Positions 1 to 64,000 of a DNA stretch of 64,000 bases are shown here, piece after piece. Position 1 is the first letter of the stretch; the number at the start of each line of letters is the position of its first letter. A program made the position numbers and the translations under genes. The notes below the pieces were generated by a model. That model worked only from the letters and a program-made list of their open reading frames with translations, was not told the origin of the DNA and ran no database searches. This stretch comes from Acidobacteriota bacterium (GTDB lineage Bacteria > Acidobacteriota > Aminicenantia > Aminicenantales > Saccharicenantaceae): contig JBDKSB010000001.1 of NCBI GenBank assembly GCA_039683095.1, forward strand, positions 186,001 to 250,000. The letters run 5' to 3'.

Positions 1-964
1 GGAAGAACGGGGCGCCGACGGCGGCGGTGATGACGCCGATGGGCAGCTCGGCGGCGAGAAGGTTGCGGGCCAGGAGGTCGCAGTAGAGGAGGAAGGTGCC
101 GCCGGCCAGCGCCGACGCGGCGAAAAGGGGGCGGTGGCGCGGGCCGATGAGGATGCGGACCCAATGCGGGACGACCAGGCCGACGAAGCCGATGATGCCG
201 CTCACGGACACCGCCAGGGAGGCCAGCAGGGCCGACATGGCCAGGAAAGCCTTGCGGATCCGCCGGACCGGGCTGCCGAGGGCCTGGGCCGTTTCGTCGC
301 CCAGGGCCAGGAGGTCCATGTCCCGGGCCAGCCAGATCGCGGCGAATAAGCACAGGACGATCCAGGGCGCGATGGTCGCCGCCTGTCCCCACTCGGCCAG
401 CTGGAAGCTGCCGAGAAGCCAGAAGACCGCCTGGTCGTAGGAGTCCGAGCGCATGAAGAGGAGGAACGAGGTCAGGGCCGAGGCCAGCGCGCCCGCGGCG
501 ATGCCGGTCAGGAGGAGGGTCTCGACCTTGAAGCCGCCCCGGCGCAGCGACAAGGCGTAGACGAGCGAGACGATGCCCAGCCCCGACAGGAAGGCCATCA
601 GCCCGGGACCGCTGAAGCCGAAGATCGCCGTCTCGAAGCCGAGGAGCGTGGCCAGGACGGCCCCAAGCGACGCGCCGGACGAAACGCCGACTATGAACGG
701 GTCGGCCATGGGATTGCGGAAATAGCCCTGGAGGATGGCCCCCGACAGGGCGAGGGCGGCCCCGACCAGGAAAGCCAGGACGGCCCGGGCCAGGCGCAGG
801 TCGATGAAGATGGCGGTATGCGCGGGATCCGGCGCCCGGAGGAAACGTGCCAGGTCGGCGGGCGTCGTCCTGACCGGGCCGATCAGGAGCGACACGAGGA
901 ATCCGGCCAGGCACAAAAACAGGGACACCGCCCAGAAGAGCTTCCTTCTGGCCGCTGCGCTCAC
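1..964 (-). CDS. FecCD/BtuC-type ABC importer permease (C-terminus cut by window edge)
   Basis: Inner-membrane permease of a cobalamin or siderophore ABC importer. It reads from a GTG at 964 whose last bases overlap the stop of the upstream binding-protein gene (GTGA), and stays open to base 1, about 321 codons. FecCD hallmarks are visible: an RxxRA segment followed by a GAALALSG helix, then RNPMADPFIVGVSSGASLG, and near the cut end a GIIGFVGLVVPHWVR segment and PIGVITAAVGAPFF, which normally lies within 10-20 residues of the C-terminus. The gene is therefore nearly complete. Many hydrophobic helices are evident. It is third in an ATPase - binding protein - permease operon read right to left. 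Substrate (B12 against iron chelate or haem) cannot be settled from sequence alone. Confidence 0.93.
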   Translation of the reverse strand, partial: MSAAARRKLFWAVSLFLCLAGFLVSLLIGPVRTTPADLARFLRAPDPAHTAIFIDLRLARAVLAFLVGAALALSGAILQGYFRNPMADPFIVGVSSGASLGAVLATLLGFETAIFGFSGPGLMAFLSGLGIVSLVYALSLRRGGFKVETLLLTGIAAGALASALTSFLLFMRSDSYDQAVFWLLGSFQLAEWGQAATIAPWIVLCLFAAIWLARDMDLLALGDETAQALGSPVRRIRKAFLAMSALLASLAVSVSGIIGFVGLVVPHWVRILIGPRHRPLFAASALAGGTFLLYCDLLARNLLAAELPIGVITAAVGAPFF

Positions 965-1887
965 GGCCGCCCCCCGAAGCGGTCGGGGTGGAAGAGGGAG
1001 GCCATGCGGACGAGGACGTCGACGAGCCGGGGAGCGAAGCGGCTGGCCGCGTTCTCGTCGAGCTCGTAGATCCGCCCGGCCTTGACCGCCTTCACGCCGT
1101 CGAGCCCCGGCATGCGGGCCAGCCGCTCGCGGCCGGCCCGGAAGTCGGCCGCGGTCCGGGCCAGGATGAAGATGACGTCGGGATCGTCCCGGATGATCCG
1201 CTCGCGCTTGTAGAGGACCCATTTTTTCGGCAGGGACGAGGCGACGTTCGTTCCGCCGGCCCGGGCGATGAGGTCGTTGACATAGCTCTGGCCGCCGCAC
1301 GTCCACAGTCCCTGGCCGTAGAGCAGGACAAAGGCCTTGGGGCGGGCCGCGATGCCGCGCAGGGCCGTGTCCACCTCGGCCAGGCGGAGGCTGAGGCCGG
1401 CGGCGATCGCGGCCGCCCGGTCCTCGGTCCGCGTCACCCGGCCGATCCGCTCGACCAGGGGCACGAGGCCGTCCAGGCCCTGGCCGATGTCGAGGACGAA
1501 CACGGGCAGGCCGAGCTTGCGGACCCGGTCGACGAGCCGCAGCGGGTTGCCGCGAAAGGCCACGACCAGGTCGGGGTCGAGCGAACGGATGATCTCCACG
1601 TTCGGGTCGACCAGGCCGCCGATCTTGCGGACGGAAGCGGTCTCCGGCGGGTAATCGCAGAACCTGGTCACGCCCACGACCCTGGGGCCGAGGCCGAGGG
1701 CGAAGAGGATCTCGGTGATGTTCGGGGCCATGGACACGATCCGCCTCGGCGTCGCGGCGGGCAGGGGGAACGGCCGGCCGAGATCGTCCCTGATGTCCTG
1801 AGAAGCGAGGGCCGGCCCGGCGGACAGCAGGAGAAGCAGGGAGGCCAGCACCAAGGCGGGCGCGGTCCGGGCCGCCGGCCCGCTCAT
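961..1887 (-). CDS. Periplasmic substrate-binding protein of the BtuF/FepB type
   Basis: A 308-residue cluster A-III (helical backbone) binding protein. A hydrophobic signal peptide occupies about residues 8-29, ending in ALAS. The mature part starts with the family pattern RRIVSMAPNITEILFALGLGPRVVGVTRFCDYP, typical of BtuF-like proteins, followed by the KIGGLVDPNVEIIRSLDPDLVV segment. No lipobox is seen, so it is predicted to be periplasmic. It overlaps the ATPase gene upstream by 4 bases and the permease downstream by 4 bases, so the three are translationally coupled. The CDYP segment suggests cobalamin, but iron-chelate binders share the fold, so the substrate is only a suggestion. Confidence 0.9.
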   Translation of the reverse strand: MSGPAARTAPALVLASLLLLLSAGPALASQDIRDDLGRPFPLPAATPRRIVSMAPNITEILFALGLGPRVVGVTRFCDYPPETASVRKIGGLVDPNVEIIRSLDPDLVVAFRGNPLRLVDRVRKLGLPVFVLDIGQGLDGLVPLVERIGRVTRTEDRAAAIAAGLSLRLAEVDTALRGIAARPKAFVLLYGQGLWTCGGQSYVNDLIARAGGTNVASSLPKKWVLYKRERIIRDDPDVIFILARTAADFRAGRERLARMPGLDGVKAVKAGRIYELDENAASRFAPRLVDVLVRMASLFHPDRFGGRP

Positions 1888-2675
1888 GGCCTTTCCCCGG
1901 CCCCGGCGAGCGAGATCTCCGGACGGCCGCTGCGGGCGTTCGCGCGGATATCGACGTCCGCGCCGAAGATCCAGCGGATGTTCCCGGCCGTCACGGTCTC
2001 CGCGGGCGTGCCCTCGGCGGCCACGGCCCCGCCCGCCAGGAAGACCAGGCGGCCGGCGAAGGCCGCGGCCAGGTTGATGTTGTGCTCGGCGACGACGACG
2101 GCCTTGGCCCGCGTCCGCTGCAGGTCCTCGAGGATGCGGTAGATCTCCGCCTGGTAGGCGATGTCCAGATGACTGCTCGGCTCGTCGAGCAGGAGCAGTG
2201 GAGAGTCCTGGGCCAGGGCCCGGGCGATGAACACCCGCTGGCTCTCGCCGCCGCTCAGCTGGGAGAGATTCATGCGGCGCAGCCGGGCGACGTCGGTCAG
2301 GCGCATGGCCTCGGTCGCCGCCTCCTCGTCCCCGGCCGAAACACGCTCCAGCCGGCCCTGGCGGGCGAAGCGGCCCATGAGGACGATCTCCTCGACGGTG
2401 TACTCGAAGACCGGCTCGGCCATCTGGGGGACATAGGCGATCCTGGCAGCCAGCCGCCGCGGGCCCAGGCGGAAGACATCCTCGCCGCCGCAGCGGACCT
2501 CGCCCCGGACGCGGCCGAGGAGGTTCTGGACGGCCTTGATCAGCGTGCTCTTGCCGGATCCGTTCCGCCCCAGGATGGCCACGAATTCCCCCGGCTCGAC
2601 CGCGAGCGAGACGTCGTGGATGACGTCCCGGCCGTCATATCCGGCCGACAGATGCTCGATCTCGAGGAAGCTCAT
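1884..2675 (-). CDS. ABC importer ATPase of the BtuD/FecE type
   Basis: ATP-binding subunit driving the importer encoded downstream. It has Walker A GRNGSGKST, the ABC signature LSGGESQRV, Walker B LLLLDEPSSHLD, and the H-loop EHN. The frame is open further upstream to 2702, but a -10-like TATACT lies at 2697-2692 and would overlap those earlier ATGs. The ATG at 2675 is preceded by GGAACGGAG and gives the normal FecE-type N-terminus (MSFLEIEHLSAGYD). That start makes a 263-residue protein, close to the family norm of about 255. It is the first gene of the three-gene importer operon and is divergent from leuS. No cobalamin riboswitch is visible in the short space upstream. Confidence 0.92.
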   Translation of the reverse strand: MSFLEIEHLSAGYDGRDVIHDVSLAVEPGEFVAILGRNGSGKSTLIKAVQNLLGRVRGEVRCGGEDVFRLGPRRLAARIAYVPQMAEPVFEYTVEEIVLMGRFARQGRLERVSAGDEEAATEAMRLTDVARLRRMNLSQLSGGESQRVFIARALAQDSPLLLLDEPSSHLDIAYQAEIYRILEDLQRTRAKAVVVAEHNINLAAAFAGRLVFLAGGAVAAEGTPAETVTAGNIRWIFGADVDIRANARSGRPEISLAGAGERP

Positions 2676-2740
2676 CTCCGTTCCGCCCATCAGTATAGCC
2701 ATTCATCCCGGCGAATGCCACACGGCCGGCCCGGCCTTCC

Positions 2741-2769
2741 TTGACTTCGGGGGGGAATGAAACTAAGAT
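2741..2769 (+). promoter_or_regulatory. Sigma-70-type promoter of leuS
   Basis: TTGACT at 2741-2746, a 17-base spacer, then TAAGAT at 2764-2769. Initiation would fall near 2776. It removes two apparent upstream starts of leuS, a TTG inside the -35 and an ATG at 2768 overlapping the -10. The same hexamers with the same spacing precede the peptide gene at 13140. Confidence 0.7.
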
Positions 2770-2800
2770 GAAAACCCATTCTTTCGAGGATTTTAATACC

Positions 2801-5269
2801 ATGATCGAGACCTACGACTTTGCCGCGATCGAGGCCAAATGGCGGAAGGCCTGGGAGAAAGAACGGGCTTTCGCCGCCGCCGCCGAGCCCGGCCGCCCGA
2901 AGTTCTACTGCCTGGAGATGTACCCGTATCCCTCCGGGCGCATCCACATGGGCCACGTCCGCAACTATTCCATCGGCGACGTCATCGCCCGCCAGAAGCG
3001 CATGGCCGGAGCCAACGTCCTGCACCCCATCGGCTGGGACGCCCTGGGCATGCCGGCCGAGAACGCGGCCATCAAGCACGGCACCCACCCGCAGACCTGG
3101 ACGCTCGAGAACGTCGCCCACATGCGCACCCAGCTCAAGCGCATGGGCATCAGCTATGACTGGGACCGCGAGGTCAACACCTGTCTGCCCGAATACTACA
3201 AGTGGAACCAGTGGATCTTCCTGCGCATGCTCGAACGCGGCCTGGCCTTCCGCAAGGAGAGCTGGGTCAACTGGTGCTCCCAGTGCCGGACCGTCCTGGC
3301 CAACGAGCAGGTCGTCGGAGGCGGCTGCTGGCGCTGCGAAACGCCCGTGACGCAGAAGAAGATGGAACAGTGGTTCCTCAAGATCACGGCCTACGCCGAC
3401 GAGCTCCTGTCCGGCCACGCCGCCCTGGGCAAGTGGCCCGAGCACGTCCTGCAGATGCAGAAGAACTGGATCGGCAAGAGCTCCGGCGCCCATGTCCGCT
3501 TCGGCCTGGACGGGACGTCCCGGGAGATCGAGGTCTTCACCACCCGCATCGACACGATCTACGGCGCGACCTTCCTCGTCCTCTCGGCCGAGCACCCCGC
3601 CGTCGCGGAGCTCATCCGCGGGCCGCGCGAGAAGGAGCTCGGCGCCTGGGTCGCCCGGACCGTGGCTGAGATGCGAAAGCGCCGGGACGTCGGCGAGACC
3701 GAGAAGGACGGCGTCGACACCGGCAGGAAGGCCGTCAACCCCTTCACCGGCGAGCGCATCCCGATCTGGATCGCCAACTATGTCCTGATGGACTACGGCA
3801 CGGGCGCCATCATGGCCGTCCCGGCCCACGACGCCCGCGACTTCGAGTTCGCCAAGGCCTATGGCATCCCCATCCGGACGGTCATCGCCCCGCCGGAGAG
3901 GGCCGGCGACAGGTTCGACGCCGAGCCCGCGGAACCGTTCGAGGAGCCGGGCGTCCTGGTCAACTCCGGCCCGTTCTCGGGCCTGCCCAACGACAAGGCC
4001 ATGGAGGAGATGGGGAAGCACGCCGAGGACAAGGGCTTCGGCCGGCGCAGCACCATCTTCCGCCTCCGCGACTGGGGCATCTCCCGCCAGCGCTACTGGG
4101 GGACTCCCATCCCGGTCATCTATTGCGACCGCTGCGGCATCGTCGGCGTGCCCGACAAGGACCTGCCCGTCGAGCTGCCCTTCGACGTCAAGCTGACCGG
4201 GGAGGAGGGCTCGCCCCTCGAGCGCCTCGACAGCTTCGTTCACACGACCTGCCCGAAGTGCGGCGGCCCGGCCCGCCGCGAGACGGACACGATGGACACT
4301 TTCGTCGATTCCTCGTGGTACTTCTTCCGCTACTGCTCGCCCCGCGAGACCTCGCTGCCGTTCCGGCCCGAGGACGCCGAGTGCTGGCTCCCCGTCGACC
4401 TCTACATCGGCGGCGTCGAGCACGCCATCCTGCACCTGATCTATTCGCGGTTCTTCACCAAGGTCCTGCGCGACTTCGGCCTGACCGGCATCTCCGAGCC
4501 CTTCCCGCACTACCTGGCCCAGGGCATGGTGACCATGGGCGGCTCGGCCATGTCCAAGTCCAAGGGCAACATCGTCGACCCCGACGAGATCCTGGTCCGC
4601 TACGGCGCCGACGCCCTGCGCGTGTTCATCCTCTTCGCCTCGCCGCCTGACAAGGAGTTCGCCTGGGCCGAGGAGGGGCTCGAGGGCTGCTACCGCTTCC
4701 TCGTCCGGGTCTGGACCATCGTCCTCGAGAACCTGGACCTTTTCGCCGGCCCCGCCGCCGCCGTCGATCCGTCCTCGGCCCTGGTCCGCAAGACCCATCA
4801 GACCATCCGCAAGGTGACCGAGGACATCGGCGTCCGCTTCCACCTCAACACGGCCGTCAGCTCGATCATGGAGCTTTACAACCTGACCCACAAGGAACGG
4901 GAGGCGATGCTGGAGACGCCCGCCGGACGGGCCGGCCTGCGGCTGGCCATCGAGTCGATGATCCAGCTGCTCTCGCCGTTCGCCCCGCACCTGGCCGAGG
5001 AGCTCTGGGAACGGACCGGGCACGCCGGCCTGGTCATGCTCTCGCCCTGGCCGGCCTGCGACCCGGTCCTGGCCCGCGACGAGATGGCCACGGTCGTCGT
5101 CCAGGTCAACGGCAAGGTCCGGGACCGGTTCGAAGCCGCGCCCGACACGCCGGAGGCCGAGCTGGAGGCCGCGGCCCTGGCCCGGCCCAAGGTCCAGGCG
5201 GCCCTCGGCGGCCAGGCGCCGCGCAAGGTCATCGCGGTCAGGAACAAGTTGGTCAACATCGTCAGCTGA
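2801..5269 (+). CDS. leuS: Leucyl-tRNA synthetase
   Basis: Class I synthetase charging tRNA-Leu, about 822 residues. The start ATG at 2801 is chosen because GAGGA lies 10 bases upstream, the promoter at 2741-2769 excludes earlier codons, and the protein then begins METYDF-like as in other LeuRS. The nucleotide-binding HIGH motif appears as IHMGH near residue 49, after YPYPSGR. The editing (CP1) region contains GTGAIMAVPAHDARD. The KMSKS loop near residue 584 reads AMSKSKGN, so the first lysine of the motif is alanine while the catalytic second lysine is kept. Paired cysteines in the ZN1 and later regions (WCSQC, CxxC pairs) are present. It is followed after 26 bases by lptE and then holA, the same neighbours as in many proteobacteria. 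Confidence 0.98.
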   Translation: MIETYDFAAIEAKWRKAWEKERAFAAAAEPGRPKFYCLEMYPYPSGRIHMGHVRNYSIGDVIARQKRMAGANVLHPIGWDALGMPAENAAIKHGTHPQTWTLENVAHMRTQLKRMGISYDWDREVNTCLPEYYKWNQWIFLRMLERGLAFRKESWVNWCSQCRTVLANEQVVGGGCWRCETPVTQKKMEQWFLKITAYADELLSGHAALGKWPEHVLQMQKNWIGKSSGAHVRFGLDGTSREIEVFTTRIDTIYGATFLVLSAEHPAVAELIRGPREKELGAWVARTVAEMRKRRDVGETEKDGVDTGRKAVNPFTGERIPIWIANYVLMDYGTGAIMAVPAHDARDFEFAKAYGIPIRTVIAPPERAGDRFDAEPAEPFEEPGVLVNSGPFSGLPNDKAMEEMGKHAEDKGFGRRSTIFRLRDWGISRQRYWGTPIPVIYCDRCGIVGVPDKDLPVELPFDVKLTGEEGSPLERLDSFVHTTCPKCGGPARRETDTMDTFVDSSWYFFRYCSPRETSLPFRPEDAECWLPVDLYIGGVEHAILHLIYSRFFTKVLRDFGLTGISEPFPHYLAQGMVTMGGSAMSKSKGNIVDPDEILVRYGADALRVFILFASPPDKEFAWAEEGLEGCYRFLVRVWTIVLENLDLFAGPAAAVDPSSALVRKTHQTIRKVTEDIGVRFHLNTAVSSIMELYNLTHKEREAMLETPAGRAGLRLAIESMIQLLSPFAPHLAEELWERTGHAGLVMLSPWPACDPVLARDEMATVVVQVNGKVRDRFEAAPDTPEAELEAAALARPKVQAALGGQAPRKVIAVRNKLVNIVS

Positions 5270-5295
5270 CGGCCCCCTGCCGGAGCGCGCCGACA

Positions 5296-5841
5296 ATGAA
5301 CGGACCGAACGATCGCCTGCGGGCCCGGGCCGCCGCGGCCGTCCTGGCCGCGGCCGCGCTGGCCGCCGCGGCGGCGGGCTGCGGCTATCGTCTCCGCGGC
5401 ACCGGCTCGGCCCTGCCGTCCCGGATCAGGACTATGAGCGTGCCCATGTTCAAGAACCAGACGACCCGTTACGAGCTCGACGTCAAGCTGACCCGGGCCG
5501 TCATCAACGAGCTCGTCGCCCGGGGCAAGGTCCGGATCGGCGACGACCCGGCCGCGGCCGACGCCGTGCTCGAGGGCGAGATCACCGGCTTCGTGGCCAG
5601 CCCCATCGGCTTCAGCGGCGCGAACCAGGCCGACAAGTACAACGTCACCGTGACGGCCCGGGTCACCCTGAGGGACCGGACCTCCGCCGAACCACTGTTC
5701 TCGAACCCGGCCTTCATCTATCAGCAGGAGTACGACGTTCCGCCCGGCTCGAGCTTCGAGTCGGTCCAGACCGAGGCCCTCGACAAGATCGCCGGGAAGT
5801 TCGCCCGCAGTCTCGTCGTCAGCATCCTCGAGGGGTTCTAG
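5296..5841 (+). CDS. lptE: LPS-assembly lipoprotein LptE
   Basis: A 181-residue lipoprotein that plugs the LptD barrel and helps insert lipopolysaccharide in the outer membrane. An Ala-rich signal peptide ends in a lipobox (AAAAAGCGYRLRG), so Cys at about position 36 would be lipidated. The CGYRLRG start of the mature protein, the segment IRTMSVPMFKNQTTRYELD and the alternating beta-strand pattern are typical of LptE. It lies between leuS and holA, the usual location, and its stop is one base before the holA ATG. The Lpt system is continued elsewhere in the window by the LptC/LptA fusion and LptB. Confidence 0.9.
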   Translation: MNGPNDRLRARAAAAVLAAAALAAAAAGCGYRLRGTGSALPSRIRTMSVPMFKNQTTRYELDVKLTRAVINELVARGKVRIGDDPAAADAVLEGEITGFVASPIGFSGANQADKYNVTVTARVTLRDRTSAEPLFSNPAFIYQQEYDVPPGSSFESVQTEALDKIAGKFARSLVVSILEGF

Positions 5842-5842
5842 C

Positions 5843-6988
5843 ATGTCCGCCCCGGCCTCCGGCGGGCTGCGCCTGGAGACGCTCCTGGCCGGCTATCTCT
5901 TCTTCGGGGAGGAGGACTACATCGCCGAGGAATTCCTGGCCGGCCTCGAAGGCCTGCTGGCGGAGGCGGCCGGCGGCGAGTTCCGCCTGACCCGCATGAG
6001 CCTCGACGATACGAAGTGGCGGGACGTGATCGACACGGCCCGGACCGCGCCGTTCCTGTTCGAACCCTGGCGGGCGCTGCTCGTCCGCGTGCCGGAGGGC
6101 AAGCCGTCCGAACGGGCGGGGGGCGGAAGGGCGAAGGACGAAGGCGACGAGGGCCGGGGCTCCAAGTACCTGTCGGCGCTCGACCAGAAGATCCTCAAGG
6201 AGTATTTCGCCGGCCCGCCGGAGCGGACCATCATCGTTGTCGTCCGGGCCGGCGGCATCCGCCGGGACGACGCTTTCGTCCGCTTCTTCCAGTCCCTGCC
6301 GAAGTCGGCGATGTCGGTCGTGGAGATGAAGCGCCTGACCGAATACCGGCTGATGCAGCGGGCCGACGAGAAGGCCCGCGCCCTGGGCAAGACGCTGTCA
6401 GCCGGGGCCAGGAAGCGGCTGTTCGAGCTGCTGGGCCAGGACCTGCGGCTGATGATGAACGAGATCGAGAAGCTGGCCGTGTTCGTCGGCGAGAAGAAGG
6501 GTATCGACGAGGGCGATGTCGACCTGGCCACGGCCGGGCAGCGGAGTTTCCAGGCCTACGAACTCGACGACGCCCTGGCCGCGGCCGATTTCGCCAAGGC
6601 GGCGTCCATACTCGGCGACCTCTTCGCCGAAAGCGAGCGGACCGGGATCATCATCGGCCGCCTGGCCGGCTTCCTCCGCAGCGTGCTGGCCGCCCAGACC
6701 TGGCTCAGGGAGAAGAGCCGGACCAAGGACGAGGTTTTCCAGACCTTTTTCCCGAATATCTCGCGGAACTTCGCCGACCTCTACAGGCGCAAATACGATG
6801 ATTTCTTCGGCACGGTCGAGAGCCTGGCCCCGGACGTGCTCAACGCCCTGCTGCGGAAGCTCCGCCAGCTGGACAGGACGCTCAAGACGACGGGTTCGAA
6901 GGATGCGGGCGAGAAGGTCCTCTTCGAGGCCTTCCTGAAGGAGTTCTGCCTGGCGCGGAAGGAGCGGACGCTTATTTCGCCGGAGTAG
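5843..6988 (+). CDS. holA: DNA polymerase III delta subunit
   Basis: Clamp-loader delta subunit that opens the beta clamp, 381 residues (family about 340). The N-terminal AAA+-like fold is seen in YLFFGEEDYIAEEF, the DNA_pol3_delta signature at the start, followed by the helical collar domain in the C-terminal half (AFQAYELDDALAAADFAKA-like region). A charged insertion near residues 90-110 (rich in Gly, Arg, Lys, Asp) is unusual and probably a surface loop. The last 17 bases overlap the end of the convergent rpsT gene. Confidence 0.93.
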   Translation: MSAPASGGLRLETLLAGYLFFGEEDYIAEEFLAGLEGLLAEAAGGEFRLTRMSLDDTKWRDVIDTARTAPFLFEPWRALLVRVPEGKPSERAGGGRAKDEGDEGRGSKYLSALDQKILKEYFAGPPERTIIVVVRAGGIRRDDAFVRFFQSLPKSAMSVVEMKRLTEYRLMQRADEKARALGKTLSAGARKRLFELLGQDLRLMMNEIEKLAVFVGEKKGIDEGDVDLATAGQRSFQAYELDDALAAADFAKAASILGDLFAESERTGIIIGRLAGFLRSVLAAQTWLREKSRTKDEVFQTFFPNISRNFADLYRRKYDDFFGTVESLAPDVLNALLRKLRQLDRTLKTTGSKDAGEKVLFEAFLKEFCLARKERTLISPE

Positions 6989-7250
6989 GGCCGAGGAGCG
7001 CGACCTGGCGGCTCAGCCGGGATTTGTAGCGGCCGCCGGTGTTCTTCTTGATGGCCCCCTTCTTGACCGCCTGGTCGATGGCCTTGAAGAGCGCGGGCAG
7101 CATCTTGACCGCGCCTTCCTGGTCCTTGTCCCCGATGGCTTCCCGGACCTTGCGCATCTCGGTGCGCAGGGCGGACTTGTTCTGGGTATTGACGGATTTC
7201 CGGCGCAAACTGCGGCGGTGCTGCCGTATCGCTGATTTGTGACGGGCCAT
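6972..7250 (-). CDS. rpsT: 30S ribosomal protein S20
   Basis: A 92-residue, strongly basic protein of the small ribosomal subunit, beginning MARHKSAIRQHRRSLRRK and carrying the conserved KKGAIKKNTGGRYKSRLS segment near the C-terminus. GAGGAG precedes the ATG at 7250 (spacing about 6). It has its own well-formed promoter at 7276-7304 and is convergent with holA, overlapping its 3' end by 17 bases. Confidence 0.97.
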   Translation of the reverse strand: MARHKSAIRQHRRSLRRKSVNTQNKSALRTEMRKVREAIGDKDQEGAVKMLPALFKAIDQAVKKGAIKKNTGGRYKSRLSRQVALLGPTPAK

Positions 7251-7275
7251 ATTTTTCTCCTCTTAAAAGGGGCCT

Positions 7276-7304
7276 ATGATAGAATATCGAGGCCTTAAAG
7301 TCAA
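7276..7304 (-). promoter_or_regulatory. Sigma-70-type promoter of rpsT
   Basis: On the minus strand: TTGACT (7304-7299), 17-base spacer, TATCAT (7281-7276). The start codon follows about 25 bases after the -10, leaving room for the visible GAGGAG ribosome-binding site. Confidence 0.7.
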
Positions 7305-7361
7305 ACGGCCGCCGGGTTTGGGGGAAGCCGCTCCCCGCAGCCGGCGGGCGCGGAGAAGCCC

Positions 7362-7826
7362 GTGAAGATCGTGCTCCAGCGGGTCCGGGAGGCCCGCGTC
7401 GACGTCGAAGGCCGGACCGCCGGCCGCATCGGCCGAGGCCTCTGCCTCCTGGTCGGGGTCGAGAAGGGAGACGGCGAGGCGGACGCCGAATACCTGGCCC
7501 GGAAGTGCGTCGAACTGCGCGTCTTCCCCGACGCCCAGGGCAAGATGAACCTGTCGCTGGCCGAGGCCGGCGGCGACGTCCTGGCCGTCTCCCAGTTCAC
7601 CCTGGCGGGCTCGGTGCGGAAGGGCCGCCGGCCGAGCTTCGACGGCGCGGAGGAGCCGGCCCGGGCGGCCGCCCTCTTCGATCATTTCGTCGGGGCCGTC
7701 GAGGCCGTCGGCGTGACCGTGGAAACCGGCGTCTTCCAGGCGATGATGGAGGTCCATATCGTCAACGACGGGCCGGTGACGTTCATCCTCGAGTCGAGGC
7801 CGGGCGGCGGCCGGGAGGAGGGGTGA
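7362..7826 (+). CDS. dtd: D-aminoacyl-tRNA deacylase
   Basis: Hydrolyses D-aminoacyl-tRNA to protect translation from D-amino acids; 154 residues, the family norm. Both active-site motifs are present: SQFTL near residue 80 and NDGPVT near residue 137 (the Gly-cisPro loop). It starts at a GTG (7362) preceded by GGAGAAG. The gene is divergent from rpsT. A hairpin without a T-tract begins at its stop codon, and the peptide-modification cassette follows 175 bases later. Confidence 0.96.
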
Positions 7827-7849
7827 GAGGGCCGGAACCGTCTCACCCC
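7820..7849 (+). terminator. GC-rich hairpin after dtd
   Basis: GGGGTGAGA at 7820-7828 pairs perfectly with TCTCACCCC at 7841-7849, and the loop contains CGGAACCG, which can pair again. There is no T-run, so intrinsic termination is uncertain, but the position at the dtd stop codon fits a 3' end. The following 150 bases up to 8001 show GC palindromes and no convincing promoter. Confidence 0.45.
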
Positions 7850-8001
7850 CCGGGGGGAGGCCCGGGGCCCGAAAATCACCCCCCTTTTCCCCGGCCGCGG
7901 CCATGCCCCGGGACGCCCCGGGCTTTACCCTGTGACCGGGTCCGGGCCGGAGTCTGCCGGACGCACTGGGATGATCCCGGCCGCGCCCAGATGGAGAATG
8001 C

Positions 8002-9978
8002 ATGAGCCGCTATGTGAGCCGGCGCGAGGTCCGGGACTATCCGCGGCTTCCCCTCAAGGGGAGCCTCGACCTGACCTATCGCTGCGGCAACGATTGCCGC
8101 CATTGCTGGCTGAGGCTCGCCCCGGACGCCGCCGAAAAGAGGGCCGAGCTTTCCTTCGACGAGATCCGCCGGATCGCCGGGGAAGCCCGGAAGATGGGCT
8201 GCCGGGAATGGACGATCTCCGGCGGCGAGCCCATGCTCCGCCCCGACTTCCCCGAGATCTTCGCCGAACTCGCCGCCCAGGCTTCCTGGTACACGCTGAA
8301 CACGAACGGGACCCTGATCACGCCGGCCATCGCCCGGCTGCTGAGGCGCCCCGGCGTCAAGCTCGTGGCGCTCTACGGCGCGACCGCCGCCGTCCATGAC
8401 GCGGTCACGCGCGCGCCGGGATCCTTCGCCGCCCTGGAGCGGGGCATCGCCTGTCTCCGCGAGGCGGGCGCGGCTTTCACGGTCCAGGTCGTTCCGATGC
8501 GGACGAACATCGCCGAATTCGAGGCCATGGTCCGCCTGGCCGAGTCTTGGAGCCCGAGCTGGAGGGTCGGGGCGGCCTGGCTTTACCTCTCCGCGGCGGG
8601 CGACGCGAGCCGGAACCGCGACATCATGGCCGAGCGCCTGGACCCGGCCCGGATCGTCGAGATCGACGAGGACTGGGCCGGCGGCGCCGGGCCGGACGGC
8701 GACGGCCGGGAGGGCTGCGCCGCGGCGGCCGCGGCCGGGGGCCGCGGGCTCTATGCCGACTGCCTGGCCGGCCGCCGCGATTTCCACGTCGATCCCTACG
8801 GCGGTCTGAGCTTCTGCTCGTTCGTCAAGGACCCCGGACTGCGGCTCGACCTGAGGGCGACGAGCTTCGCCGAGGCCTGGGAAGAGCGCCTGCCCCGACT
8901 GGCCGGCGCCGTCGTCCCGTCGAAGGCCTACGCCGACGGCTGCGGCGCCTGCGACCTGCGGGCCGGCTGCCGCTGGTGCCCGGTCTTCGCCTACCTCGAG
9001 CATCGCGACCATTCGGCCAGGATCGGCTATCTCTGCGACATCGCCCGGGAGTCCCGGCGGGCCAGGACGGCCTGGCTCGGGACGCACCGCCGCCGCTTCC
9101 GCGTCGCGGGCCTGACGATCGACGTCGAGGCCGACCGGCCCATCACCGGAGACACCTTCGAACCGAAATTCGACCTCTTCCGCGTCGAGCCGGACGGGGC
9201 GCCGGATATCGTCCTGCGCCACCATTTCGCCCTGCCTGACCTCGGGGCCTTCGACCTGGGCCGGGAAGTCTACCGCCATCCCCCCTGGGCCGTTTACCGC
9301 AAGGGCCGTTCGTGGATCTACCTCATGATCTCGCCGGACCCCGGCGACGCGACGGTCCACCGGGTCATGGTCTTCGACGACGGCCACACCAGGGGGCGGA
9401 TCTACAGCCCCTCGGACGCCTTCTTCCGCGCCGGCCGGCTCGATTCGCTGGCCCTGCTGCCCTCGGACCAGCTTATCCTGGCCCGGGCCCTGCCGGCCTT
9501 CGGCGGCCTCTTCGTCCACGCCTCGGCGGTCGACATGGGCGGCCGCGGTCTCGTTTTCGCCGGGGCCTCCGGGGCGGGCAAGTCGACCATCGTCAAGCTC
9601 ATCGGCGGCCGGGGCCGGGTCCTCTGCGACGACCGGGTCATCGTCCGCAGAAGCCCCGGCGGCTTCCGCGTCCACGGCACCTGGAACCACGGCGAGATCC
9701 CGGTCGTGTCCGCCGGCTCGGCGCCCGTCCGGGCCGTTTTCTTCCTGCGACAGGCGGCGGCGAACCGGCTGGACCGCGTCGACGACCCCAAGGCCGTCCT
9801 GCGGGACTTCCTGCCCCGGCTGGTCCGGCCGCTCCTCTCGGCCGACTGGTGGGAGCGGGCCCTGGGCCTGGCCGGCGAGATCGTCCGCGAGGCGCCCTTC
9901 TACGACCTGTCCTTCGACAAGAGCGGGGCCATCGCCGGCGTTCTCGAAGAATTCCTCCGGAAAGAGGGCCGGCCGTGA
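8002..9978 (+). CDS. Radical SAM/SPASM maturase fused to an HPr-kinase-like P-loop domain
   Basis: A 658-residue two-part protein. Residues 1 to about 350 are a PqqE-like radical SAM enzyme: Cys28-x3-Cys32-x2-Cys35 (CGNDCRHC) for the SAM-binding cluster, ISGGEPMLR for the SAM Gly-Glu motif, and a SPASM domain with Cys314, 317, 323, 326 (CGACDLRAGCRWC) and a later YLCD, for auxiliary clusters. Residues about 360-658 resemble HPr kinase: GASGAGKST with Lys527, then LCDDRVIVRR, as HprK has ADDxV after its P-loop. Separate P-loop proteins (ScmC) accompany radical SAM pairs in SynChlorMet-type cassettes as I recall them; here the two are one chain. The ATG has GGAG 7 bases upstream. Its stop overlaps the next start (GTGA). 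Which residue is modified or phosphorylated is unknown. Confidence 0.9.
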   Translation: MSRYVSRREVRDYPRLPLKGSLDLTYRCGNDCRHCWLRLAPDAAEKRAELSFDEIRRIAGEARKMGCREWTISGGEPMLRPDFPEIFAELAAQASWYTLNTNGTLITPAIARLLRRPGVKLVALYGATAAVHDAVTRAPGSFAALERGIACLREAGAAFTVQVVPMRTNIAEFEAMVRLAESWSPSWRVGAAWLYLSAAGDASRNRDIMAERLDPARIVEIDEDWAGGAGPDGDGREGCAAAAAAGGRGLYADCLAGRRDFHVDPYGGLSFCSFVKDPGLRLDLRATSFAEAWEERLPRLAGAVVPSKAYADGCGACDLRAGCRWCPVFAYLEHRDHSARIGYLCDIARESRRARTAWLGTHRRRFRVAGLTIDVEADRPITGDTFEPKFDLFRVEPDGAPDIVLRHHFALPDLGAFDLGREVYRHPPWAVYRKGRSWIYLMISPDPGDATVHRVMVFDDGHTRGRIYSPSDAFFRAGRLDSLALLPSDQLILARALPAFGGLFVHASAVDMGGRGLVFAGASGAGKSTIVKLIGGRGRVLCDDRVIVRRSPGGFRVHGTWNHGEIPVVSAGSAPVRAVFFLRQAAANRLDRVDDPKAVLRDFLPRLVRPLLSADWWERALGLAGEIVREAPFYDLSFDKSGAIAGVLEEFLRKEGRP

Positions 9979-11150
9979 CGGCGAAGAGCTACGTTCGCAA
10001 GGTCCGGTCCGGCGAGGACCGGCTTTGGCGGGCCTCCGCCCCGGCCCTGGCCCGCCTGGACGTCGAGCTGACCGAGCGCTGCAACTTCGCCTGCCGCCAT
10101 TGTTCGGTCGGCCTGCCGGCCGGCGACCGCGCCGCCCGGGCCCGGGAGTGGCCGGCGGCGCGATGGAAGGCCCTGCTGAGCGAAGCCGCGGACCTGGGCT
10201 GCCTGGTCGTCCGGCTGACCGGCGGCGAGCCGGCGCTCCGCGACGACTTCGAGGACATCTACGTCCACGCCCGGCGGCTCGGCCTGCGGGTCATGCTCTT
10301 CACCAACGCCGCGCTCGTCACGCCCGGCCTGGCCCGGCTCCTGGCCGACGTGCCGCCGCTCGAGGCGGTCGAGGTCTCGGTCTACGGCCTGACGCCGGAA
10401 AGCTCGGAAGCGGCTACGGGCACGCCCGGCTCGTTCGCCGCGACGAGGCGCGGCCTGAGCCTGCTCGGCGAACGGGGCGTGTCCTTCGTGGTCAAGGGCG
10501 CGGTCCTGCCGCCGACACGAGGCGAGATGGACGGGCTCGAAGCCTGGGCTGCCGGCCTCCCCGGCCTGGCCGGGCCGGTCTCCTGGGTCACGCTCCTCGA
10601 CCTCCACTCGCGCCGGGACGCGGCCCGCAGCGCCGTTATCGCCGGGCTGAGGATGGAGGCCGGCGAGTTCGTCCGCCTGGCCCGCCGCGGCGGCGAGGCC
10701 GCGGTCGACGAATGGCGCGAGTTCTGCGGCCGCGACGGCCGGCCCCGCGGCGACCGCCTGTTCAGCTGCTTGCCCGCGGCGGCCTCGGCCGCGGTCGACG
10801 CGTACGGCCGGCTCCAGTATTGCCTCGGCCTGCGCCATCCCGACACCGTCTACGACCTGGCCGCGGGCTCGCTCCGCGAGGCCGTGACGGATTTCCTGCC
10901 GCGGCTCCGGGAGCGGCGCGCGGCCGGCCCGGCCTATCTCGAGCGCTGCGGCCGCTGCTTTCTCAAGGGCCTCTGCCAGCAATGCCCGGCCAAGTCGTGG
11001 GCCGAGCACGGCACGCTGGACACGCCGGTCGAATATTTCTGCGATGTCGCCCACGCCCAGGCCGTCGCGGCCGGCCTTCTCGAGCGGGGGAAGAAGGCCT
11101 GGACCGTCAGCGACGGCGCCGCGCGGGCCGCGAGGAGGAACGGAGCATGA
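9975..11150 (+). CDS. Radical SAM/SPASM peptide maturase (second of three)
   Basis: A 391-residue PqqE-like enzyme. The start is taken as the GTG at 9975, which overlaps the upstream stop and has AGAGG nearby; the open frame extends much further upstream only as a shadow of the first gene. Cys36-x3-Cys40-x2-Cys43 (CNFACRHC) binds the SAM cluster, LTGGEPALR is the SAM-contact strand, and the SPASM C-terminal part has RCGRCFLKGLCQQCP and EYFCD. An aspartate/arginine-rich middle (SRRDAARS) is of unknown role. Its stop overlaps the ATG of the PqqD-like gene, so the cassette is translated as a coupled unit. It is clearly related to the third radical SAM protein at 11952 and could act on the same peptide at a different residue. 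Confidence 0.92.
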   Translation: MTAKSYVRKVRSGEDRLWRASAPALARLDVELTERCNFACRHCSVGLPAGDRAARAREWPAARWKALLSEAADLGCLVVRLTGGEPALRDDFEDIYVHARRLGLRVMLFTNAALVTPGLARLLADVPPLEAVEVSVYGLTPESSEAATGTPGSFAATRRGLSLLGERGVSFVVKGAVLPPTRGEMDGLEAWAAGLPGLAGPVSWVTLLDLHSRRDAARSAVIAGLRMEAGEFVRLARRGGEAAVDEWREFCGRDGRPRGDRLFSCLPAAASAAVDAYGRLQYCLGLRHPDTVYDLAAGSLREAVTDFLPRLRERRAAGPAYLERCGRCFLKGLCQQCPAKSWAEHGTLDTPVEYFCDVAHAQAVAAGLLERGKKAWTVSDGAARAARRNGA

Positions 11151-11464
11151 CGGAGAAGATCGATCTGAACAAGGCCTACCTGCCGTCCGAGGAGGTCGTC
11201 GTCCGCGAGATCGAGGGGGAGATCGTCATCGTTCCCCTGACCTCCGGCATCGGCGACCTCGAGGACGAGCTGCTGACCCTCAACGAGACCGGGCGCGACA
11301 TCTGGTCTCGGCTCGATGGGGCGCGTCCCCTGGCCGAGATCGTCCGGGACCTCGAAGCCGGCTACGACGCCGCGGACGGGCTCGTCCGGGAGGACGTCGT
11401 CGGGTTCCTCCAGGAGCTCTGCGACCGGCGGATGATCGTGGCCAAGGACCGGGACAAGGACTGA
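11147..11464 (+). CDS. PqqD-like peptide-chaperone (RiPP recognition element)
   Basis: A 105-residue acidic protein of the PqqD family, which binds the leader of a precursor peptide and presents it to a radical SAM enzyme. Visible family features are LLTLNETGRDIWSRLDGARPLAEIVRDL and a C-terminal helix-rich FLQELCDRRMI, the usual winged-helix RRE arrangement. The ATG at 11147 overlaps the upstream stop (ATGA) and has GGAGGAACGGAG in front. It sits centrally in the cassette, between two radical SAM genes and the peptidase. It is the main reason for reading the cluster as a RiPP pathway. Confidence 0.88.
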   Translation: MTEKIDLNKAYLPSEEVVVREIEGEIVIVPLTSGIGDLEDELLTLNETGRDIWSRLDGARPLAEIVRDLEAGYDAADGLVREDVVGFLQELCDRRMIVAKDRDKD

Positions 11465-11467
11465 GAC

Positions 11468-11950
11468 GTGGACGAAACGCCCCGCCCGCGGCCTTCCCTC
11501 GGCGACGGCTATTCCGTGGCCGGGCTCATCCGGGCGGTCCTGGAGCGGGGCCGGCCCTGCCGCTACGAGGCCCGGGGCTCGAGCATGCACCCCGCCGTCA
11601 AGGACGGGGACGTCGTCACCCTCCGGCCCGTCGGCGCGGCCGGGCCGCGCCTGGGCGATATCGTGGCCTTCGTTCTCCCCGGGACGGAAGCCGTCCGCCT
11701 CCACCGCGTGGTCGGGATCGCGGACGGGAGATATCTCCTTAAGGGCGACAACGGCCTGGTCGACGACGGCGAGGTCGGGCGGCAGGACATCCTTGGCGCG
11801 GTCGTCCGGATCGAGCGGAACGGCCGGGCTCTCCGTGTCGGGCCGGGCTTCCTGGCCGCCGGCCTGGCCCGCCTGTCGCGGTCCTCCTGGTTCACGCGGT
11901 ATTCCATGCGGCTCCGCCGGGCCCTCGGCCTCCGGGACCGGAAGGTTTGA
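11468..11950 (+). CDS. S26-family (Sec11/SipW-like) peptidase, apparently soluble
   Basis: A 160-residue signal-peptidase-fold protein. GSSMHPAVKDGD (nucleophile Ser39) and LGDIVAF are the first boxes. The general-base box reads VRLHRVVG, with His79 where bacterial leader peptidase has lysine, as in the Ser-His Sec11/SipW branch (S26B). LLKGDNG follows. No membrane helix is visible at either end, unlike true leader peptidases. It starts at GTG 11468 with weak AAGGA upstream, 3 bases after the PqqD-like stop. In context it may cleave the modified peptide from its leader, but this is inferred only from location and family. Confidence 0.82.
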   Translation: MDETPRPRPSLGDGYSVAGLIRAVLERGRPCRYEARGSSMHPAVKDGDVVTLRPVGAAGPRLGDIVAFVLPGTEAVRLHRVVGIADGRYLLKGDNGLVDDGEVGRQDILGAVVRIERNGRALRVGPGFLAAGLARLSRSSWFTRYSMRLRRALGLRDRKV

Positions 11951-11951
11951 G

Positions 11952-13079
11952 ATGGGCAAGGACTTCGTCGTCCGTCGCCCGCTCGCCGGGTTCGGCCTGT
12001 GGGAGAAGATGGCCGGCAGCCGGGCCGTCTTCAGCTTCGACTACGAGACGACGGCCCGCTGCAATCTCGATTGCCGGCACTGCTACATCAACGCCCCGGC
12101 CGGGGACAGGGCGGCCCGGAAGCGCGAGCTCTCCGTCGACGAGGCCGGCCGCATAGCCGCCGAGGCCGCGGCCCAAGGCGCCGTCTGGTGCCTCCTGACC
12201 GGCGGCGAGCCCCTCCTCCGCAAGGATTTCTTCGATCTCTACCAGGCGATCCTGAGCAAGGGCCTGCTCGTTTCGCTCTTCACCAACGCCACGCTCGTCA
12301 CCGACGAGCACGTCCGTTTCTTCAGGAAGTTCCCGCCCCGGGACATCGAGGTGACCGTTTACGGCGTGACCCGCGAGACCTACGAGCGGGTGACCAGGAC
12401 GCCGGGCTCCTTCGACGCTTTTAAGAGAGGGCTCGACCGGCTCCTGGCGAGCGGCGCCGCCGTCCGGCTCAAGGCCATGGCCCTGCGCTCGAACAAGCAC
12501 GAGGTCCCGGCCATCGGCGACTTCTGCCGGGCCCGGACGAAGGATTATTACCGCTTCGACCCGCAGCTGCACCTTCGCTTCGACCGGGACGAGGCCCGGA
12601 ACGCCCTGATCCGGGCCGAGCGGCTCAGCCCGCGGGAGGTGGCCCGGCTGGAGCGGTCCGATCCCGAGCGCTTCGGGGCCCTCACGGACGCCTGCGCCGA
12701 GATCCTGCCGGCGGCGCCGGCGGAGGGGACCCCGGTCCCGGACTGCCGGCACATCTTCCGCTGCGGCGTCGGCCGGATGAGCTTCGTCGTCGGCCCGGAG
12801 GGGCTGCTGCGGCCCTGCCTGTCCCTCCATCATCCGGATTTCCTCTATGACCTGCGGAAAGGAAGCCTGGACGACGCCTGGACCCGCTTCCTGCCCGCCG
12901 CGCTCCGGAAGGAGTCCCACAGGCCGGAATACCTGGAAAAGTGCGGCCGCTGCCCGATCGTCAACCTCTGCCTCTGGTGCCCGGCCCACGCCTACCTCGA
13001 GACGGGGGAGCTCGACCGGCCGGTCGAGGAGTTCTGCCGGGTGGCCGAGGCCCGGGCGGAGGGGCTAAAATCAGGTTGA
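11952..13079 (+). CDS. Radical SAM/SPASM peptide maturase (third of three)
   Basis: A 375-residue PqqE-like enzyme. Cys37-x3-Cys41-x2-Cys44 (CNLDCRHC) binds the SAM cluster, LTGGEPLLRKDF is the SAM motif, and SPASM cysteines lie in KCGRCPIVNLCLWCPA and EEFCRV. Additional cysteines in DCRHIFRCGVGR and LRPCLSLHHP complete the usual auxiliary-cluster set. The ATG at 11952 follows GGAAGG. The gene ends 60 bases before the small peptide gene, and its stop codon lies inside the -35 box of that gene's promoter. Sequence is closest to the second radical SAM protein of the same cassette, so the two probably arose by duplication. Confidence 0.92.
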   Translation: MGKDFVVRRPLAGFGLWEKMAGSRAVFSFDYETTARCNLDCRHCYINAPAGDRAARKRELSVDEAGRIAAEAAAQGAVWCLLTGGEPLLRKDFFDLYQAILSKGLLVSLFTNATLVTDEHVRFFRKFPPRDIEVTVYGVTRETYERVTRTPGSFDAFKRGLDRLLASGAAVRLKAMALRSNKHEVPAIGDFCRARTKDYYRFDPQLHLRFDRDEARNALIRAERLSPREVARLERSDPERFGALTDACAEILPAAPAEGTPVPDCRHIFRCGVGRMSFVVGPEGLLRPCLSLHHPDFLYDLRKGSLDDAWTRFLPAALRKESHRPEYLEKCGRCPIVNLCLWCPAHAYLETGELDRPVEEFCRVAEARAEGLKSG

Positions 13080-13104
13080 CTTTGCCGGAAGTTCGGCTTA
13101 AGAT
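13076..13104 (+). promoter_or_regulatory. Sigma-70-type promoter of the cassette peptide gene
   Basis: TTGACT at 13076-13081, 17-base spacer, TAAGAT at 13099-13104, identical in both hexamers and spacing to the leuS promoter. Transcription would begin near 13111, leaving about 29 bases with GGAGGA at 13125-13130 before the ATG at 13140. The maturase stop codon (13077-13079) lies within the -35 box. Confidence 0.65.
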
Positions 13105-13139
13105 ATTGTCAAGGAAGCGTTTCTGGAGGATTGACCGCC

Positions 13140-13322
13140 ATGAAAAAACGATGGCAGACGCCGGAGCTCATTGTCCTTTTCAAGGGGCGTCCGGAGGAGA
13201 CCCTTTTGTGCCATTGCAAGCATAAAACGGCTCCGCCCGTGGCGCCGTACAGCCACAAGGACAACTGCACGTCGAACCCCCTCTGCTGCCAGGCTTGCTC
13301 CGCAGTCACTTACGCGTCCTGA
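13140..13322 (+). CDS. Candidate RiPP precursor peptide, Cys-rich, 60 residues
   Basis: Short gene directly after the maturases. A frame start at TTG 13131 is excluded because GGAGGA (13125-13130) would touch it; ATG 13140 has ideal 9-base spacing. The first half is leader-like (KKRWQTPELIVLFKGRPEE, then LL), with the W-x-x-PEL-x-V-L and PEE pattern that I recall from other radical SAM-associated peptides. The second half holds six cysteines (24, 26, 43, 49, 50, 53) with His, Asn, Ser and Thr: CHCKHK, then DNCTSNPLCCQACSAVTYAS. No signal peptide or membrane helix is seen. It has its own promoter, so it could be expressed above the enzymes. The modification and final product are unknown. It could also be a metal-binding peptide, but its location argues for a substrate role. 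Confidence 0.78.
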   Translation: MKKRWQTPELIVLFKGRPEETLLCHCKHKTAPPVAPYSHKDNCTSNPLCCQACSAVTYAS

Positions 13323-13330
13323 TCCGTCCG

Positions 13331-13367
13331 CCCGCGGGAAGATTAGCCGCGGCCGGCGCGCCGCGGG
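13331..13367. terminator. GC-rich inverted repeat between convergent genes
   Basis: CCCGCGG at 13331-13337 can pair with CCGCGGG at 13361-13367, just after the peptide gene stop (13322) and before the end of the convergent HEAT gene (13380). No T-run follows on either strand, so a terminator role is only likely by position. Confidence 0.35.
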
Positions 13368-13379
13368 ACGAACTCGGCA

Positions 13380-13895
13380 TCAGCTGAACCGCACCCCGCT
13401 CGTCCGGCCGATGGCTTCCTCGGCGGCCGCCCGCACATAAGGATTGGCGTCCTTTTTCAGCCGGACGAGGAGCCGGACCGATTCCTCGCCGCCGATCAGG
13501 CCCAGGGCCTCGGCCGCCGCCCGGCGGACGTCGGCGTTGGGATCGCCGACCGCCGTTCCGATCCCGGGCAGGGCCTCGCGAAGGCGCCGCCTTCCGATGA
13601 CCGCCAGGGCCGCGCTCCGGGCGTACCAGGGAGGAAGATGGAGCCGGCGGACGGCCCATCCGGGCCTGACCTCGTCCCTGGCGCAGAGCTCGCGGACGAC
13701 GAGATCGCGGATGCCCTCGTTGGGATCGGCCAGAGATTCCCAGAGGAGCTCCTCGGACCAGGGCCGGGCCAACTTGCCGCAGGCGGCGATGATCCTCTGC
13801 CGCCTGGCCTTGTCGGGGGTCCGGCCGAGCTTTTGGACGAAGGCGAGGCAGACGGGAGAGGGCGTCGGTTCGTCGGGAGGGCGGCGCTTGTCCAT
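13380..13895 (-). CDS. HEAT-repeat protein
   Basis: A 171-residue protein made of alpha-alpha repeats: SLADPNEGIRDLVVRELC, then VGDPNADVRRAAAEALGLIGGEESVRLLVRLKKDANPYVRAAAEEAIGR, a textbook HEAT/PBS-lyase-like pattern. The ATG at 13895 lies two bases after the ribBA stop, so it is translated with the riboflavin operon. The open frame reaches further upstream only as a shadow of ribBA. No catalytic motif is visible; such repeats usually bind proteins. Its relation to flavin synthesis is unknown. Confidence 0.8.
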   Translation of the reverse strand: MDKRRPPDEPTPSPVCLAFVQKLGRTPDKARRQRIIAACGKLARPWSEELLWESLADPNEGIRDLVVRELCARDEVRPGWAVRRLHLPPWYARSAALAVIGRRRLREALPGIGTAVGDPNADVRRAAAEALGLIGGEESVRLLVRLKKDANPYVRAAAEEAIGRTSGVRFS

Positions 13896-13897
13896 CC

Positions 13898-15115
13898 TCA
13901 GACCATGTCCAGGATGTGGCCCATCTTCTCTTTCTTGGTCTTCAGATAGCGCCTGTTGCTGGGATTCGGCGGGACCTCGATCGGCACGCGCTCGACGATC
14001 TCCAGGCCGTAGCCGGCCAGGCCGACGAACTTCCGCGGGTTGTTCGTGATAAGGCGGAGCCGCCGGACGCCGAGGGCGACCAGGATCTGGGCGCCGACGC
14101 CGTAATCGCGCTGGTCGGTCTTGAAGCCCAGCTTGTGGTTGGCCTCGACCGTGTCGGCGCCCTGGTCCTGCATGGCGTAGGCCCGGATCTTGTTGACCAG
14201 GCCGATGCCGCGGCCCTCGTGGTCCAGCATGTAGAGCACGACGCCCCGGCCTTCCTTCTCGATCATCTCCATGGACAGGTGGATCTGGTCGCCGCAGTCG
14301 CAGCGGGCCGAGCCGAACACGTCGCCGGTCAGGCACTGGGAGTGGGCCCGGACAAGCACCGGCCGGCCGTCGCCGACTTCCCCCTTGACCAGGGCGACGT
14401 GCGGCTTGTGGCGGATGATGTCCTCGAAGACATGAAGGCGGAAATGACCGTGGGCCGTGGGCAGGTCGGTTTCCGTGAGCTTGCGGACGAGGGTCTCGTG
14501 GCTGACGCGGTAGCGGATGAGCTCGGCGATCGTCAGGATGGGGATGTCGAACCGCCGGCTGACCTCTTCGAGCTGGGGCCGGCGGGCCATGGTCCCGTCC
14601 TCGTTCATGACCTCGCAGATGACGCCGGCCGGGACGAGCCCGGCCATGCGGGCCAGGTCCACGGAGGCCTCGGTCTGGCCGGCTCGGGACAGGACGCCGC
14701 CCTCGACTGCCCGCAGGGGGAAGATGTGGCCCGGGCGGGCCAGGTCGTCCGGCTTGGTCGCCGGGTCGATCGCGGCCAGGATGGTCCGGGCCCGGTCGGG
14801 GGCCGAGATGCCCGTCGTCACGCCTTTCTTGGCGTCGATGGACACGGTGAAGGCCGTCTGGAAACGGGCCGTGTTCTCGCTGACCATGAGCGGCAGCTGC
14901 AGCTCCTCGAGACGCTCGTGGGTCAGGGGCAGGCAGATCAGGCCGCGGCCGTGCCGGGCCATGAAATTGACGATCTCCGGGGTGGCTTTCTCGGCGGCAA
15001 CCATCAGGTCGCCCTCGTTCTCGCGGTCCTCGTCGTCGACGATGATGATCATCCGGCCGGCCCGGACGGCCTCCAGCGCCGTTTCGACGGAGACGATCGG
15101 TTGTTCTTCGGTCAT
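13898..15115 (-). CDS. ribBA: Bifunctional DHBP synthase / GTP cyclohydrolase II
   Basis: Makes both precursors of riboflavin: 3,4-dihydroxy-2-butanone 4-phosphate from ribulose 5-phosphate and the pyrimidine from GTP; about 405 residues. The RibB half has [11 protein letters not shown] near residue 30, HIFPLRA and [12 protein letters not shown]. The RibA half has a zinc site [10 protein letters not shown] and [14 protein letters not shown]. Starting at ATG 15115 gives the usual N-terminus; the upstream extension to 15193 runs into ribE and is unlikely. It follows ribD and ribE in the same operon. ribH, which encodes lumazine synthase, is not in this cluster or elsewhere in the window. Confidence 0.96.
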
Positions 15116-15134
15116 GGAAGTGAAGGGGCCTTTC

Positions 15135-15731
15135 TCAGCCCTCTTTGCGTCCTCGCGACAGCCAATTATACACGTATTTCCCGACCATGTCACACTCGAG
15201 GTTGACCTTGGCCCCGGCCCGCAGGCCGCCCAGGTTCGTCGCCGCCAGCGTGGCCGGGACGAGCTCGACCTCGAGGGCCGAGGCCGAGAGCGCGGCGATA
15301 GTCAGGCTGACGCCGTCGACCGCGACCGACCCCTTTTCGACGAAAAACGGCCGGAGCGCGGCCGGGAACGACACGGCCAGGCGCCGTCCGGGCGGCCGGG
15401 AGACGGAGCGCAGGACCCGGCCCACGCTGTCGACGTGGCCGCTGACGAGGTGCCCGCCGAGCGGGGCGGCCAGGGTCAGCGGCAGCTCGAGGTTGACCGG
15501 GGCGCCCGTGCGGAGGCCGCCCAGCGTGGACTTGGCCAGGGTCTCCCGCGAGACGTCGAAATGGACCGCCCCCGGCGCGGCCTCGACGACGGTCAGGCAG
15601 ACGCCGTTGACGGCGACGCTGCCGCCCGGGGCGACCTTGGCCGTGAGGCCCGGCGCCTCGACGGCCAGACGGGAGCGGCCGCCGCGGAACCCAAGTACGC
15701 GGCCCCGGTGGGAGATGATGCCGGTGAACAT
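15135..15731 (-). CDS. ribE: Riboflavin synthase, alpha subunit
   Basis: Dismutates two 6,7-dimethyl-8-ribityllumazine molecules to riboflavin; 198 residues. Starts [12 protein letters not shown], the canonical MFTGI beginning, and contains two tandem lumazine-binding domains, each with a VNGVCLTV- or VDGVSLTI-type strand and a NLE(L/C) segment. The ATG overlaps the ribD stop by 4 bases. Its neighbours ribD and ribBA complete the set apart from lumazine synthase. Confidence 0.96.
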
Positions 15732-16831
15732 CAGAAGTATCCTTCCACGATCGTGTCGTCCCCGATCGAGAACGAGCGGGTCCGCTTCAGGGGGATGGCC
15801 TGGGCGATGCGGTCAGCCCCCCGGCCGCCGAGAAGGCCGGGGGCTGTGGCGCCGCCGACAAGGACGGGCGCGAAGGTCAGGACGGCCTTGTCCGCGCGGT
15901 TCTCCTCGATGAAGGACGTGAACAGGCGGCTTCCGCCCTCGACGAGCAGGGCGGCGATCTCGCGGCGGCCGAGCTCGGCCAGGACGCGTTCGAGCGTCCA
16001 GGCCGCGGCGCCGTCCGGCGGAGGTACGACCTCGACGCCGCGGGCCTCGAGCGCCCGGGCCCTGTCCGCCGGCGCCTCCCGCCCGGCGAAGACGAGGACG
16101 GGCCCGCGGTCGAGCGTCTCGAGCATCCGGGCCCCGGCCGGGAAGCGCAGCCGCGAGTCGAGGACGGCCCGGGCGAGCTTCTTGCCGGGCCAGGCCGGGT
16201 GGCGCACGGTCAGGAGCGGATCGTCGGCGAGGAGGGTGCCGGAGCCGATCATCACGGCGTCCTGCTCGCCGCGAAGGAGATGGACGTAGTTGCGCGTGGC
16301 CGCCGACGTGATCCACTTTGAGTCGCCCGTCCGGCTGGCGATCTTGCCGTCGAGCGTCAGGGCCGCCTTGAGCGTGACGAAGGGGACCCTGGCCGTGATG
16401 AACTTGGCGTGGACCTCGTTGAGCGCGGCGTTCCGCTCGGCCAGGAGCCCGGCCTCGACAGCGAGACCAGCCTCTTCGAGCCGGCGGATGCCCTTAGTCC
16501 GGACCAGGGGATTCGGATCGACGGCCGAGACGACCACCCGGGCCAGCCCGGCCGCGATGACCGTGTCGACGCACGGCGGCGTGCGGCCCCAGTGGACGCA
16601 GGGCTCGAGGGTCAGGTAGAGGGTCGCGCCCCTGGCCCGGCGGCCGGCCCGGCCCAGGGCGACAATTTCGGCGTGCGGCCGGCCCGGCCCCTCGTGATAG
16701 CCGTGGCCGACGAGCTTTCCGTCGCGAACGACGACTGCCCCGACGAGCGGGTTGGGGCTCGTCCGGCCGCGGGCCTTTTCGGCCAGGCCGTAGGCCATCT
16801 CCATCCAGGCCAGGTCGGCGGGCCGGGTCAT
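15731..16831 (-). CDS. ribD: Bifunctional riboflavin deaminase / reductase
   Basis: Deaminates and then reduces the pyrimidine intermediate of riboflavin synthesis; 366 residues. The deaminase domain has HAEIVAL (zinc ligand His and catalytic Glu) and [12 protein letters not shown] (two zinc Cys). The reductase domain runs from [14 protein letters not shown] through WITSAATR and [13 protein letters not shown]. The ATG overlaps the ftsY stop by 4 bases. The catalytic residues look intact. Confidence 0.97.
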
Positions 16832-17718
16832 GCGAGCAGGGCCTCCACGAATTCGCGCGGCGAGAAGTCGGCGATATCGTCCTCGCCTTCGCCCAGGCCG
16901 AGGTAGCGGATGGGCAGGCCGAGCTCGGCCGCGACGGCGATGGCCGCGCCGCCCTTGGCCGTGCCGTCGACCTTGGTCAGGAAGATGCCGGTCAGCCCGG
17001 AGAATTTCAGGAACTCCCGGGCCTGGAGAACGGCGTTCTGCCCGACCGTGGCGTCGAGGACGAGCAGGGATTCGACGCGGGCCCCGGGCAGCTCGCGGAC
17101 GACGACGCGCCGGACCTTCTCCAGCTCGGCCATGAGGTTGGCGTTCGTGTGGATGCGCCCGGCGGTGTCGACAAGCAGGATGTCGCCCCGCTGGGCCTTG
17201 AACGATCGGACGGCGTCGAAAACGACCGAGGCCGGGTCGGCGCCGTAAGAGCCCTTGACCACCGGGACGTCGAGCTTCCGGCCCCAGATGGCCAGCTGCT
17301 CCTGGGCCGCGGCCCGGAAGGTGTCGGCGGCCGCGAACATCACGCGCCGGCCGTCGCGCTTGAACCGGGCCGCGAGCTTGGCGGCCGAGGTGGTTTTGCC
17401 TCCGCCGTTGACGCCGACCATCAGGATGACTGTCTGTTCCGCGGCCGGGGCGGGCCGGCCGTTCGCCGGGGACAACAGGATGACCAGCTCGTCCCTGAGC
17501 GCGGCCTCGAGCCCGGCCTGATCCTCGGCCCTGCCGGTCTTGGCCTTCAGCGCGCCGACGATCTTCTCCGTGGCCGCGACGCCGACGTCGGCCTGGATGA
17601 GGGCCTCTTCGAGGCCTTCCAGGATCTCGTCGCGGCGCTTGCCGCTGCGGAGCAGGTCCCCGACCCGGCGGAAGGCGTCGCGGGTCCGGACGAGCTTTTC
17701 CTTGAGACTTGCGAACAT
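16828..17718 (-). CDS. ftsY: Signal recognition particle receptor FtsY
   Basis: SRP receptor GTPase docking ribosomes at the inner membrane; 296 residues, the short form with no acidic A-domain. The N domain (EALIQADVGVAATEKIV) is followed by G1 GVNGGGKTT, the DTFRAAAQEQL insertion-box motif, DTAGR (G3), TKVDGTAKGG (G4) and GLGEGEDDIADF at the end. The third Gly of the G1 loop (normally Val, Ser or Thr) is a minor variant that keeps the GxxxxGKT pattern. The promoter at 17728-17756 has its -10 only 9 bases before the ATG, so the mRNA is probably leaderless. First gene of the ftsY-ribD-ribE-ribBA-HEAT operon. Confidence 0.96.
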   Translation of the reverse strand: MFASLKEKLVRTRDAFRRVGDLLRSGKRRDEILEGLEEALIQADVGVAATEKIVGALKAKTGRAEDQAGLEAALRDELVILLSPANGRPAPAAEQTVILMVGVNGGGKTTSAAKLAARFKRDGRRVMFAAADTFRAAAQEQLAIWGRKLDVPVVKGSYGADPASVVFDAVRSFKAQRGDILLVDTAGRIHTNANLMAELEKVRRVVVRELPGARVESLLVLDATVGQNAVLQAREFLKFSGLTGIFLTKVDGTAKGGAAIAVAAELGLPIRYLGLGEGEDDIADFSPREFVEALLA

Positions 17719-17727
17719 GGCCTTAAC

Positions 17728-17756
17728 ATTTTATTTTTCAAGCGTTTAATTGTCAA
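17728..17756 (-). promoter_or_regulatory. Strong sigma-70-type promoter of the ftsY-rib operon
   Basis: Minus strand: TTGACA (17756-17751), 17-base AT-rich spacer, TAAAAT (17733-17728), then 9 bases to the ftsY ATG (17718). The expected transcription start is essentially at the start codon and no Shine-Dalgarno sequence is present. Confidence 0.78.
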
Positions 17757-18174
17757 TGCTCCGCGAAAGGCCTTGGGCCGGGCACGTATTATTTCTATGT
17801 CCGGTCCCGCGACAGGACGTCCAATGCCGTCGCCTTCGCCAAGACGGCGCTGATCGTGCCGCCGGAACAGGCCGCGCCGTTCGCGCGCCGGCGGATTTCA
17901 TCTTCGCCGGAAGCGCCGCCGATAGGCCAGGGGAGACATGCCGGAAAGATGCTTGAACGCCCGGTCGAAATTAGATCCCTGGCGGAGTTCCAAGGCGTGA
18001 TGATTCCTTAAAAATGATAACGATTCCTCTTTACGGATAATACCTTTATCTTGTCCCGAAGGGCTCGGGCTTTGAATCCATGCAGAGATAGTCTTTCAAT
18101 CTCTATGTCTTCTGAACATCCCACTAGTTGGCACGTTACGAGCCGAATCCAGGACTCAAACGCCTCCGCCGAAC
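17757..18174. other. Gene-poor, AT-richer stretch between ftsY and recJ
   Basis: About 420 bases with no intact gene. The right half, from about 17990 to 18130, is clearly richer in A and T than the flanks. The only recognisable content is the AraC C-terminal remnant at 17898-17990 on the minus strand. It reads like the scar of a lost or imported gene. Confidence 0.55.
17898..17990 (-). pseudogene. C-terminal remnant of an AraC/XylS-family regulator
   Basis: On the minus strand, the last 30 or so codons before a TGA read LRQGSNFDRAFKHLSGMSPLAYRRRF, then RRR. This is the second helix-turn-helix of the AraC family (usual form: FxxQSxFxRxFKxxxGxSPxxYRR). Upstream the frame stays open for only about 35 codons of non-AraC sequence before a stop, and the first HTH and effector domain are absent. 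It is a decayed gene fragment, probably not expressed. Confidence 0.6.
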
Positions 18175-18203
18175 TTGGGCTGTCCGGGGGAATGTGCTAG
18201 AGT
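18175..18203 (+). promoter_or_regulatory. Probable sigma-70-type promoter of recJ
   Basis: TTGGGC (18175-18180), 17-base spacer, TAGAGT (18198-18203), then 9 bases to the ATG at 18213. The hexamers are less perfect than others here, but spacing and position match the leaderless arrangement seen for ftsY. Confidence 0.45.
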
Positions 18204-18212
18204 GAGGGCGCC

Positions 18213-19904
18213 ATGAATCCCGCAGTCTGGGTCGTCCATCCTCCGAGCGCCGAGGCCGACCGGCTGGCCCTGGCCCTGGACATCCCGCCGGCCATCGCCC
18301 GGGTCCTGGTCAACCGCAAGATCGCGACCGAGGAGGCGGCCCGGGATTTCCTCTTCGGCGACCTCAAAAAGCTCCATGACCCCTACCTGATGAAGGGCAT
18401 GGACAGGGCCGTGGCCCGCATCGGCGAGGCCGTCGACCGGGGCGAGAAGATCCTGATCTTCGGCGATTACGACGTCGACGGCGTGCTCTCGACGGTCATG
18501 CTCAAGAAGGCCCTGACGACCCTCGGGGCCGACGTGGACTACTTCATCCCCGAGCGCCTGACCGACGGCTACGGCATCAAGGACGAGCACGTCCGCATCC
18601 CGGTCGAGCGCGGCGCCCGGCTGGTCATCAGCGTCGACTGCGGCATCAAGTCCGGCGAGTTCGTCGCCCGGGCCAGGGAGCAGGGGATCGACGTCATCAT
18701 CACCGACCACCACCGGCCCGGCGAGACCCTGCCCGACGCCGTGGCCGTGCTCGACCCGATCCTGCCGGATTCCGGCTATCCCGACCCGGGGCTGGCCGGC
18801 GTGGGCGTCGCCTTCAAGCTCATCCAGGCCCTGCTGGCCAAGGCCGGGCGCGAGGCGGGGCTGCTTCACTACATGAAGCTCGTCTCGATCGGCACGGTGG
18901 CCGACGTGGCCGAGCTCAAAGGCGAGAACCGGCTTTTCGTCAAGCAGGGGCTCAAGGGCCTGCGCGACGTCTCCAACACCGGGCTGCGCCTGCTGATCGA
19001 GGCCAGCGGCCTGGGCCGCCGGGCCATTTCCGAGGGCGACCTCGGCTTCCGCATCGGCCCGCGCATCAACGCCGCCGGCCGGATGGGCATGACCGATCTG
19101 GCCGTCAAGCTCTTCTTTTCCGAGGACCCGGCCGAAGCCCTGGCCCTGGTCCAGAAGCTCGACGAGCTCAACAGCCGTCGCCAGAAGACCGAGGAGAAGA
19201 TCTTCGTCGAGGCCGCGGGCCGGATCGAGGAGCGCGGGCTCGACCGGAAGTACAAGTGCCTCGTCCTCGGCGATCCCGACTGGCACCGCGGCGTCATCGG
19301 CATCGTCGCCTCCAAGCTCAAGGACCGCTTCCACCGGCCGGTCATCCTGTTCCATTACGAGAACGGCAAGGCCCATGGCTCGGGCCGGAGCATCTCCGAG
19401 GTGCCGCTTATCGACCTCCTGGAAGGGTGCAAGGGGCATTTCCTGAGCTACGGCGGGCACCGGCTGGCCGTCGGCTGCACCCTGCCCACGGCCGGCATGG
19501 CCGCCTTCAAGGCCGCGCTGAATCCCCTGGCGGACGCCGCCATCCCCGAGGATAGCCTGAAGAAGAAGCTCAAGATCGACGCGCCGCTCGATTTTGCCGC
19601 CGTCGACGAGCGCTTCATGGCCGTGTACGCCCTGCTCGTGCCCTTCGGCGTCGGCAACCCCAGGCCGCTGTTCATGGCCGACGACGTCGAGGTCGCCAGC
19701 GATCCGCAGGTCCTCAAGGGCAAACACCTGAAGTTCCTGGGGCGCCAGAACGGCCGGGTCCTCGAGCTCCTGGGCTGGGACAAGGCCGAGTATCGCCATG
19801 TCCTCAAGCGAGGCGACCGGGTCAGCCTGGCCTTCACGCTCATGACCTCGGAGTACCTGGGCGTGCCGAAAACGAACCTGTCCATAGAAGACCTGAAGGT
19901 CTGA
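18213..19904 (+). CDS. recJ: Single-stranded-DNA 5'-3' exonuclease RecJ
   Basis: Repair and recombination exonuclease of the DHH superfamily, 563 residues. Motif I FGDYDVDGVLS, motif III ITDHHRPGETLPDA (DHH), and the DHHA1 RNA/DNA-binding motif SYGGHRLAVGCTL near residue 410 are intact, followed by the C-terminal OB domain. It heads the cluster recJ - lptC/A - lptB - rpoN - hpf - PTS. The gap to the next gene is 4 bases, so co-transcription is likely. Confidence 0.95.
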   Translation: MNPAVWVVHPPSAEADRLALALDIPPAIARVLVNRKIATEEAARDFLFGDLKKLHDPYLMKGMDRAVARIGEAVDRGEKILIFGDYDVDGVLSTVMLKKALTTLGADVDYFIPERLTDGYGIKDEHVRIPVERGARLVISVDCGIKSGEFVARAREQGIDVIITDHHRPGETLPDAVAVLDPILPDSGYPDPGLAGVGVAFKLIQALLAKAGREAGLLHYMKLVSIGTVADVAELKGENRLFVKQGLKGLRDVSNTGLRLLIEASGLGRRAISEGDLGFRIGPRINAAGRMGMTDLAVKLFFSEDPAEALALVQKLDELNSRRQKTEEKIFVEAAGRIEERGLDRKYKCLVLGDPDWHRGVIGIVASKLKDRFHRPVILFHYENGKAHGSGRSISEVPLIDLLEGCKGHFLSYGGHRLAVGCTLPTAGMAAFKAALNPLADAAIPEDSLKKKLKIDAPLDFAAVDERFMAVYALLVPFGVGNPRPLFMADDVEVASDPQVLKGKHLKFLGRQNGRVLELLGWDKAEYRHVLKRGDRVSLAFTLMTSEYLGVPKTNLSIEDLKV

Positions 19905-19908
19905 AGCG

Positions 19909-21759
19909 ATGAGCGCGCAGAAAGCCTCGGCGCCGGTGAGGTTCGCCCGGATCGCGGCGACGGCGGCCCTCGTTATCGTCGCCGCGGCCATCGTCGTCCG
20001 CCTGGCCGGCCGCCGCGAACCGCCTTCCTCCGCCGTTCCCGCCGCGCCCCCGCCCGCGGATCGGGTCGTCGACCTCCAGGAACGGGTCCGCCAGCGGGAA
20101 TTCAAGGACGGGCGCCCCGTCGCCGATATCCGCGGCGACCGCTTCTTCCGCGGGCCGGACGGCCGCAACCATCTCGCCGGCGCGGTCGAGGTCGTGAGCT
20201 TCGGCCCGGGGGGCGAGACCGCTTCCCGTCTCACGGCCGGCGAGATCGTCTACGATCCGGGCTCGCTCCGCTTCTCGGTCACCGGGAACGTCCGGGTCGA
20301 GGCGGGCGGCGTCGTCCTCCTGGGCGATGCCTTCGAGTACGACAAGGCGAAGGGCCTGTTCTGGACGAAGACCGGGGGACGGTTCTCCTCGGCCTCGATG
20401 GCCGGGAGCGCCGGGGCCGTTCTCTACGCCGAAACCGCCGGCGAGGTCCGGCTGGGCGGCAGCTTCCGGGTCGAGATCGGTGCGCCCGGCCGTCCGAACG
20501 AGGTCCTGGACGCATCCGGCGACTCCTTCGAATACGCCCTCCGCGAGCGCCGCGGCCGGATCGACGGCCGGGCCTCGATCTCGGGCGCCGATTTCCGCGG
20601 GACATCGGAGACCGTCTCGTTCTTCGCGGCCAGGGACGAATTGTCGTTCGAATCCGCTGTTCTCGAGGGCGCCGCCAGGATCGTTCCGGGACCCAAAGCG
20701 TCCGGCGGAGGGGCAAGCGGCGAGGTCCTCGCCGACCGGATCGAGGTCTCGTTCTCGCGCCAGCCGGCGGGTTTTTCGATCAGGACCTCGGGCCGGTCCA
20801 GCCTCCTCGACCGGTCCGCCGCGGACAGGACCGTGACCGTCCGGGCGGCGACGATCCGGCTGAGCTTCCGCAGGGCGGACGGCCGCTCGGCCTGGTCCGC
20901 CTCGGGCGGCGTCCGGGCCGAGATCGCGGAGGCCGGCGCCGCCGTCCGAACCCTCGAAGGCGAAGATGCGGCGTACGGGTCGGGCGATGTCGTCGAGGCG
21001 ACCGGGGCCGCCGGCCGTCCCGCGGTCGCCGAATCCGCGGAGGCCCGGATCGAGGCGCCCGAAATCGCCGTCGCCGCCGGAACGGGATGGATCCGGGCTT
21101 CGGGCGGCGCGGCCTGCGTCCTGAGGAAGGCGGGCGGGAGGCGGGCCATGGGTTTTCTTTCCCAGTCCGAGGACGTCTCCGTTTCGTGCGAAACGCTCGA
21201 GGCGAGGCCCGGGACCTCGACATACGGTTTTGCCGGGAACGTCGCCGTCCGGCAGGGAGGCAAGGCGATCAGGGCCGCGGCGATCGAGGCGGCCGGAGAG
21301 ACGGGCCGGATGAGCGGCAGCGGGGGAGTCGCGGTGACGCTGACCGAGGCCCCGTCCGACGGAAAGCCCGGCCGCGCGGTCGACCTGGGCGGCGCGGATA
21401 TGGCTTATGAACCCAGCCGGAGGGTCCTGATCCTGTCCTCAAGAGCCTATGTCCGCCTGCCAGAAGCCGGCCTGGAAGCTTCGACCGTGACGGCCGTGAT
21501 CGGCCGGGACGGACGGACCGTCGAATCGCTCACGGCGGCCCGGGGCGTCGTCGTCTCCAAGGGGCGCTATGTCGGCCGTTCGGAGGCGGCGTCGTACGAT
21601 GCTGCGGCCGGCCGGCTGACGCTCACCGGAAGCCCCGTTCTGACCGACGGCAAAGGGGGTTCGGCCAGGGGGGCCAAATTGACTTTCGATCTGGCCGATG
21701 ATAAGATTTCGGTCGAGAACGAGGGAGATGGAAGAGCCACGACCGTCGTCAGATCATGA
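19909..21759 (+). CDS. LptC-LptA-type fusion / large OstA-like LPS transport protein
   Basis: A 616-residue protein with one N-terminal membrane helix (about residues 15-33, followed by RLAGRRE), then an LptC-like start (VVDLQERVRQREFKDGRPVADIRGDRFF) and long beta-jellyroll repeats of the OstA/LptA type: GEIVYDPGSLRFSVTGNVRVEAG, later GYVRGxx-like FAGNVAVRQGGKAIRAAAIEA and SKGRYVGRSEAASYDAAAGRLTLTGSPVL. LptC and LptA are normally separate proteins of about 190 residues each, so this chain could form the whole periplasmic bridge from the inner membrane. lptB follows after 3 bases, which supports the role. The exact domain boundaries are inferred. Confidence 0.8.
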   Translation: MSAQKASAPVRFARIAATAALVIVAAAIVVRLAGRREPPSSAVPAAPPPADRVVDLQERVRQREFKDGRPVADIRGDRFFRGPDGRNHLAGAVEVVSFGPGGETASRLTAGEIVYDPGSLRFSVTGNVRVEAGGVVLLGDAFEYDKAKGLFWTKTGGRFSSASMAGSAGAVLYAETAGEVRLGGSFRVEIGAPGRPNEVLDASGDSFEYALRERRGRIDGRASISGADFRGTSETVSFFAARDELSFESAVLEGAARIVPGPKASGGGASGEVLADRIEVSFSRQPAGFSIRTSGRSSLLDRSAADRTVTVRAATIRLSFRRADGRSAWSASGGVRAEIAEAGAAVRTLEGEDAAYGSGDVVEATGAAGRPAVAESAEARIEAPEIAVAAGTGWIRASGGAACVLRKAGGRRAMGFLSQSEDVSVSCETLEARPGTSTYGFAGNVAVRQGGKAIRAAAIEAAGETGRMSGSGGVAVTLTEAPSDGKPGRAVDLGGADMAYEPSRRVLILSSRAYVRLPEAGLEASTVTAVIGRDGRTVESLTAARGVVVSKGRYVGRSEAASYDAAAGRLTLTGSPVLTDGKGGSARGAKLTFDLADDKISVENEGDGRATTVVRS

Positions 21760-21762
21760 GCC

Positions 21763-22488
21763 ATGAAGGGTTCCCTGAAAGCGGTTGACCTCGAGAAAAG
21801 CTACGGGCGAAAGAAGGTCGTCGACAAGGTTTCGGTCAGGGTCGAAGGGGGGGAGATCATCGGTCTCCTGGGGCCGAACGGCGCCGGCAAAACGACCACC
21901 TTCTCCATGATCCTCGGCCTCGTCCCCCAGGACGGCGGCCGGGTCATCCTCCGGGACGAGGACATCACGAGGCTGCCGATGTATCTCCGGGCGCGCCGCG
22001 GCCTGGTCCTCCTGCCGCAGGAGCCGTCGGCCTTCCGGAAGATGACCGTGGCCGAGAACCTCCTGGCCGTCCTCGAGACCAGGCCGTCGGGCGCGGCAGC
22101 GCGGTCCGCCCGCGTCGACGCCGCGCTCGAGGAGTTCGGCCTGAAGAGCCTGGCCGGGGCCAGGGCCCTGACCCTGTCCGGCGGCGAGCGCCGGCGCCTG
22201 GAGATCGCCCGGGCCATGGTCATGGACCCGGAGTTCATCCTGCTCGACGAGCCGTTCACGGGGATCGACCCCCTTTCGGTGCGGGACCTCCAGGGCATCA
22301 TCAGGGGCCTGCGGGACAAGGGCCTGGGCGTCCTGCTGACGGACCACGCCGTCCGGGAGACCCTGGCGATCACCGACCGGGCCTATATCCTCGAGGGCGG
22401 CCGCGTCCTCAAGGAGGGCCCGCCGGCGGAGATCGTCGCTTCCGACGAGGTCCGGGAGAGATATTTGGGCCAGGAGTTTCGTCTATAG
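21763..22488 (+). CDS. lptB: LPS export ABC ATPase LptB
   Basis: Cytoplasmic ATPase that powers extraction of lipopolysaccharide from the inner membrane, 241 residues. Walker A GPNGAGKTT, Q-loop LPQEPSAFRKMTV, signature LSGGERRRLEIARA, Walker B FILLDEPFTGIDP and H-loop DHAVRETL are all typical of LptB. It lies between the LptC/LptA protein and rpoN, the classic order. LptF/G permeases are not in the window. Confidence 0.96.
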   Translation: MKGSLKAVDLEKSYGRKKVVDKVSVRVEGGEIIGLLGPNGAGKTTTFSMILGLVPQDGGRVILRDEDITRLPMYLRARRGLVLLPQEPSAFRKMTVAENLLAVLETRPSGAAARSARVDAALEEFGLKSLAGARALTLSGGERRRLEIARAMVMDPEFILLDEPFTGIDPLSVRDLQGIIRGLRDKGLGVLLTDHAVRETLAITDRAYILEGGRVLKEGPPAEIVASDEVRERYLGQEFRL

Positions 22489-22507
22489 TCAGGGATGAGA
22501 TGACGCC

Positions 22508-23995
22508 ATGATCCTCAAGCAGCGGCTCGACCAGCGCCAGGTGCAGAAGCTCGTCCTTGCCCCGGCCCTGCAGCAGGCCATCAAGCTCCTGCCCCTGACC
22601 AACCTCGAGCTCATCGAGGTCATCGACGAGGAGCTGGCCCAGAACCCGATGATCGAGATCGAGGACGAGGCCCGCGAGGGCGCCGCCAAGGACAGCGAGA
22701 CCGTGGCCGCCGAGGAGGCGGGGGTTAAGAACCGGGACAGCGTGCTCGAGGGGCTGAGCCTCGAATCGACCGAGCCCAAGCTGGCCGGCGAGGCCCCCGA
22801 GGACAACATCCTGGCCGGCTTCCAGGACTACCTCGACGAGGGCTTCCGGCCGCACTTCACCGAGAGCCGCGACGCCGTCTCGCTCGAGAACACCATCTCC
22901 CGGACGCCCTCCCTCTGGGACCACCTGAACTGGCAGGCCAGCCTGACCTTCTTCGAGCCAGCGGACCGGGAGCTGGCCGAGCGCATCATCGGCGACATCA
23001 ACGACGACGGCTACCTCAGCTCGGCCATCGACGAGCTGGCGCGCCTGAACAGGACGACGCCGGAGGCGGTCGAAGCCGTCCGGGCCAAGATCAAGACCTT
23101 CGACCCCGTCGGCTGCGCCAGCCTGGACCTGCGCGAGGCGCTCCTGGCCCAGATGGACTATCTCCAGATCCAGGACGAGATGGCCCGCCGGATCATCGCC
23201 CAGCACCTGCCGCTCCTCGAGAGATCCGACTTCGCCCAGCTGGCCAAGGTCCTCGGCGCTTCGCTGGCCGAGATCCGGGTGCGCATCGACCTGATCAGGA
23301 CCCTCGACCCGGCGCCGGGCCGCAAGTACACCGAGGAGGAGACGAGCTACGTCGTCCCGGACATCGTCGTCGACAAGGAAGGCGACGACTGGACGATCGC
23401 GCTCAACGACGAGGGCCTGCCGCGCCTGCGCATCAGCCCCTACTACCGCCAGCTCCTGGCCAAGGCGACCGCCGGCGAGCCCGAGGCCTACCGCTTCCTC
23501 AAGGACCGCCTGAAGAAGGCCCTCTGGTTCCTGCGCAGCCTCGACCAGAGGAACCGGACGATCTACAAGGTCGCCAAGTTCATCGTTGACCGCCAGAAGG
23601 AGTTCTTCGAGAAGGGCATCGACTTCATCAGGCCCCTGACCCTGATGGAGATCGCCCAGGACATCGGCGTCCACGAATCGACGGTCGGCCGCGTCGTCGC
23701 CAACAAGTTCATGATGACGCCCCGGGGCGTCTTCTCGCTCAAATACTTCTTCCACAAGTCGCTGCAGGGGAGCTACGGCGAGGACGTCTCCTCGCTCATG
23801 GTCAAGGACCGCATCCGCAAGCTCGTCGAGGGGGAGGACAGGGACAACCCCCTAAGCGACATCGAGATCGGCGAGCTGCTGGCCCGGGAGAACCTGCGCA
23901 TCGCCCGCCGGACGGTGGCCAAGTACCGGACCCAGCTCGGGATCGAGCCCTCCCATATCCGCAAGAGAAAGTCCATCATGGAGGAGAAGGCATGA
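22508..23995 (+). CDS. rpoN: RNA polymerase sigma-54 factor
   Basis: Alternative sigma factor recognising -24/-12 promoters and needing AAA+ activators; 495 residues. Region I at the N-terminus is Gln/Leu-rich (LKQRLDQRQVQKLVLAPALQQAIKLLPLTNLEL), region II is acidic, and region III carries the HTH (TLMEIAQDIGVHESTVGRVVANKF) and ends with the RpoN box ARRTVAKYR. Its stop overlaps the hpf ATG. No bacterial enhancer-binding protein is encoded in the window, although a Fis-type single-domain protein is (59693-60010). Confidence 0.97.
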   Translation: MILKQRLDQRQVQKLVLAPALQQAIKLLPLTNLELIEVIDEELAQNPMIEIEDEAREGAAKDSETVAAEEAGVKNRDSVLEGLSLESTEPKLAGEAPEDNILAGFQDYLDEGFRPHFTESRDAVSLENTISRTPSLWDHLNWQASLTFFEPADRELAERIIGDINDDGYLSSAIDELARLNRTTPEAVEAVRAKIKTFDPVGCASLDLREALLAQMDYLQIQDEMARRIIAQHLPLLERSDFAQLAKVLGASLAEIRVRIDLIRTLDPAPGRKYTEEETSYVVPDIVVDKEGDDWTIALNDEGLPRLRISPYYRQLLAKATAGEPEAYRFLKDRLKKALWFLRSLDQRNRTIYKVAKFIVDRQKEFFEKGIDFIRPLTLMEIAQDIGVHESTVGRVVANKFMMTPRGVFSLKYFFHKSLQGSYGEDVSSLMVKDRIRKLVEGEDRDNPLSDIEIGELLARENLRIARRTVAKYRTQLGIEPSHIRKRKSIMEEKA

Positions 23996-24516
23996 ACGTC
24001 CAGTACACCGCGCGGCAAGCGGCCCTGACGCCCGAGATCAAGGCCTACTGCGAGAAGCGGCTGGGCCGCCTGAAGAACCTGGCCGACGACGTCCTCGACA
24101 TCAACATCATCCTGGGCGCCCAGAAGGGCCGGTCCAAGGCCGAGATCAACGTCAAGGCCAGGGGGCGGAGCCTGATCGTCGTCGAGGAGACCCTGGACAT
24201 GATGGATTCGCTCAACCGGGCCTTCGACACGCTCGAGACGCGGATTCGCAAGGACCGGGCCAAGTTCCGCGAAAAGAAGCGCCGGGGCGGACGGGAGCGG
24301 AAGGCCCTGGCCCCGGCCGTCGAGGCCCCGGAGGCGGAGAAGCGGGTCGTCCGGGCGAACTTCTTCTCCCTCAAGCCGCTGACGATCGAGGAGGCCCTGG
24401 TTCAGCTGGACGCCAAGGCCAAGGAGGTCTTCCTGTTCCGCCGCGAAGGCAGCCAGACCTGGGCCGCCGTCTACCGGCGCAAGGACGGCCACTACGGCCT
24501 GGTCGAGCCGGAATAG
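23992..24516 (+). CDS. hpf: Ribosome hibernation promoting factor, long form
   Basis: Binds the 30S subunit and dimerises ribosomes in slow growth; 174 residues. The N-terminal S30AE domain (MNVQYTARQAALTPEIKAYCEKRLGRLKNL...) is followed by a linker and a C-terminal dimerisation domain (KPLTIEEALVQLDAKAKEVFLFRR...YRRKDGHYGLVEP), so it is the long form. ATGA overlap with rpoN. The rpoN-hpf-ptsN order matches many Gram-negative genomes. Confidence 0.95.
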   Translation: MNVQYTARQAALTPEIKAYCEKRLGRLKNLADDVLDINIILGAQKGRSKAEINVKARGRSLIVVEETLDMMDSLNRAFDTLETRIRKDRAKFREKKRRGGRERKALAPAVEAPEAEKRVVRANFFSLKPLTIEEALVQLDAKAKEVFLFRREGSQTWAAVYRRKDGHYGLVEPE

Positions 24517-24532
24517 GCGGCGGGGGAAGCGG

Positions 24533-25003
24533 ATGAAGATCCACGCGCTCCTAGACGAGAGCCTGATCCTGCCGCGGCTGGAGGCCCGGGACCGGGCCGG
24601 CGTTCTCCGCGAGATGTCGGATTCGCTGGAGGCCCGGCACGCGCCCGCTCTCGACGGCGCGCTCCTCGAAAAGCTCCTGAAGCGGGAGGAGCTGGGCACG
24701 ACGGCCATCGGCAAGGGCGTCGCCGTGCCTCATTGCCGGGCCAGGGGGCTGGAGGTCCCGGCCCTGCTCCTCGGCCTGTCCCAGGACGGCGTCGCCTTCG
24801 AGGCCGTCGACGGCAAGCCCTCGCACGTCTTCTTCCTCCTCGTCTCGCCCGAGGACAACCCCGGCGCCGGCCTGCGGCTTCTGGCCGCCATTGCCGGGCT
24901 GGTGCGCCGGTCGCGATCGCTCTCCTCGAAGCTGCTCAAGGCGACCACCGCGGCCGGCGTCATCGAGGCCCTCCGGGCCGAGGAGGAGAAGGCCCGTGCC
25001 TGA
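24533..25003 (+). CDS. ptsN: Nitrogen-type PTS enzyme IIA
   Basis: Regulatory phosphocarrier of the PTS-Ntr type, 156 residues. The phosphorylated His67 sits in IGKGVAVPHCRARG (usual form GxAIPHxR). The fold pattern of alternating helices and the SKLLKATTAAGVIEAL end agree with the family. The GTG of hprK overlaps its last codons. In this window the phosphoryl donor would be the EI/HPr pair encoded downstream. Confidence 0.92.
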   Translation: MKIHALLDESLILPRLEARDRAGVLREMSDSLEARHAPALDGALLEKLLKREELGTTAIGKGVAVPHCRARGLEVPALLLGLSQDGVAFEAVDGKPSHVFFLLVSPEDNPGAGLRLLAAIAGLVRRSRSLSSKLLKATTAAGVIEALRAEEEKARA

Positions 25004-25562
25004 CGGACCCGCCGGCCGGGCCGCGGAGGCGGCCAAGCCCGAGCAGACGACCATCTCGGCCGGCTTCCTGAAGATCTTCGGCCTGGGCACGCTCATTCTC
25101 GGCGACAGCGGCATCGGCAAGAGCGAGAGCGCCCTCGAGCTCATCGCCCGCGGCCACCAGTTCATCGCCGACGACGTCGTCCGGATCCGGGCGGGGTCGA
25201 ACGGCGGGCTGGTCGGCACGGCCCCGCCCCTGAGCCGCAACTTCATGGAGATCCGGGGGTTGGGCATCATCAACATCCGGGCCATCTTCGGGGCCCGGTC
25301 GATCGCCCGGAGCGCCAGGGTCGACCTGGTCATCCGCCTGAAAAAATGGCGGCGCGGCTACGAGGTCGACCGGCTCGGCCTCAAGTCCGGGGACGACATG
25401 GTCATCCTGGGCCGCCGCATCCCCCAGCTGGCCATCCCCGTCGCTCCCGGCCGGAACATCGCCACCCTGATCGAGGTCGCCTGCAAGGTCCACATCCTGC
25501 GCAAGAAGGGCTACAGCGCTCCGGACGAGATCGTCCGCCGCCTCGAGCGCGTTTTGACCTGA
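24996..25562 (+). CDS. hprK: HPr kinase/phosphorylase, short form without N-terminal domain
   Basis: Phosphorylates HPr on serine. The start is the GTG at 24996, with GGAGGAG close upstream, giving 188 residues; the longer open frame is a shadow of ptsN. Only the kinase domain is present: P-loop GDSGIGKSE (Lys42), FIADDVV after it, and the HprK signature EIRGLGIINIRAIFG. Full-length HprK has about 310 residues, so the N-terminal regulatory domain is absent, as in some alphaproteobacteria. The target serine exists in the HPr encoded 1.3 kb downstream (Ser46). Confidence 0.92.
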   Translation: MPDGPAGRAAEAAKPEQTTISAGFLKIFGLGTLILGDSGIGKSESALELIARGHQFIADDVVRIRAGSNGGLVGTAPPLSRNFMEIRGLGIINIRAIFGARSIARSARVDLVIRLKKWRRGYEVDRLGLKSGDDMVILGRRIPQLAIPVAPGRNIATLIEVACKVHILRKKGYSAPDEIVRRLERVLT

Positions 25563-25573
25563 GAGGTGTGTCC

Positions 25574-26443
25574 ATGCCCGCCGCCAAGGACAACCGCTTC
25601 CTGATCGTCACCGGCCTGTCCGGCTCCGGCAAGAGCGTGGTCAGCCGGGCCCTTGAGGACTTCGGCTACTACTGCATGGACAACCTGCCGGCCAAGCTCA
25701 TCGCCGACTTCGTCGACCTCTGGCTCAAGAAGAAGGTCGAGATCGACCGGGCGGCCATGGTCGTCGACATCCGCGAGCCGCGGTTCCTGGCCGACTTCCC
25801 GGCCGTCCTGCGGGAGATCCGCAAGCGGGTGCCAGTCCGGCTGGTCTTCCTGGAGGCCTCCGACGAGGCCCTGGCCAAGCGCTTCAACGAGACCCGGCGG
25901 CCGCATCCGCTGGCCCCCCGGCGGCCCATCCTCGAGGGCGTCAGGCTGGAGCGGAAGCGGCTCCTGGGCATCCGCCGCCTGGCCGACGAGATCCTCGACA
26001 CGTCGGGCCTCAACATCTACCAGCTCAAGGACCTGGTCGGCGAGCGCCTGCTGCGGCGGCGGAAGCCGCGGACGCAGGTCGTGGTGACCAGCTTCGGCTA
26101 CAAGCACGGGCTGCCGATCGAATCCGACCTGGTCTTCGACACCCGGCTGCTGCCGAACCCGTTCTACGTCGACCAGCTGCGGAAGCGGACGGGCAAGGCG
26201 CCGAGCGTCCGCAGGTACGTCCTCGGATCGCCCGGGACGAAGCCGTTCCTGCAGCACCTGGCCCGCTTCGTCGATTTCGCCCTGCCCCGGTTCGCCCGGG
26301 AGGGCAAGACGGCCGTGGCCATCGCCGTCGGCTGCACCGGCGGGCGTCACCGGTCGGTGGTCGTCGCCGAGGAGCTCGGGCGCCACCTCAAGAAGGGCGG
26401 CGCCTGCGACGTCCGGATTTATCACCGTGACCTTTATAAATAG
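25574..26443 (+). CDS. rapZ: RapZ-type nucleotide-binding protein
   Basis: A 289-residue P-loop protein. The ATG at 25574 follows GAGAGG; the longer frame is a shadow of hprK. Walker A GLSGSGKSV (Lys20), the DNLP motif after it (CMDNLPAKLI), and the C-terminal VAIGCTGGRHRSV signature are all present. In E. coli RapZ adapts small-RNA decay for GlmS control; in other lineages it is just called YvcJ/RapZ and its role is open. The location between hprK and the PTS genes is the common one. Confidence 0.94.
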   Translation: MPAAKDNRFLIVTGLSGSGKSVVSRALEDFGYYCMDNLPAKLIADFVDLWLKKKVEIDRAAMVVDIREPRFLADFPAVLREIRKRVPVRLVFLEASDEALAKRFNETRRPHPLAPRRPILEGVRLERKRLLGIRRLADEILDTSGLNIYQLKDLVGERLLRRRKPRTQVVVTSFGYKHGLPIESDLVFDTRLLPNPFYVDQLRKRTGKAPSVRRYVLGSPGTKPFLQHLARFVDFALPRFAREGKTAVAIAVGCTGGRHRSVVVAEELGRHLKKGGACDVRIYHRDLYK

Positions 26444-26490
26444 CCGGCTTTGGCATACAATAGCGGCCTGAATCGGAGAGCGAGCGAGCC

Positions 26491-26898
26491 ATGATCGGAG
26501 GCATCATCGTCTGCCACGGCCGGATGGCCGAGGAGCTGCTGAACGCCCTGACCATCATCCTCGGCGAGGCGCCCAACATCGAAGCCATCTCCATCGGCTG
26601 GTACGACGACGTCGAGGATTCGAAGAAGAAGATCAACCAGAGCCTCAAAAAGGTCGACCAGAAGAGCGGCGTCGTCATCTTCACCGACATGTTCGGCGGC
26701 ACCCCTTCCAACCTGAGCTTCAGCTTCTTCAAGGAGGGGCACGTCGAGATCGTCACCGGGGTCAACCTGCCGATGCTCATCAAGTTCGTCTCCCTGCAGC
26801 GGGCCAACAACCTCAAGGACGTGGCCAAGAAGGTAGTCGACCAGGGCAAGAAGAACATCCACCTGGTCAGCGCCCTGCTCAAGTCCCGGACCAAGTAA
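26491..26898 (+). CDS. Mannose-family PTS enzyme IIA domain protein
   Basis: A 135-residue single-domain EIIA of the mannose class. The phosphohistidine is His9 in MIGGIIVCHGRMAEELL; the second conserved patch IFTDMFGGTPSN is intact. GGAGAGCGAG lies before the ATG. No mannose-type EIIB, IIC or IID lies anywhere in the window, so it is probably a regulatory acceptor rather than part of a sugar importer. It is followed by HPr and EI. Confidence 0.93.
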   Translation: MIGGIIVCHGRMAEELLNALTIILGEAPNIEAISIGWYDDVEDSKKKINQSLKKVDQKSGVVIFTDMFGGTPSNLSFSFFKEGHVEIVTGVNLPMLIKFVSLQRANNLKDVAKKVVDQGKKNIHLVSALLKSRTK

Positions 26899-26905
26899 CG
26901 CCTCC

Positions 26906-27175
26906 ATGCTCGACAAGACGGTCACCATCCGCAACAAGCTGGGCCTGCACGCCCGGGCCGCCGTCAAGTTCGTCAACCTGGCCAACCGCTTCGGCTCGTC
27001 GGTCAAGATCGTCAAGGCCGGCGACGAGATCGACGGCAAGAGCATCCTCGGCATCCTGACCCTGGCCGCGACGCAGGGCACGCCGATCCGCCTGGTCATC
27101 TCCGGCAAGGACGAGGAATCGGCCATGGCCGCCCTGACCGAGCTCATCGGCAACCGCTTCGACGAGAAAGAGTGA
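26906..27175 (+). CDS. ptsH: Phosphocarrier protein HPr
   Basis: An 89-residue HPr. The catalytic His15 is in KLGLHARAA, and Ser46 is in GKSILGIL, the site used by HprK. Both phosphorylation sites are present, so EI-dependent and HprK-dependent control can coexist. It lies 7 bases after EIIA-Man and its stop overlaps the EI start (GTGA). Confidence 0.97.
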   Translation: MLDKTVTIRNKLGLHARAAVKFVNLANRFGSSVKIVKAGDEIDGKSILGILTLAATQGTPIRLVISGKDEESAMAALTELIGNRFDEKE

Positions 27176-28962
27176 CGCGGATGGACATGACCCGCCTTCG
27201 GGGAACAGGGGTGTCGCCGGGCATCGCCATGGGCGAGGTCCTCCTGCCCAAGCGCGTCGTCTTCACCTCGCGCAAGGAGATCATCGCCGACGACCAGGTC
27301 GAGGCCGAGCTGGCGCGGCTGCGCCGGGCCATCGACCGCACCCGGGAGGAGCTCGTCCGGATCAGGGATGGCGTCCGCGAGAAGGCCGGCCCGGACAGCT
27401 CGCTCATCTTCGAGGCCCACCTCCTCATCCTCGAGGACCCGGCCCTGCTGGCCGGGCTCGATGGCGTCATCAGCGGCGAGAAGGCCCGGGCGGAGTGGGC
27501 CCTGTCCAAGGCCAACATGCGCTTCGAGCGCCTGTTCGAGTCCCTGACGGACGATTACTTCCGCCAGCGCAAGTCGGACGTCTCGGACGTCCTGAAGCGA
27601 GTCTACCGGAACCTCGAGAACAACCGGGAGGCGGAGAAGGCGCCGGACAAGCCGCACATCCTCGTCGCCCACGAGCTTCTGCCGTCCGAAGCCGCCCTGC
27701 GCCTGAGCAAGGAGCTGACCCTGGGCGTGGCCCTGGACATGGGCGGGCAGACCTCGCACACGGCCATCCTGGCCAGGTCCCTGGGCATCCCGGCCGTCCT
27801 GGGGCTGCGCGACATCACCCGGCAGGTCCGGGAGGGCGAGTTCGTCATCATCGACGGCACCGACGGCGAGGTCATCCTCGACCCGCCGCCCGCGGTCCGG
27901 CGCGAGTTCCAGGCCAAGAAGGAGAAGTACGAGAACTACCGCCGCGAGCTCCAGAAGACGGCCAAGCTCAAGTCGGAGACGCTCGACCGGGTCCGCTTCA
28001 TCCCCCAGGCCAACATCGAGCTGCCGGAGGAGGTGGCCCTGTCCCTGTCGATGGGCGCGGAGGGCGTGGGCCTTTTCCGCTCGGAGTTCATCTACCTCAG
28101 GCGGGAGTCCCTGCCGACCGAAGAGGACCATTTCGAGATCTACGCCCGCCTGGCCCGGGGCGCCCAGCCGTATCCCGTCACCATCCGGACCCTCGACATC
28201 GGCGGCGAGAAGAGCCTGCCCCAGCTGAACATCGAGAAGGAGCCCAACCCGGCGCTCGGGCTGCGGGCGGTCCGCTTCTCCCTGCGGAACCGGGACCTCT
28301 TCCGCATCCAGCTCCGGGCCATCCTCAGGGCCAGCGCCGCCGGGAACGTCCGCATCCTCGTGCCCATGGTCACCGAGGTCGACGAGATCCTCGAGGTCAA
28401 GGACATCTTCGAGGACGTCAAGAGGGGGCTGCGGCGGAAGGGCGAAGCCTTCGACGAGAAGATCCCCCTGGGCATCATGATCGAGGTGCCGGCGGCGGCC
28501 GCGCTGGCCGACGTCATGCTCAAGGAGGTCGATTTCGTCAGCATCGGGACGAACGACCTCATCCAGTACTACCTGGCCGTCGACCGGTCCAACGAGTACG
28601 TCAGTTACCTCTACAAGCCGTTCCACCCGGCGGTCATCCGGCTCATCCGGTCCGTCATCCAGGCGGCCCGGCAGGCCGGGAAGGACGTCGTCGTCTGCGG
28701 CGAGATGGCCGCCGACACGCCCTCGGCCATCGTCCTGCTCGGCCTGGGCCTGCGGACCTTCAGCATGAACCCCATCTTCATCCCGAGGGTCAAGAAGGCC
28801 CTGCGCTCGATCGAGTGCCGGACGGCCGCGAAGATCGCCGAGGAGACCCTGAAGCTGCGGAGCGCGCAGGACATCGAGGAATACGTCACCGAGGAGATCC
28901 TGCTCCGCCACCCCCAGGTGTTCCTGACCGGCCAGCCCCTGGAAGCCGCCCCGAAGAAATAG
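27172..28962 (+). CDS. ptsI: PTS enzyme I
   Basis: PEP-protein phosphotransferase, up to 596 residues. The phosphohistidine (about His196) is in GGQTSHTAILARSLGIPAV. The C-terminal PEP-binding barrel shows GAEGVGLFRSEFIY, RTLDIGGEK, IMIEVPAAA, SIGTNDLIQYY and CGEMAAD, all family signatures. The GTG at 27172 overlaps the HPr stop as other starts here do; an ATG at 27181 is the alternative and changes three residues. It ends the long recJ-to-ptsI gene run; the 153-bp element at 28992 follows. Confidence 0.97.
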   Translation: MTRMDMTRLRGTGVSPGIAMGEVLLPKRVVFTSRKEIIADDQVEAELARLRRAIDRTREELVRIRDGVREKAGPDSSLIFEAHLLILEDPALLAGLDGVISGEKARAEWALSKANMRFERLFESLTDDYFRQRKSDVSDVLKRVYRNLENNREAEKAPDKPHILVAHELLPSEAALRLSKELTLGVALDMGGQTSHTAILARSLGIPAVLGLRDITRQVREGEFVIIDGTDGEVILDPPPAVRREFQAKKEKYENYRRELQKTAKLKSETLDRVRFIPQANIELPEEVALSLSMGAEGVGLFRSEFIYLRRESLPTEEDHFEIYARLARGAQPYPVTIRTLDIGGEKSLPQLNIEKEPNPALGLRAVRFSLRNRDLFRIQLRAILRASAAGNVRILVPMVTEVDEILEVKDIFEDVKRGLRRKGEAFDEKIPLGIMIEVPAAAALADVMLKEVDFVSIGTNDLIQYYLAVDRSNEYVSYLYKPFHPAVIRLIRSVIQAARQAGKDVVVCGEMAADTPSAIVLLGLGLRTFSMNPIFIPRVKKALRSIECRTAAKIAEETLKLRSAQDIEEYVTEEILLRHPQVFLTGQPLEAAPKK

Positions 28963-28991
28963 GCCTCTCCCGCGTTCATTCGGGTCTTTCT

Positions 28992-29144
28992 AGAACTCCA
29001 CCCGTGAGGCGGCGAGGAGTGTCGATCCAAAGCCCCCGTGAGGGAAAGGGGGCCCGCCGAAGGCGGGGGAAACCAGCTACAAGGTTTCCGGGGTGCGGGG
29101 GCAAGGATCGATACCCCGAGCAAAGCCGAAGAGGGTGGAGTTCT
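28992..29144. repeat. 153-bp foldable element with terminal inverted repeats
   Basis: Perfect 12-base terminal inverted repeats (AGAACTCCACCC at 28992-29003; its complement at 29133-29144) enclose a second long-range helix (29019-29028 with 29105-29114, ten pairs, one G-U) and three hairpins: 29032-29037/29048-29053, 29054-29058/29062-29066, and 29068-29074/29083-29089. The right end touches the stop codon of the convergent cupin gene. It could be a structured RNA or a MITE/REP-like repeat; one copy only is seen in the window. Confidence 0.6.
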
Positions 29145-29525
29145 TCACTTCCGATGATAATCGTCCGAGAGGCGGACGATGTCGGCTTCCGAGGAGTGGC
29201 CGATCCAGATCTCCATGAAACGGGCCGGGGCCTGCCCGGCGTTGCGCACCCGGTGGGCGGCCCGGCGGGGGATGATGATCTCCTCGTTCGGCGCCGCCAG
29301 CCAGACGCGGCCGCCGACGGTGATCTCGAGCCCGGGGTCGAGCACGACCCAGAGCTCGGCCCGCTTCTCGTGATACTGGAGCGACAGCCGGCCGCCGGGC
29401 TCGACGGTGATGATCTTGATGCTGCCGGCGTTCTCGTGCGGGTAGCGCCGGAACTTGCCCCAGGGGCGGACGTCCTCGACGATGCCGCCGCGGATATCGT
29501 CCTCGGGCGGGATCTTGTCGCTCAC
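29145..29525 (-). CDS. Cupin protein of the mannose-6-phosphate isomerase type
   Basis: A 126-residue single cupin domain like the C-terminal part of ManC/type II phosphomannose isomerase. RPWGKFRRY at the start, then GGRLSLQYHEKRAELWVVL (the metal-binding HxE...H pattern with HEKRAE) and IPRRAAHRVRNAG (second cupin box) are typical. The GTG start at 29525 lies three bases after the ssb stop. Free-standing cupins of this kind may isomerise or bind sugar phosphates. Its 3' end abuts the repeated-looking element at 28992-29144. Confidence 0.85.
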   Translation of the reverse strand: MSDKIPPEDDIRGGIVEDVRPWGKFRRYPHENAGSIKIITVEPGGRLSLQYHEKRAELWVVLDPGLEITVGGRVWLAAPNEEIIIPRRAAHRVRNAGQAPARFMEIWIGHSSEADIVRLSDDYHRK

Positions 29526-29528
29526 GGG

Positions 29529-30029
29529 CTAGAAGGGGATGTCGTCGTCCGGGCCGCCGGAGCCGCTGGGCTCCTCGCCGCCCGACGGGAATTCGTCTTC
29601 CGCCGCCGCGCCGCCGCGGGGGCCGCGGCTGTAGACCGCGTCGAGGTCGGTCGTGTCGGTCCGCGTCGCCGAGCTCTCCTCGCGCCGGCCGAGCAGGACG
29701 ATCTTGTCGGCCACGATCTCGGTCATGTAGCGCTTGTTGTTGTCGCGGTCCTGGTATTCCCGGGTCCGGATGCTCCCCTCGATGAGGATCTGCTTGCCCT
29801 TGTCGAGGTACTTGTCGCAGAACTCGACCAGCCGGGGGAACCAGACGACGATCTTGTGCCACTCGGTCTTGTCGGTCGCGGTCTGGGTGGACGGGTTGTA
29901 GAGCCGCTCGTTCGTGGCCAGGGAGAAGCGCGCCGACGACCGGCCGCTCTGGGCGTGGCTCCGGATCTCCGGCTTCTGGCCGAGGCGGCCGACGAGGATG
30001 ACCTTGTTCAGGCTGTTGATGTCTCTCAT
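29529..30029 (-). CDS. ssb: Single-stranded DNA-binding protein
   Basis: A 166-residue SSB. OB-fold segments LNKVILVGRLGQKPEIR, ARFSLATNERL, TEWHKIVVWFPRLVEFCDKYLDKGKQILIEGSIRTREYQDRD are canonical. A Gly/Ser-rich linker ends in the acidic tip DDDIPF, which recruits repair proteins. The ATG at 30029 overlaps the cpoB stop (ATGA); the frame upstream is a shadow of cpoB. Confidence 0.96.
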   Translation of the reverse strand: MRDINSLNKVILVGRLGQKPEIRSHAQSGRSSARFSLATNERLYNPSTQTATDKTEWHKIVVWFPRLVEFCDKYLDKGKQILIEGSIRTREYQDRDNNKRYMTEIVADKIVLLGRREESSATRTDTTDLDAVYSRGPRGGAAAEDEFPSGGEEPSGSGGPDDDIPF

Positions 30030-30877
30030 TTTTGTTCGAGCTCCCGGATCTTGTCCTGGGCGATGCGGGCTTCCTCCTCGAGCGGATACTTGGCCACGAG
30101 CAGCTTGAGCGCGGCCAGGGCTTCGGGCTTGCGCCCGAGCTCGATGAAACTGAGGCCCTTTTTGAGGTGGGCCGCCGCGGCCTTGTCCCCCTGCGGATAG
30201 GTCAGGATGAGCTCGTCGAAGGCGTCGATCGCCTCCTCGAACTTCCGCTGGCTGTAGCGGCACTCCCCGATCCAGTAGAGGGCGTTGTCGGCCAGCGGGC
30301 TCTCGGGGAACTGCTGGCGGTAGAGCTTGAAGCTCTCGACGGCCAGGTCGTAATTGCCCTTGAGGTAATCGTTGTAGGCGACCGAGTAGGCCTCCTGGGG
30401 GGACATGGTCGGGGCCGGCGCCGGGGTGACCGGCGCGGCCGGCTGCGGCTTGGCCTCGGCCGGGGCCTTGACCGGCGCCGCCGGGACCGGCTTCCGTTCC
30501 GCCTCCGCTCCGGGCTCCGCCGCGGCGGGAGCCCGGCCGGCCAGTCCGGCCGCGAGCGCCTGGATATCGAGCGTCAGCTGATCTAGCCGGCGCAGGATGT
30601 CCTGATACTGGGCGGGGACGGCTCGCAGGCCCTCCTGGGTCCCGGACTGCCCGGCGACCGCCTGGCGGACGAGATCCGAGAGGGCCTTGAGCTGGTCCTG
30701 GATAGACTGGATCGCCTCGGCGTTCTGGTCGACGCGGGCCCTCAGCTCCTGGACCTGCTGCTTGAGGGCCTGGACGTCGTCGTAGACGAGCTCGATGGCC
30801 TTCTTGCTCTTGTCCTGCCCGGCCGCGGCCAGGGTCAGGACGGCGAGCAGGAAGGCCCCGAGGCGAAGTCGACGCAA
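30026..30877 (-). CDS. cpoB: Tol-Pal system protein CpoB/YbgF
   Basis: Periplasmic cell-division coordinator of 283 residues. A signal peptide (MRRLRLGAFLLAVLTLAAAG) is followed by a coiled coil (VYDDVQALKQQVQELRARVDQNAEAI...), an Ala/Pro-rich linker and TPR repeats at the end (AYNDYLKGNYDLAVESFKLYRQQFPESPLADNALYWIGECRY and two more). It follows pal by three bases, the usual tolQRAB-pal-cpoB order. Confidence 0.93.
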   Translation of the reverse strand: MRRLRLGAFLLAVLTLAAAGQDKSKKAIELVYDDVQALKQQVQELRARVDQNAEAIQSIQDQLKALSDLVRQAVAGQSGTQEGLRAVPAQYQDILRRLDQLTLDIQALAAGLAGRAPAAAEPGAEAERKPVPAAPVKAPAEAKPQPAAPVTPAPAPTMSPQEAYSVAYNDYLKGNYDLAVESFKLYRQQFPESPLADNALYWIGECRYSQRKFEEAIDAFDELILTYPQGDKAAAAHLKKGLSFIELGRKPEALAALKLLVAKYPLEEEARIAQDKIRELEQK

Positions 30878-30880
30878 GTG

Positions 30881-31429
30881 TTACTTCTCGATGACGACGA
30901 ACTGGGCCCGGCGGTTCATCTGCCAGGCGCTTTCGTCGTGTCCGGGATTGACGGGCTGGCTCTTGCCGTAGGAGATGATCTTGAGCCGGCCGGCCGCGAC
31001 GCCCGTGGACAGGAGATAGTCCTGGGCGGCCTTGGCCCGCTTCTCGCCGAGGGCGAGGTTGTATTCCTCGGTGCCGCGTTCGTCGCAGTGGCCTTCGACC
31101 AGGACCTTGGCCGTCTTGAACTTCTTCATCCAGGCGGCGTTGGCGTCCAGCGTGCCCTGGGCGTCAGTGCGGACGACGGCGCGGTCGTAATCGAAATAGA
31201 TCGTGCCGAGGGGCTTCTCGCGGTTGATCTGATCGAGCGACTTCTGGAGGAAGAGCTCTTCTTCGGTCAGCTGCGGCTCCTGGACGACGGGCGCCTCGAC
31301 CTTCTCGACCTTGGGCTGTTCCTGGGCCTGCGGCGGAGGGGGCGGGACTTCCTTGGGTTTCTTCTTGCACGCGACGGAGAATGATAGGACGAGCATGACT
31401 GCGAGCAGACAGATAACGAGCTTTTTCAT
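30881..31429 (-). CDS. pal: Peptidoglycan-associated lipoprotein Pal
   Basis: OmpA-family lipoprotein anchoring the outer membrane to the wall, 182 residues. Signal peptide with lipobox SFSVAC, Pro/Lys-rich linker, then the OmpA domain: IYFDYDRAVVRTDAQGTLDANAAWMKK, VLVEGHCDERGTEEYNLALGEKRAKA, and QMNRRAQFVV. The conserved Asp and Arg that hold diaminopimelate are in place. It has its own strong promoter (31495-31523), separate from tolQRAB. Confidence 0.96.
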   Translation of the reverse strand: MKKLVICLLAVMLVLSFSVACKKKPKEVPPPPPQAQEQPKVEKVEAPVVQEPQLTEEELFLQKSLDQINREKPLGTIYFDYDRAVVRTDAQGTLDANAAWMKKFKTAKVLVEGHCDERGTEEYNLALGEKRAKAAQDYLLSTGVAAGRLKIISYGKSQPVNPGHDESAWQMNRRAQFVVIEK

Positions 31430-31494
31430 CGGGCCTCCTGTAAGATCGCGTCCCGACCCTCGAAAACGACGGTGCGACGCTTCAAATCAGCCAT

Positions 31495-31523
31495 TTTATA
31501 CCCTGTAAAGGGGGGCGTGTCAA
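31495..31523 (-). promoter_or_regulatory. Strong sigma-70-type promoter of pal-cpoB-ssb-cupin
   Basis: Minus strand: TTGACA (31523-31518), 17-base spacer, TATAAA (31500-31495). This is the best match to the consensus in the window. It lies about 65 bases before the pal start. Confidence 0.8.
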
Positions 31524-31583
31524 TACGTTTTCCCCCTGAAAAAGGCGAATTCCCCCCTTTGGGTTACTCCGCCTGTAGCGACG

Positions 31584-31609
31584 GGGGCCGTCCCGCCGCG
31601 GACGGCCCC
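31584..31609 (-). terminator. GC-rich hairpin after tolB
   Basis: A perfect 10-base stem (31584-31593 with 31600-31609, GGGGCCGTCC type) with a 6-base loop begins 2 bases after the tolB stop. No T-run follows, so it may act as a weak or Rho-aided terminator, or as a 3' stability structure. It separates tolQRAB from pal. Confidence 0.5.
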
Positions 31610-31611
31610 GC

Positions 31612-32922
31612 CTAGTTCGTCCAGTTGGGGAGCTTGTTCTCGCCGCGGTCGGTCAGCCGCCGGAGGTTGGTCCCGTCGTAGTCGACGGTGTAGATCTGGA
31701 CGGAGCCCGAGAGGTTCGAGGCGAAGACGAGATGGCGGCCGTCGGGCGACCAGCTTGGCGACTCGTTGCGCATGTTGTTCTCGGTCAGCTTGCTGATCTG
31801 GTTGGTCCGCAGGTTGAGGACGTAGATGTCGAAGGTGCTGTCGACGCGCGAGACGAAGGCGATGCGCTCGCTCGTCGGCGCCCAGGCCGGCGCGTCGTGG
31901 TAGTTGCCGCCGAAGCTGGCCTTGCGCACGTTCGAGCCCTCGGCGTCCATGATGTAGATCTGGGGACTGCCCTGGCCCAGGCGGTCGGTGGTGAAGGCGA
32001 TCTCGCGGCCGGTCGGCGACCAGGACGGCGCCGTCTCGATGGCGGCGTTGTAGGTCAGGCGCTTGATCTTCTTCGTCTCGAGGTCCATGACGAAGATGTC
32101 GGCGTTGCCCTCCTCGGCCATGGTCGAGCAGAAGGCCAGCTTCTTGCCGTCCGGCGAGAAGGCCGCCGAGTAGTTCGTCCCCTTGGTCGAGACAGCCGTC
32201 TCCGTGCCCTCGTAGATGTTGCGCAGGTACAGCCCGGCGTTGCCGCCGCGATAAGAGGTGAAAGCGATGGTCCGCTGGTCCGGGGACCAGGCCGGCATGT
32301 AGTCCTTGATCTTGTTGAAGGTCACCCGGGTCGGGTTGGCCCCGTCGTAGTCCATCATGTAGATCTCGTCGTTGCCGTCGCGGTTGGAGACGAACGCGAT
32401 CTTGGTCGTGAAGATGGGCTTTTCGCCGTGGAGCTTGAGGAGCTCGTCGGCCATCTTGTGGGCGACCAGGCGCAGGCCGTTCTTCTCGGCCTGGTAGCGC
32501 TTGCCGACGATGAAGCGCTCGCTCTTGACGTCGTAGATCTTGCCGTCGAAGACGATCCGGCCGGCGTCCTCGCGGACCTCGCCCGTGACCAGCAGCCGGG
32601 CCTGGATGGAGTCCCAGTCCTTGAACATGATCTTGTCCGGGTCGAGCGGCCGGATGTAGCCGTAGTACTCCTTGGGCAGGAGCTGGAAGATGCGCGTGTA
32701 CTTGATGTCGTCCGAGAGGGCCTGGCGGATCTCCTGCGCGGCGGCCTGGGCCGCGGGCGAAGAGCCGCGGACGACGAACTCGGGCAGGGCCAGCGGGATC
32801 ATGGGCATGCCCTCGCTGATCTTCAGGACGACCTCCTGCTGGGCGCGGGCCGCGGGGACCGGGCCGAGCGCGGCGGCGGCGAGGAGGATGGGGATGGCGA
32901 TGACGTATTTTGGGTCTCTCAT
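31612..32922 (-). CDS. tolB: Tol-Pal system beta-propeller protein TolB
   Basis: Periplasmic protein of 436 residues linking TolA and Pal. Signal peptide ending PVPAARAQ, an N-terminal anticodon-binding-like domain, then six WD-like blades with repeats such as NPTRVTFNKIKDYMPAWSPDQRTIAFTSYRGG and RNESPSWSPDGRHLVFASN. The ATG overlaps the tolA stop by 4 bases. Confidence 0.96.
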   Translation of the reverse strand: MRDPKYVIAIPILLAAAALGPVPAARAQQEVVLKISEGMPMIPLALPEFVVRGSSPAAQAAAQEIRQALSDDIKYTRIFQLLPKEYYGYIRPLDPDKIMFKDWDSIQARLLVTGEVREDAGRIVFDGKIYDVKSERFIVGKRYQAEKNGLRLVAHKMADELLKLHGEKPIFTTKIAFVSNRDGNDEIYMMDYDGANPTRVTFNKIKDYMPAWSPDQRTIAFTSYRGGNAGLYLRNIYEGTETAVSTKGTNYSAAFSPDGKKLAFCSTMAEEGNADIFVMDLETKKIKRLTYNAAIETAPSWSPTGREIAFTTDRLGQGSPQIYIMDAEGSNVRKASFGGNYHDAPAWAPTSERIAFVSRVDSTFDIYVLNLRTNQISKLTENNMRNESPSWSPDGRHLVFASNLSGSVQIYTVDYDGTNLRRLTDRGENKLPNWTN

Positions 32923-33788
32923 TTGGCGTGCTCGAAGACGAGGGTGATCCCGAGGTACTGTCCGTCGTACTCGTTCGGGAGGGACGCGAAGGGCGCCGCG
33001 GTCTGGATGGCCCTGCGGGCCGAGAGATCGAAGGCCTCGATCCCGCTGGAAACCTCGATCTTGACGTCGGAGATCGAGCCGTTTTTATAAATGCGGAAAT
33101 AGACCTGGGTCTGGAGCAGCCCGCCGACGCCGGGGTCGACCAGGGCCTGGAACCAGTTGGCCGTGATCTTGTCGGAGATCATCTGGAGATAGAACTGGAA
33201 GGGGAAGCCGGCCACGCCGAAGGGGTCGCCGGCGCCGGTCCCGCCGCCGAAGCCGCCGCCCCCGGTCCCGGTCCCTCCGACTCCTCCGCCGGTCCCGCCG
33301 CCGCCCGCGCCGAAGCGGAGGCCGAAGCCGGAGCCGCTTGTCGCGGCGGCCGCCGCGGCGTTGACGGCGTCGGCGGCCGTCGGGGCCGCGGGCTCGGGCC
33401 TGGTGATGGCCGCTTTCTTCTCGGCCGTCTTCTTCTTAACCGCCTTGGGCTTGTCGACCGGGTGGGTCAGGGAGGTCGCGGGCTCGGCCTTGAGCTTGGA
33501 CGCCACGGTCAGGTCGCGCAGGGCCGGCTTCTTCGCCGCCGGCGGGGGCTCGGTCCTGGCGGCCGCGCTCCCGCCGCCCCCGGTCCCTCCGCTCCCTCCG
33601 CCGGGCCCGCCGCCCGTGCCGCCGCCACCGCCGCCGATGAAGTTGACGTACTGGACCAGGCCCTTCGGCGGCCGGCGCGAGAAGGACGGGGAGGCGGCGA
33701 CGAGCACGATGAGGACGGCGTGGAGGAGGGCCGAGATCATCACCGCCCTCTTGAAAGCCTTCGGCAAGGCCGCGCGCGCGGGAGTCAT
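32919..33788 (-). CDS. tolA: TolA/TonB-type energy-transducing protein
   Basis: A 289-residue protein with an N-terminal membrane helix (VMISALLHAVLIVLVAAS), two long Gly-rich runs and a Lys/Ala/Pro-rich middle, and a C-terminal TonB/TolA domain (QMISDKITANWFQALVDP... VYFRIYKNGSISDVKIEVSSGIEAFDLSARRAI). It is located between tolR and tolB, which favours TolA over TonB. The Gly runs (e.g. residues about 52-76 and 160-187) are longer than usual and produce low-complexity DNA. Confidence 0.88.
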   Translation of the reverse strand: MTPARAALPKAFKRAVMISALLHAVLIVLVAASPSFSRRPPKGLVQYVNFIGGGGGGTGGGPGGGSGGTGGGGSAAARTEPPPAAKKPALRDLTVASKLKAEPATSLTHPVDKPKAVKKKTAEKKAAITRPEPAAPTAADAVNAAAAAATSGSGFGLRFGAGGGGTGGGVGGTGTGGGGFGGGTGAGDPFGVAGFPFQFYLQMISDKITANWFQALVDPGVGGLLQTQVYFRIYKNGSISDVKIEVSSGIEAFDLSARRAIQTAAPFASLPNEYDGQYLGITLVFEHAK

Positions 33789-34223
33789 CGGTTCTTGTCT
33801 TTGACGTCGACGGGTTCGGTGATGATGCCGACCAGCTCGATGCCCGCCTTCTTGGTGATGTCCATGATGCGGACGACGACGCCGTAAGGCAGGTCCTTGT
33901 CGGCCTGGAGGAAGACCACCTTTTTCGGCTTGTTATAGAAGTATTCGGTCAGCCGGCGCTCGAGGAGGTTGATGTTGATGGTCGATTCGCCGATGTGGAC
34001 GTAGCCGTCCCTGGTGACCGTGAGCGTCAGCCCCTCCTCGGCCGGCTTGGTGTCGGTCTCGGCCTGGGGCAGGTTGATGCCGATGCCCGACTGCATCATG
34101 GGCGCGGTGACCATGAAGATGACGAGCAGGACCAGCATGACGTCGATGAAGGGCGTGACGTTGATCTCGGACAGGTGCGTGCCGACCTGGCGCCGGTGCG
34201 AGATGGAAGGCAGGCCCTGGGTG

Positions 34224-34234
<11 letters not shown>
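33785..34234 (-). CDS. tolR: Biopolymer transport protein TolR/ExbD
   Basis: A 149-residue inner-membrane protein. LSEINVTPFIDVMLVLLVIFMVTAPMM contains the single membrane helix with the essential Asp (FIDVML) used for proton flow. The C-terminal part forms the periplasmic domain. It overlaps tolQ by 11 bases and tolA by 4, and works with TolQ as the proton-driven motor. Confidence 0.94.
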
Positions 34235-34892
<658 letters not shown>

Positions 34893-34906
34893 GACGATTC
34901 GACGAA

Positions 34907-34935
34907 AAAGTAGCATACGGTCCCTGATCTGTCAA
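34907..34935 (-). promoter_or_regulatory. Probable promoter of tolQRAB
   Basis: Minus strand: consensus TTGACA (34935-34930), 17-base spacer, TACTTT (34912-34907), a weak -10. It is 14 bases before the ATG at 34892. Divergent from the permease promoter at 34945-34974. Confidence 0.45.
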
Positions 34936-34944
34936 ATGACCGCC

Positions 34945-34974
34945 TTGAACGGCGGCGGCGTTTCACGGTATAGT
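34945..34974 (+). promoter_or_regulatory. Probable promoter of the APC permease gene
   Basis: TTGAAC (34945-34950), 18-base spacer, TATAGT (34969-34974). It leaves about 40 transcribed bases including GGAGG (35011-35015) before the GTG at 35022. Confidence 0.55.
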
Positions 34975-35021
34975 CCGGGCATGGTTTGCGGAACGCGCGG
35001 GCCCGCCGCCGGAGGACGGCC

Positions 35022-36995
35022 GTGAGGGTCTGGCGCCGGCTCAGAACGCTCGTCCTCGGCGGCGAAAAGGACGTCCGCGATCCCGGGACGTTCCACCGGA
35101 TGGCCCTGATCGCCTTCTTCGCCTGGGTCGGGCTGGGGGCCGACGGGCTGAGCTCGGCCAACTACGGGCCGCCGGAGGCCTTCCTGTCGCTGGGCGACCA
35201 CCGGCACCTGGCCCTCTACCTGGCCATCATGACCGCGCTGACGGTCATCACCATCTCGGCCAGCTATTCGCAGATCATCGAGCTCTTCCCGACGGGCGGC
35301 GGCGGCTACGTCGTGGCCACCAAGCTGCTCGGGCCGATCTTCGGCCTCGTCTCCGGCTGCGCCCTGATCGTCGATTACATGCTGACGATCAGCATCTCCA
35401 TCTCGAGCGGCGTCGAGGCGGTGCTGAGCTTCCTGCCGCCCGGCTGGTTCCAGTACAAGCTGACCTTCATCCTGGTCATCACGCTCGGCCTGATCCTCCT
35501 CAATCTCCGGGGGGTCAAGGAATCGGTGGCCGCGCTGACGCCGATCTTCCTCATCTTCTTCGTCTCGCACGCCGCGCTCATCCTCTACGGCATCTTCTCG
35601 CACGTCGCGGCGACCCCGACGCTCTTCGCCGACACGATCCGGGAGACGCGGCAGGGCATCCAGCAGCTGGGATTCGGGGCCATGGCCTTCATCCTCCTGC
35701 GCGGCTACAGCCTCGGGGCCGGCACCTACACGGGGATCGAGGCGGTCTCGAACGGGCTCCAGATCCTGCGCCCGCCGCAGGTGAAGACGGGCAAGAAGAC
35801 GATGGCCTACATGGCCCTCTCCCTGTCGTTCACGGCCGGCGGCCTGCTCATCTGCTACCTGCTGACGAACGTTCAGCACGTCGCCGGCAAGACCCTGAAC
35901 GCCTCGCTCATCGAAGCGCTCCTCGGGACCTGGACGATCGGGGGCTTCCCGCTGGGGGTCTGGCTCCTCGGGATCATCCTGGTGTCCGAGGGCGCCATCC
36001 TGTTCGTCGCCGCCCAGACGGGCTTCATCGACGGGCCGCGGGTCCTGGGGAACATGGCCATCGACTCCTGGGTGCCGAACCGGTTCATGCACCTGTCGGA
36101 GCGGCTGGTCGTCCAGAACGGCATCCTGTTCATGGGCCTGGCCTCGATCCTCATCCTCGTCCTGACCAGGGGCTCGGTCCAGACCCTCATCGTCATGTAC
36201 AGCATCAACGTCTTCATCACCTTCTCGCTGTCCCAGCTCGGGATGTGCCTCCATTGGGTGAAGACGAAGGCGCCCCGCCGGGGCCGGAAATTCTCCATCA
36301 ACTTCATCGGCCTGATCATGTCCCTGTCCATCCTGGCCGTGACGGTGGCCATCAAGTTCAGGGAGGGGGGCTGGATCACCCTGGTGATCACGGCGGCCCT
36401 GATCGCCGTCTGCCTCTTCATCCGCCGGCACTACGACCAGGTCAAGGAGATGATGAAGCGCCTTGACGCCGTCATGGCCCAGGTCCAGCAGATGGCCCGG
36501 CGGCACGAGGCGCCGGTCCGGGACGACAGCGCCCCGACGGCCGTGCTGTTCGTGCGGAGCTTCGGCGGCCTGGGCATCCACTCGTTCCTCAACATCCACC
36601 GCTTCTTCCCCAACTACTTCAAGAACTTCGTCTTCGTCTCCATCGGGGTCGTGGACTGGAAGAACTTCAAGGGGGCCGAGGAGATAAAGAACCTGGAGGG
36701 CCATATCGGCGTCGATCTGGAGAAGTACGTCCGGATGGCCAACGACTTCGGCTTCTACGCCGAGGCCATCCAGTCGGTCGAGACCGACACGCTGCCGGCG
36801 ATCGAGGCGCTGGCCGAGGACATCCAGCGCCGGCACCCCAAGGCCGTCTTCTTCGTCGGCAAGCTCGTGTTCGAGGAGGAGAACGTGTTCACCCGCTTCC
36901 TCCACAACCAGACGGCCTTCAGCATCCAGCGCATCCTGCAGTTCAAGGGCATCCCGACGATCGTCCTGCCCATCCGCGTCATCAAGGCGAAATAG
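35022..36995 (+). CDS. APC-superfamily amino-acid permease with C-terminal cytosolic domain
   Basis: A 657-residue transporter. The start is GTG 35022, with GGAGG 6 bases upstream; the frame upstream lacks such a site. About 12 helices occupy residues 25-460, including SSANYGPPEAFLSLG, PTGGGGYVVATKLLG and GAGTYTGIEAVSNG. The last 190 residues are hydrophilic (from RRHYDQVKEMMKRLDAVM) and fold into an alpha/beta domain of the universal-stress type or similar, seen in a branch of large APC proteins. Substrate unknown. It stands alone, with its own promoter, between tolQ and the helicase. Confidence 0.88.
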   Translation: MRVWRRLRTLVLGGEKDVRDPGTFHRMALIAFFAWVGLGADGLSSANYGPPEAFLSLGDHRHLALYLAIMTALTVITISASYSQIIELFPTGGGGYVVATKLLGPIFGLVSGCALIVDYMLTISISISSGVEAVLSFLPPGWFQYKLTFILVITLGLILLNLRGVKESVAALTPIFLIFFVSHAALILYGIFSHVAATPTLFADTIRETRQGIQQLGFGAMAFILLRGYSLGAGTYTGIEAVSNGLQILRPPQVKTGKKTMAYMALSLSFTAGGLLICYLLTNVQHVAGKTLNASLIEALLGTWTIGGFPLGVWLLGIILVSEGAILFVAAQTGFIDGPRVLGNMAIDSWVPNRFMHLSERLVVQNGILFMGLASILILVLTRGSVQTLIVMYSINVFITFSLSQLGMCLHWVKTKAPRRGRKFSINFIGLIMSLSILAVTVAIKFREGGWITLVITAALIAVCLFIRRHYDQVKEMMKRLDAVMAQVQQMARRHEAPVRDDSAPTAVLFVRSFGGLGIHSFLNIHRFFPNYFKNFVFVSIGVVDWKNFKGAEEIKNLEGHIGVDLEKYVRMANDFGFYAEAIQSVETDTLPAIEALAEDIQRRHPKAVFFVGKLVFEEENVFTRFLHNQTAFSIQRILQFKGIPTIVLPIRVIKAK

Positions 36996-36996
36996 A

Positions 36997-37016
36997 AAAG
37001 CAGGGTTGACCCCTTC
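36997..37016. repeat. Short repeat copy at the helicase 3' end
   Basis: AAAGCAGGGTTGACCCCTT between the permease stop (36995) and the helicase stop (37017). It matches, with one substitution and one indel, the right arm of the palindrome at 39442-39514, in the same orientation. The helicase gene lies exactly between the two copies. Confidence 0.55.
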
Positions 37017-39407
37017 TTAATTGACCAGAGGAGGGCGCGGCGCCTCGACGCCCAGCAGGCCCTGCAGGATGGCCCGGGCGACCGACTTGGCCTCCCGGCC
37101 GCTCTCGTTGGTGGCCCCGACGCACGAGGGGCAGCCGTCGCGGCAGGGGCAGGCCTCGAGGGTCCGCAGGGCGTGTTCGAGGAGCCTGGGCCCGAGGGCG
37201 AAGAGCGACGGACTGAGCCCGATGCCGCCGGGGTAATTGTCGTAGATGAAGATGTTGGGCTCGAAGTCCGGGTCCAGCGCGATCGGCATCTCGTCGCCGG
37301 CCTGGGCCGCCGCCCGGGCCTGGGGGGTCAGCTGCCGGACGGGTTCGCCCGAGGCGTTGTCGCCGATCGACACGCCGACGTCGTGGAGGTCGCACATCAT
37401 GAACAGCGGCGAGACGTGGTGGATGAGGTAGGACAGGCCGAACAGGCCGTTGACCCGCTGCTCGGCCGGGAAGGGCAGGGCCTGCATGAGGGCCGAGGGC
37501 ACGGTCAGCCAGTAGGCCGTCGTGTGCATCTCGTTCTGGGGCAGCTGCAGGTCGCCCGCCCCGACGTTCTCCATGGTGTGGAACTTGATCTTCTTGAACC
37601 CGACGACCTGGGTGGCCACGTGGACCTCGCCGTGGGAGAGGCGGCCCGTCCCGCCCTCGAGCCCCTTCTTCTCGAACAGGTCGAGGATGGTGATCTTGGT
37701 GTAGTCGATGGCGTCCGTGTAGTAGTCGATGTCGGTCTTCTTGACGTAGGCTTTGCGCTCCTCGAAGTCGAGCTTCTCGACGAAGAACTGCTCGCCCTCG
37801 ACGATGTAGATGGCCTTGGGGTGCAGGGCCGTCAGGGCCGAGGTGAAGTCGACCTCGGCGATGACCCGCGGCTCCCCGGTGACGTCGACGACGACGAAGT
37901 TGTCCGAGCTGATGCTGCGCAGGCTGATGGCGTCGGCCGGGTAGGCCTCCGAGGTGAAGAACCACTTGTCCTTGGAGTGATGGAGGATCTTGTCCTCCTC
38001 GAGGTACTCGAGGATGGGGCCGATCTCGGCCCGGCCGAACTTCTCGCCGTCCTCGAACGGCAGCTCGAAGGCGGCGCACTCGATGTGGCTGATGAGGATC
38101 GAGAGGTTGTCCGGGTTGATCAGGGCCATCTCCGGCGACCGGGAGAAGAAGTAGTCCGGGTTGTTGATGATGAACTGGTCGAGCGGCGAGCTCGTGGCCA
38201 CGAGCACGGCCGCCGACAGGCCCGACTTGCGGCCGGCCCGGCCGGCCCGCTGCCAGGTGCTGGCGATCGTCCCCGGGTAGCCGGCCAGCACGGCGACGTC
38301 GAGCGTGCCGATGTCGATGCCGAGCTCGAGGGCGTTGGTCGAGACGACGCCCAGGATCTCGCCGGTCCGCAGGCCCTTCTCGATCTCCCGCCGCTTGATC
38401 GGCAGGTAGCCGCCCCGGTAGCCGCGGACGAGGCCCTCCTTCTGGATGCTGGTCTCGATGTCCTCCTTGAGGTAGGTCAGGAGGACCTCGGTGATCAGGC
38501 GGCTGCCGGCGAAGACGATCGTCTGGAGCCCGTTCTTGAGGAAGATCGAGGCCACCCGCCGCGACTCGCCGACGTAGGAGCGGCGGATGCCCAGGGCGGC
38601 GTTGACGACCGGCGGCGTGTAGAAGACGAAGTACTTGCCGCCCCGCGGCGCGCCGTTGTCGTCGACGAGCGCGACCGGCGCCTCGATCATCTTCTCGGCC
38701 ATCTCGGCCGGGTTGGCTATCGTCGCGGTGCAGAGGATGAACTGCGGGTTCGCGCCGTAGAACCTGGCGATCCGCTTCAGCCGCCGCAAGACGTTGGCCA
38801 GGTGGCTGCCGAAGATGCCGCGGTAGTTGTGGAGCTCGTCGATGACGATGTACTTGAGGTTCTCGAACAGCTTGATCCACTTGGTGTGGTGGGGCAGGAT
38901 GCCGGCGTGGAGCATGTCCGGGTTGGTCAGGACTATGTGGCCGCGGGCCCGGATGGCCTTGCGGGCGTCCTGGGGCGTGTCGCCGTCGTAGGTGAAGACC
39001 CGGATCTCCTCGGGCAGCCGGCCGTTGATGTCGTCGAGCTCGGACTGCTGGTCCTGGGACAGGGCCTTGGTCGGGAAGAGGTAGAGGGCCCGGGCCGAGG
39101 GGTCCTTGAGGATGGCGTCGAGGACCGGCAGGTTGTAGCAGAGCGTCTTGCCCGAGGCCGTCGGCGTCACGACGACGATGTTCTTGCCCTCCTTCAGCGC
39201 CTCCCAGCTCGAACGCTGGTGGGAGAAGAGGCGGGTGAAGCCCTTGGCCGCCAGGGCCTCGCGCAGGGCCGGGTGGACGTCGTCCGGGTAGTCCCGGTAC
39301 TGTCCCTCCTGGGCCGGCAGGTGCTTGATGGCCTTGATCGAGTCGCTCTTGTAGCCGATGTCCTTGAGCAGCTTGAGCGACCGGAGGATCTTCTCTTCTT
39401 TGGACAT
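37017..39407 (-). CDS. DEAD/DEAH-box helicase with C-terminal Zn-binding DUF1998 domain (MrfA/YprA type)
   Basis: A 796-residue superfamily 2 helicase. The ATG at 39407 follows AAGGGG; the upstream frame crosses the palindrome and is not used. Motif I PTASGKTL, motif Ia, DEAH-type box DELHNYRG, SAT-like CTATIAN, then motif V/VI ALELGIDIG and QRAGRAGR. The C-terminal DUF1998 region ends in four cysteines (CPCRDGCPSC), as in Bacillus MrfA, a DNA-repair helicase that acts in the mitomycin pathway. Its natural partner MrfB is not here. The gene is flanked by related repeats at 36997 and 39442. Confidence 0.92.
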   Translation of the reverse strand: MSKEEKILRSLKLLKDIGYKSDSIKAIKHLPAQEGQYRDYPDDVHPALREALAAKGFTRLFSHQRSSWEALKEGKNIVVVTPTASGKTLCYNLPVLDAILKDPSARALYLFPTKALSQDQQSELDDINGRLPEEIRVFTYDGDTPQDARKAIRARGHIVLTNPDMLHAGILPHHTKWIKLFENLKYIVIDELHNYRGIFGSHLANVLRRLKRIARFYGANPQFILCTATIANPAEMAEKMIEAPVALVDDNGAPRGGKYFVFYTPPVVNAALGIRRSYVGESRRVASIFLKNGLQTIVFAGSRLITEVLLTYLKEDIETSIQKEGLVRGYRGGYLPIKRREIEKGLRTGEILGVVSTNALELGIDIGTLDVAVLAGYPGTIASTWQRAGRAGRKSGLSAAVLVATSSPLDQFIINNPDYFFSRSPEMALINPDNLSILISHIECAAFELPFEDGEKFGRAEIGPILEYLEEDKILHHSKDKWFFTSEAYPADAISLRSISSDNFVVVDVTGEPRVIAEVDFTSALTALHPKAIYIVEGEQFFVEKLDFEERKAYVKKTDIDYYTDAIDYTKITILDLFEKKGLEGGTGRLSHGEVHVATQVVGFKKIKFHTMENVGAGDLQLPQNEMHTTAYWLTVPSALMQALPFPAEQRVNGLFGLSYLIHHVSPLFMMCDLHDVGVSIGDNASGEPVRQLTPQARAAAQAGDEMPIALDPDFEPNIFIYDNYPGGIGLSPSLFALGPRLLEHALRTLEACPCRDGCPSCVGATNESGREAKSVARAILQGLLGVEAPRPPLVN

Positions 39408-39441
39408 GGGGAGCCCCTTCATCCTAACGAAATCAAAAGAT

Positions 39442-39514
39442 GGGGTCAAACCTCGGATGGGGCAAAAGGCTGCTTTTTGCGCAAAAATGAGCAAAAAGCA
39501 GGTTTGACCCCCTT
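39442..39514. repeat. Palindromic repeat element upstream of the helicase
   Basis: GGGGTCAAACC (39442-39452) and its complement (39501-39511) enclose a perfect 10-base hairpin stem (39471-39480 with 39491-39500, TGCTTTTTGC type). The right arm recurs at 36997. The layout (arms ending in GACCCC, AT-rich core) resembles REP elements mobilised by RAYT transposases, though no transposase gene is in the window. Confidence 0.6.
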
Positions 39515-39557
39515 GGAAGCCGCTGCCGGGCCGTCGTTTATGATAAAATAGTTTGCT

Positions 39558-42089
39558 ATGCTGGACGAGATTCGCATCAAGAGGGCGGCGCAGCACAATC
39601 TCAAGCACATCGATGTCGCGCTCCCCCGGAACAAGCTGATCGTGGTCACCGGCCCGTCAGGCTCGGGGAAATCCTCGCTCGCCTTCGACACCATCTTCGC
39701 CGAGGGCCAGCGCCGCTACATCGAGTGCCTGTCCGCCTATGCCCGCCAGTTCATCGACCAGATGGAGAAGCCGGAGGTCGAGTCCGTCGAGGGCATCTCG
39801 CCCTCCATCTCCATCGACCAGAAGACGATCTCGACCAACCCGCGCTCGACCGTGGGCACGATCACCGAGGTCTACGACCTGTTCCGGCTCCTCTTCGCCC
39901 GGGTCGGCACGCCGCACTGCCCGAGCTGCGGCCGGGTCGTCGCCTCCCAGACCCCCGAGGAGATCCTGAAAAGGATCTCCGGACAGGTCCCCGGCGGCAA
40001 GGTCCGCATCCTGGCGCCCGTCATCAAGGGCCGCAAGGGCGAGTACCAGCGCCTGTTCGAGCGCCTGCGCAAGAAGGGCTTCCTCCGGGCCCGCGTCAAC
40101 GGCGCCCTGCGCGACCTCGAGGACGACATCCCCCTCGAGAAGAACCGCAAGCACACGATCGAGGTCCTGGTCGACACGGTCAAGATCGGCCCGGACGCGG
40201 AGCGCCGCCTCCGGGCCGCCGTCGAGAAGGCCCTCGAGGTTTCCGACGGCGAGGTCCTGGCCGTCGACGAGGCGGGCCGGGAGCGCTTCTTCTCCCTGAC
40301 CCTGCTCTGCCCTCACTGCGAGGTCTCGCTGGCCGAGCCCGAGCCGCGCAACTTCTCCTTCAACAGCCCCTACGGCGCCTGCCCGAAGTGCCACGGCCTC
40401 GGCTACCAGACGACCCACAACGAGTGGGGCGAGGTCGAGCTGACCGACGACGTCTGCGCCGAATGCGGCGGCGCCCGCCTCAGCAGGGAGAGCCTCTCGG
40501 TCCGGATCGGAGGCCGGAACATCCACGAGATCTGCGAGCTCTCGATCCGCGACCTGCTGGCCGAGACGGCCAGGATGGGCTTTCCGCCGGCCGGATCCGT
40601 CGTCGCCTCCCGCATCCTCAAGGAGATCCGGTCCCGGCTGGAGGTCTGCGAGGAGCTGGGCATGTCCTATCTCCAGCTCAACCGCAGCGCCGCCTCGCTC
40701 TCCGGCGGCGAGGCCCAGCGCGTCCGCCTGGCGGCCCAGGTCGGGTCGCGCCTGCGCGGCGTCCTCTATGTCCTCGACGAGCCGACGATCGGCCTCCACC
40801 AGCGGGACAACGGCCGGCTGATCTCGCTCCTCCGGGCCCTGCGCGACGAGGGCAACTCGGTCGTCGTCGTCGAGCACGACGAGCAGACCATCCGTTCGGC
40901 CGACTACCTTCTCGACCTCGGCCCCGGCGCCGGCGAGGAGGGCGGCTTCAAGGTCGCCGAGGGCCCGCTCGCGGCCGTCCTGGCCTCGCCCGATTCGCTG
41001 ACGGCCCAGTACCTCCGGGGCGAGAAGTCCGTGCCTGTCCCGCCGACCCGCCGCAAGGCGTCCGGCTGGCTCGTTGTCCGCAAGGCCCGCGAGCACAACC
41101 TCAAGGGCATCGACGCCCGCATCCCGCTCGGCGCCATGACGGCCGTCACCGGCGTCTCCGGCTCGGGCAAGAGCACCCTCGTCTACGACATCCTCTTCAA
41201 GGCCCTGGAGAACCGGTTCTACAACGCCCGCCAGTCCGTCGGCGCCCACGACCGGATCGAAGGCCTGGACGGCCTGGACAAGGTCGTCGCCGTCGACCAG
41301 AAGCCCATCGGCCGGACGCCGCGCTCCAATCCGGCGACCTACACCGGCCTCTTCGCCGCTCTGCGCGACCTCATGGCCCGCACCCCCGAGGCCCGCATGC
41401 GCGGCTACGGGCCCGGCCGCTTCAGCTTCAACGTCCCGGGCGGGCGCTGCGAGGACTGCGAGGGCGCCGGGGTCAAGAAGATCGAGATGCACTTCCTGCC
41501 CGACGTCTTCGTCACCTGCGACCGCTGCGGCGGCCGGCGCTACAACAAGGAGACCCTGGCCGTCGCCTACAAGGGCAAGACGATCGCCGACTACCTGGCC
41601 ATGACCGTCGACGACGCCTACGAGCTGCTCAAGGCCTACCCCCAGCTCAAGCGCAAGCTGGCCACGCTCAAGCGGGTCGGGCTCGGCTACATCCGCCTGG
41701 GCCAGCCCGCGCCGACCCTGTCCGGCGGCGAGGCCCAGCGCATCAAGCTGACCAAGGAGCTCGGGCGCCGGGCCACGGGCCGGACCCTTTACCTCCTCGA
41801 CGAGCCGACGACCGGCCTCCATTTCGACGACGTGCGCAAGCTGCTCGAGGTCCTGTCCGAGCTGACCTCGCTCGGCAACACGGTCGTCATCATCGAGCAC
41901 AACCTTGAAGTGATCAAATACTGCGACTATATTATCGACCTGGGACCGGAAGGCGGCGAGGAGGGCGGCCGGATCGTGGCCCAGGGCACGCCGGAGGATG
42001 TCGCCGCCTCGGCGAACGGCTCGCACACGGGCCGCTATCTCAGGAAGGCCCTGGAGGGCGGCAGCGGCCCCGGGCGAAAGGACGGCTGA
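39558..42089 (+). CDS. uvrA: Excinuclease ABC subunit A lacking the insertion domain
   Basis: Damage-recognition ATPase of nucleotide excision repair, 843 residues against about 940 in the family. Walker A loops GPSGSGKSS (32-40) and GVSGSGKST, ABC signatures LSGGEAQRVRLA and LSGGEAQRIKLT, and both zinc-finger sets (ACPKCHGLG, CEDCEGAG with CDRCGGRRYN) are present. Directly after CHGLGYQ the chain jumps to the CAECGGARL region, so roughly 95 residues, the DNA-contacting insertion domain, are missing. A TAAAAT -10-like box lies 8 bases before the ATG with no good -35, so the mRNA may be leaderless. holB follows after 4 bases. Confidence 0.94.
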   Translation: MLDEIRIKRAAQHNLKHIDVALPRNKLIVVTGPSGSGKSSLAFDTIFAEGQRRYIECLSAYARQFIDQMEKPEVESVEGISPSISIDQKTISTNPRSTVGTITEVYDLFRLLFARVGTPHCPSCGRVVASQTPEEILKRISGQVPGGKVRILAPVIKGRKGEYQRLFERLRKKGFLRARVNGALRDLEDDIPLEKNRKHTIEVLVDTVKIGPDAERRLRAAVEKALEVSDGEVLAVDEAGRERFFSLTLLCPHCEVSLAEPEPRNFSFNSPYGACPKCHGLGYQTTHNEWGEVELTDDVCAECGGARLSRESLSVRIGGRNIHEICELSIRDLLAETARMGFPPAGSVVASRILKEIRSRLEVCEELGMSYLQLNRSAASLSGGEAQRVRLAAQVGSRLRGVLYVLDEPTIGLHQRDNGRLISLLRALRDEGNSVVVVEHDEQTIRSADYLLDLGPGAGEEGGFKVAEGPLAAVLASPDSLTAQYLRGEKSVPVPPTRRKASGWLVVRKAREHNLKGIDARIPLGAMTAVTGVSGSGKSTLVYDILFKALENRFYNARQSVGAHDRIEGLDGLDKVVAVDQKPIGRTPRSNPATYTGLFAALRDLMARTPEARMRGYGPGRFSFNVPGGRCEDCEGAGVKKIEMHFLPDVFVTCDRCGGRRYNKETLAVAYKGKTIADYLAMTVDDAYELLKAYPQLKRKLATLKRVGLGYIRLGQPAPTLSGGEAQRIKLTKELGRRATGRTLYLLDEPTTGLHFDDVRKLLEVLSELTSLGNTVVIIEHNLEVIKYCDYIIDLGPEGGEEGGRIVAQGTPEDVAASANGSHTGRYLRKALEGGSGPGRKDG

Positions 42090-42093
42090 GGAC

Positions 42094-43083
42094 ATGGCCT
42101 TCAAGGACGTCGCGGGCAACGAGGGGGTCAAGAAGATCCTCCGGCTGGCCCTCGAGCGCGGCCGCGTTCCCAACTCGCTCGTCTTCGCCGGCCCGGAGGG
42201 CGTCGGCAAGCGGGCCCTGGCCCTGGCCCTGGCCAAGGCTCTCAACTGCGCCGCCCCGGCCCCGGACGGCTGCGACGACTGCCCCTCCTGCCGGGCCATC
42301 GACGCCGGCAACCATCCGGACGTCATGACCTTGACCGTCGACGTCCAGAAGGTCAGGGTCGGGCAGACCGAGATCGTCAGGCAGATGGCCTATCTCCGGC
42401 CGATGACCGGCCGGAAGCGGGTGTTCATCATCGACGACGCCAAGGACATGACCGCCCACGCCGCCAACTCCCTGCTCAAGGTCCTCGAGGAGCCGCCGTC
42501 CTTCAGCCACGTCATCCTGATCACGGACAGCCCTCATCTCCTGCTCCCGACCATCCTGTCGCGCTGCCGGATCCTGTCCTTCTCGGTGATCGGCCGGGAG
42601 GAGATCGAGAAGTCCCTGGCCGCGCGGGACTTCAGCCCGGAGCAGGCCCGCATCCTGGCCCTGCTCGTCAACGGCAACCTCGACCGGGCCCGGGAGCTGG
42701 ATTGGGACGAAGTCCAGGCCCTCCGGGAGAGCGCCTGGACCCTCTTCGAGGCCCTCTCGTCGGGCGACCGGCCCAGCCGGTTCCTGGAGCGCTTCGGGGC
42801 CGCGCCGAAGGCCGTCCAGGAGGAGCTCGGCGACGTCTTGGAGGTCTTCTCGTCCTTCGCCCGCGACCTCCTGCTCCTCCGCCTCGGCGGCGAGCCGGCG
42901 CTCCTGCTCAACCCGGACCTCGAGGACCGGCTCCGCCGGACGTCGGAGTCCTGGAGCGCGCCCCGGCTCCTCGACCTGCTGGCCGAGCTCGACGCCCTGC
43001 TCGCCCAGCTCGGCGGCAACATGAACAAGGGCCTGCTGGCGACGACGTTCTTTTCCGATTTCATGGAGCTGCGACATGCCTGA
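42094..43083 (+). CDS. holB: DNA polymerase III delta-prime subunit
   Basis: Clamp-loader delta' subunit, 329 residues from ATG 42094 (GAGGAC just upstream; the longer frame is uvrA shadow). AAA+ features: GPEGVGKRALA, a CxxC zinc pattern (CDDCPSC), KRVFIIDDAKDMTAHAANSLLKVLEEPP and SRCR. Delta' normally lacks a working ATPase, and the degenerate P-loop fits. It overlaps ricT by 8 bases, a common holB-ricT pairing. Confidence 0.93.
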   Translation: MAFKDVAGNEGVKKILRLALERGRVPNSLVFAGPEGVGKRALALALAKALNCAAPAPDGCDDCPSCRAIDAGNHPDVMTLTVDVQKVRVGQTEIVRQMAYLRPMTGRKRVFIIDDAKDMTAHAANSLLKVLEEPPSFSHVILITDSPHLLLPTILSRCRILSFSVIGREEIEKSLAARDFSPEQARILALLVNGNLDRARELDWDEVQALRESAWTLFEALSSGDRPSRFLERFGAAPKAVQEELGDVLEVFSSFARDLLLLRLGGEPALLLNPDLEDRLRRTSESWSAPRLLDLLAELDALLAQLGGNMNKGLLATTFFSDFMELRHA

Positions 43084-43759
43084 CATCATCTGCGTCCGTT
43101 CGGAATCCACCGGCCGCGTCGTCCGGGCCCGGCCCGGCGCCCTGCCCCTCCACGTCGGCGACCGCTGCCTGATCGAGTCCGACCTCGGCGGCGACCTGGC
43201 CGTCGTCGTCGACGAGACGTCGAGCTTCTGCCGCGACGCCAAAGCGGCCTGCCAGGCGGTCCAGGTCATCCGCCAGGCCACGCCCGAGGACGTCCGCAGG
43301 TTCGAGTGGCTGCGCGAGCGCGAGAGCCGGGCCTTCGACCTCTGCCTCCAGCGCATCGCCGCCCACAACCTGGCCATGAAGCTCGTCGCCGTCCGCTACT
43401 TCTTCAACGAGAAGAAGGGCATCTTCTACTACACGGCCGACGGCCGGATCGACTTCCGCCAGCTGGTCAAGGACCTGGCCAAGGAGCTGCGCATGCGCAT
43501 CGAGATGCGCCAGGTGGGGGTCCGCGACGAGGCCAAGATGATCGGCGGCCTGGGCGTCTGCGGCCGCTGCCTCTGCTGCTCGAGCTTCATGACGACCTTC
43601 GAGCCGGTGACCATCCAGAAGGCCCGCAAGCAGCAGATCGTCATCAACCCGACCAAGATCTCGGGGCAATGCGGCCGGCTGATGTGCTGCCTGGGGTTCG
43701 AGGAGCAGTCGAAGGGGAGGATCGCCCCGCCGGCGGACGAGCCGCAGATCGAAGATTAG
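43076..43759 (+). CDS. ricT: PSP1-domain protein RicT
   Basis: A 227-residue PSP1 protein. In Bacillus RicT (YaaT) works with RicA and RicF in an Fe-S complex for RNA processing. Cysteines CGRCLCCSSFM and QCGRLMCCLGFE are the conserved cluster ligands. The family core (RYFFNEKKGIFYYTADGRIDFRQLVKDLAKELRMRIEMRQVGVRDEAKMIGGLG) is intact. Other Ric proteins are not visible here. Confidence 0.94.
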   Translation: MPDIICVRSESTGRVVRARPGALPLHVGDRCLIESDLGGDLAVVVDETSSFCRDAKAACQAVQVIRQATPEDVRRFEWLRERESRAFDLCLQRIAAHNLAMKLVAVRYFFNEKKGIFYYTADGRIDFRQLVKDLAKELRMRIEMRQVGVRDEAKMIGGLGVCGRCLCCSSFMTTFEPVTIQKARKQQIVINPTKISGQCGRLMCCLGFEEQSKGRIAPPADEPQIED

Positions 43760-44025
43760 CGGCGGCGGGCCTGGCGGCCGATGCCGAGGCGGCGCAGCAG
43801 CCGGCGCCACAAGGACGGCCGCCGGTGAACGTGCTCGCAGGGTTGCCCGGCCGCCTCGAGCACCCCTTCCTTCTTCAGGATCTGGACGATCTCGCTCTTC
43901 TGGTCGAGCTTGGCGAAGCAGTGCGGACAGATGAAGTAGTGCTCCTCGAACTCGGCCTGGTCCTCGGGCTTGAGCTTGTCGAGGAGATAGCTGTCGATCC
44001 AGCGCTCGTATTTACACGACTTCAT
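43756..44025 (-). CDS. Zinc-finger anti-sigma factor-like protein
   Basis: An 89-residue protein with the ZAS (zf-HC2) motif: His29-x3-Cys33-x2-Cys36 (HYFICPHC), following SYLLDKLKPEDQAEFEEHY. The ZAS fold binds region 2 or 4 of ECF sigma factors. It lies 68 bases after the ECF gene, on the same strand, which supports a cognate pair. The C-terminus is very basic and no membrane helix is seen, so the anti-sigma would be soluble. ATG 44025 is preceded by GATGAGG. It overlaps the end of ricT by 4 bases. Confidence 0.85.
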   Translation of the reverse strand: MKSCKYERWIDSYLLDKLKPEDQAEFEEHYFICPHCFAKLDQKSEIVQILKKEGVLEAAGQPCEHVHRRPSLWRRLLRRLGIGRQARRR

Positions 44026-44093
44026 GTCCGCAGCCTCATCGGGCTTCACGGATTTAGTCGCTCGACGCCGGGTCAGAACGGACACCGGAGCAC

Positions 44094-44594
44094 CTATTTC
44101 CGGACGGCTTTCTGGATGAGCTTGAGGGCGTAGTTGACCCTCTCCGAGACCCGGCGGGGGGAGATGTCCAGGGCCCGGGCCACCTCGTCGCGGGACATCT
44201 CCTTGTAATAATAGAGGTAAAGGACGTCCCGGAACTTGGGCTTGAGGCCGTTGACGACCTGCTCCACCTGGCGGGCCCGCTCCTGGTGCTCCATCTCCTC
44301 GTGGGGGTCGGGGTAGGGGGCCGGCTCGGGGGCGTGCTTGAGGATCCGCGTCTTCTGGCGGATGTAATCGATGATGCGGCGGCTGGTGATGGTGTAGAGG
44401 AAGGTCCCGATCGAGGAGTCGCCGCGGAACTCGCCGCTCTTGATCTTGGCCACGGCCTGGGTCAGGATCTCGTTGACCACGTCCTCCCAATCGGGGTTTG
44501 AGCTGCCGAGGGCCTTGCGGACGCGGAAGGAGATGACCGGCCGGTACTGCAGGACGGCATCTTCGGGCGGCGCGGTTTTCCCCTCTTTGGTCAT
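44094..44594 (-). CDS. ECF-type RNA polymerase sigma factor
   Basis: A 166-residue sigma-70 family protein with region 2 (WEDVVNEILTQAVAKIKSGEF... GTFLYTITSRRIIDYIRQ) and region 4 helix-turn-helix (SRDEVARALDISPRRVSERVNYALKLI). The start ATG 44594 is chosen because TATAAT at 44607-44602 lies only 7 bases before it and would overlap the earlier ATG at 44603. The mRNA would be leaderless. It is followed by the zinc anti-sigma gene. Confidence 0.9.
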   Translation of the reverse strand: MTKEGKTAPPEDAVLQYRPVISFRVRKALGSSNPDWEDVVNEILTQAVAKIKSGEFRGDSSIGTFLYTITSRRIIDYIRQKTRILKHAPEPAPYPDPHEEMEHQERARQVEQVVNGLKPKFRDVLYLYYYKEMSRDEVARALDISPRRVSERVNYALKLIQKAVRK

Positions 44595-44601
44595 CCGCGC
44601 C

Positions 44602-44631
44602 ATTATAACGGCAGGACGGGGGATTCCGCAA
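44602..44631 (-). promoter_or_regulatory. Promoter of the ECF sigma gene
   Basis: Minus strand: TTGCGG (44631-44626), 18-base spacer, perfect TATAAT (44607-44602), 7 bases to the ATG at 44594. Lies in the 59-base gap after ftsK. Confidence 0.5.
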
Positions 44632-44653
44632 GGCCGGGCCCGCGGCGCGGCGC

Positions 44654-47059
<2,406 letters not shown>

Positions 47060-47065
47060 GGCGGG

Positions 47066-47071
47066 ATTATA
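47066..47071 (-). promoter_or_regulatory. -10 box of a probable leaderless ftsK promoter
   Basis: Minus strand TATAAT at 47071-47066, six bases before the GTG start. An 18-base spacer upstream gives CGGACA, a partial -35. No Shine-Dalgarno sequence can fit, so translation would begin at the 5' end. Confidence 0.5.
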
Positions 47072-47112
47072 GCATAACGCTCCGGGCCATGTCCGTTCGC
47101 GGCCCCTGACCG

Positions 47113-47160
47113 GCCAATAGAAGGGACATGTAAGGATGCGTCCCCGAAATGATGCCTATT
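47113..47160. repeat. Possible REP-like sequence between ftsK and a small gene
   Basis: The stretch contains GGGACATGTAAGGATGCGTCCCC followed by GAAATGATGCCTATT. Its arms GGGAC and GTCCC and the GGGGAC core resemble the palindromic elements at 57755-57946 and 60876-60899. The match is loose, so this is a suggestion. Confidence 0.3.
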
Positions 47161-47188
47161 GCCAAGAGGCCCCGGTCTTGGTTAAAAT
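47159..47188 (+). promoter_or_regulatory. Promoter of the small membrane protein gene
   Basis: TTGCCA (47159-47164), 18-base spacer, TAAAAT (47183-47188). The leader before the ATG at 47220 contains GAGGAGGGAG, a very strong ribosome-binding site. Confidence 0.5.
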
Positions 47189-47219
47189 ACGCACAGCTTA
47201 GGGAAGAGGAGGGAGATCC

Positions 47220-47411
47220 ATGAAGATCTGCTTCTGCCGCTTCATTCTGGCCGCCGCCGCCGCCATCCTGGCCATCTTCTGGTGGCCGGCCGCATGGGCC
47301 AGGTGGGTCATCGTCATAGCCGGCATCATCCTGGCGGTTATGAGCCTTTTCTACCAGACGTGCTGCTGCCGGACCATGAAGAAAGCCGGGCCCGGACCGG
47401 CCCAAAGCTAG
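47220..47411 (+). CDS. Small membrane protein, 63 residues, Cys-rich ends
   Basis: A short protein with two hydrophobic segments (about 8-23 and 28-45: ILAAAAAILAIFWWPAAW, WVIVIAGIILAVMSLF) joined by a tight turn, so a helical hairpin. Cys at 4 and 6, and CCC at 48-50 near the C-terminus, followed by a basic tail. It has a strong ribosome-binding site and a promoter, which makes it more believable than its size suggests. Function unknown. Confidence 0.7.
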   Translation: MKICFCRFILAAAAAILAIFWWPAAWARWVIVIAGIILAVMSLFYQTCCCRTMKKAGPGPAQS

Positions 47412-47460
47412 GCGCGTCCCCGCCGCGCGGAAGGGTTTTCAGGCCATCGGCCGAAAAGGG

Positions 47461-48258
47461 TTAAGTCTGGCCTTTGAGCGCCCCGAAGAGCGCGAAGAGC
47501 GCGTCCGGCGGCAGCTCCTCGGCCCGGGCGCCGCGGGGGATGCCGAGCTTCGCGTAGGCCGCGTCGAGAGCCGCCGGCGTCGCCCGGCGGGCCAGGTTCT
47601 TCCAGAGCATCTTGCGGCGCTCGGCGAAGGCGGCCCGGAGGAAGGCCCGGAAAGGCTCGCCGGCGGCGCCGTCGTGAAGCGGCGCGGCCCGGCGCTTCAT
47701 GACCAGCAGGGCCGATTGGACCTTCGGCGGAGGCGAGAACGATCCCGGGGCCACCGTGAAGGCGACACGGGCCTCGAACTCGTTCTGAAGCAGGATGCCG
47801 AGCGGGGCATAGCTCTTCGTGCCGGGCCCTGCGACGACCCGCTCGGCCACTTCCTTCTGGACGAGAAAGACGCAATCCGAAAGAAGGGCGCGCTCGTCGA
47901 GGACCCGGAAGAGAAGGGGCGAGGAGATCGAATAGGGGATATTCCCGACCAGGCGGAGCGCGGGAACCCCGGCTCCGGCCCGGATCGCGCCGAGGTCGGT
48001 CCTCAGGAAATCCCCATGGACGACCTCGACGTTGGCCGGCATAGCCTCCCGGAGCCCGGGGACGAGCCGCTCGTCCTTCTCGACGGCGACGACCCGCCCC
48101 GCCCCGGCAGCCAGGAGCCGGGTCAGGGCCCCTTTGCCGGGGCCGACCTCCACGATCACGTCCTCCGGCCCGGGGGCGATCGCGGCGGCGATCTTGCGCA
48201 GGACGCCCTCGTTGGCCAGGAAGTGCTGGCCCAGGGCGTGGCGGCGGGACTTGAACAT
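47461..48258 (-). CDS. rsmA: 16S rRNA dimethyladenosine transferase
   Basis: KsgA family, dimethylates two adenosines of helix 45 in 16S rRNA; 265 residues. ALGQHFLANEGVLRKI, SAM motif VEVGPGKGALT, catalytic NIPYSISSPLL (NxPY), and FSPPPKVQSALL are all conserved. It stands alone on the minus strand, divergent from the response regulator gene. Confidence 0.97.
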   Translation of the reverse strand: MFKSRRHALGQHFLANEGVLRKIAAAIAPGPEDVIVEVGPGKGALTRLLAAGAGRVVAVEKDERLVPGLREAMPANVEVVHGDFLRTDLGAIRAGAGVPALRLVGNIPYSISSPLLFRVLDERALLSDCVFLVQKEVAERVVAGPGTKSYAPLGILLQNEFEARVAFTVAPGSFSPPPKVQSALLVMKRRAAPLHDGAAGEPFRAFLRAAFAERRKMLWKNLARRATPAALDAAYAKLGIPRGARAEELPPDALFALFGALKGQT

Positions 48259-48336
48259 GAGGCGGGCCCATTCTAGGCCTTTTCGCGCCGGAGGGACAGT
48301 CCGCCCTTTCCCTCCCCCCGGTCCCCTCTTAAGGGT

Positions 48337-48365
48337 TTGACAAGGCCCCCCCGATTGCCTACAGT
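48337..48365 (+). promoter_or_regulatory. Strong sigma-70-type promoter of the response regulator-accD-folC operon
   Basis: TTGACA (48337-48342), 17-base C-rich spacer, TACAGT (48360-48365), then 9 bases to the ATG (48375). No ribosome-binding site between, so leaderless. Confidence 0.7.
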
Positions 48366-48374
48366 ATCTAGGCC

Positions 48375-48863
48375 ATGTGCCCTCCGTCCGAGAAGAAGAT
48401 CCTGGTCGTCGACTACGATGCCGCGAGCCTCGATAGTCTCGCCAAGCTGCTGAAGGAAAAGAAATTTCGCGTGGTCACGGCCTCCGACGGCAAGGCCGGG
48501 TACGAGCTCTTCACGGCCGAGAAGCCCGACCTGGTCGTCCTCGAGGCCATGCTGCCCAAGCTTCACGGCTTCGACCTGACCCGGAAGATCTCGCAGGAGA
48601 CCCAGGGGCGGGTTCCGGTCGTCCTCATCACCGGGCTCTACAAGGGGCCGCAATACAGGCGGGAAGCGACCAACGGGATGGGGGCCGCGGAATATTTCGA
48701 GAAGCCTCTCGACCTGGCCGCGTTCATCGCGGCGATCAGGCGGCTGCTCCACGACGAGGACGATATCGACGAGGAGCTGCCCGACTCGAACGCGGTCATC
48801 GAGGCCCTGAGCCGCCGCCGGCCCGGGGCCGCCAAGCTCAGCGCCAAAGGACGATGCCCATGA
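48375..48863 (+). CDS. Response-regulator receiver protein with Glu in place of the phosphoacceptor Asp
   Basis: A 162-residue single receiver domain plus a short tail. The acidic pocket is Asp13/Asp15 (VVDYD), the conserved Thr is in VLITGLY and the Lys in FEKPLD. The phosphoacceptor position reads [10 protein letters not shown], Glu57 instead of Asp. Such a Glu often mimics the phosphorylated state, so the protein may be permanently active or may no longer be phosphorylated. No output DNA-binding domain is seen. It overlaps accD by 10 bases in one operon with folC; no kinase is nearby. Confidence 0.88.
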
Positions 48864-49651
48864 CAAGCCTCTGGACCCGTTGCAACAACTGCCAGCGGAT
48901 CCTCTACAAGCAGGACATCATCGACAACCTGGCCGTCTGCCCGTCCTGCAACTTCCATTTCCGGCTCTCGGCCGAGGAGCGCCTGCAGATGCTCTTCGAC
49001 GAGGGCGCCTACGAGGTCCTCGACGCCAACCTCCACTCCGTCGACGCCCTGCACTTCGTCGACGTCAAGCGCTACGCCGACCGGATCGCCGAGTACGAGC
49101 GCAAGACGGGGCTGGCCGAGGCCGTCGTCACGGCCCGCGGCGCGATCGGCGGCATCCCTGTCTACATCCTGGCCATGGAGTTCGGCTTCCTCGGCGGCAG
49201 CGTGGCCTCTGTAGTCGGCGAGAAGATAGTCCGGGCCTGCGAGCGGGCCCTGGAGGACCGCCGGCCGGTCATCGTCGTCTCGTGCTCCGGCGGCATGCGC
49301 ATGCAGGAAGGCATGCTCTCGCTCATGCAGATGGCCAAGACGAGCGCGGCCATCGCCCGGCTGGGCGAGGCCGGCATCCCCTTCATCTCCGTCCTGGCCG
49401 ATCCGACGACGGGCGGCACGACGGCCAGCTTCGCCATGCTCGGGGACATCAATGTCGCCGAGCCCCAGGCCCTGATCGGCTTCGCCGGGCCGCGGGTCAT
49501 CGAGCAGACGATCAAGGAGAAGCTGCCCAAGGGCTTCCAGCGCGCCGAGTTCCTGCTCGGCCACGGCATGCTCGACGACGTCGTCGAGCGCAAGGCCCTC
49601 AAGCCCTACCTCGTCCGGGCCCTGCGCCTGTTCCTCGACAAGCCCCAATGA
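48854..49651 (+). CDS. accD: Acetyl-CoA carboxylase beta carboxyltransferase subunit
   Basis: Carboxyltransferase beta subunit for malonyl-CoA synthesis, 265 residues. N-terminal zinc finger Cys10/Cys13...Cys29/Cys32 (RCNNCQ...VCPSC), then the crotonase-like core with [51 protein letters not shown] and [15 protein letters not shown] 48854 or 48860 (ATGA overlap with the preceding stop). accA is not in the window. folC follows with a 4-base overlap, the common accD-folC pair. Confidence 0.96.
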
Positions 49652-50943
49652 CGCCCGCGGAGTGCCGGGACTATCTCGGCCGGCTGCAGCACTTCGGCAT
49701 CAAGCTCGGCCTCGAGAACATCGCCGCGCTCTGCGCGGCCCTGGGCAATCCCCAGAACCAGTTCCTGTCCCTCCACGTCGCGGGGACGAACGGCAAGGGC
49801 TCGGTCTCGGCCGTGCTGGCGGAGATCACGCGCCGGCACGGGCTCCGGACCGGGCTCTACACCTCGCCGCACCTCGTCCGCGTCGAGGAGCGCATCCGCG
49901 TCGACGGCCGGATGATCTCGCCGCGGCGCTTCCGCGAGCGGCTGAGCGGCCTCAAGGAGGTCATCGACCGCCTGATGGCCGAGGGCCGGCTCGTCTACCA
50001 CCCGACCTACTTCGAGGTGGTGACCGCCCTGGCCTTCCTGGAGTTCGCCGAGCGCCGGGTCGACGTGGCCGTCCTCGAGGTGGGCATGGGCGGGCGGTTC
50101 GACGCCACCAACATCGTCCGGCCGCTCGTCTCGGTGATCACGACGATCGCCAGGGACCACGAGAAGCACCTCGGCTCGACGCTCCGGCAGATCGCCTTCG
50201 AAAAGGCGGGCATCATCAAGCCCGGCGTCCCGGTCGTTTGCGGCGTCCGGGGCGGGGAGGCCCTCCGGGAGATCAGGCGGATCGCCCGCGAGCGCGGCGC
50301 CGCGGTCACCGAGGCCTTCGGCCGCGGCCGGACGCTCGAGGCACGGAAGGTCAGCGGCGGCTACCGGTTCGCCTACGAGGGGGAAGGGGGCCGCTACGAG
50401 TTCTCGCCCGGGCTGGCCGGACGCCATCAGGGCGCCAACGCGGCCACGGCCATCGCCGCCGCCGAGGTCCTGTCGCGGGTCTGGCGGCCGATCGACAAGG
50501 GCAAGATCCTCGAGGCCGTCCGCGAGACCCGCTGGGAGGGGCGCCTGGAAACGGTCCGGCGGCGACCGCTGGTCCTTCTCGACGGGGCCCATAACCCCGA
50601 GGGCGTTACGGCGCTCGTTTCCCACATCCGGGAGGTCATCGGCCGGCCTGTCGTCCTCGTCTTCGCGGCCATGAAGGACAAGGATCTGCGGACCATGACC
50701 CGCCTTCTCTTCCCGGCCGCGTCCACGGTCATCCTGACCCGCGTCCCCTACAAGCGCTCGGCCGACCCCGAGGAGCTCCTGGCCGCGGCGCCGCCGTTCA
50801 AGGGCGCGATCTTCCTCGAGCCCGACACCCGCAAGGCTGTCGAGCTGGCCCTGTCGATCAGCGGGACGGGCTCCCCGGCCCCCGTCGTCATTGCCGGCTC
50901 GCTCTTCCTCATCGGCGAGGTCAAGCGCCTGAAGCTGTTTTAG
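49648..50943 (+). CDS. folC: Folylpolyglutamate synthase / dihydrofolate synthase
   Basis: Adds glutamate to dihydropteroate and folates; 431 residues. ATP loop [13 protein letters not shown], the [16 protein letters not shown] segment, [13 protein letters not shown], and DGAHNPEGV are all conserved. ATG overlaps the accD stop. Confidence 0.96.
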
Positions 50944-50962
50944 GCCGCCGGCCCAGCTCCCT

Positions 50963-51214
50963 CTATTTACGAACCGCTAGCTGTCTCAATGTCGATCTGA
51001 GCATCCTGCTCACTAGCCACGCTTCTTCCGACAAGCCGAGCTTTATCCTGGCAATTGACGCCAGGAGTTCTGCATGCTCGGGATCGCCTTCCAAGGTCTC
51101 GAATTGTGATTCATAAGATCCGTCCCCGTCCAGGTCGCAGACGGGATTGAAGACGATACAACCAAGAGCGCCAACAGCCTTGAAGTTGGCGGTTCGAAAG
51201 TCTCGGGCATTGAT
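50963..51214 (-). pseudogene. C-terminal fragment of an unidentified protein
   Basis: About 83 codons open on the minus strand up to a TAG: begins INARDFRTANFKAVGALG, contains NPVCDLDGDG and LSEEAWLVSRML, ends QLAVRK. It has normal protein-like composition but no start codon with a ribosome-binding site, and upstream it runs into an IS3 fragment in another frame. I do not recognise the family. Probably the 3' end of a gene interrupted by an insertion event. Confidence 0.4.
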
Positions 51215-51281
51215 TGAGAAGGACTTCCGCCTCCCGGAGCATGGTGATGATCTGCTCCGGGGAAAACCGCTTCCTGGCCAT
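51215..51281 (-). mobile_element. IS3-family transposase OrfA, N-terminal remnant
   Basis: ATG 51281, with GGGAGGTGG in front, begins MARKRFSPEQIITMLREAEV, the characteristic start of IS3-group OrfA (usual form RKRFTPEQIIRMLREAEV). After about 22 codons the similarity ends abruptly; the frame then continues as unrelated sequence to a stop at 51111. An inverted repeat (ATCCAGC/GCTGGAT) lies at about 51295-51325, just outside. A dead insertion-sequence fragment. Confidence 0.65.
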
Positions 51282-51399
51282 TTCCACCTCCCTCGATCCA
51301 GCTTAATCCCAACACAAGGGCTGGATCCCCGTGAGGGGGGCAGGTCAAGTTGAGCTTGGGTCGCGCGGGCCGCCAGTCCGGGAAATCCCCGCCGGGAAA

Positions 51400-51428
51400 T
51401 TGAAGTCCGGCCCGCTTCGTGCTATTAT
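51400..51428 (+). promoter_or_regulatory. Promoter of the atp operon
   Basis: TTGAAG (51400-51405), 17-base spacer, TATTAT (51423-51428), then 34 bases to the atpF ATG at 51463. Confidence 0.65.
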
Positions 51429-51462
51429 TTTCTTTACTATTCCGCCTCCGGATAGTCGCCTG

Positions 51463-51882
51463 ATGCTCAATATCGACGCAACGGCCTTGGTAGTCTTCGC
51501 CATCGTTTGGCTAGTTGTCCTCATTCTCAGCAAGATCTTCTTCAAGCCCATCCTGCGCATCCTTGACGAGCGGGCGGACAAGATCGCCGGGGACAGGGCG
51601 GCCGCCGAGAGCGCCCGCGAGGCCGCCGCGGCCGACCTGAAGCGCATCGAGGACGGCCTCAAGGAAGCCCGGGCGGCCGCCGAATCCGTCCGCAGCACGG
51701 CCGAGACCGAAGCCCTCAAGGACAAGAGCCGCCTCGTCCGCGAGGTCCAGGCCGAGGGCCGGGCCGAGGTCGAGAAGGCCAAGGCGGAGATCCGGCGGGA
51801 GATGGACCAGCTCAAGAAGGAGCTGGACCAGCGGACCGAGGAGATCGCCGAAACCATCGAAAAGAGGATATTGGGCGAATGA
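51463..51882 (+). CDS. atpF: F1Fo ATP synthase b-type subunit (first of two)
   Basis: A 139-residue stator stalk protein: membrane helix VVFAIVWLVVLILSKIFF near the N-terminus, then PILRILDERADKIAGDRAAAE and a long charged coiled coil. The ATG at 51463 lies behind the promoter; the frame upstream is not coding. Probably the b' member of a b/b' heterodimer, as in species with two different b genes. Its last codon overlaps the next gene. Confidence 0.9.
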   Translation: MLNIDATALVVFAIVWLVVLILSKIFFKPILRILDERADKIAGDRAAAESAREAAAADLKRIEDGLKEARAAAESVRSTAETEALKDKSRLVREVQAEGRAEVEKAKAEIRREMDQLKKELDQRTEEIAETIEKRILGE

Positions 51883-52379
51883 GCGCCGGCGGATCCGCGG
51901 CCATGGACTTCCTCGGCAAGGTCGTCAACTTTCTCCTCCTCTTCGGCACGCTCGGCTATATCCTGCGCAAGCCGGTCAAGGCCATGCTGATCAAGCGGAC
52001 CGCGGATGCCGGCGAGAGCATCCGCGCGGCCGCGGCGGGCCGGACCGAGGCCGAAGCCCGGGAGGCGGAGTCCCAGGCCAAGCTGGCCGGGCTCGAAGGC
52101 GAGGTCCGCGGCCTGAAGGCCGCGGCGGAGGAGGAGGGGAAGCGCGAGGCCGCGCGCATCTCCCGCGCCGCCGCCGAGGAAGCCGACCGGCTCAAGAAGA
52201 TCACCCGCCAGGAGCTCGACGAGCAGGCCCGCCGGGGCGTCGGGGAGCTCAAGACCTATGCCGCCGCCCGGGCCGCCGAGATCGCCCGCGAGCGCATCCG
52301 CCGCCGCCTGACCCCGGAGGCTCATTCTGCCCTGATCGACAAATCCATCGACAAACTGTCCGAGATCCATGAGAAATAG
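51879..52379 (+). CDS. atpF: F1Fo ATP synthase b-type subunit (second of two)
   Basis: A 166-residue stalk protein with a short membrane helix (VVNFLLLFGTLGYILRKPV) followed by an Ala/Glu/Arg-rich coiled coil to the end. Different in sequence from the first b gene, giving a b/b' pair. Its stop region overlaps atpH by 11 bases. Confidence 0.88.
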   Translation: MSAGGSAAMDFLGKVVNFLLLFGTLGYILRKPVKAMLIKRTADAGESIRAAAAGRTEAEAREAESQAKLAGLEGEVRGLKAAAEEEGKREAARISRAAAEEADRLKKITRQELDEQARRGVGELKTYAAARAAEIARERIRRRLTPEAHSALIDKSIDKLSEIHEK

Positions 52380-52914
52380 GACGCTCGTCCATAGGTACGC
52401 CGACGGCCTGGCCCGGGCGCTCAAGGACGACCGGGAATACGGCGCAGTCGGAGCGGAGATCCGCGCTTTCCTCGATCTCTTCCAATCCCGCAAGGACCTG
52501 GCCAAGGCCGTGGTCAGCCCCTTCGTCAGCGCCCGCATCCGCGAGGCCGTCCTTGGCAAGGTCCTGGCCGCCCAGGGCATGAGCCCGAAGGCCTCCCGCT
52601 TCCTCAAGCTCCTCCAGGACCACAAGCGCCTCGACCTCCTGCCGGAGATCGTCCAGGCGCTGCCGGACGCCTGGGCCGACAAGCAGGGCGTCGTGAGCTA
52701 CGAGGTCGCGTCCGTAGTCCCCCTGGGCGCCGCCCAGCGCGACAGGCTGGCCCGGAGCCTCGAGGCCGCCGAAGGCCGGCCTGTCCGGCTCGTCTTCAAG
52801 ATCGACCCGGCGCTCCTCGGGGGCCTGACCGTGCGCAAGGGCCACGTCATCTACGACGCTTCCGTCGAGGGCGAGCTGGCCGCCATCATCGAACGACTCG
52901 GGACCGCATCATAG
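52369..52914 (+). CDS. atpH: F1Fo ATP synthase delta subunit
   Basis: A 181-residue OSCP-type delta subunit linking the stalk to F1. [13 protein letters not shown] at the N-terminus, the six-helix bundle, and the C-terminal [28 protein letters not shown] signature are typical. Precedes atpA by 8 bases. Confidence 0.93.
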
Positions 52915-52922
52915 AGGTTGTC

Positions 52923-54440
<1,518 letters not shown>

Positions 54441-54441
54441 C

Positions 54442-55311
54442 ATGCCGACCCTGATCGATCTCCGCCGGCGCATCCAGAGCGTCCGGAACACCGAGCAGAT
54501 CACGCAGGCGATGAAGACCGTCGCGACGGCCCGGCTGCGCAAGGCCCAGAGGACCGTCCAGGAGGGCCGGCCGTTCTGGCACATCTTCCCGGAATTGATG
54601 GACCGGCTTGCCTACTGGGCCTCGGCCGGCGACCACCCCCTGCTCCTCCGCCGGGACGAGAAGAAGGTCGAGGTCATCGTCATCACCGCCGACAAGGGCC
54701 TGGCCGGGGCCTACAACTCCAACCTCCTGGCCGCGGCCGACGCGTTCCTGGCCGGCAAGGCCGCGACCGCGTCCGTCCGGCTCGCCCTCATCGGCAAGAA
54801 AGCGGCCGGCCACTACCGGAAGGGGCCTTACCCGGCGGACCGGGTCTTCGGCGACCGGACCGACCGCCTGACCCGCGACGACCTCCGCGGCCTGGCGGAG
54901 GACCTGATGCGGGCCTACGCCTTCCAGGAGATCGACGCCGTCTATATCGTCAGCAACGAGTTCAAGTCCATAGTGGCGCCCAAGATCATGACCCACCGGG
55001 TCCTGCCGATCACGCCCCAGCCCGGGGCCGAGGAGTCGGCGGCCTGGCTCCCCGACTGGGAGCCCGGCTCGGCGCGGCTGGCCGCGTTCGTCCTTCCGCT
55101 CTACGTCGAGAGCCAGATCCACCACGCCTTCTACGAGTCCCAGGCCGCCGAGCAGGCCGCCAGGATGATGGCCATGGACAACGCCACCAAGAACGCCGAG
55201 GAGCTCATCGACGACCTCGTCCTTCAGCTCAACAAGATCCGCCAGGCCGGCATCACCAAGGAGCTCCTGGAGATCATGACCGCCGTCGAAGCGCTCAAGC
55301 AGAAAGAGTAG
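54442..55311 (+). CDS. atpG: F1Fo ATP synthase gamma subunit
   Basis: Central rotor shaft of F1, 289 residues. The N-terminal helix LIDLRRRIQSVRNTEQITQAMKTVATARLRKAQ and the C-terminal helix ASEM-like NATKNAEELIDDLVLQLNKIRQAGITKELLEI are family hallmarks. Starts one base after the atpA stop. Confidence 0.97.
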   Translation: MPTLIDLRRRIQSVRNTEQITQAMKTVATARLRKAQRTVQEGRPFWHIFPELMDRLAYWASAGDHPLLLRRDEKKVEVIVITADKGLAGAYNSNLLAAADAFLAGKAATASVRLALIGKKAAGHYRKGPYPADRVFGDRTDRLTRDDLRGLAEDLMRAYAFQEIDAVYIVSNEFKSIVAPKIMTHRVLPITPQPGAEESAAWLPDWEPGSARLAAFVLPLYVESQIHHAFYESQAAEQAARMMAMDNATKNAEELIDDLVLQLNKIRQAGITKELLEIMTAVEALKQKE

Positions 55312-57012
<1,701 letters not shown>

Positions 57013-57041
<29 letters not shown>

Positions 57042-57756
57042 CGCCGAGACCCTCGACGCCTTTTACCACGGGCGGATCCGCATCCTGCAGGCCAGGCGCG
57101 GCTACCGTTTCGCCGTCGATGCCCCGCTGCTGGCCGATTTCATCCGGACGGAGCCCGGCGACGAGGCGCTCGAGCTCGGCGCGGGCAACGGCGTCATCTC
57201 GCTCCTGCTGAGCGTCAAGCCCTTCCGGCGGATCGTCGCGGTCGAGATACAGGCGGGGCCGGCGGCGCTGGCCCGGCGCAACGTCGAGCTCAACGGCCTG
57301 GGCGGCCGGATCGAGATCGTGCGGGCCGACCTGCGGACGTTCCGGCCGGAGCGCGCCTTCGACCTGATCTTTTCCAACCCCCCGTACATCCGGAAGTCGA
57401 CCGGCTTCCTGAGCGCCTCGGCCGAGAAGTCGGCGAGCAAGCACGAGATCCACGGCGACATCGGCGATATCCTGCGGAAGACGGCCGGATGGCTGGCCCC
57501 GGGCGGCCGGGCCTGTTTCGTTTACCCGGAGAAGCGGCGGGCGGACCTGCTGAAAGCGGCGGGGGAGAGCGGCCTCGAGCCGCGCCGCCTGCGGTTCGTC
57601 CATCCGAGGGAAGGCGAACCGGCCAACCTGTTCCTGATCGAGATGGGGCGCGCGGGGGCGGCGGGCGCGCCGACGGAGCTCATGCCGCCGCTCGTCCTCT
57701 TCGGCCCCGACGGCAAGTACACCGCCGCCGCCGAGGCCGTCTTCTCCGGTCCATAA
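57013..57756 (+). CDS. tRNA1(Val)-type adenine N6-methyltransferase
   Basis: A 247-residue SAM methyltransferase of the TrmN6/YfiC type. Motif I ALELGAGNGVISLLL, the catalytic NPPY in FSNPPYIRKSTG, and the preceding acidic D strand (RADLRTFRP) are present. It could methylate A37 of a tRNA or another RNA; the family also holds protein-modifying members, so the substrate is unproven. Start ATG 57013 is inside atpC; its stop (57754-57756) touches the palindromic element at 57755. Confidence 0.88.
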
Positions 57757-57946
57757 AATGGGGGACACAATACCTATTTCCCATTTTTCCAGATAGGCAA
57801 AAAGCGGGACACAATACCTATTTCCGAATTTCGGGAAGGTGCGCGGAAATTCGGGGACATAACCCTTTTATCTTGAAAAGGGATTGCATCCCCGTGAATT
57901 CCGGGCAAACGGAAAAATCGGAAATAGGTATTGTGTCCCCCATTTT
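57755..57946. repeat. 192-bp palindromic element with 27-bp terminal inverted repeats
   Basis: A 27-base arm (57755-57781, containing GGGGACACAATACCTATTTC) recurs as a perfect inverted copy at 57920-57946. A third partial copy (GGGACACAATACCTATTTCC) is at 57806-57825 in direct orientation. The centre forms a hairpin with CCCTTTT/AAAAGGG and GGGGA/TCCCC arms. It fills the whole space between the methyltransferase stop and the ankyrin gene. The type resembles REP/BIME clusters mobilised by RAYT transposases; no transposase is present. Confidence 0.7.
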
Positions 57947-57961
57947 GAGGTCCAGTTTGAA

Positions 57962-58834
57962 TCAGCGATCAATTAGGACGGCGAGCAGCTCTTTGAATGC
58001 GAACAGGCGGGCATAGTCGGCGGCGGTCCGCCCCGTCGCGTCCCGGACGCCCGTGTCCGCGCCGGCGGCGACGAGCAGCCGGACGACGGCGACCTGCCCG
58101 CAGCGCGAAGCCCGGATAAGCGCCGTCGCGCCTCCGCTGTCCGCGCTGTCCATGCGGGCCCCGCGTTCGAGGAGGAGTTCGACCAGGCGGCCGTACCCGG
58201 ACCAGGCGGCGAGATGGAGCGGGGTTTCGCCGGTCCCGGCCGCGTGGTCCACCGCCGCGCCGTGATCGATCAGGAGGCGGGCGGCGCTCTCGCTGCCGGC
58301 CTGGCAGGCCAGGTGCAGAGGGGTCAGCCCTTCTTTGTCGGGGACGTCGACCGACCCGCCGTTCCCGATCAGGATCTCGAGCACGCCGGCCTGCCCACCC
58401 TCGCAGGCGGCGTGAACGGCCGTCCGCCCGAGCCCGTCCCTGGCGTTGACCGACGCGCCCCGGGCCAGGAGGGCCCGGAGGATATCTTCGCGCCCGCGAA
58501 GGGCGGACAGGCCGAGGGGCGTCCGTCCCTCCTGGCCGCCGCGGGCTTCGATCGCCGCCCCGGCGTCCAGCAGGATCTTCGCGACGGGCGCCTGGCCGCA
58601 TAGGGAGGCCCAATGCAGGGCCGTGTATTCGAACTGGTCGGTCCCGCGCACGCTCTCGGGGGACTCGCGCAGGATGGCCTGAACGACGTCGAGCCGGCCT
58701 TCGCGCGCCGCCCGGCACAGCCTCCTGGCCGGTTCATCCGCCGGCCCGGCGCCGGCCCGGGCGGACGCGAAGGCCGGCAGGATCCCAAGTCCCAGCGCCA
58801 GGACGATCCAACCCGCCGGCCTCGAGCGGCTCAT
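57962..58834 (-). CDS. Secreted ankyrin-repeat protein
   Basis: A 290-residue protein with a signal peptide (WIVLALGLGILPAFASARA) and about seven ankyrin repeats, for example EYTALHWASLCGQAPVAKILLDAGAAIEARGG and EGLTPLHLACQAGSESAARLLIDHGAAVDHA. Ankyrin proteins bind other proteins; this one would do so in the periplasm or outside. It is second in an operon with the HExxH protein upstream (16-base gap). Confidence 0.88.
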   Translation of the reverse strand: MSRSRPAGWIVLALGLGILPAFASARAGAGPADEPARRLCRAAREGRLDVVQAILRESPESVRGTDQFEYTALHWASLCGQAPVAKILLDAGAAIEARGGQEGRTPLGLSALRGREDILRALLARGASVNARDGLGRTAVHAACEGGQAGVLEILIGNGGSVDVPDKEGLTPLHLACQAGSESAARLLIDHGAAVDHAAGTGETPLHLAAWSGYGRLVELLLERGARMDSADSGGATALIRASRCGQVAVVRLLVAAGADTGVRDATGRTAADYARLFAFKELLAVLIDR

Positions 58835-58850
58835 CGTTTCTCCGTCGCGC

Positions 58851-59669
58851 TTATCGGATGGTCTCCGCGTCCGCGGAGGGGATGTCGGCCAGGATGCAGG
58901 AATAGTACTTCCTCAGGGGTTTCGGGATCATGGTCTTGGTCATGAAGAGCCGTTCGGCGAGCCAGGGGAACAGCTCGTGAGCCAGGAGAGGCCGCGACAG
59001 CCGGGCGGCCAGGATGTCCCCGATCTCGGCATAGGACCGCCGGCAACGGGGGTCGGAGATATCGTCCCCGAACCGGAGCAGGAAGAGCCGCTGCCCGGCG
59101 GCGGTCTGGGCCCGGCAGTATTCCTCGATGAGGTCCTCGCCCTCCCGCGCGAACGCGGCCCGCTCCCGGTCATCGAGGACGTTCGCCCACAGGTCGTGGC
59201 AGATCTCGTGGACCAGGATCGGCAGGGCCCTGTCTCCGACGTTCTTATAGAGCTCGGTCCCTTCCATCCCGACCTCGAAATGGGAGAACAGGTCCTTCCG
59301 CAGGAAGATGACGTCCCGCGCCCCGGGCGTGTGGGAGAAGCAGCCCAAGCCCTTGTTCCCCTTGGGAGGAACGGGGCTCCCCGGGCCGAAGAAGGCGTAG
59401 CGGTTGTTCATGATCTCCAGGCGGACGGCGTCGTTGTGCCGGAAGAACCTCGAGGCCCACAGCCGGGCCAGGAGCGGCTCGATCTCGCGGCCGGCCGGCG
59501 ACGGATCGAGAACGATCTTTTCCGCGACTTGCGAACCGCTCCCGTCCCCGCTCCCGGGTCCGCCGCGGCCCGCCGCGGCCGGACCCGCCGCGAGCACGAC
59601 GAAGAGGACGGCGGCGACCGTCGCTGCGGCCCCCCCGGGCTCTCTCCCGAACACCTTCCTCACGGCCAC
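58851..59669 (-). CDS. Secreted protein with HExxH motif, candidate zinc metallopeptidase
   Basis: A 272-residue protein of unrecognised family. Signal peptide (residues about 14-33, ending AAAG). ILVHEICHDLW gives His154-Glu155-x-x-His158, the zincin motif, and a Glu (EDLIEEYC, residues 182-183) lies 24 residues later as in gluzincins. The downstream region is Leu-rich and ends KYYSCILADIP. GTG start at 59669. It lies between a Fis-type regulator and an ankyrin protein; function unproven, and the motif may be inactive. Confidence 0.65.
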   Translation of the reverse strand: MAVRKVFGREPGGAAATVAAVLFVVLAAGPAAAGRGGPGSGDGSGSQVAEKIVLDPSPAGREIEPLLARLWASRFFRHNDAVRLEIMNNRYAFFGPGSPVPPKGNKGLGCFSHTPGARDVIFLRKDLFSHFEVGMEGTELYKNVGDRALPILVHEICHDLWANVLDDRERAAFAREGEDLIEEYCRAQTAAGQRLFLLRFGDDISDPRCRRSYAEIGDILAARLSRPLLAHELFPWLAERLFMTKTMIPKPLRKYYSCILADIPSADAETIR

Positions 59670-59692
59670 CCCCTGCCCGTGACGGACGAGTC

Positions 59693-60010
59693 TTATATGG
59701 GCTGTCTGGTGATCTGCTTGGTGATCAGGATGTGCTGCTTCTTGACCTTCGCGTTCAGCGTCTGTTTCTTGACCCTGAGGAACGAAGCCGTCGCCACCTG
59801 GCTGCCGTGCGCCCTGACCAGCGCCTCGAAGACGACGGCCCGCTCGAAGCGGGCCAGGAAGTCCCGAAGACTGAGATGAGGCGGCTCCCCGTTGTGCTTC
59901 ATGAAGAACTGATAGGCGGCCAGGTCAAATTGCCGGTCGAGCGCGGCCTGCCTCAGTGATCTGCCCCCGGACCGCAGATCCGCCGACGGCACCTTCCGCA
60001 GATTCCTCAT
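59693..60010 (-). CDS. Fis-type HTH DNA-binding protein
   Basis: A 105-residue protein ending in a Fis/HTH_8 domain: LRDFLARFERAVVFEALVRAHGSQVATASFLRVKKQTLNAKVKK, like the DNA-binding end of sigma-54 activators but without an AAA+ domain. ATG 60010 follows AAGGGGGAC; the longer frame is non-coding. It probably regulates itself and the two genes downstream (23-base gap). The HTH recognition helix (RVKKQTLNAKVKK) is basic. Confidence 0.8.
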   Translation of the reverse strand: MRNLRKVPSADLRSGGRSLRQAALDRQFDLAAYQFFMKHNGEPPHLSLRDFLARFERAVVFEALVRAHGSQVATASFLRVKKQTLNAKVKKQHILITKQITRQPI

Positions 60011-60077
60011 CGTGTCCCCCTTCTGCTCTCGGTCGTTCAACAACCTGGCCCCCGGCCAGGATATCGGACCTGTCCAC

Positions 60078-60106
60078 ATAATCGGATGGCGCCCCGGCGA
60101 AGTCAA
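60078..60106 (-). promoter_or_regulatory. Probable promoter of the Fis-type gene operon
   Basis: Minus strand: TTGACT (60106-60101), 17-base spacer, GATTAT (60083-60078). It leaves a leader of about 60 bases before ATG 60010. Confidence 0.5.
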
Positions 60107-60875
60107 TGGGCCCGCGCGGCATGGCAAATAATGTCGCATTTTGTCGCTTCCCCCGCGCCTTCATCGCCCATTACCCGGCCCCCGGGATAAGGCGCGCGAC
60201 AAATGACGGATCAGGTTCCCCGAATCTCCGTAAAATGGTCCTGCATGAAATATGCCAACGGAGACCCCCTTTCCCGTCTTAACGCCTCCCTCGAAAGGCC
60301 GGGACGGCGCGCCCGGCCCGCAAATTTCTTTACACCTTTGTATACTCCGGTCATCCCGGTTTCGTTGTGATGCGGCCGCAGATCCGGCCGTTCTATGGAC
60401 AGGGCTCGATAGCCCCTTAACGATCCGGTTCTTATCGCTCCGGCGCGGGGAAGAAAAAAAGCGGAGGAAGAGACGCTTGAGGTCCGCCGTCAGGACCTCA
60501 GGGCAGTCCGCGTCTCTCCCTCCTCCCTTCCCCCCTTGAAAGCGGACCGTGTCCCTTCTCCCCATTGCCGACACCGGGCTCCCTCGGTTCGAAGGCACAT
60601 GGTCTTCATCGGTCTGCCCTCACGATGGGTCCCGGGCGGCGGGGTGTCAAGGGGCCATGGGGCCATTTGAACGGAAGTCGCGTTTTCGTCACATCGCAAA
60701 CGCCCTGACCGCCTGTTCGGTTTCCCCAGGCAACCGGCCCGGAAAGGCACGCCTCCCCTGCGATGCCGGCGGCCGGAACCGGGGCCGGCCGCCCTGCCCG
60801 AACGGCGACCCGGTGTAATTCTCGATAAAAACGCCGGATCGCCCGTTCCCGCCGTCCTGGACGCGCGGCATGCCC
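60107..60875. other. Gene-free stretch of about 770 bases
   Basis: No convincing coding region on either strand; open frames here are short, low in family resemblance and lack ribosome-binding sites. Visible items are a nested hairpin (60470-60516, arms GAGACGC and GAGGTCC), a -24/-12-like match on the minus strand at 60242-60257, and a purine-rich run near 60451-60470. It may contain a small RNA or a decayed gene. Confidence 0.5.
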
Positions 60876-60899
60876 TGACCCCATTCGGGGACAGGCTCA
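60876..60899. repeat. REP-like fragment at the 3' end of the next gene
   Basis: TGACCCCATTCGGGGACAGG and the following CTCA: an inverted CCCC/GGGG with a short loop. The sequence supplies the TGA stop codon (60897-60899) of the minus-strand gene that follows. The GGGGACAGGCTCA wording is like ends of RAYT-associated repeats in other genomes, as far as I recall. Confidence 0.4.
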
Positions 60900-62123
60900 C
60901 CTGGGGAGCGCCCTCTCGATCTCGTCGAGACCGACGCCGAGGACCTTCCGGGCGATCTTGTCGAGGGCCTTCCTCGGCCCGGCGAAGTGCATGGTCGTAT
61001 GGACGTGCGACAGGGTCTCGCCCGGCGCGAGGGCCGCGGCCGGGGACGAGGTCTCGAGCTCGAAGAACGGACCGAGGGGCTTGGCCCCCGGCGAGGCCGG
61101 GCCGTCGTTGTAGCTGTTGACGGCGTCGCCGGCGAACGGCTTATCCTGGATCTCCCACATGGAGTTGACATAATCGGCCGCCCCCCCGGGCAGGGTCAGA
61201 TGGACCAGGGTCAGGACCCCGTTGGCCGCGTCGTAGCTCGCCGCGAAGGGCTTGACCCGGGCGGGGGACAGGCCGATCTTGCTCCGATGCTTGCCGTCGC
61301 CGGAGAAGAACAGGACGCCTTTCGCCTCGTCGACGGCGAGGCGGTCGGCCGGGACCTTGCCGAAATAGGCGTCGTTCACGGCCGGGCCGAGCTCGGCGGC
61401 CGGCCCCGTCTTGAACGGGATGACGATGGTCGTCGCCGGCGAGGGGTTGAACATGCCCAGGATCCAGATCGAGAGCAGGCCGGCGTTCCTGGTCCAGACG
61501 TTCACGCCGATGTTGGTGACGGCGTTGTCGGAGGCGTAGGCGACCATGGAAACGCCTGCCGGCAGCGGAACGCCGAGCGCCCCGATCTCGGCCGCCCCGA
61601 GCAGGCGGATCTCCCGGCCGACCTCGAGGTCGAACTCGGCGCCCGAATAGTTCACCAGGTGGGCGACCTTGCGGAGGCGGATGCGGTCCGCGGCCTGCGA
61701 CACGACGTCGAAGGCGCCCTCGTTTACGGCCGGCGGCGTCCGCCAGTGGTCGAGGTCGAAGGGATCGCCCTTCTTGAAGAAGATCGAGAACTGGCCGCCC
61801 TCGGGGCCGAGCCAGAAACGGTCCTCTCCCCCGAAGGAGTTCATGTGCGGGTTGTTGACGCCCGAGGCGATGGCCTCCCGGCCGATCCAGCCGAAGCTCA
61901 GGCCGCCGGGGCCGGTCGCCGTGCTGGTCATGACCCGTCCCTGGAGGTCGGGGTTGACGGCCACCTGGGCCGGCCCGCCGGCGCCGAGCACGACGACCTT
62001 GGTGTGGGCCTGCAGAAAGGCCAGGTCGTCGCGGAACAGGACGCCCTCGGGCGCCCTGGCTGACTTCGCGCAGGCCGCCGCGACGGCGATGAGGACGAGC
62101 GCCGCGCCTATGTCGAATCTCAT
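60897..62123 (-). CDS. Lipoprotein of the DUF6786 type (aldose-epimerase-like fold)
   Basis: A 408-residue protein with a lipobox-like signal (AAACAKSARA; Cys at about 18). The mature part has GGEDRFWLGPEGGQFSIFF and HWRTPPAVNEGAFDVVS, seen in an uncharacterised family related in fold to galactose mutarotase. Beta-strand rich; no catalytic residues can be assigned. Ribosome-binding site GGAAGGAGG lies before ATG 62123 and a promoter at 62153-62181. Confidence 0.75.
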   Translation of the reverse strand: MRFDIGAALVLIAVAAACAKSARAPEGVLFRDDLAFLQAHTKVVVLGAGGPAQVAVNPDLQGRVMTSTATGPGGLSFGWIGREAIASGVNNPHMNSFGGEDRFWLGPEGGQFSIFFKKGDPFDLDHWRTPPAVNEGAFDVVSQAADRIRLRKVAHLVNYSGAEFDLEVGREIRLLGAAEIGALGVPLPAGVSMVAYASDNAVTNIGVNVWTRNAGLLSIWILGMFNPSPATTIVIPFKTGPAAELGPAVNDAYFGKVPADRLAVDEAKGVLFFSGDGKHRSKIGLSPARVKPFAASYDAANGVLTLVHLTLPGGAADYVNSMWEIQDKPFAGDAVNSYNDGPASPGAKPLGPFFELETSSPAAALAPGETLSHVHTTMHFAGPRKALDKIARKVLGVGLDEIERALPR

Positions 62124-62152
62124 GGAGCCTCCTTCCGTACCTGTCGCCTTCT

Positions 62153-62181
62153 ATTCTATGGCATCGGGGGCGCAAGACCAA
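62153..62181 (-). promoter_or_regulatory. Promoter of the DUF6786-type gene
   Basis: Minus strand: TTGGTC (62181-62176), 17-base spacer, TAGAAT (62158-62153). Confidence 0.5.
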
Positions 62182-62256
62182 TCCCCGATCTTCCTTTCTC
62201 GGCAGGCGGAAACCGGCGCCTGTCTCAGGGCCGCGATCCGGTTCCAGGGCGGCCGG

Positions 62257-62778
62257 TCATGGGCCCCACGGGTAGCCGGTCCGCGTGACGCAGCAGGAGC
62301 CCGAAGAGGCGTTGCCGAGGTCGAAGACGCACTCGAGCGGCGGGCCCTCCTCGGGCTGGTAGGGCCCGGCGATCGAGATCCGAACGGATCCCGGCGCGAG
62401 ACCGGTGATCTCGTAGCTGATGTCGTAAAGGCAGTTGCAGTCGCAGAGCGAGGACGATTCCCTCTCCCTGATCCTGATGATCGTGCCCGAGGCCTCGATG
62501 TCCGCGGAGATGGCGCCCGGGCAGCAGTTGAAGGCGGCGTTGACGTGCCTGAGCCGCAGGACGCTCCGCCCGTCGTACTCGTACTCGACGCATTCCTGGC
62601 TCGCCGCCGCAGCGCCGGCCCCGCGGACGGGCGTTCCGCCGGCGCTCTTGCAGTCCGTTCGGGCGACGATCCTGCCCAGGGGCGCGGGACCGGACGGGGA
62701 GCCGCAGCTCGCGGCCAGGACGATGAGGGCCGCCGCGCCCAGCGCCGGCGGGACGGGAACGCCGCGAAACCATCTCAT
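62257..62778 (-). CDS. Cys-rich lipoprotein of unknown function
   Basis: A 173-residue protein. Signal peptide with lipobox LAASC (Cys25). The mature region has 10 further Cys (for example CDCNC, NCCPG, SCC), probably disulfides, within a beta-rich fold (YDISYEITGLAPGSVRISIAGPY). ATG 62778. It has its own promoter. Family not recognised. Confidence 0.75.
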   Translation of the reverse strand: MRWFRGVPVPPALGAAALIVLAASCGSPSGPAPLGRIVARTDCKSAGGTPVRGAGAAAASQECVEYEYDGRSVLRLRHVNAAFNCCPGAISADIEASGTIIRIRERESSSLCDCNCLYDISYEITGLAPGSVRISIAGPYQPEEGPPLECVFDLGNASSGSCCVTRTGYPWGP

Positions 62779-62801
62779 GATCGACCCAGCTCCCTGCCCA
62801 G

Positions 62802-62830
62802 AGCATAGACGGCCGTCCGGGACGTGTCAA
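62802..62830 (-). promoter_or_regulatory. Sigma-70-type promoter of the Cys-rich lipoprotein gene
   Basis: Minus strand: TTGACA (62830-62825), 17-base spacer, TATGCT (62807-62802), 23 bases to the ATG at 62778. Confidence 0.7.
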
Positions 62831-63192
62831 GCCGGCGCCGGGCGGCCTGGGACTATCGGTTCATATGGGCAAATGGGCCCATTGGCCCATTTACACGGCG
62901 GCCGGGGGACCTATGGTGGAGGCATGTCCGGGAAGACGGGTACGACCATGGACGCGATCATCATGCGCAAAGGAGGTGCTCAGGAACCGAAGGCCCGCAA
63001 CAAGATCCGTATCCCAGGGGGAGCGATCCCGCCGCGTCCGGCGCCAGGCCCGGAGCCTGAGCCCGCCGCGACTCCGGACGGCCCGCTCCAGGCAAGGAAT
63101 TCTCGGCGCGACGGGCGGACGGCCCGGCGCGCGGAACGAGAGAACGGCCCGGCCGCCCCCGAGGGGGGTTCGGTCCGGGACAAGGAGAAACC
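62831..63192. other. Intergenic region before the TonB-dependent receptor
   Basis: About 360 bases. It contains a perfect 9-base inverted repeat (AAATGGGCC at 62871-62879, GGCCCATTT at 62884-62892), and an open frame of 90 codons from ATG 62924 whose TGA overlaps the receptor ATG (ATGA, 63193-63196). That frame is Pro/Arg-rich with a GGAGG only one base before its ATG, so I do not call it as a gene. Confidence 0.45.
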
Positions 63193-64000
63193 ATGAAATT
63201 GCTCAGATCGATCGGCTTGCTCGCCTTCGCCGCGCTTCTCCTGGCCGGGGTCCTCTCCGCTCAGGTTCCCACGGCCGGCAGGATCATAGGCACGGTCATC
63301 GACGACCAGGGGGCGCCCCTCCCCGGCGTGTCCGTCGAGGCGAAGAGCCCGCGGCTCGTCGGGACGGCGGCCACGGTCACGGACGCGAACGGCGTCTACC
63401 GCCTCCTGGCCCTTCCGCCCGGCACGTTCAAGATCACCTATAGCCTCCAGGGCTTTGCCGCGGTCGTCCGCGACGACATCGTCCTCGGCGTCGAACAGGC
63501 CCTGGTCGTCGACATCTCGATGAAGCCCAGCACCGTTGAGGAGGAGGTCGTGGTCGTCGGCCAGGCCCCGCTCATCGATGTCAAGAACAGCGCCCGGGGC
63601 CAGGTCCTCACCGCCGACACCTTCAACGCCCTGCCCAAGGGCCGGAGCTTCGATTCGCTGGTGACCATCCTGCCCGGCGTCCAGAGCGAGAACGATCTTC
63701 TCGCCGGCATCTCGGTCGACGGCGCCTCGGGGGCGGAGAACGTTTTTTTCGTCGATGGGACGGACACCTCCGACCTGCTGGGCGGGACGCGCAAGCAGAA
63801 CGTGGTCTTCGATTTCGCCGACGAGGTCCAGTTCAAGGCCTCCGGCTATAACGCCGAGTACGGCGGATCCGTCGGCGGCGTCGTCAACGTCATCACCCGC
63901 TCGGGCGGCAACGCCTATCACGGCGAGCTCATCGGCTACTATACCGGCACGGGGCTCGAGGGCGCGCGGCGAGCCCGGCTGTCCCTGGACCTGAGCGACG
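63193..64000 (+). CDS. TonB-dependent receptor with carboxypeptidase-regulatory domain (3' end beyond window)
   Basis: First 269 codons of an outer-membrane receptor. Signal peptide (LLRSIGLLAFAALLLAGVLSAQ); then a CarboxypepD_reg domain (GRIIGTVIDDQGAPLPGVSVEAKS... DANGVYRLLALPPGTFKITYSLQGF) and the start of the plug (GVNVI-type: GGSVGGVVNVITRSGGN, and EEEVVVVGQAPLIDVKNSARGQ). These are typical of SusC/Oar-like TonB receptors found in Acidobacteriota and Bacteroidota. AAGGAGAAACC precedes ATG 63193. Ligand unknown. Confidence 0.92.
   Translation, partial: MKLLRSIGLLAFAALLLAGVLSAQVPTAGRIIGTVIDDQGAPLPGVSVEAKSPRLVGTAATVTDANGVYRLLALPPGTFKITYSLQGFAAVVRDDIVLGVEQALVVDISMKPSTVEEEVVVVGQAPLIDVKNSARGQVLTADTFNALPKGRSFDSLVTILPGVQSENDLLAGISVDGASGAENVFFVDGTDTSDLLGGTRKQNVVFDFADEVQFKASGYNAEYGGSVGGVVNVITRSGGNAYHGELIGYYTGTGLEGARRARLSLDLSD

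Follow-up and report, generated by a model that had tools for sequence, protein, structure and literature searches.

A putatively soluble Sec11/SipW-branch peptidase as the probable leader peptidase of a radical SAM peptide cassette in Acidobacteriota

The ORF at 11468-11950 (+ strand, GTG start, 160 aa) of the window, the 64,000-nucleotide stretch of an Acidobacteriota bacterium contig that was analysed here, raises the question of what a signal-peptidase-like protein without a visible membrane anchor does within a peptide cassette. The initial annotation had described it as a soluble Ser-His protein of the Sec11/SipW branch of S26 proteases and suggested that it removes the leader of a precursor encoded nearby. 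Pfam and NCBIfam matches, conservation and fold point to an S24/S26-fold serine peptidase (hereafter the S26 protein) that probably serves as the dedicated, RRE-dependent leader peptidase of a radical SAM RiPP cassette. In radical SAM RiPP pathways the enzyme that removes the leader is often not known, and the cassette offers a testable trio of substrate, enzyme and RRE (RiPP recognition element).

The S26 protein resembles the Sec11/SipW/archaeal signal peptidase I group in fold and in its GxSMxP, HRVV and GDN...D boxes. These boxes read GSSM40HP, with the nucleophilic Ser39, VRLH79RVV, and KGD94NGLVDD100, the third of Sec11 type, and Ser39, His79 and Asp100 (plus Asp94) correspond to the Sec11/SipW arrangement. 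Pfam Peptidase_S24 scores above its cut-off (26.0 bits, 23.3) and Peptidase_S26 below (17.8 bits, 22.9). The top NCBIfam model is TIGR02228, archaeal-type signal peptidase I (38.1 bits, under the cut-off of 51.85), and Sec11C and Sec11A are the top matches of the sequence profile in the PDB, so the branch proposed earlier fits the sequence. The AlphaFold2 model (mean pLDDT 79.9, pTM 0.73) has a predicted fold of the signal-peptidase/S24 type, and its VIA matches include SipA (Z 10.8, 2.4 Å, 89 residues), E. coli SPase I (Z 10.2, 2.2 Å, 95 residues), LexA (Z 10.2, 2.9 Å, 87 residues), Sec11C (Z 9.2, 2.8 Å, 94 residues) and Sec11A (Z 8.7). The model also has an N-terminal helix at residues 17-26 and C-terminal helices at 127-136 and 140-157. 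Another small protease, the Ni-SOD maturation protease (TIGR02754), gives a weak profile match and was rejected at 19.3 bits against a cut-off of 63.25.

The catalytic residues are conserved in 48 S26 ORFs from 46 loci (numbered here with the prefix L), which were chosen among the better-scoring matches and are not a random sample; the cassette HMMs were built on the same 46 loci. Ser39 is Ser in 48/48 aligned ORFs and His79 is His in 46 of the 47 with a letter there, and the earlier proposal that these two residues are catalytic, which their non-conservation would have contradicted, therefore stands. Asp94 is kept in 47/47 and Asp100 in 43/47 of the ORFs with a letter. Leu20 is invariant in alignment A1 (which leaves out L037, a truncated copy, and L038 and L040, which have no context) and in alignment A4 (without L088, with a partial L089), and is Leu in 39 of the 44 sequences with a letter in the wider S26 set. 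The sole His79 exception, L128 (6294-6755), has Arg, and no PqqD, HprK or radical SAM gene was recognised near it.

Unlike the Sec11/SipW/archaeal enzymes, the S26 protein is a short form of 160 aa, lies within a peptide cassette and has no visible N-terminal transmembrane anchor. Its highest 19-residue Kyte-Doolittle mean is 1.09, and the homologues range over 0.68-1.52 (18 of A1) and 0.58-1.92 (18 of A4; the sets overlap); by hydropathy, neither it nor any homologue scored shows an N-terminal anchor. LepB controls in the same scan reach 1.99-2.14 (8/14 loci where LepB was located), with the host's own LepB, a separate protein in this genome (174 bits), at 2.13. The initial annotation had seen no membrane helix and had proposed looking for anchors in homologues; both its observation and this check agree. 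The S26 protein is inferred to be cytosolic because it has no N-terminal anchor.

The S26 gene is fourth among six co-directional genes. The first (8002-9978, + strand) encodes a 658-aa radical SAM protein (Radical_SAM, 71 bits) with a C-terminal HprK-like kinase domain at residues ~360-658. It is followed by a second radical SAM protein of 391 aa (9975-11150, +; 64.2 bits), whose GTG start overlaps the preceding stop, and by a 105-aa PqqD-like protein (11147-11464, +; Pfam PqqD 57.0 bits, cut-off 23.4), the candidate RRE, whose profile matches the solved RREs PqqD (3g2b), TbiB1 (5v1u), PbaB1 (9x90) and LppB (9x8z). After the S26 gene come a third radical SAM protein of 375 aa (11952-13079, +; 76.7 bits) with a SPASM-like C-terminus (SPASM 19.0 bits, below the cut-off of 21.5) and the putative precursor (13140-13322, +). 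None of the six genes (8002-13322) encodes an exporter or an NTP transferase, and the five other than S26 have no protease domain in Pfam.

The order and direction of the cassette are the same in eight of ten genus relatives. The first gene of L029 is cut by the contig end, the contig of L027 stops short of where the precursor would lie, and that of L037 ends within S26, with masked bases interrupting its first gene. This conserved setting, precursor included, bears out the earlier statement that the S26 gene belongs to a peptide cassette. The housekeeping genes on either side, which by similarity appear to be dtd, rpsT, holA, leuS and the rib genes with ftsY, recur as well: dtd lies upstream in 9/10 of the relatives' loci and ribBA downstream in 7/10, the absences being loci cut short. 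Wherever the contigs extend far enough, the cassette is found at one genomic site, with dtd/rpsT/holA on one side and the rib genes and ftsY on the other (window 2741-17718; L021-L028, L031 and L037), and this shared site across the genus suggests vertical inheritance.

The putative precursor has 60 aa, with six Cys (24, 26, 43, 49, 50 and 53), a C-terminal Ser60 and a W5xxP8xL10 motif in the leader. It has no NCBIfam or Pfam family at E <= 0.1; among relatives' precursors two gave weak matches below cut-off (14.2 and 12.8 bits) and seven further ones none. The precursor is 75-92% identical in eight genus relatives, and the S26 protein 53.6-76% in the eight scored of the ten with a match. Precursor dN is 0.05-0.23 against dS of 0.53-1.05, and S26 dN is 0.15-0.43 against dS of 0.46-1.06 (8 of 10 genus relatives in both cases). 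Both genes are under purifying selection, since dN is below dS for each, and the selection is stronger on the peptide.

Related precursors were found with patterns that ignored the C-terminus but required [WY]xxP or PxL...E, which makes the presence of the leader motif circular. The resulting 27 distinct precursors include 18 that do not belong to the genus and exclude duplicate records (L072-L079, L085) and the Butyrivibrio peptide described below; a precursor HMM was trained on 15 of the 27, and two others are weak by HMM (L121, E 0.08; L120, E 0.2). The last residue is Ser in 25 of the 27 and Thr in the other 2. Background C-termini are Ser in 9.9% and Thr in 4.3% (14% together) of the 1,094 ORFs with 120 aa or more in the same loci, spurious ORFs included. 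The segment between leader and end is very variable among the precursors from outside the genus. The WOR-3 locus L083 has two precursor genes (9368-9547 and 10731-10919), one ending in Ser and the other in Thr.

These termini suggest that the HprK-like domain phosphorylates the precursor at its C-terminal Ser/Thr, as in paeninodin. HprK-like kinases of phosphorylated lasso peptides modify a C-terminal Ser (PMC9266682). For the C-terminal 299 residues of the fused protein, structure prediction gives a fold of PEPCK type (mean pLDDT 87.3), with a VIA match to PEPCK at Z 14.3 (4.3 Å, 245 residues). All of the best 50 matches listed are PEPCK, and no HprK chain is among the matches listed; HprK and PEPCK share a fold. 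Family scores are below cut-offs (Hpr_kinase_C 17.5 bits, 33.3; ScmC 46.2-48.1 bits, 125). H506, K527, D543 and D544 are invariant in the 12 sequences of alignment A6 (alignment A5 minus L083, which has masked bases), and by their position and general features of HprK we take them to be the published HprK-like His-Lys-Asp-Asp motif. Across a wider set of non-duplicate ORFs that carry a P-loop, Glu takes the place of the second Asp in L111, L113 and L120, and it does so in the contig-cut L115 too. The P-loop is present in L039, L089 and L119; contig ends truncate L115 and L087, and L037 (the same record as L088) and L083 have masked bases.

Popov et al. (May 2026; PMC13381572) describe linear polyphosphorylated peptides (LPPs) of Bacillota, whose clusters encode a precursor with a YxxPxV leader, LppB as a free-standing RRE, the HprK-like kinase LppK and LppS, a peptidase resembling SipW; an NTP transferase and an MsbA-like transporter are also among the core genes. 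LppS cuts the leader only with LppB, and its S29A, H68A and D93A variants are inactive (PMC13381572). In the published model the leader-RRE complex sits on the helix at the N-terminus of LppS, and a mutated I10 in LppS lowers cleavage (PMC13381572). The spacing from I10 to S29 is 19 residues in LppS as published, as it is from Leu20 to Ser39 in the S26 protein. With LppS compared by its published description, the window system shares with the LPPs a peptidase of SipW/archaeal type that is encoded beside a discrete RRE and a kinase of HprK type, a [Y/W]xxPx[L/V] leader, a Ser-His-Asp set, and an N-terminal helix able to dock an RRE-leader complex. It differs from the LPPs as described in its three radical SAM enzymes, the fusion of one of them to the kinase, a Cys-rich core and non-Bacillota hosts. 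Where the LPP leader motif as published is YxxPxVLxHQxIxFETxxS, the window precursor has WQTPELIVLFKGRPEET; it carries the W motif and PEE rather than FET, and HQxIxFET is absent. LPPs are described as restricted to Bacillota, and the word "radical" does not occur in the main text (PMC13381572).

Leader removal by the S26 protein is proposed because LppS, as published, removes a leader with the same types of partner. The PqqD-like RRE would bind the WxxPxL leader of the 60-aa precursor, to judge from the motif. The three radical SAM enzymes may then modify the Cys-rich core, and the first of them, through its HprK-like domain, may phosphorylate the C-terminal Ser; such a fused enzyme would link radical SAM chemistry to C-terminal phosphorylation. 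Finally, the RRE-bound leader would dock on helix 17-26 near the N-terminus of the S26 protein, which includes Leu20, and Ser39/His79/Asp100 would cut it, most likely near E20/T21, leaving the six Cys in the core. The position of the scissile bond is a guess by analogy: the LPP spacing of 16 residues from Tyr to the scissile bond, taken from the motif as published (PMC13381572), would give a cut at E20/T21, a leader of residues 1-20 or 1-21 (13140-13202, +) and a core of 39-40 residues with all six Cys. Comparison of precursors shows Glu at exactly this spacing in 22/22 WxxP precursors, followed by T, S, N, H, A, R, V or F. This variable next residue is unlike the conserved T of LPPs, and the cut site may therefore lie elsewhere. 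The five YxxP precursors carry Ala (4) or Ser (1) at the position that the LPP spacing points to, both of them small residues, as is the Thr found there in LPPs.

The S26 protein could instead be a cassette protease with another role, either clearing unmodified or misfolded precursor or trimming the core or follower. The varying residue after the conserved Glu20 would fit such a role, as would the strong conservation in the genus of the whole precursor (75-92%) and not of the leader alone. It is nevertheless improbable, since the characterised relative LppS, with the same partners, removes the leader (PMC13381572), and no Pfam protease domain in the remaining five genes would take over that step. 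Rather unlikely, though less so, is a peripheral membrane protein held by the C-terminal helices, a location compatible with leader removal. The window protein, with its hydropathy maximum of 1.09 and no exporter in its cassette, gives little reason for it, but the C-terminal helices are present in the model, and the hydrophobic C-terminal segments of a few distant relatives (L081, 1.79; L087, 1.92) leave room for peripheral or C-terminal membrane contact. LppS is also reported to be poorly soluble (PMC13381572).

Two further readings would remove the protein from peptide maturation altogether, and both are very unlikely. An ordinary SipW/archaeal-type signal peptidase for exported proteins, lying here by chance, would explain why the best relatives of known structure are Sec11A/C and the top NCBIfam model TIGR02228, but it was rejected on the lack of an N-terminal anchor and the separate LepB; the place of the gene beside PqqD and radical SAM genes is also conserved genus-wide and in other phyla. 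A role as a regulator, or as a scaffold without activity, similar to S24/LexA or SipA proteins would fit the Peptidase_S24 score and the presence of LexA and SipA among the top fold matches. Self-cleaving repressors of the LexA/S24 type have a Ser-Lys dyad with Lys as the general base. The S26 protein has His79 in that position and no DNA-binding domain in Pfam, on which grounds a repressor of this type was rejected, and its Ser, His and Asp are all kept, against an inactive scaffold. A dedicated leader peptidase remains the probable role of the S26 protein.

Two other known systems share parts of the cassette. The paeninodin-type lasso peptides (PadeK, ThcoK, SyanK; PMC9266682) have a His-Lys-Asp-Asp HprK-like kinase, precursors ending in Ser, a discrete RRE and a WxxP leader; the kinase motif is found in 12/12 kinases of A6, and the window precursor ends in Ser60. 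They differ from the window cassette, whose six genes have no macrolactam synthase C or B2 cysteine protease domain in Pfam and encode radical SAM enzymes instead. The SynChlorMet (Scm) group resembles it by NCBIfam model names (HprK-like, PqqD-like and two radical SAM/SPASM proteins), but all scores are far below cut-offs (ScmC 46.2-48.1/125, ScmD 22.8/100, ScmE 89.0/400, ScmF 83.0/400). Membership as Scm, lasso peptide or LPP proper was rejected, since the defining features, such as the NTP transferase and MsbA-like transporter of LPPs, which the six genes at 8002-13322 lack, were not found.

Searches of the open-licence literature found nothing on SynChlorMet, nothing that joins Aminicenantes, RiPP and radical SAM, nothing that combines most of PqqD, S26, S24, HprK, radical SAM and SPASM, and no SipW-like leader peptidase in radical SAM cassettes outside Bacillota with a radical SAM/kinase fusion. 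In the same literature, SipW and RiPPs are both mentioned in PMC13381572 and in a review on Bacillus subtilis (PMC13274455). The enzyme type has been known since 2026, and the cassette setting with radical SAM enzymes outside Bacillota appears to be the new element. The cassette may represent a separate RiPP class of Acidobacteriota (Aminicenantes) and a few other phyla, defined by an RRE, three radical SAM enzymes, C-terminal phosphorylation by a radical SAM/HprK fusion and cytoplasmic Sec11-type cleavage, with a product that is perhaps intracellular; this wider proposal is tentative, and somewhat less than an even chance is given to it. The product is nearly fixed within the genus and the window cassette has no exporter, so it may act inside the cell. 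If true, it would be more like a cofactor or metal-binding peptide than an antibiotic.

The S26 protein was found in 11/13 genomes of the genus, the host included, in 28/94 genomes of the order (E <= 1e-10) and in 68/396 sampled genomes of the phylum (E <= 1e-15); the wider genome search used 11 of the 18 S26 alignment rows. Related loci occur in MAGs labelled Aminicenantes, Acidobacteria/Acidobacteriota/Acidobacteriales, Lentisphaerae, WOR-3, Chloroflexi and Actinomycetota, with S26 as the sole recognised gene, near a contig end, in two Chloroflexi loci. Among the 48 S26 ORFs, 28 have PqqD within 1.5 kb, 31 have HprK within 6 kb and 35 have a radical SAM gene within 6 kb, and all three are close by in 26. 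PqqD (<=4.5 kb) and radical SAM (<=6 kb) are not both present for 17/48, several of them near contig ends, and the S26 family may therefore not be tied to such cassettes. If this S26 type is fixed in radical SAM cassettes of other phyla, the processing module extends well beyond Bacillota.

Variant loci show the RRE, kinase and peptidase in other combinations. In L119, L121, L124 and L039 the leader starts with YxxP and the kinase, fused to a radical SAM protein in the window (8002-9978), has a gene of its own. The S26 or HprK matches from plasmids and phages were all distant. The locus L143 on the Butyrivibrio fibrisolvens plasmid pNP243 has an HprK-like protein, a YVKPEL peptide, PqqD, an S24/S26 peptidase and ABC transporters, with no recognised radical SAM gene. 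Its S26 protein has GES instead of GDN, and its Cys-rich YxxPEL peptide ends in Trp. This Trp-ending peptide, together with the LPP kinases, which act on an internal Ser (PMC13381572), counts against C-terminal phosphorylation as a general rule. On a Phocaeicola massiliensis plasmid (L142), an HprK-like gene adjoins S26, again with no recognised radical SAM gene. These plasmid loci and the separate-kinase clusters suggest that RRE, kinase and S26 peptidase together make up a portable module for processing, coupled in the window to radical SAM chemistry.

The Butyrivibrio pNP243 cluster lies beside capsule genes. Some related loci contain additional genes: L081 (10818-14681) has an extra radical SAM protein and an ABC transporter, and L080 (10499-11671) an NTP_transf_5 protein, two functions that LPP clusters encode as well in their transporter and NTP transferase. 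A methyltransferase gene, which the window cassette lacks, lies beside or within the cassette in L034 (8540-9367), L111 (10687-11463) and L113 (10528-11310).

Follow-up and report, generated by a model that had tools for sequence, protein, structure and literature searches.

A candidate RiPP family of Acidobacteriota with a cysteine-rich core, radical SAM enzymes and a conserved C-terminal serine

The window, that is the whole stretch of 64,000 nucleotides analysed here, belongs to an Acidobacteriota genome of 3.29 Mb in 13 contigs and carries a cassette of radical SAM (rSAM) genes followed by a very short open reading frame (ORF). The question raised by this locus is whether the short ORF encodes a RiPP precursor and, if so, what the neighbouring enzymes would do to the peptide. 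A preliminary description of this DNA had already proposed a RiPP precursor with a PEL...PEE leader and a six-Cys core. It had missed the promoter belonging to the precursor, the HPr-kinase-like domain fused to rSAM1, the archaeal/SipW-type signal-peptidase-like protease and the C-terminal Ser/Thr of every precursor. The features of the locus are as follows.

8002..9978 (+): rSAM1, a radical SAM/SPASM half (about 8002-9096) joined to an HPr-kinase-like domain (about 9097-9975)
9975..11150 (+): rSAM2, radical SAM/SPASM protein
11147..11464 (+): PqqD-like RiPP recognition element (RRE)
11468..11950 (+): S26/S24-type (archaeal/SipW-like) peptidase, likely the leader peptidase
11952..13079 (+): rSAM3, radical SAM/SPASM protein, adjoining the precursor gene
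13076..13104 (+): predicted sigma-70-like promoter of the precursor alone, TTGACT-N17-TAAGAT, from sequence conservation
13125..13130 (+): ribosome-binding site GGAGGA, 9 nt before the ATG
13140..13322 (+): precursor peptide gene, 60 aa plus stop, from translation, homologues, alignment and pN/pS
13152..13163 (+): W5-Q-T-P8 codons (WxxP), predicted PqqD docking site
13215..13217 (+): Cys26 codon, the Cys of the invariant C-K or C-R
13317..13319 (+): Ser60 codon, predicted phosphorylation site, from the last residue of 70 precursors

The translation of 13140-13322 is MKKRWQTPELIVLFKGRPEETLLCHCKHKTAPPVAPYSHKDNCTSNPLCCQACSAVTYAS, followed by a stop codon. The probable leader extends from residue 1 to about residue 20-23 and includes W5xxP8 and the PEE at residues 18-20, and the core contains Cys 24, 26, 43, 49, 50 and 53 and the C-terminal Ser60. 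Both the positions of the six Cys and the GGAGGA start signal were correctly given in the preliminary description, and a purine-rich ribosome-binding site is retained in the homologues of the genus. The 11 genus-level sequences (that of the window included) all have 60 residues, align without gaps and keep the six Cys and a terminal YAS. Their pooled pN/pS is 0.215, with 0.108 for residues 1-23 and 0.287 for residues 24-60, and the ORF is under clear purifying selection. Additionally, a TTGAC[AT]-N17-TAxxxT sequence is located 32-35 nt upstream of the ATG in 11 of the 11 genus members, despite diverged surrounding DNA, and the precursor promoter is the sole such site found in the 5.8 kb of the window cassette. 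The support for this promoter is strong within the genus and mixed at other loci; since it is conserved and the precursor's own, the precursor may be expressed separately from the operon. Short ORFs are frequent in GC-rich DNA, and this one could be no gene or encode an unrelated small protein, but such a reading is contradicted by the pN/pS value, by the conserved ribosome-binding site, promoter and place, and by 70 homologues, and we consider it extremely unlikely. That the ORF encodes a RiPP precursor is nearly certain. A further match within the same genome, on contig C4 (E 0.21, one stop), was dismissed as chance.

A search with the single sequence detected homologues in 21 of 99 relatives and in 10 of 40 genera. 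In a 21-sequence alignment, W5, C26, C43 and C53 are invariant, and P8 is nearly so. When 396 Acidobacteriota genomes were searched with profiles, the profile of the group having three rSAM genes matched 27 genomes and that of a sister group 42, two sets that overlap partly and whose weakest matches may be chance. In total, 70 distinct precursors were identified in Acidobacteriota, many of them from Aminicenantes; their leaders carry [W/Y]xxP, C-K/R is invariant (70/70 at Cys26), the core contains additional Cys, and the C-terminal residue is Ser or Thr. As the preliminary description had led us to expect, other genera and families also have a conserved short ORF at this place, next to their copies of the cassette, and the PEL...PEE pattern of the leader can be recognised across related cassettes. 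The shared WxxPEL leader for which it had suggested a search was observed as WxxP in 37 of 38 precursors of the three-rSAM type, and as YxxP in 32 of 32 of the sister group. Its six-Cys core held only in part: all six Cys are kept within the genus, but only three or four are found family-wide. Among the window residues, C26, C43, C50 and C53 recur in most members of the three-rSAM group. The sister group shows a minimal layout, consisting of PqqD, one rSAM/SPASM gene, the precursor, a kinase and usually an S26 protease, mostly located together. Its YxxP, as opposed to the WxxP of the three-rSAM group, recalls the Y/W distinction that exists between the RREs of the LPP and paeninodin systems (PMC13381572).

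Some genomes contain orphan precursors distant from maturases, so that a single enzyme set may serve several peptides. One orphan subgroup (L021, L022, L025 and L026), located away from rSAM genes, has the near-constant core GCMNVxGxxACQGHxK[ST]; elsewhere, cores of different genera differ greatly in both length and sequence. Genome G082 has six or more precursor-like ORFs, spread over several contigs (L019, L024, L029, L031 and others), and a tandem pair of precursors lies near rSAM3 and a GNAT gene at locus L050. A phylum match at L128, which has neither the CK motif nor the terminal Ser, was excluded as chance. Because PqqD together with SPASM enzymes resembles the PQQ and mycofactocin systems, the peptide might give rise to a cofactor or redox carrier and not to a secreted natural product. 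The variable core and the precursor-like matches in G082 fit poorly with one cofactor, however, and this reading appears very unlikely.

According to Pfam and NCBIfam assignments, the order of the cassette is rSAM1, rSAM2, PqqD, S24/S26-type peptidase, rSAM3 and precursor. The three rSAM-SPASM units reported previously all carry CX3CX2C and SPASM-type Cys, and match Pfam Radical_SAM (1.7e-19 for rSAM1, 2.1e-17 for rSAM2 and 3.2e-21 for rSAM3). No match was obtained in a PHROGs search, and no exporter was identified in the surroundings of the window cassette by a scan that had no dedicated exporter model. Likewise, no NTP transferase was identified beside the window cassette; an NTP_transf_5 gene occurs elsewhere in the same genome (C12:377992-378738), about 24 kb from a fourth rSAM paralogue (C12:402598-403602).

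rSAM3 is probably the core maturase; it is the window enzyme that the lone rSAM protein of minimal systems resembles most in the majority of loci. Its nearest solved chain is the sactipeptide enzyme SkfB, over the rSAM domain only. We consider it highly probable that the core is modified by rSAM chemistry, and slightly favour thioethers as the modification. Instead, the Cys-rich core might hold a metal or Fe-S cluster or disulfides, the rSAM enzymes making non-thioether changes (C-C links, epimerisation or decarboxylation). A C-x2-C close to the C-terminus in many members would agree with this, as would the generic nature of the rSAM matches (to heme, mycofactocin, PQQ and Scm models, with scores well short of the cut-offs). 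Against it, one precursor may be accompanied by as many as three rSAM/SPASM enzymes, which together with the invariant Cys26 suggests that Cys is a substrate, and the similarity to SkfB, limited to the rSAM domain, points the same way; we regard this non-thioether reading as rather unlikely.

The kinase half of rSAM1 matches Pfam Hpr_kinase_C (0.003, below the gathering score) and the ScmC model (E 3.6e-12), and its best PDB sequence matches are HPr kinase structures, all weak. Most relatives of the domain retain the His, the Walker A motif (GxSxAGKS or GxSGxGKS) and the DD pair; the spacing from the His to the Walker A motif is that reported for BsfK (PMC10368454), and the DD pair lies one residue closer. 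In the kinase domains of L148 and L149, CDE replaces the usual CDD, although these clusters are otherwise complete. The AlphaFold model of the domain, based on nine close sequences, is poor, and owing to its mean pLDDT of 48 it was not used for a fold search.

The last residue is Ser in 67 and Thr in 3 of the 70 distinct precursors, and when these are clustered at 60% identity, 42 of 43 clusters end in Ser. As a background, Ser is the last residue in 30 of 322 (9.3%) longer ORFs of the same loci. It is important to mention that the later profiles contain the C-terminal column and thus favour Ser-ending matches, so that two other counts weigh more: a Ser/Thr end in 30 of 30 precursors found with a leader-only profile, and a Ser end in 8 of 8 precursors from loci fetched by kinase homology with the end residue left free in the pattern. 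Moreover, among 94 genomes of the order, 20 have strong precursor matches, 21 have strong kinase matches and 20 have both (Fisher p 1.6e-19, and 5.9e-12 once the window's genus is removed). As fusion of the kinase to an rSAM enzyme is the usual arrangement in three-rSAM systems, co-occurrence within that group cannot tell the two apart. Genome G046 has a free-standing kinase gene directly upstream of a precursor, on a stretch that lacks rSAM genes, and its rSAM2 and rSAM3 homologues sit on a different contig.

In paeninodin-type precursors, it is the C-terminal Ser that PadeK-type kinases phosphorylate, the targets of PadeK, ThcoK, SyanK and PsmK all being terminal (PMC9266682). The site used by BsfK and LppK is core residue Ser3, in BsfA (PMC10368454) and LppA (PMC13381572), respectively, so that the presence of a kinase alone leaves the site unfixed. 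For the family described here, the C-terminal Ser is favoured over a Ser3-type site because of the invariant end residue, and it is probably the kinase target. Alternatively, the kinase of a genuine RiPP system could act elsewhere, on a core Ser/Thr or an enzyme, and the terminal Ser could be retained for a different purpose, for example so that the peptidase or an acyl or sugar transferase recognises it. BsfK and LppK provide precedents for this, and NTP_transf_5, GNAT or methyltransferase domains are added in some relatives; but the alignment fixes no other Ser/Thr, the last residue is Ser or Thr in every precursor, and a terminal position agrees with the targets of the PadeK-type enzymes, so this alternative seems unlikely. 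Extra tailoring is suggested by clusters with genes for NTP_transf_5, which LPP and paeninodin systems also have, for a methyltransferase fused to a kinase and for an S26 protein fused to GNAT (L134:4160-5341, 5433-6449 and 6462-8387, and L140:9909-11021).

The PqqD-like protein (Pfam PqqD 2.5e-15) has lasso PqqD-type RREs as its nearest solved chains, with weak matches. The S26 peptidase scores above the cut-off of Peptidase_S24 and below that of TIGR02228 (1.3e-9), has conserved Ser, His and Asp residues arranged as in archaeal/SipW enzymes, and its model (pLDDT 73) resembles LexA and signal peptidases in fold. In LPP biosynthesis, the signal-peptidase-like protease, with its Ser, His and Asp, is presented with the leader by a PqqD-like RRE (PMC13381572). 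The cassette contains such a pair, and it is fairly likely that the S26 protein is the leader peptidase here. The register with the LPP leader hints weakly at cleavage near the PEE, at residues 18-23. No S26 gene was seen near the cassettes of L041 and L042. In three minimal-type clusters, a large Peptidase C25 (gingipain-like) gene lies past the S26 or kinase gene (L138:2973-6530, L140:2434-6960 and L141:9515-13603).

Taken together, our main reading, to which we give a probability of roughly 0.6, is an undescribed RiPP family with an rSAM-modified Cys core, a C-terminal Ser phosphorylated by the kinase, and a leader cut off by the S26 protease. In the pathway proposed, for which we infer each reaction, the order of reactions, the cleavage site, the product and its biological role, the precursor would be transcribed from its own promoter, and the PqqD-like protein would bind the WxxP of the leader and present the peptide. 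The rSAM/SPASM enzymes, chiefly rSAM3, would then act on the Cys-rich core, where thioether cross-links from Cys are the most likely outcome. The HPr-kinase-like domain of rSAM1 would phosphorylate the hydroxyl of the C-terminal Ser, like PadeK in paeninodin, and the SipW-like Ser-His-Asp peptidase would cut the leader near the PEE, like LppS in LPPs.

The statement of the preliminary description that no class is matched with certainty agrees with our comparisons, as no known class fits by curated cut-off. The LPPs of Bacillota (PMC13381572) are similar in having a discrete PqqD-like RRE, an HprK-like kinase, an archaeal-type signal-peptidase leader peptidase with Ser/His/Asp, a [Y/W]xxP-type leader and a variable core, and NTP_transf_5 also occurs in some minimal-type relatives (L134, L140). 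In LPPs, however, the kinase targets Ser3, the leader carries YxxP and the clusters include an MsbA-like exporter (PMC13381572), whereas the family described here has rSAM/SPASM enzymes, a core rich in Cys and a Ser at the C-terminus; the word "radical" is absent from the text of that paper. The LPP leader YxxPxVLxHQxIxFETxxS differs from the window leader WxxPELxVLxxGxPEE, its Y and P being found only in the sister group. Paeninodin-like lasso peptides share the WxxP leader, the PqqD-type B1, the HprK-like kinase and the C-terminal Ser (PMC9266682, PMC13381572), but the cassette has rSAM enzymes and a Cys-rich core instead. No lasso macrolactam synthetase (C) or B2 peptidase was detected in the cassette, whose genes match only rSAM, PqqD, S24/S26 and HprK models, and the paeninodin precursor model NF033524 reaches 10.9 bits against a cut-off of 27, in the leader region only.

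The closest gene set with an annotation, SynChlorMet (NCBIfam TIGR04248-04251: ScmD, ScmC, ScmE, ScmF), also combines two rSAM/SPASM enzymes with a PqqD relative and an HprK-like protein, but the scores here are far below the cut-offs, at 89 of 400 (ScmE), 83 of 400 (ScmF), 46 of 125 (ScmC) and 23 of 100 (ScmD). The window cassette differs from it in having three rSAMs, one of them fused to the kinase, together with an S26 protease and a precursor that could be identified. Sactipeptides and ranthipeptides share the Cys-rich core and the rSAM/SPASM maturases, but not the stand-alone RRE, the kinase and the signal-peptidase-like protease, and the models of their characterised subfamilies (StsB, PapB, AlbA) score far below cut-off. 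In the open-access literature searched, we found no RiPP combining rSAM and HprK, no description of SynChlorMet, and nothing relevant on Aminicenantes RiPPs or on the literal leader motif.

If the main reading is true, this family joins rSAM/SPASM core chemistry with HprK-type phosphorylation of a C-terminal Ser and a signal-peptidase-type leader protease, two RiPP logics for which no joint description was found in the literature searched. It would also carry the modification logic of LPPs and paeninodin beyond the groups for which it has been described, into Acidobacteriota, which are represented here mainly by metagenome-assembled genomes. We see about even odds for the broader proposal of a phylum-wide class in Acidobacteriota, which would combine rSAM cross-links in the Cys-rich core with the phosphorylation, or further tailoring, of a C-terminal Ser that is obligatory, by an HprK-type kinase, with an rSAM-kinase fusion in Aminicenantes and signal-peptidase-type leader removal. 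The prediction is narrowed to one residue, Ser60, and a small, testable gene set, and the rule [W/Y]xxP ... PEExVLxxCK ... C ... Ser-COOH may be used to find such precursors, which the curated models scanned miss.
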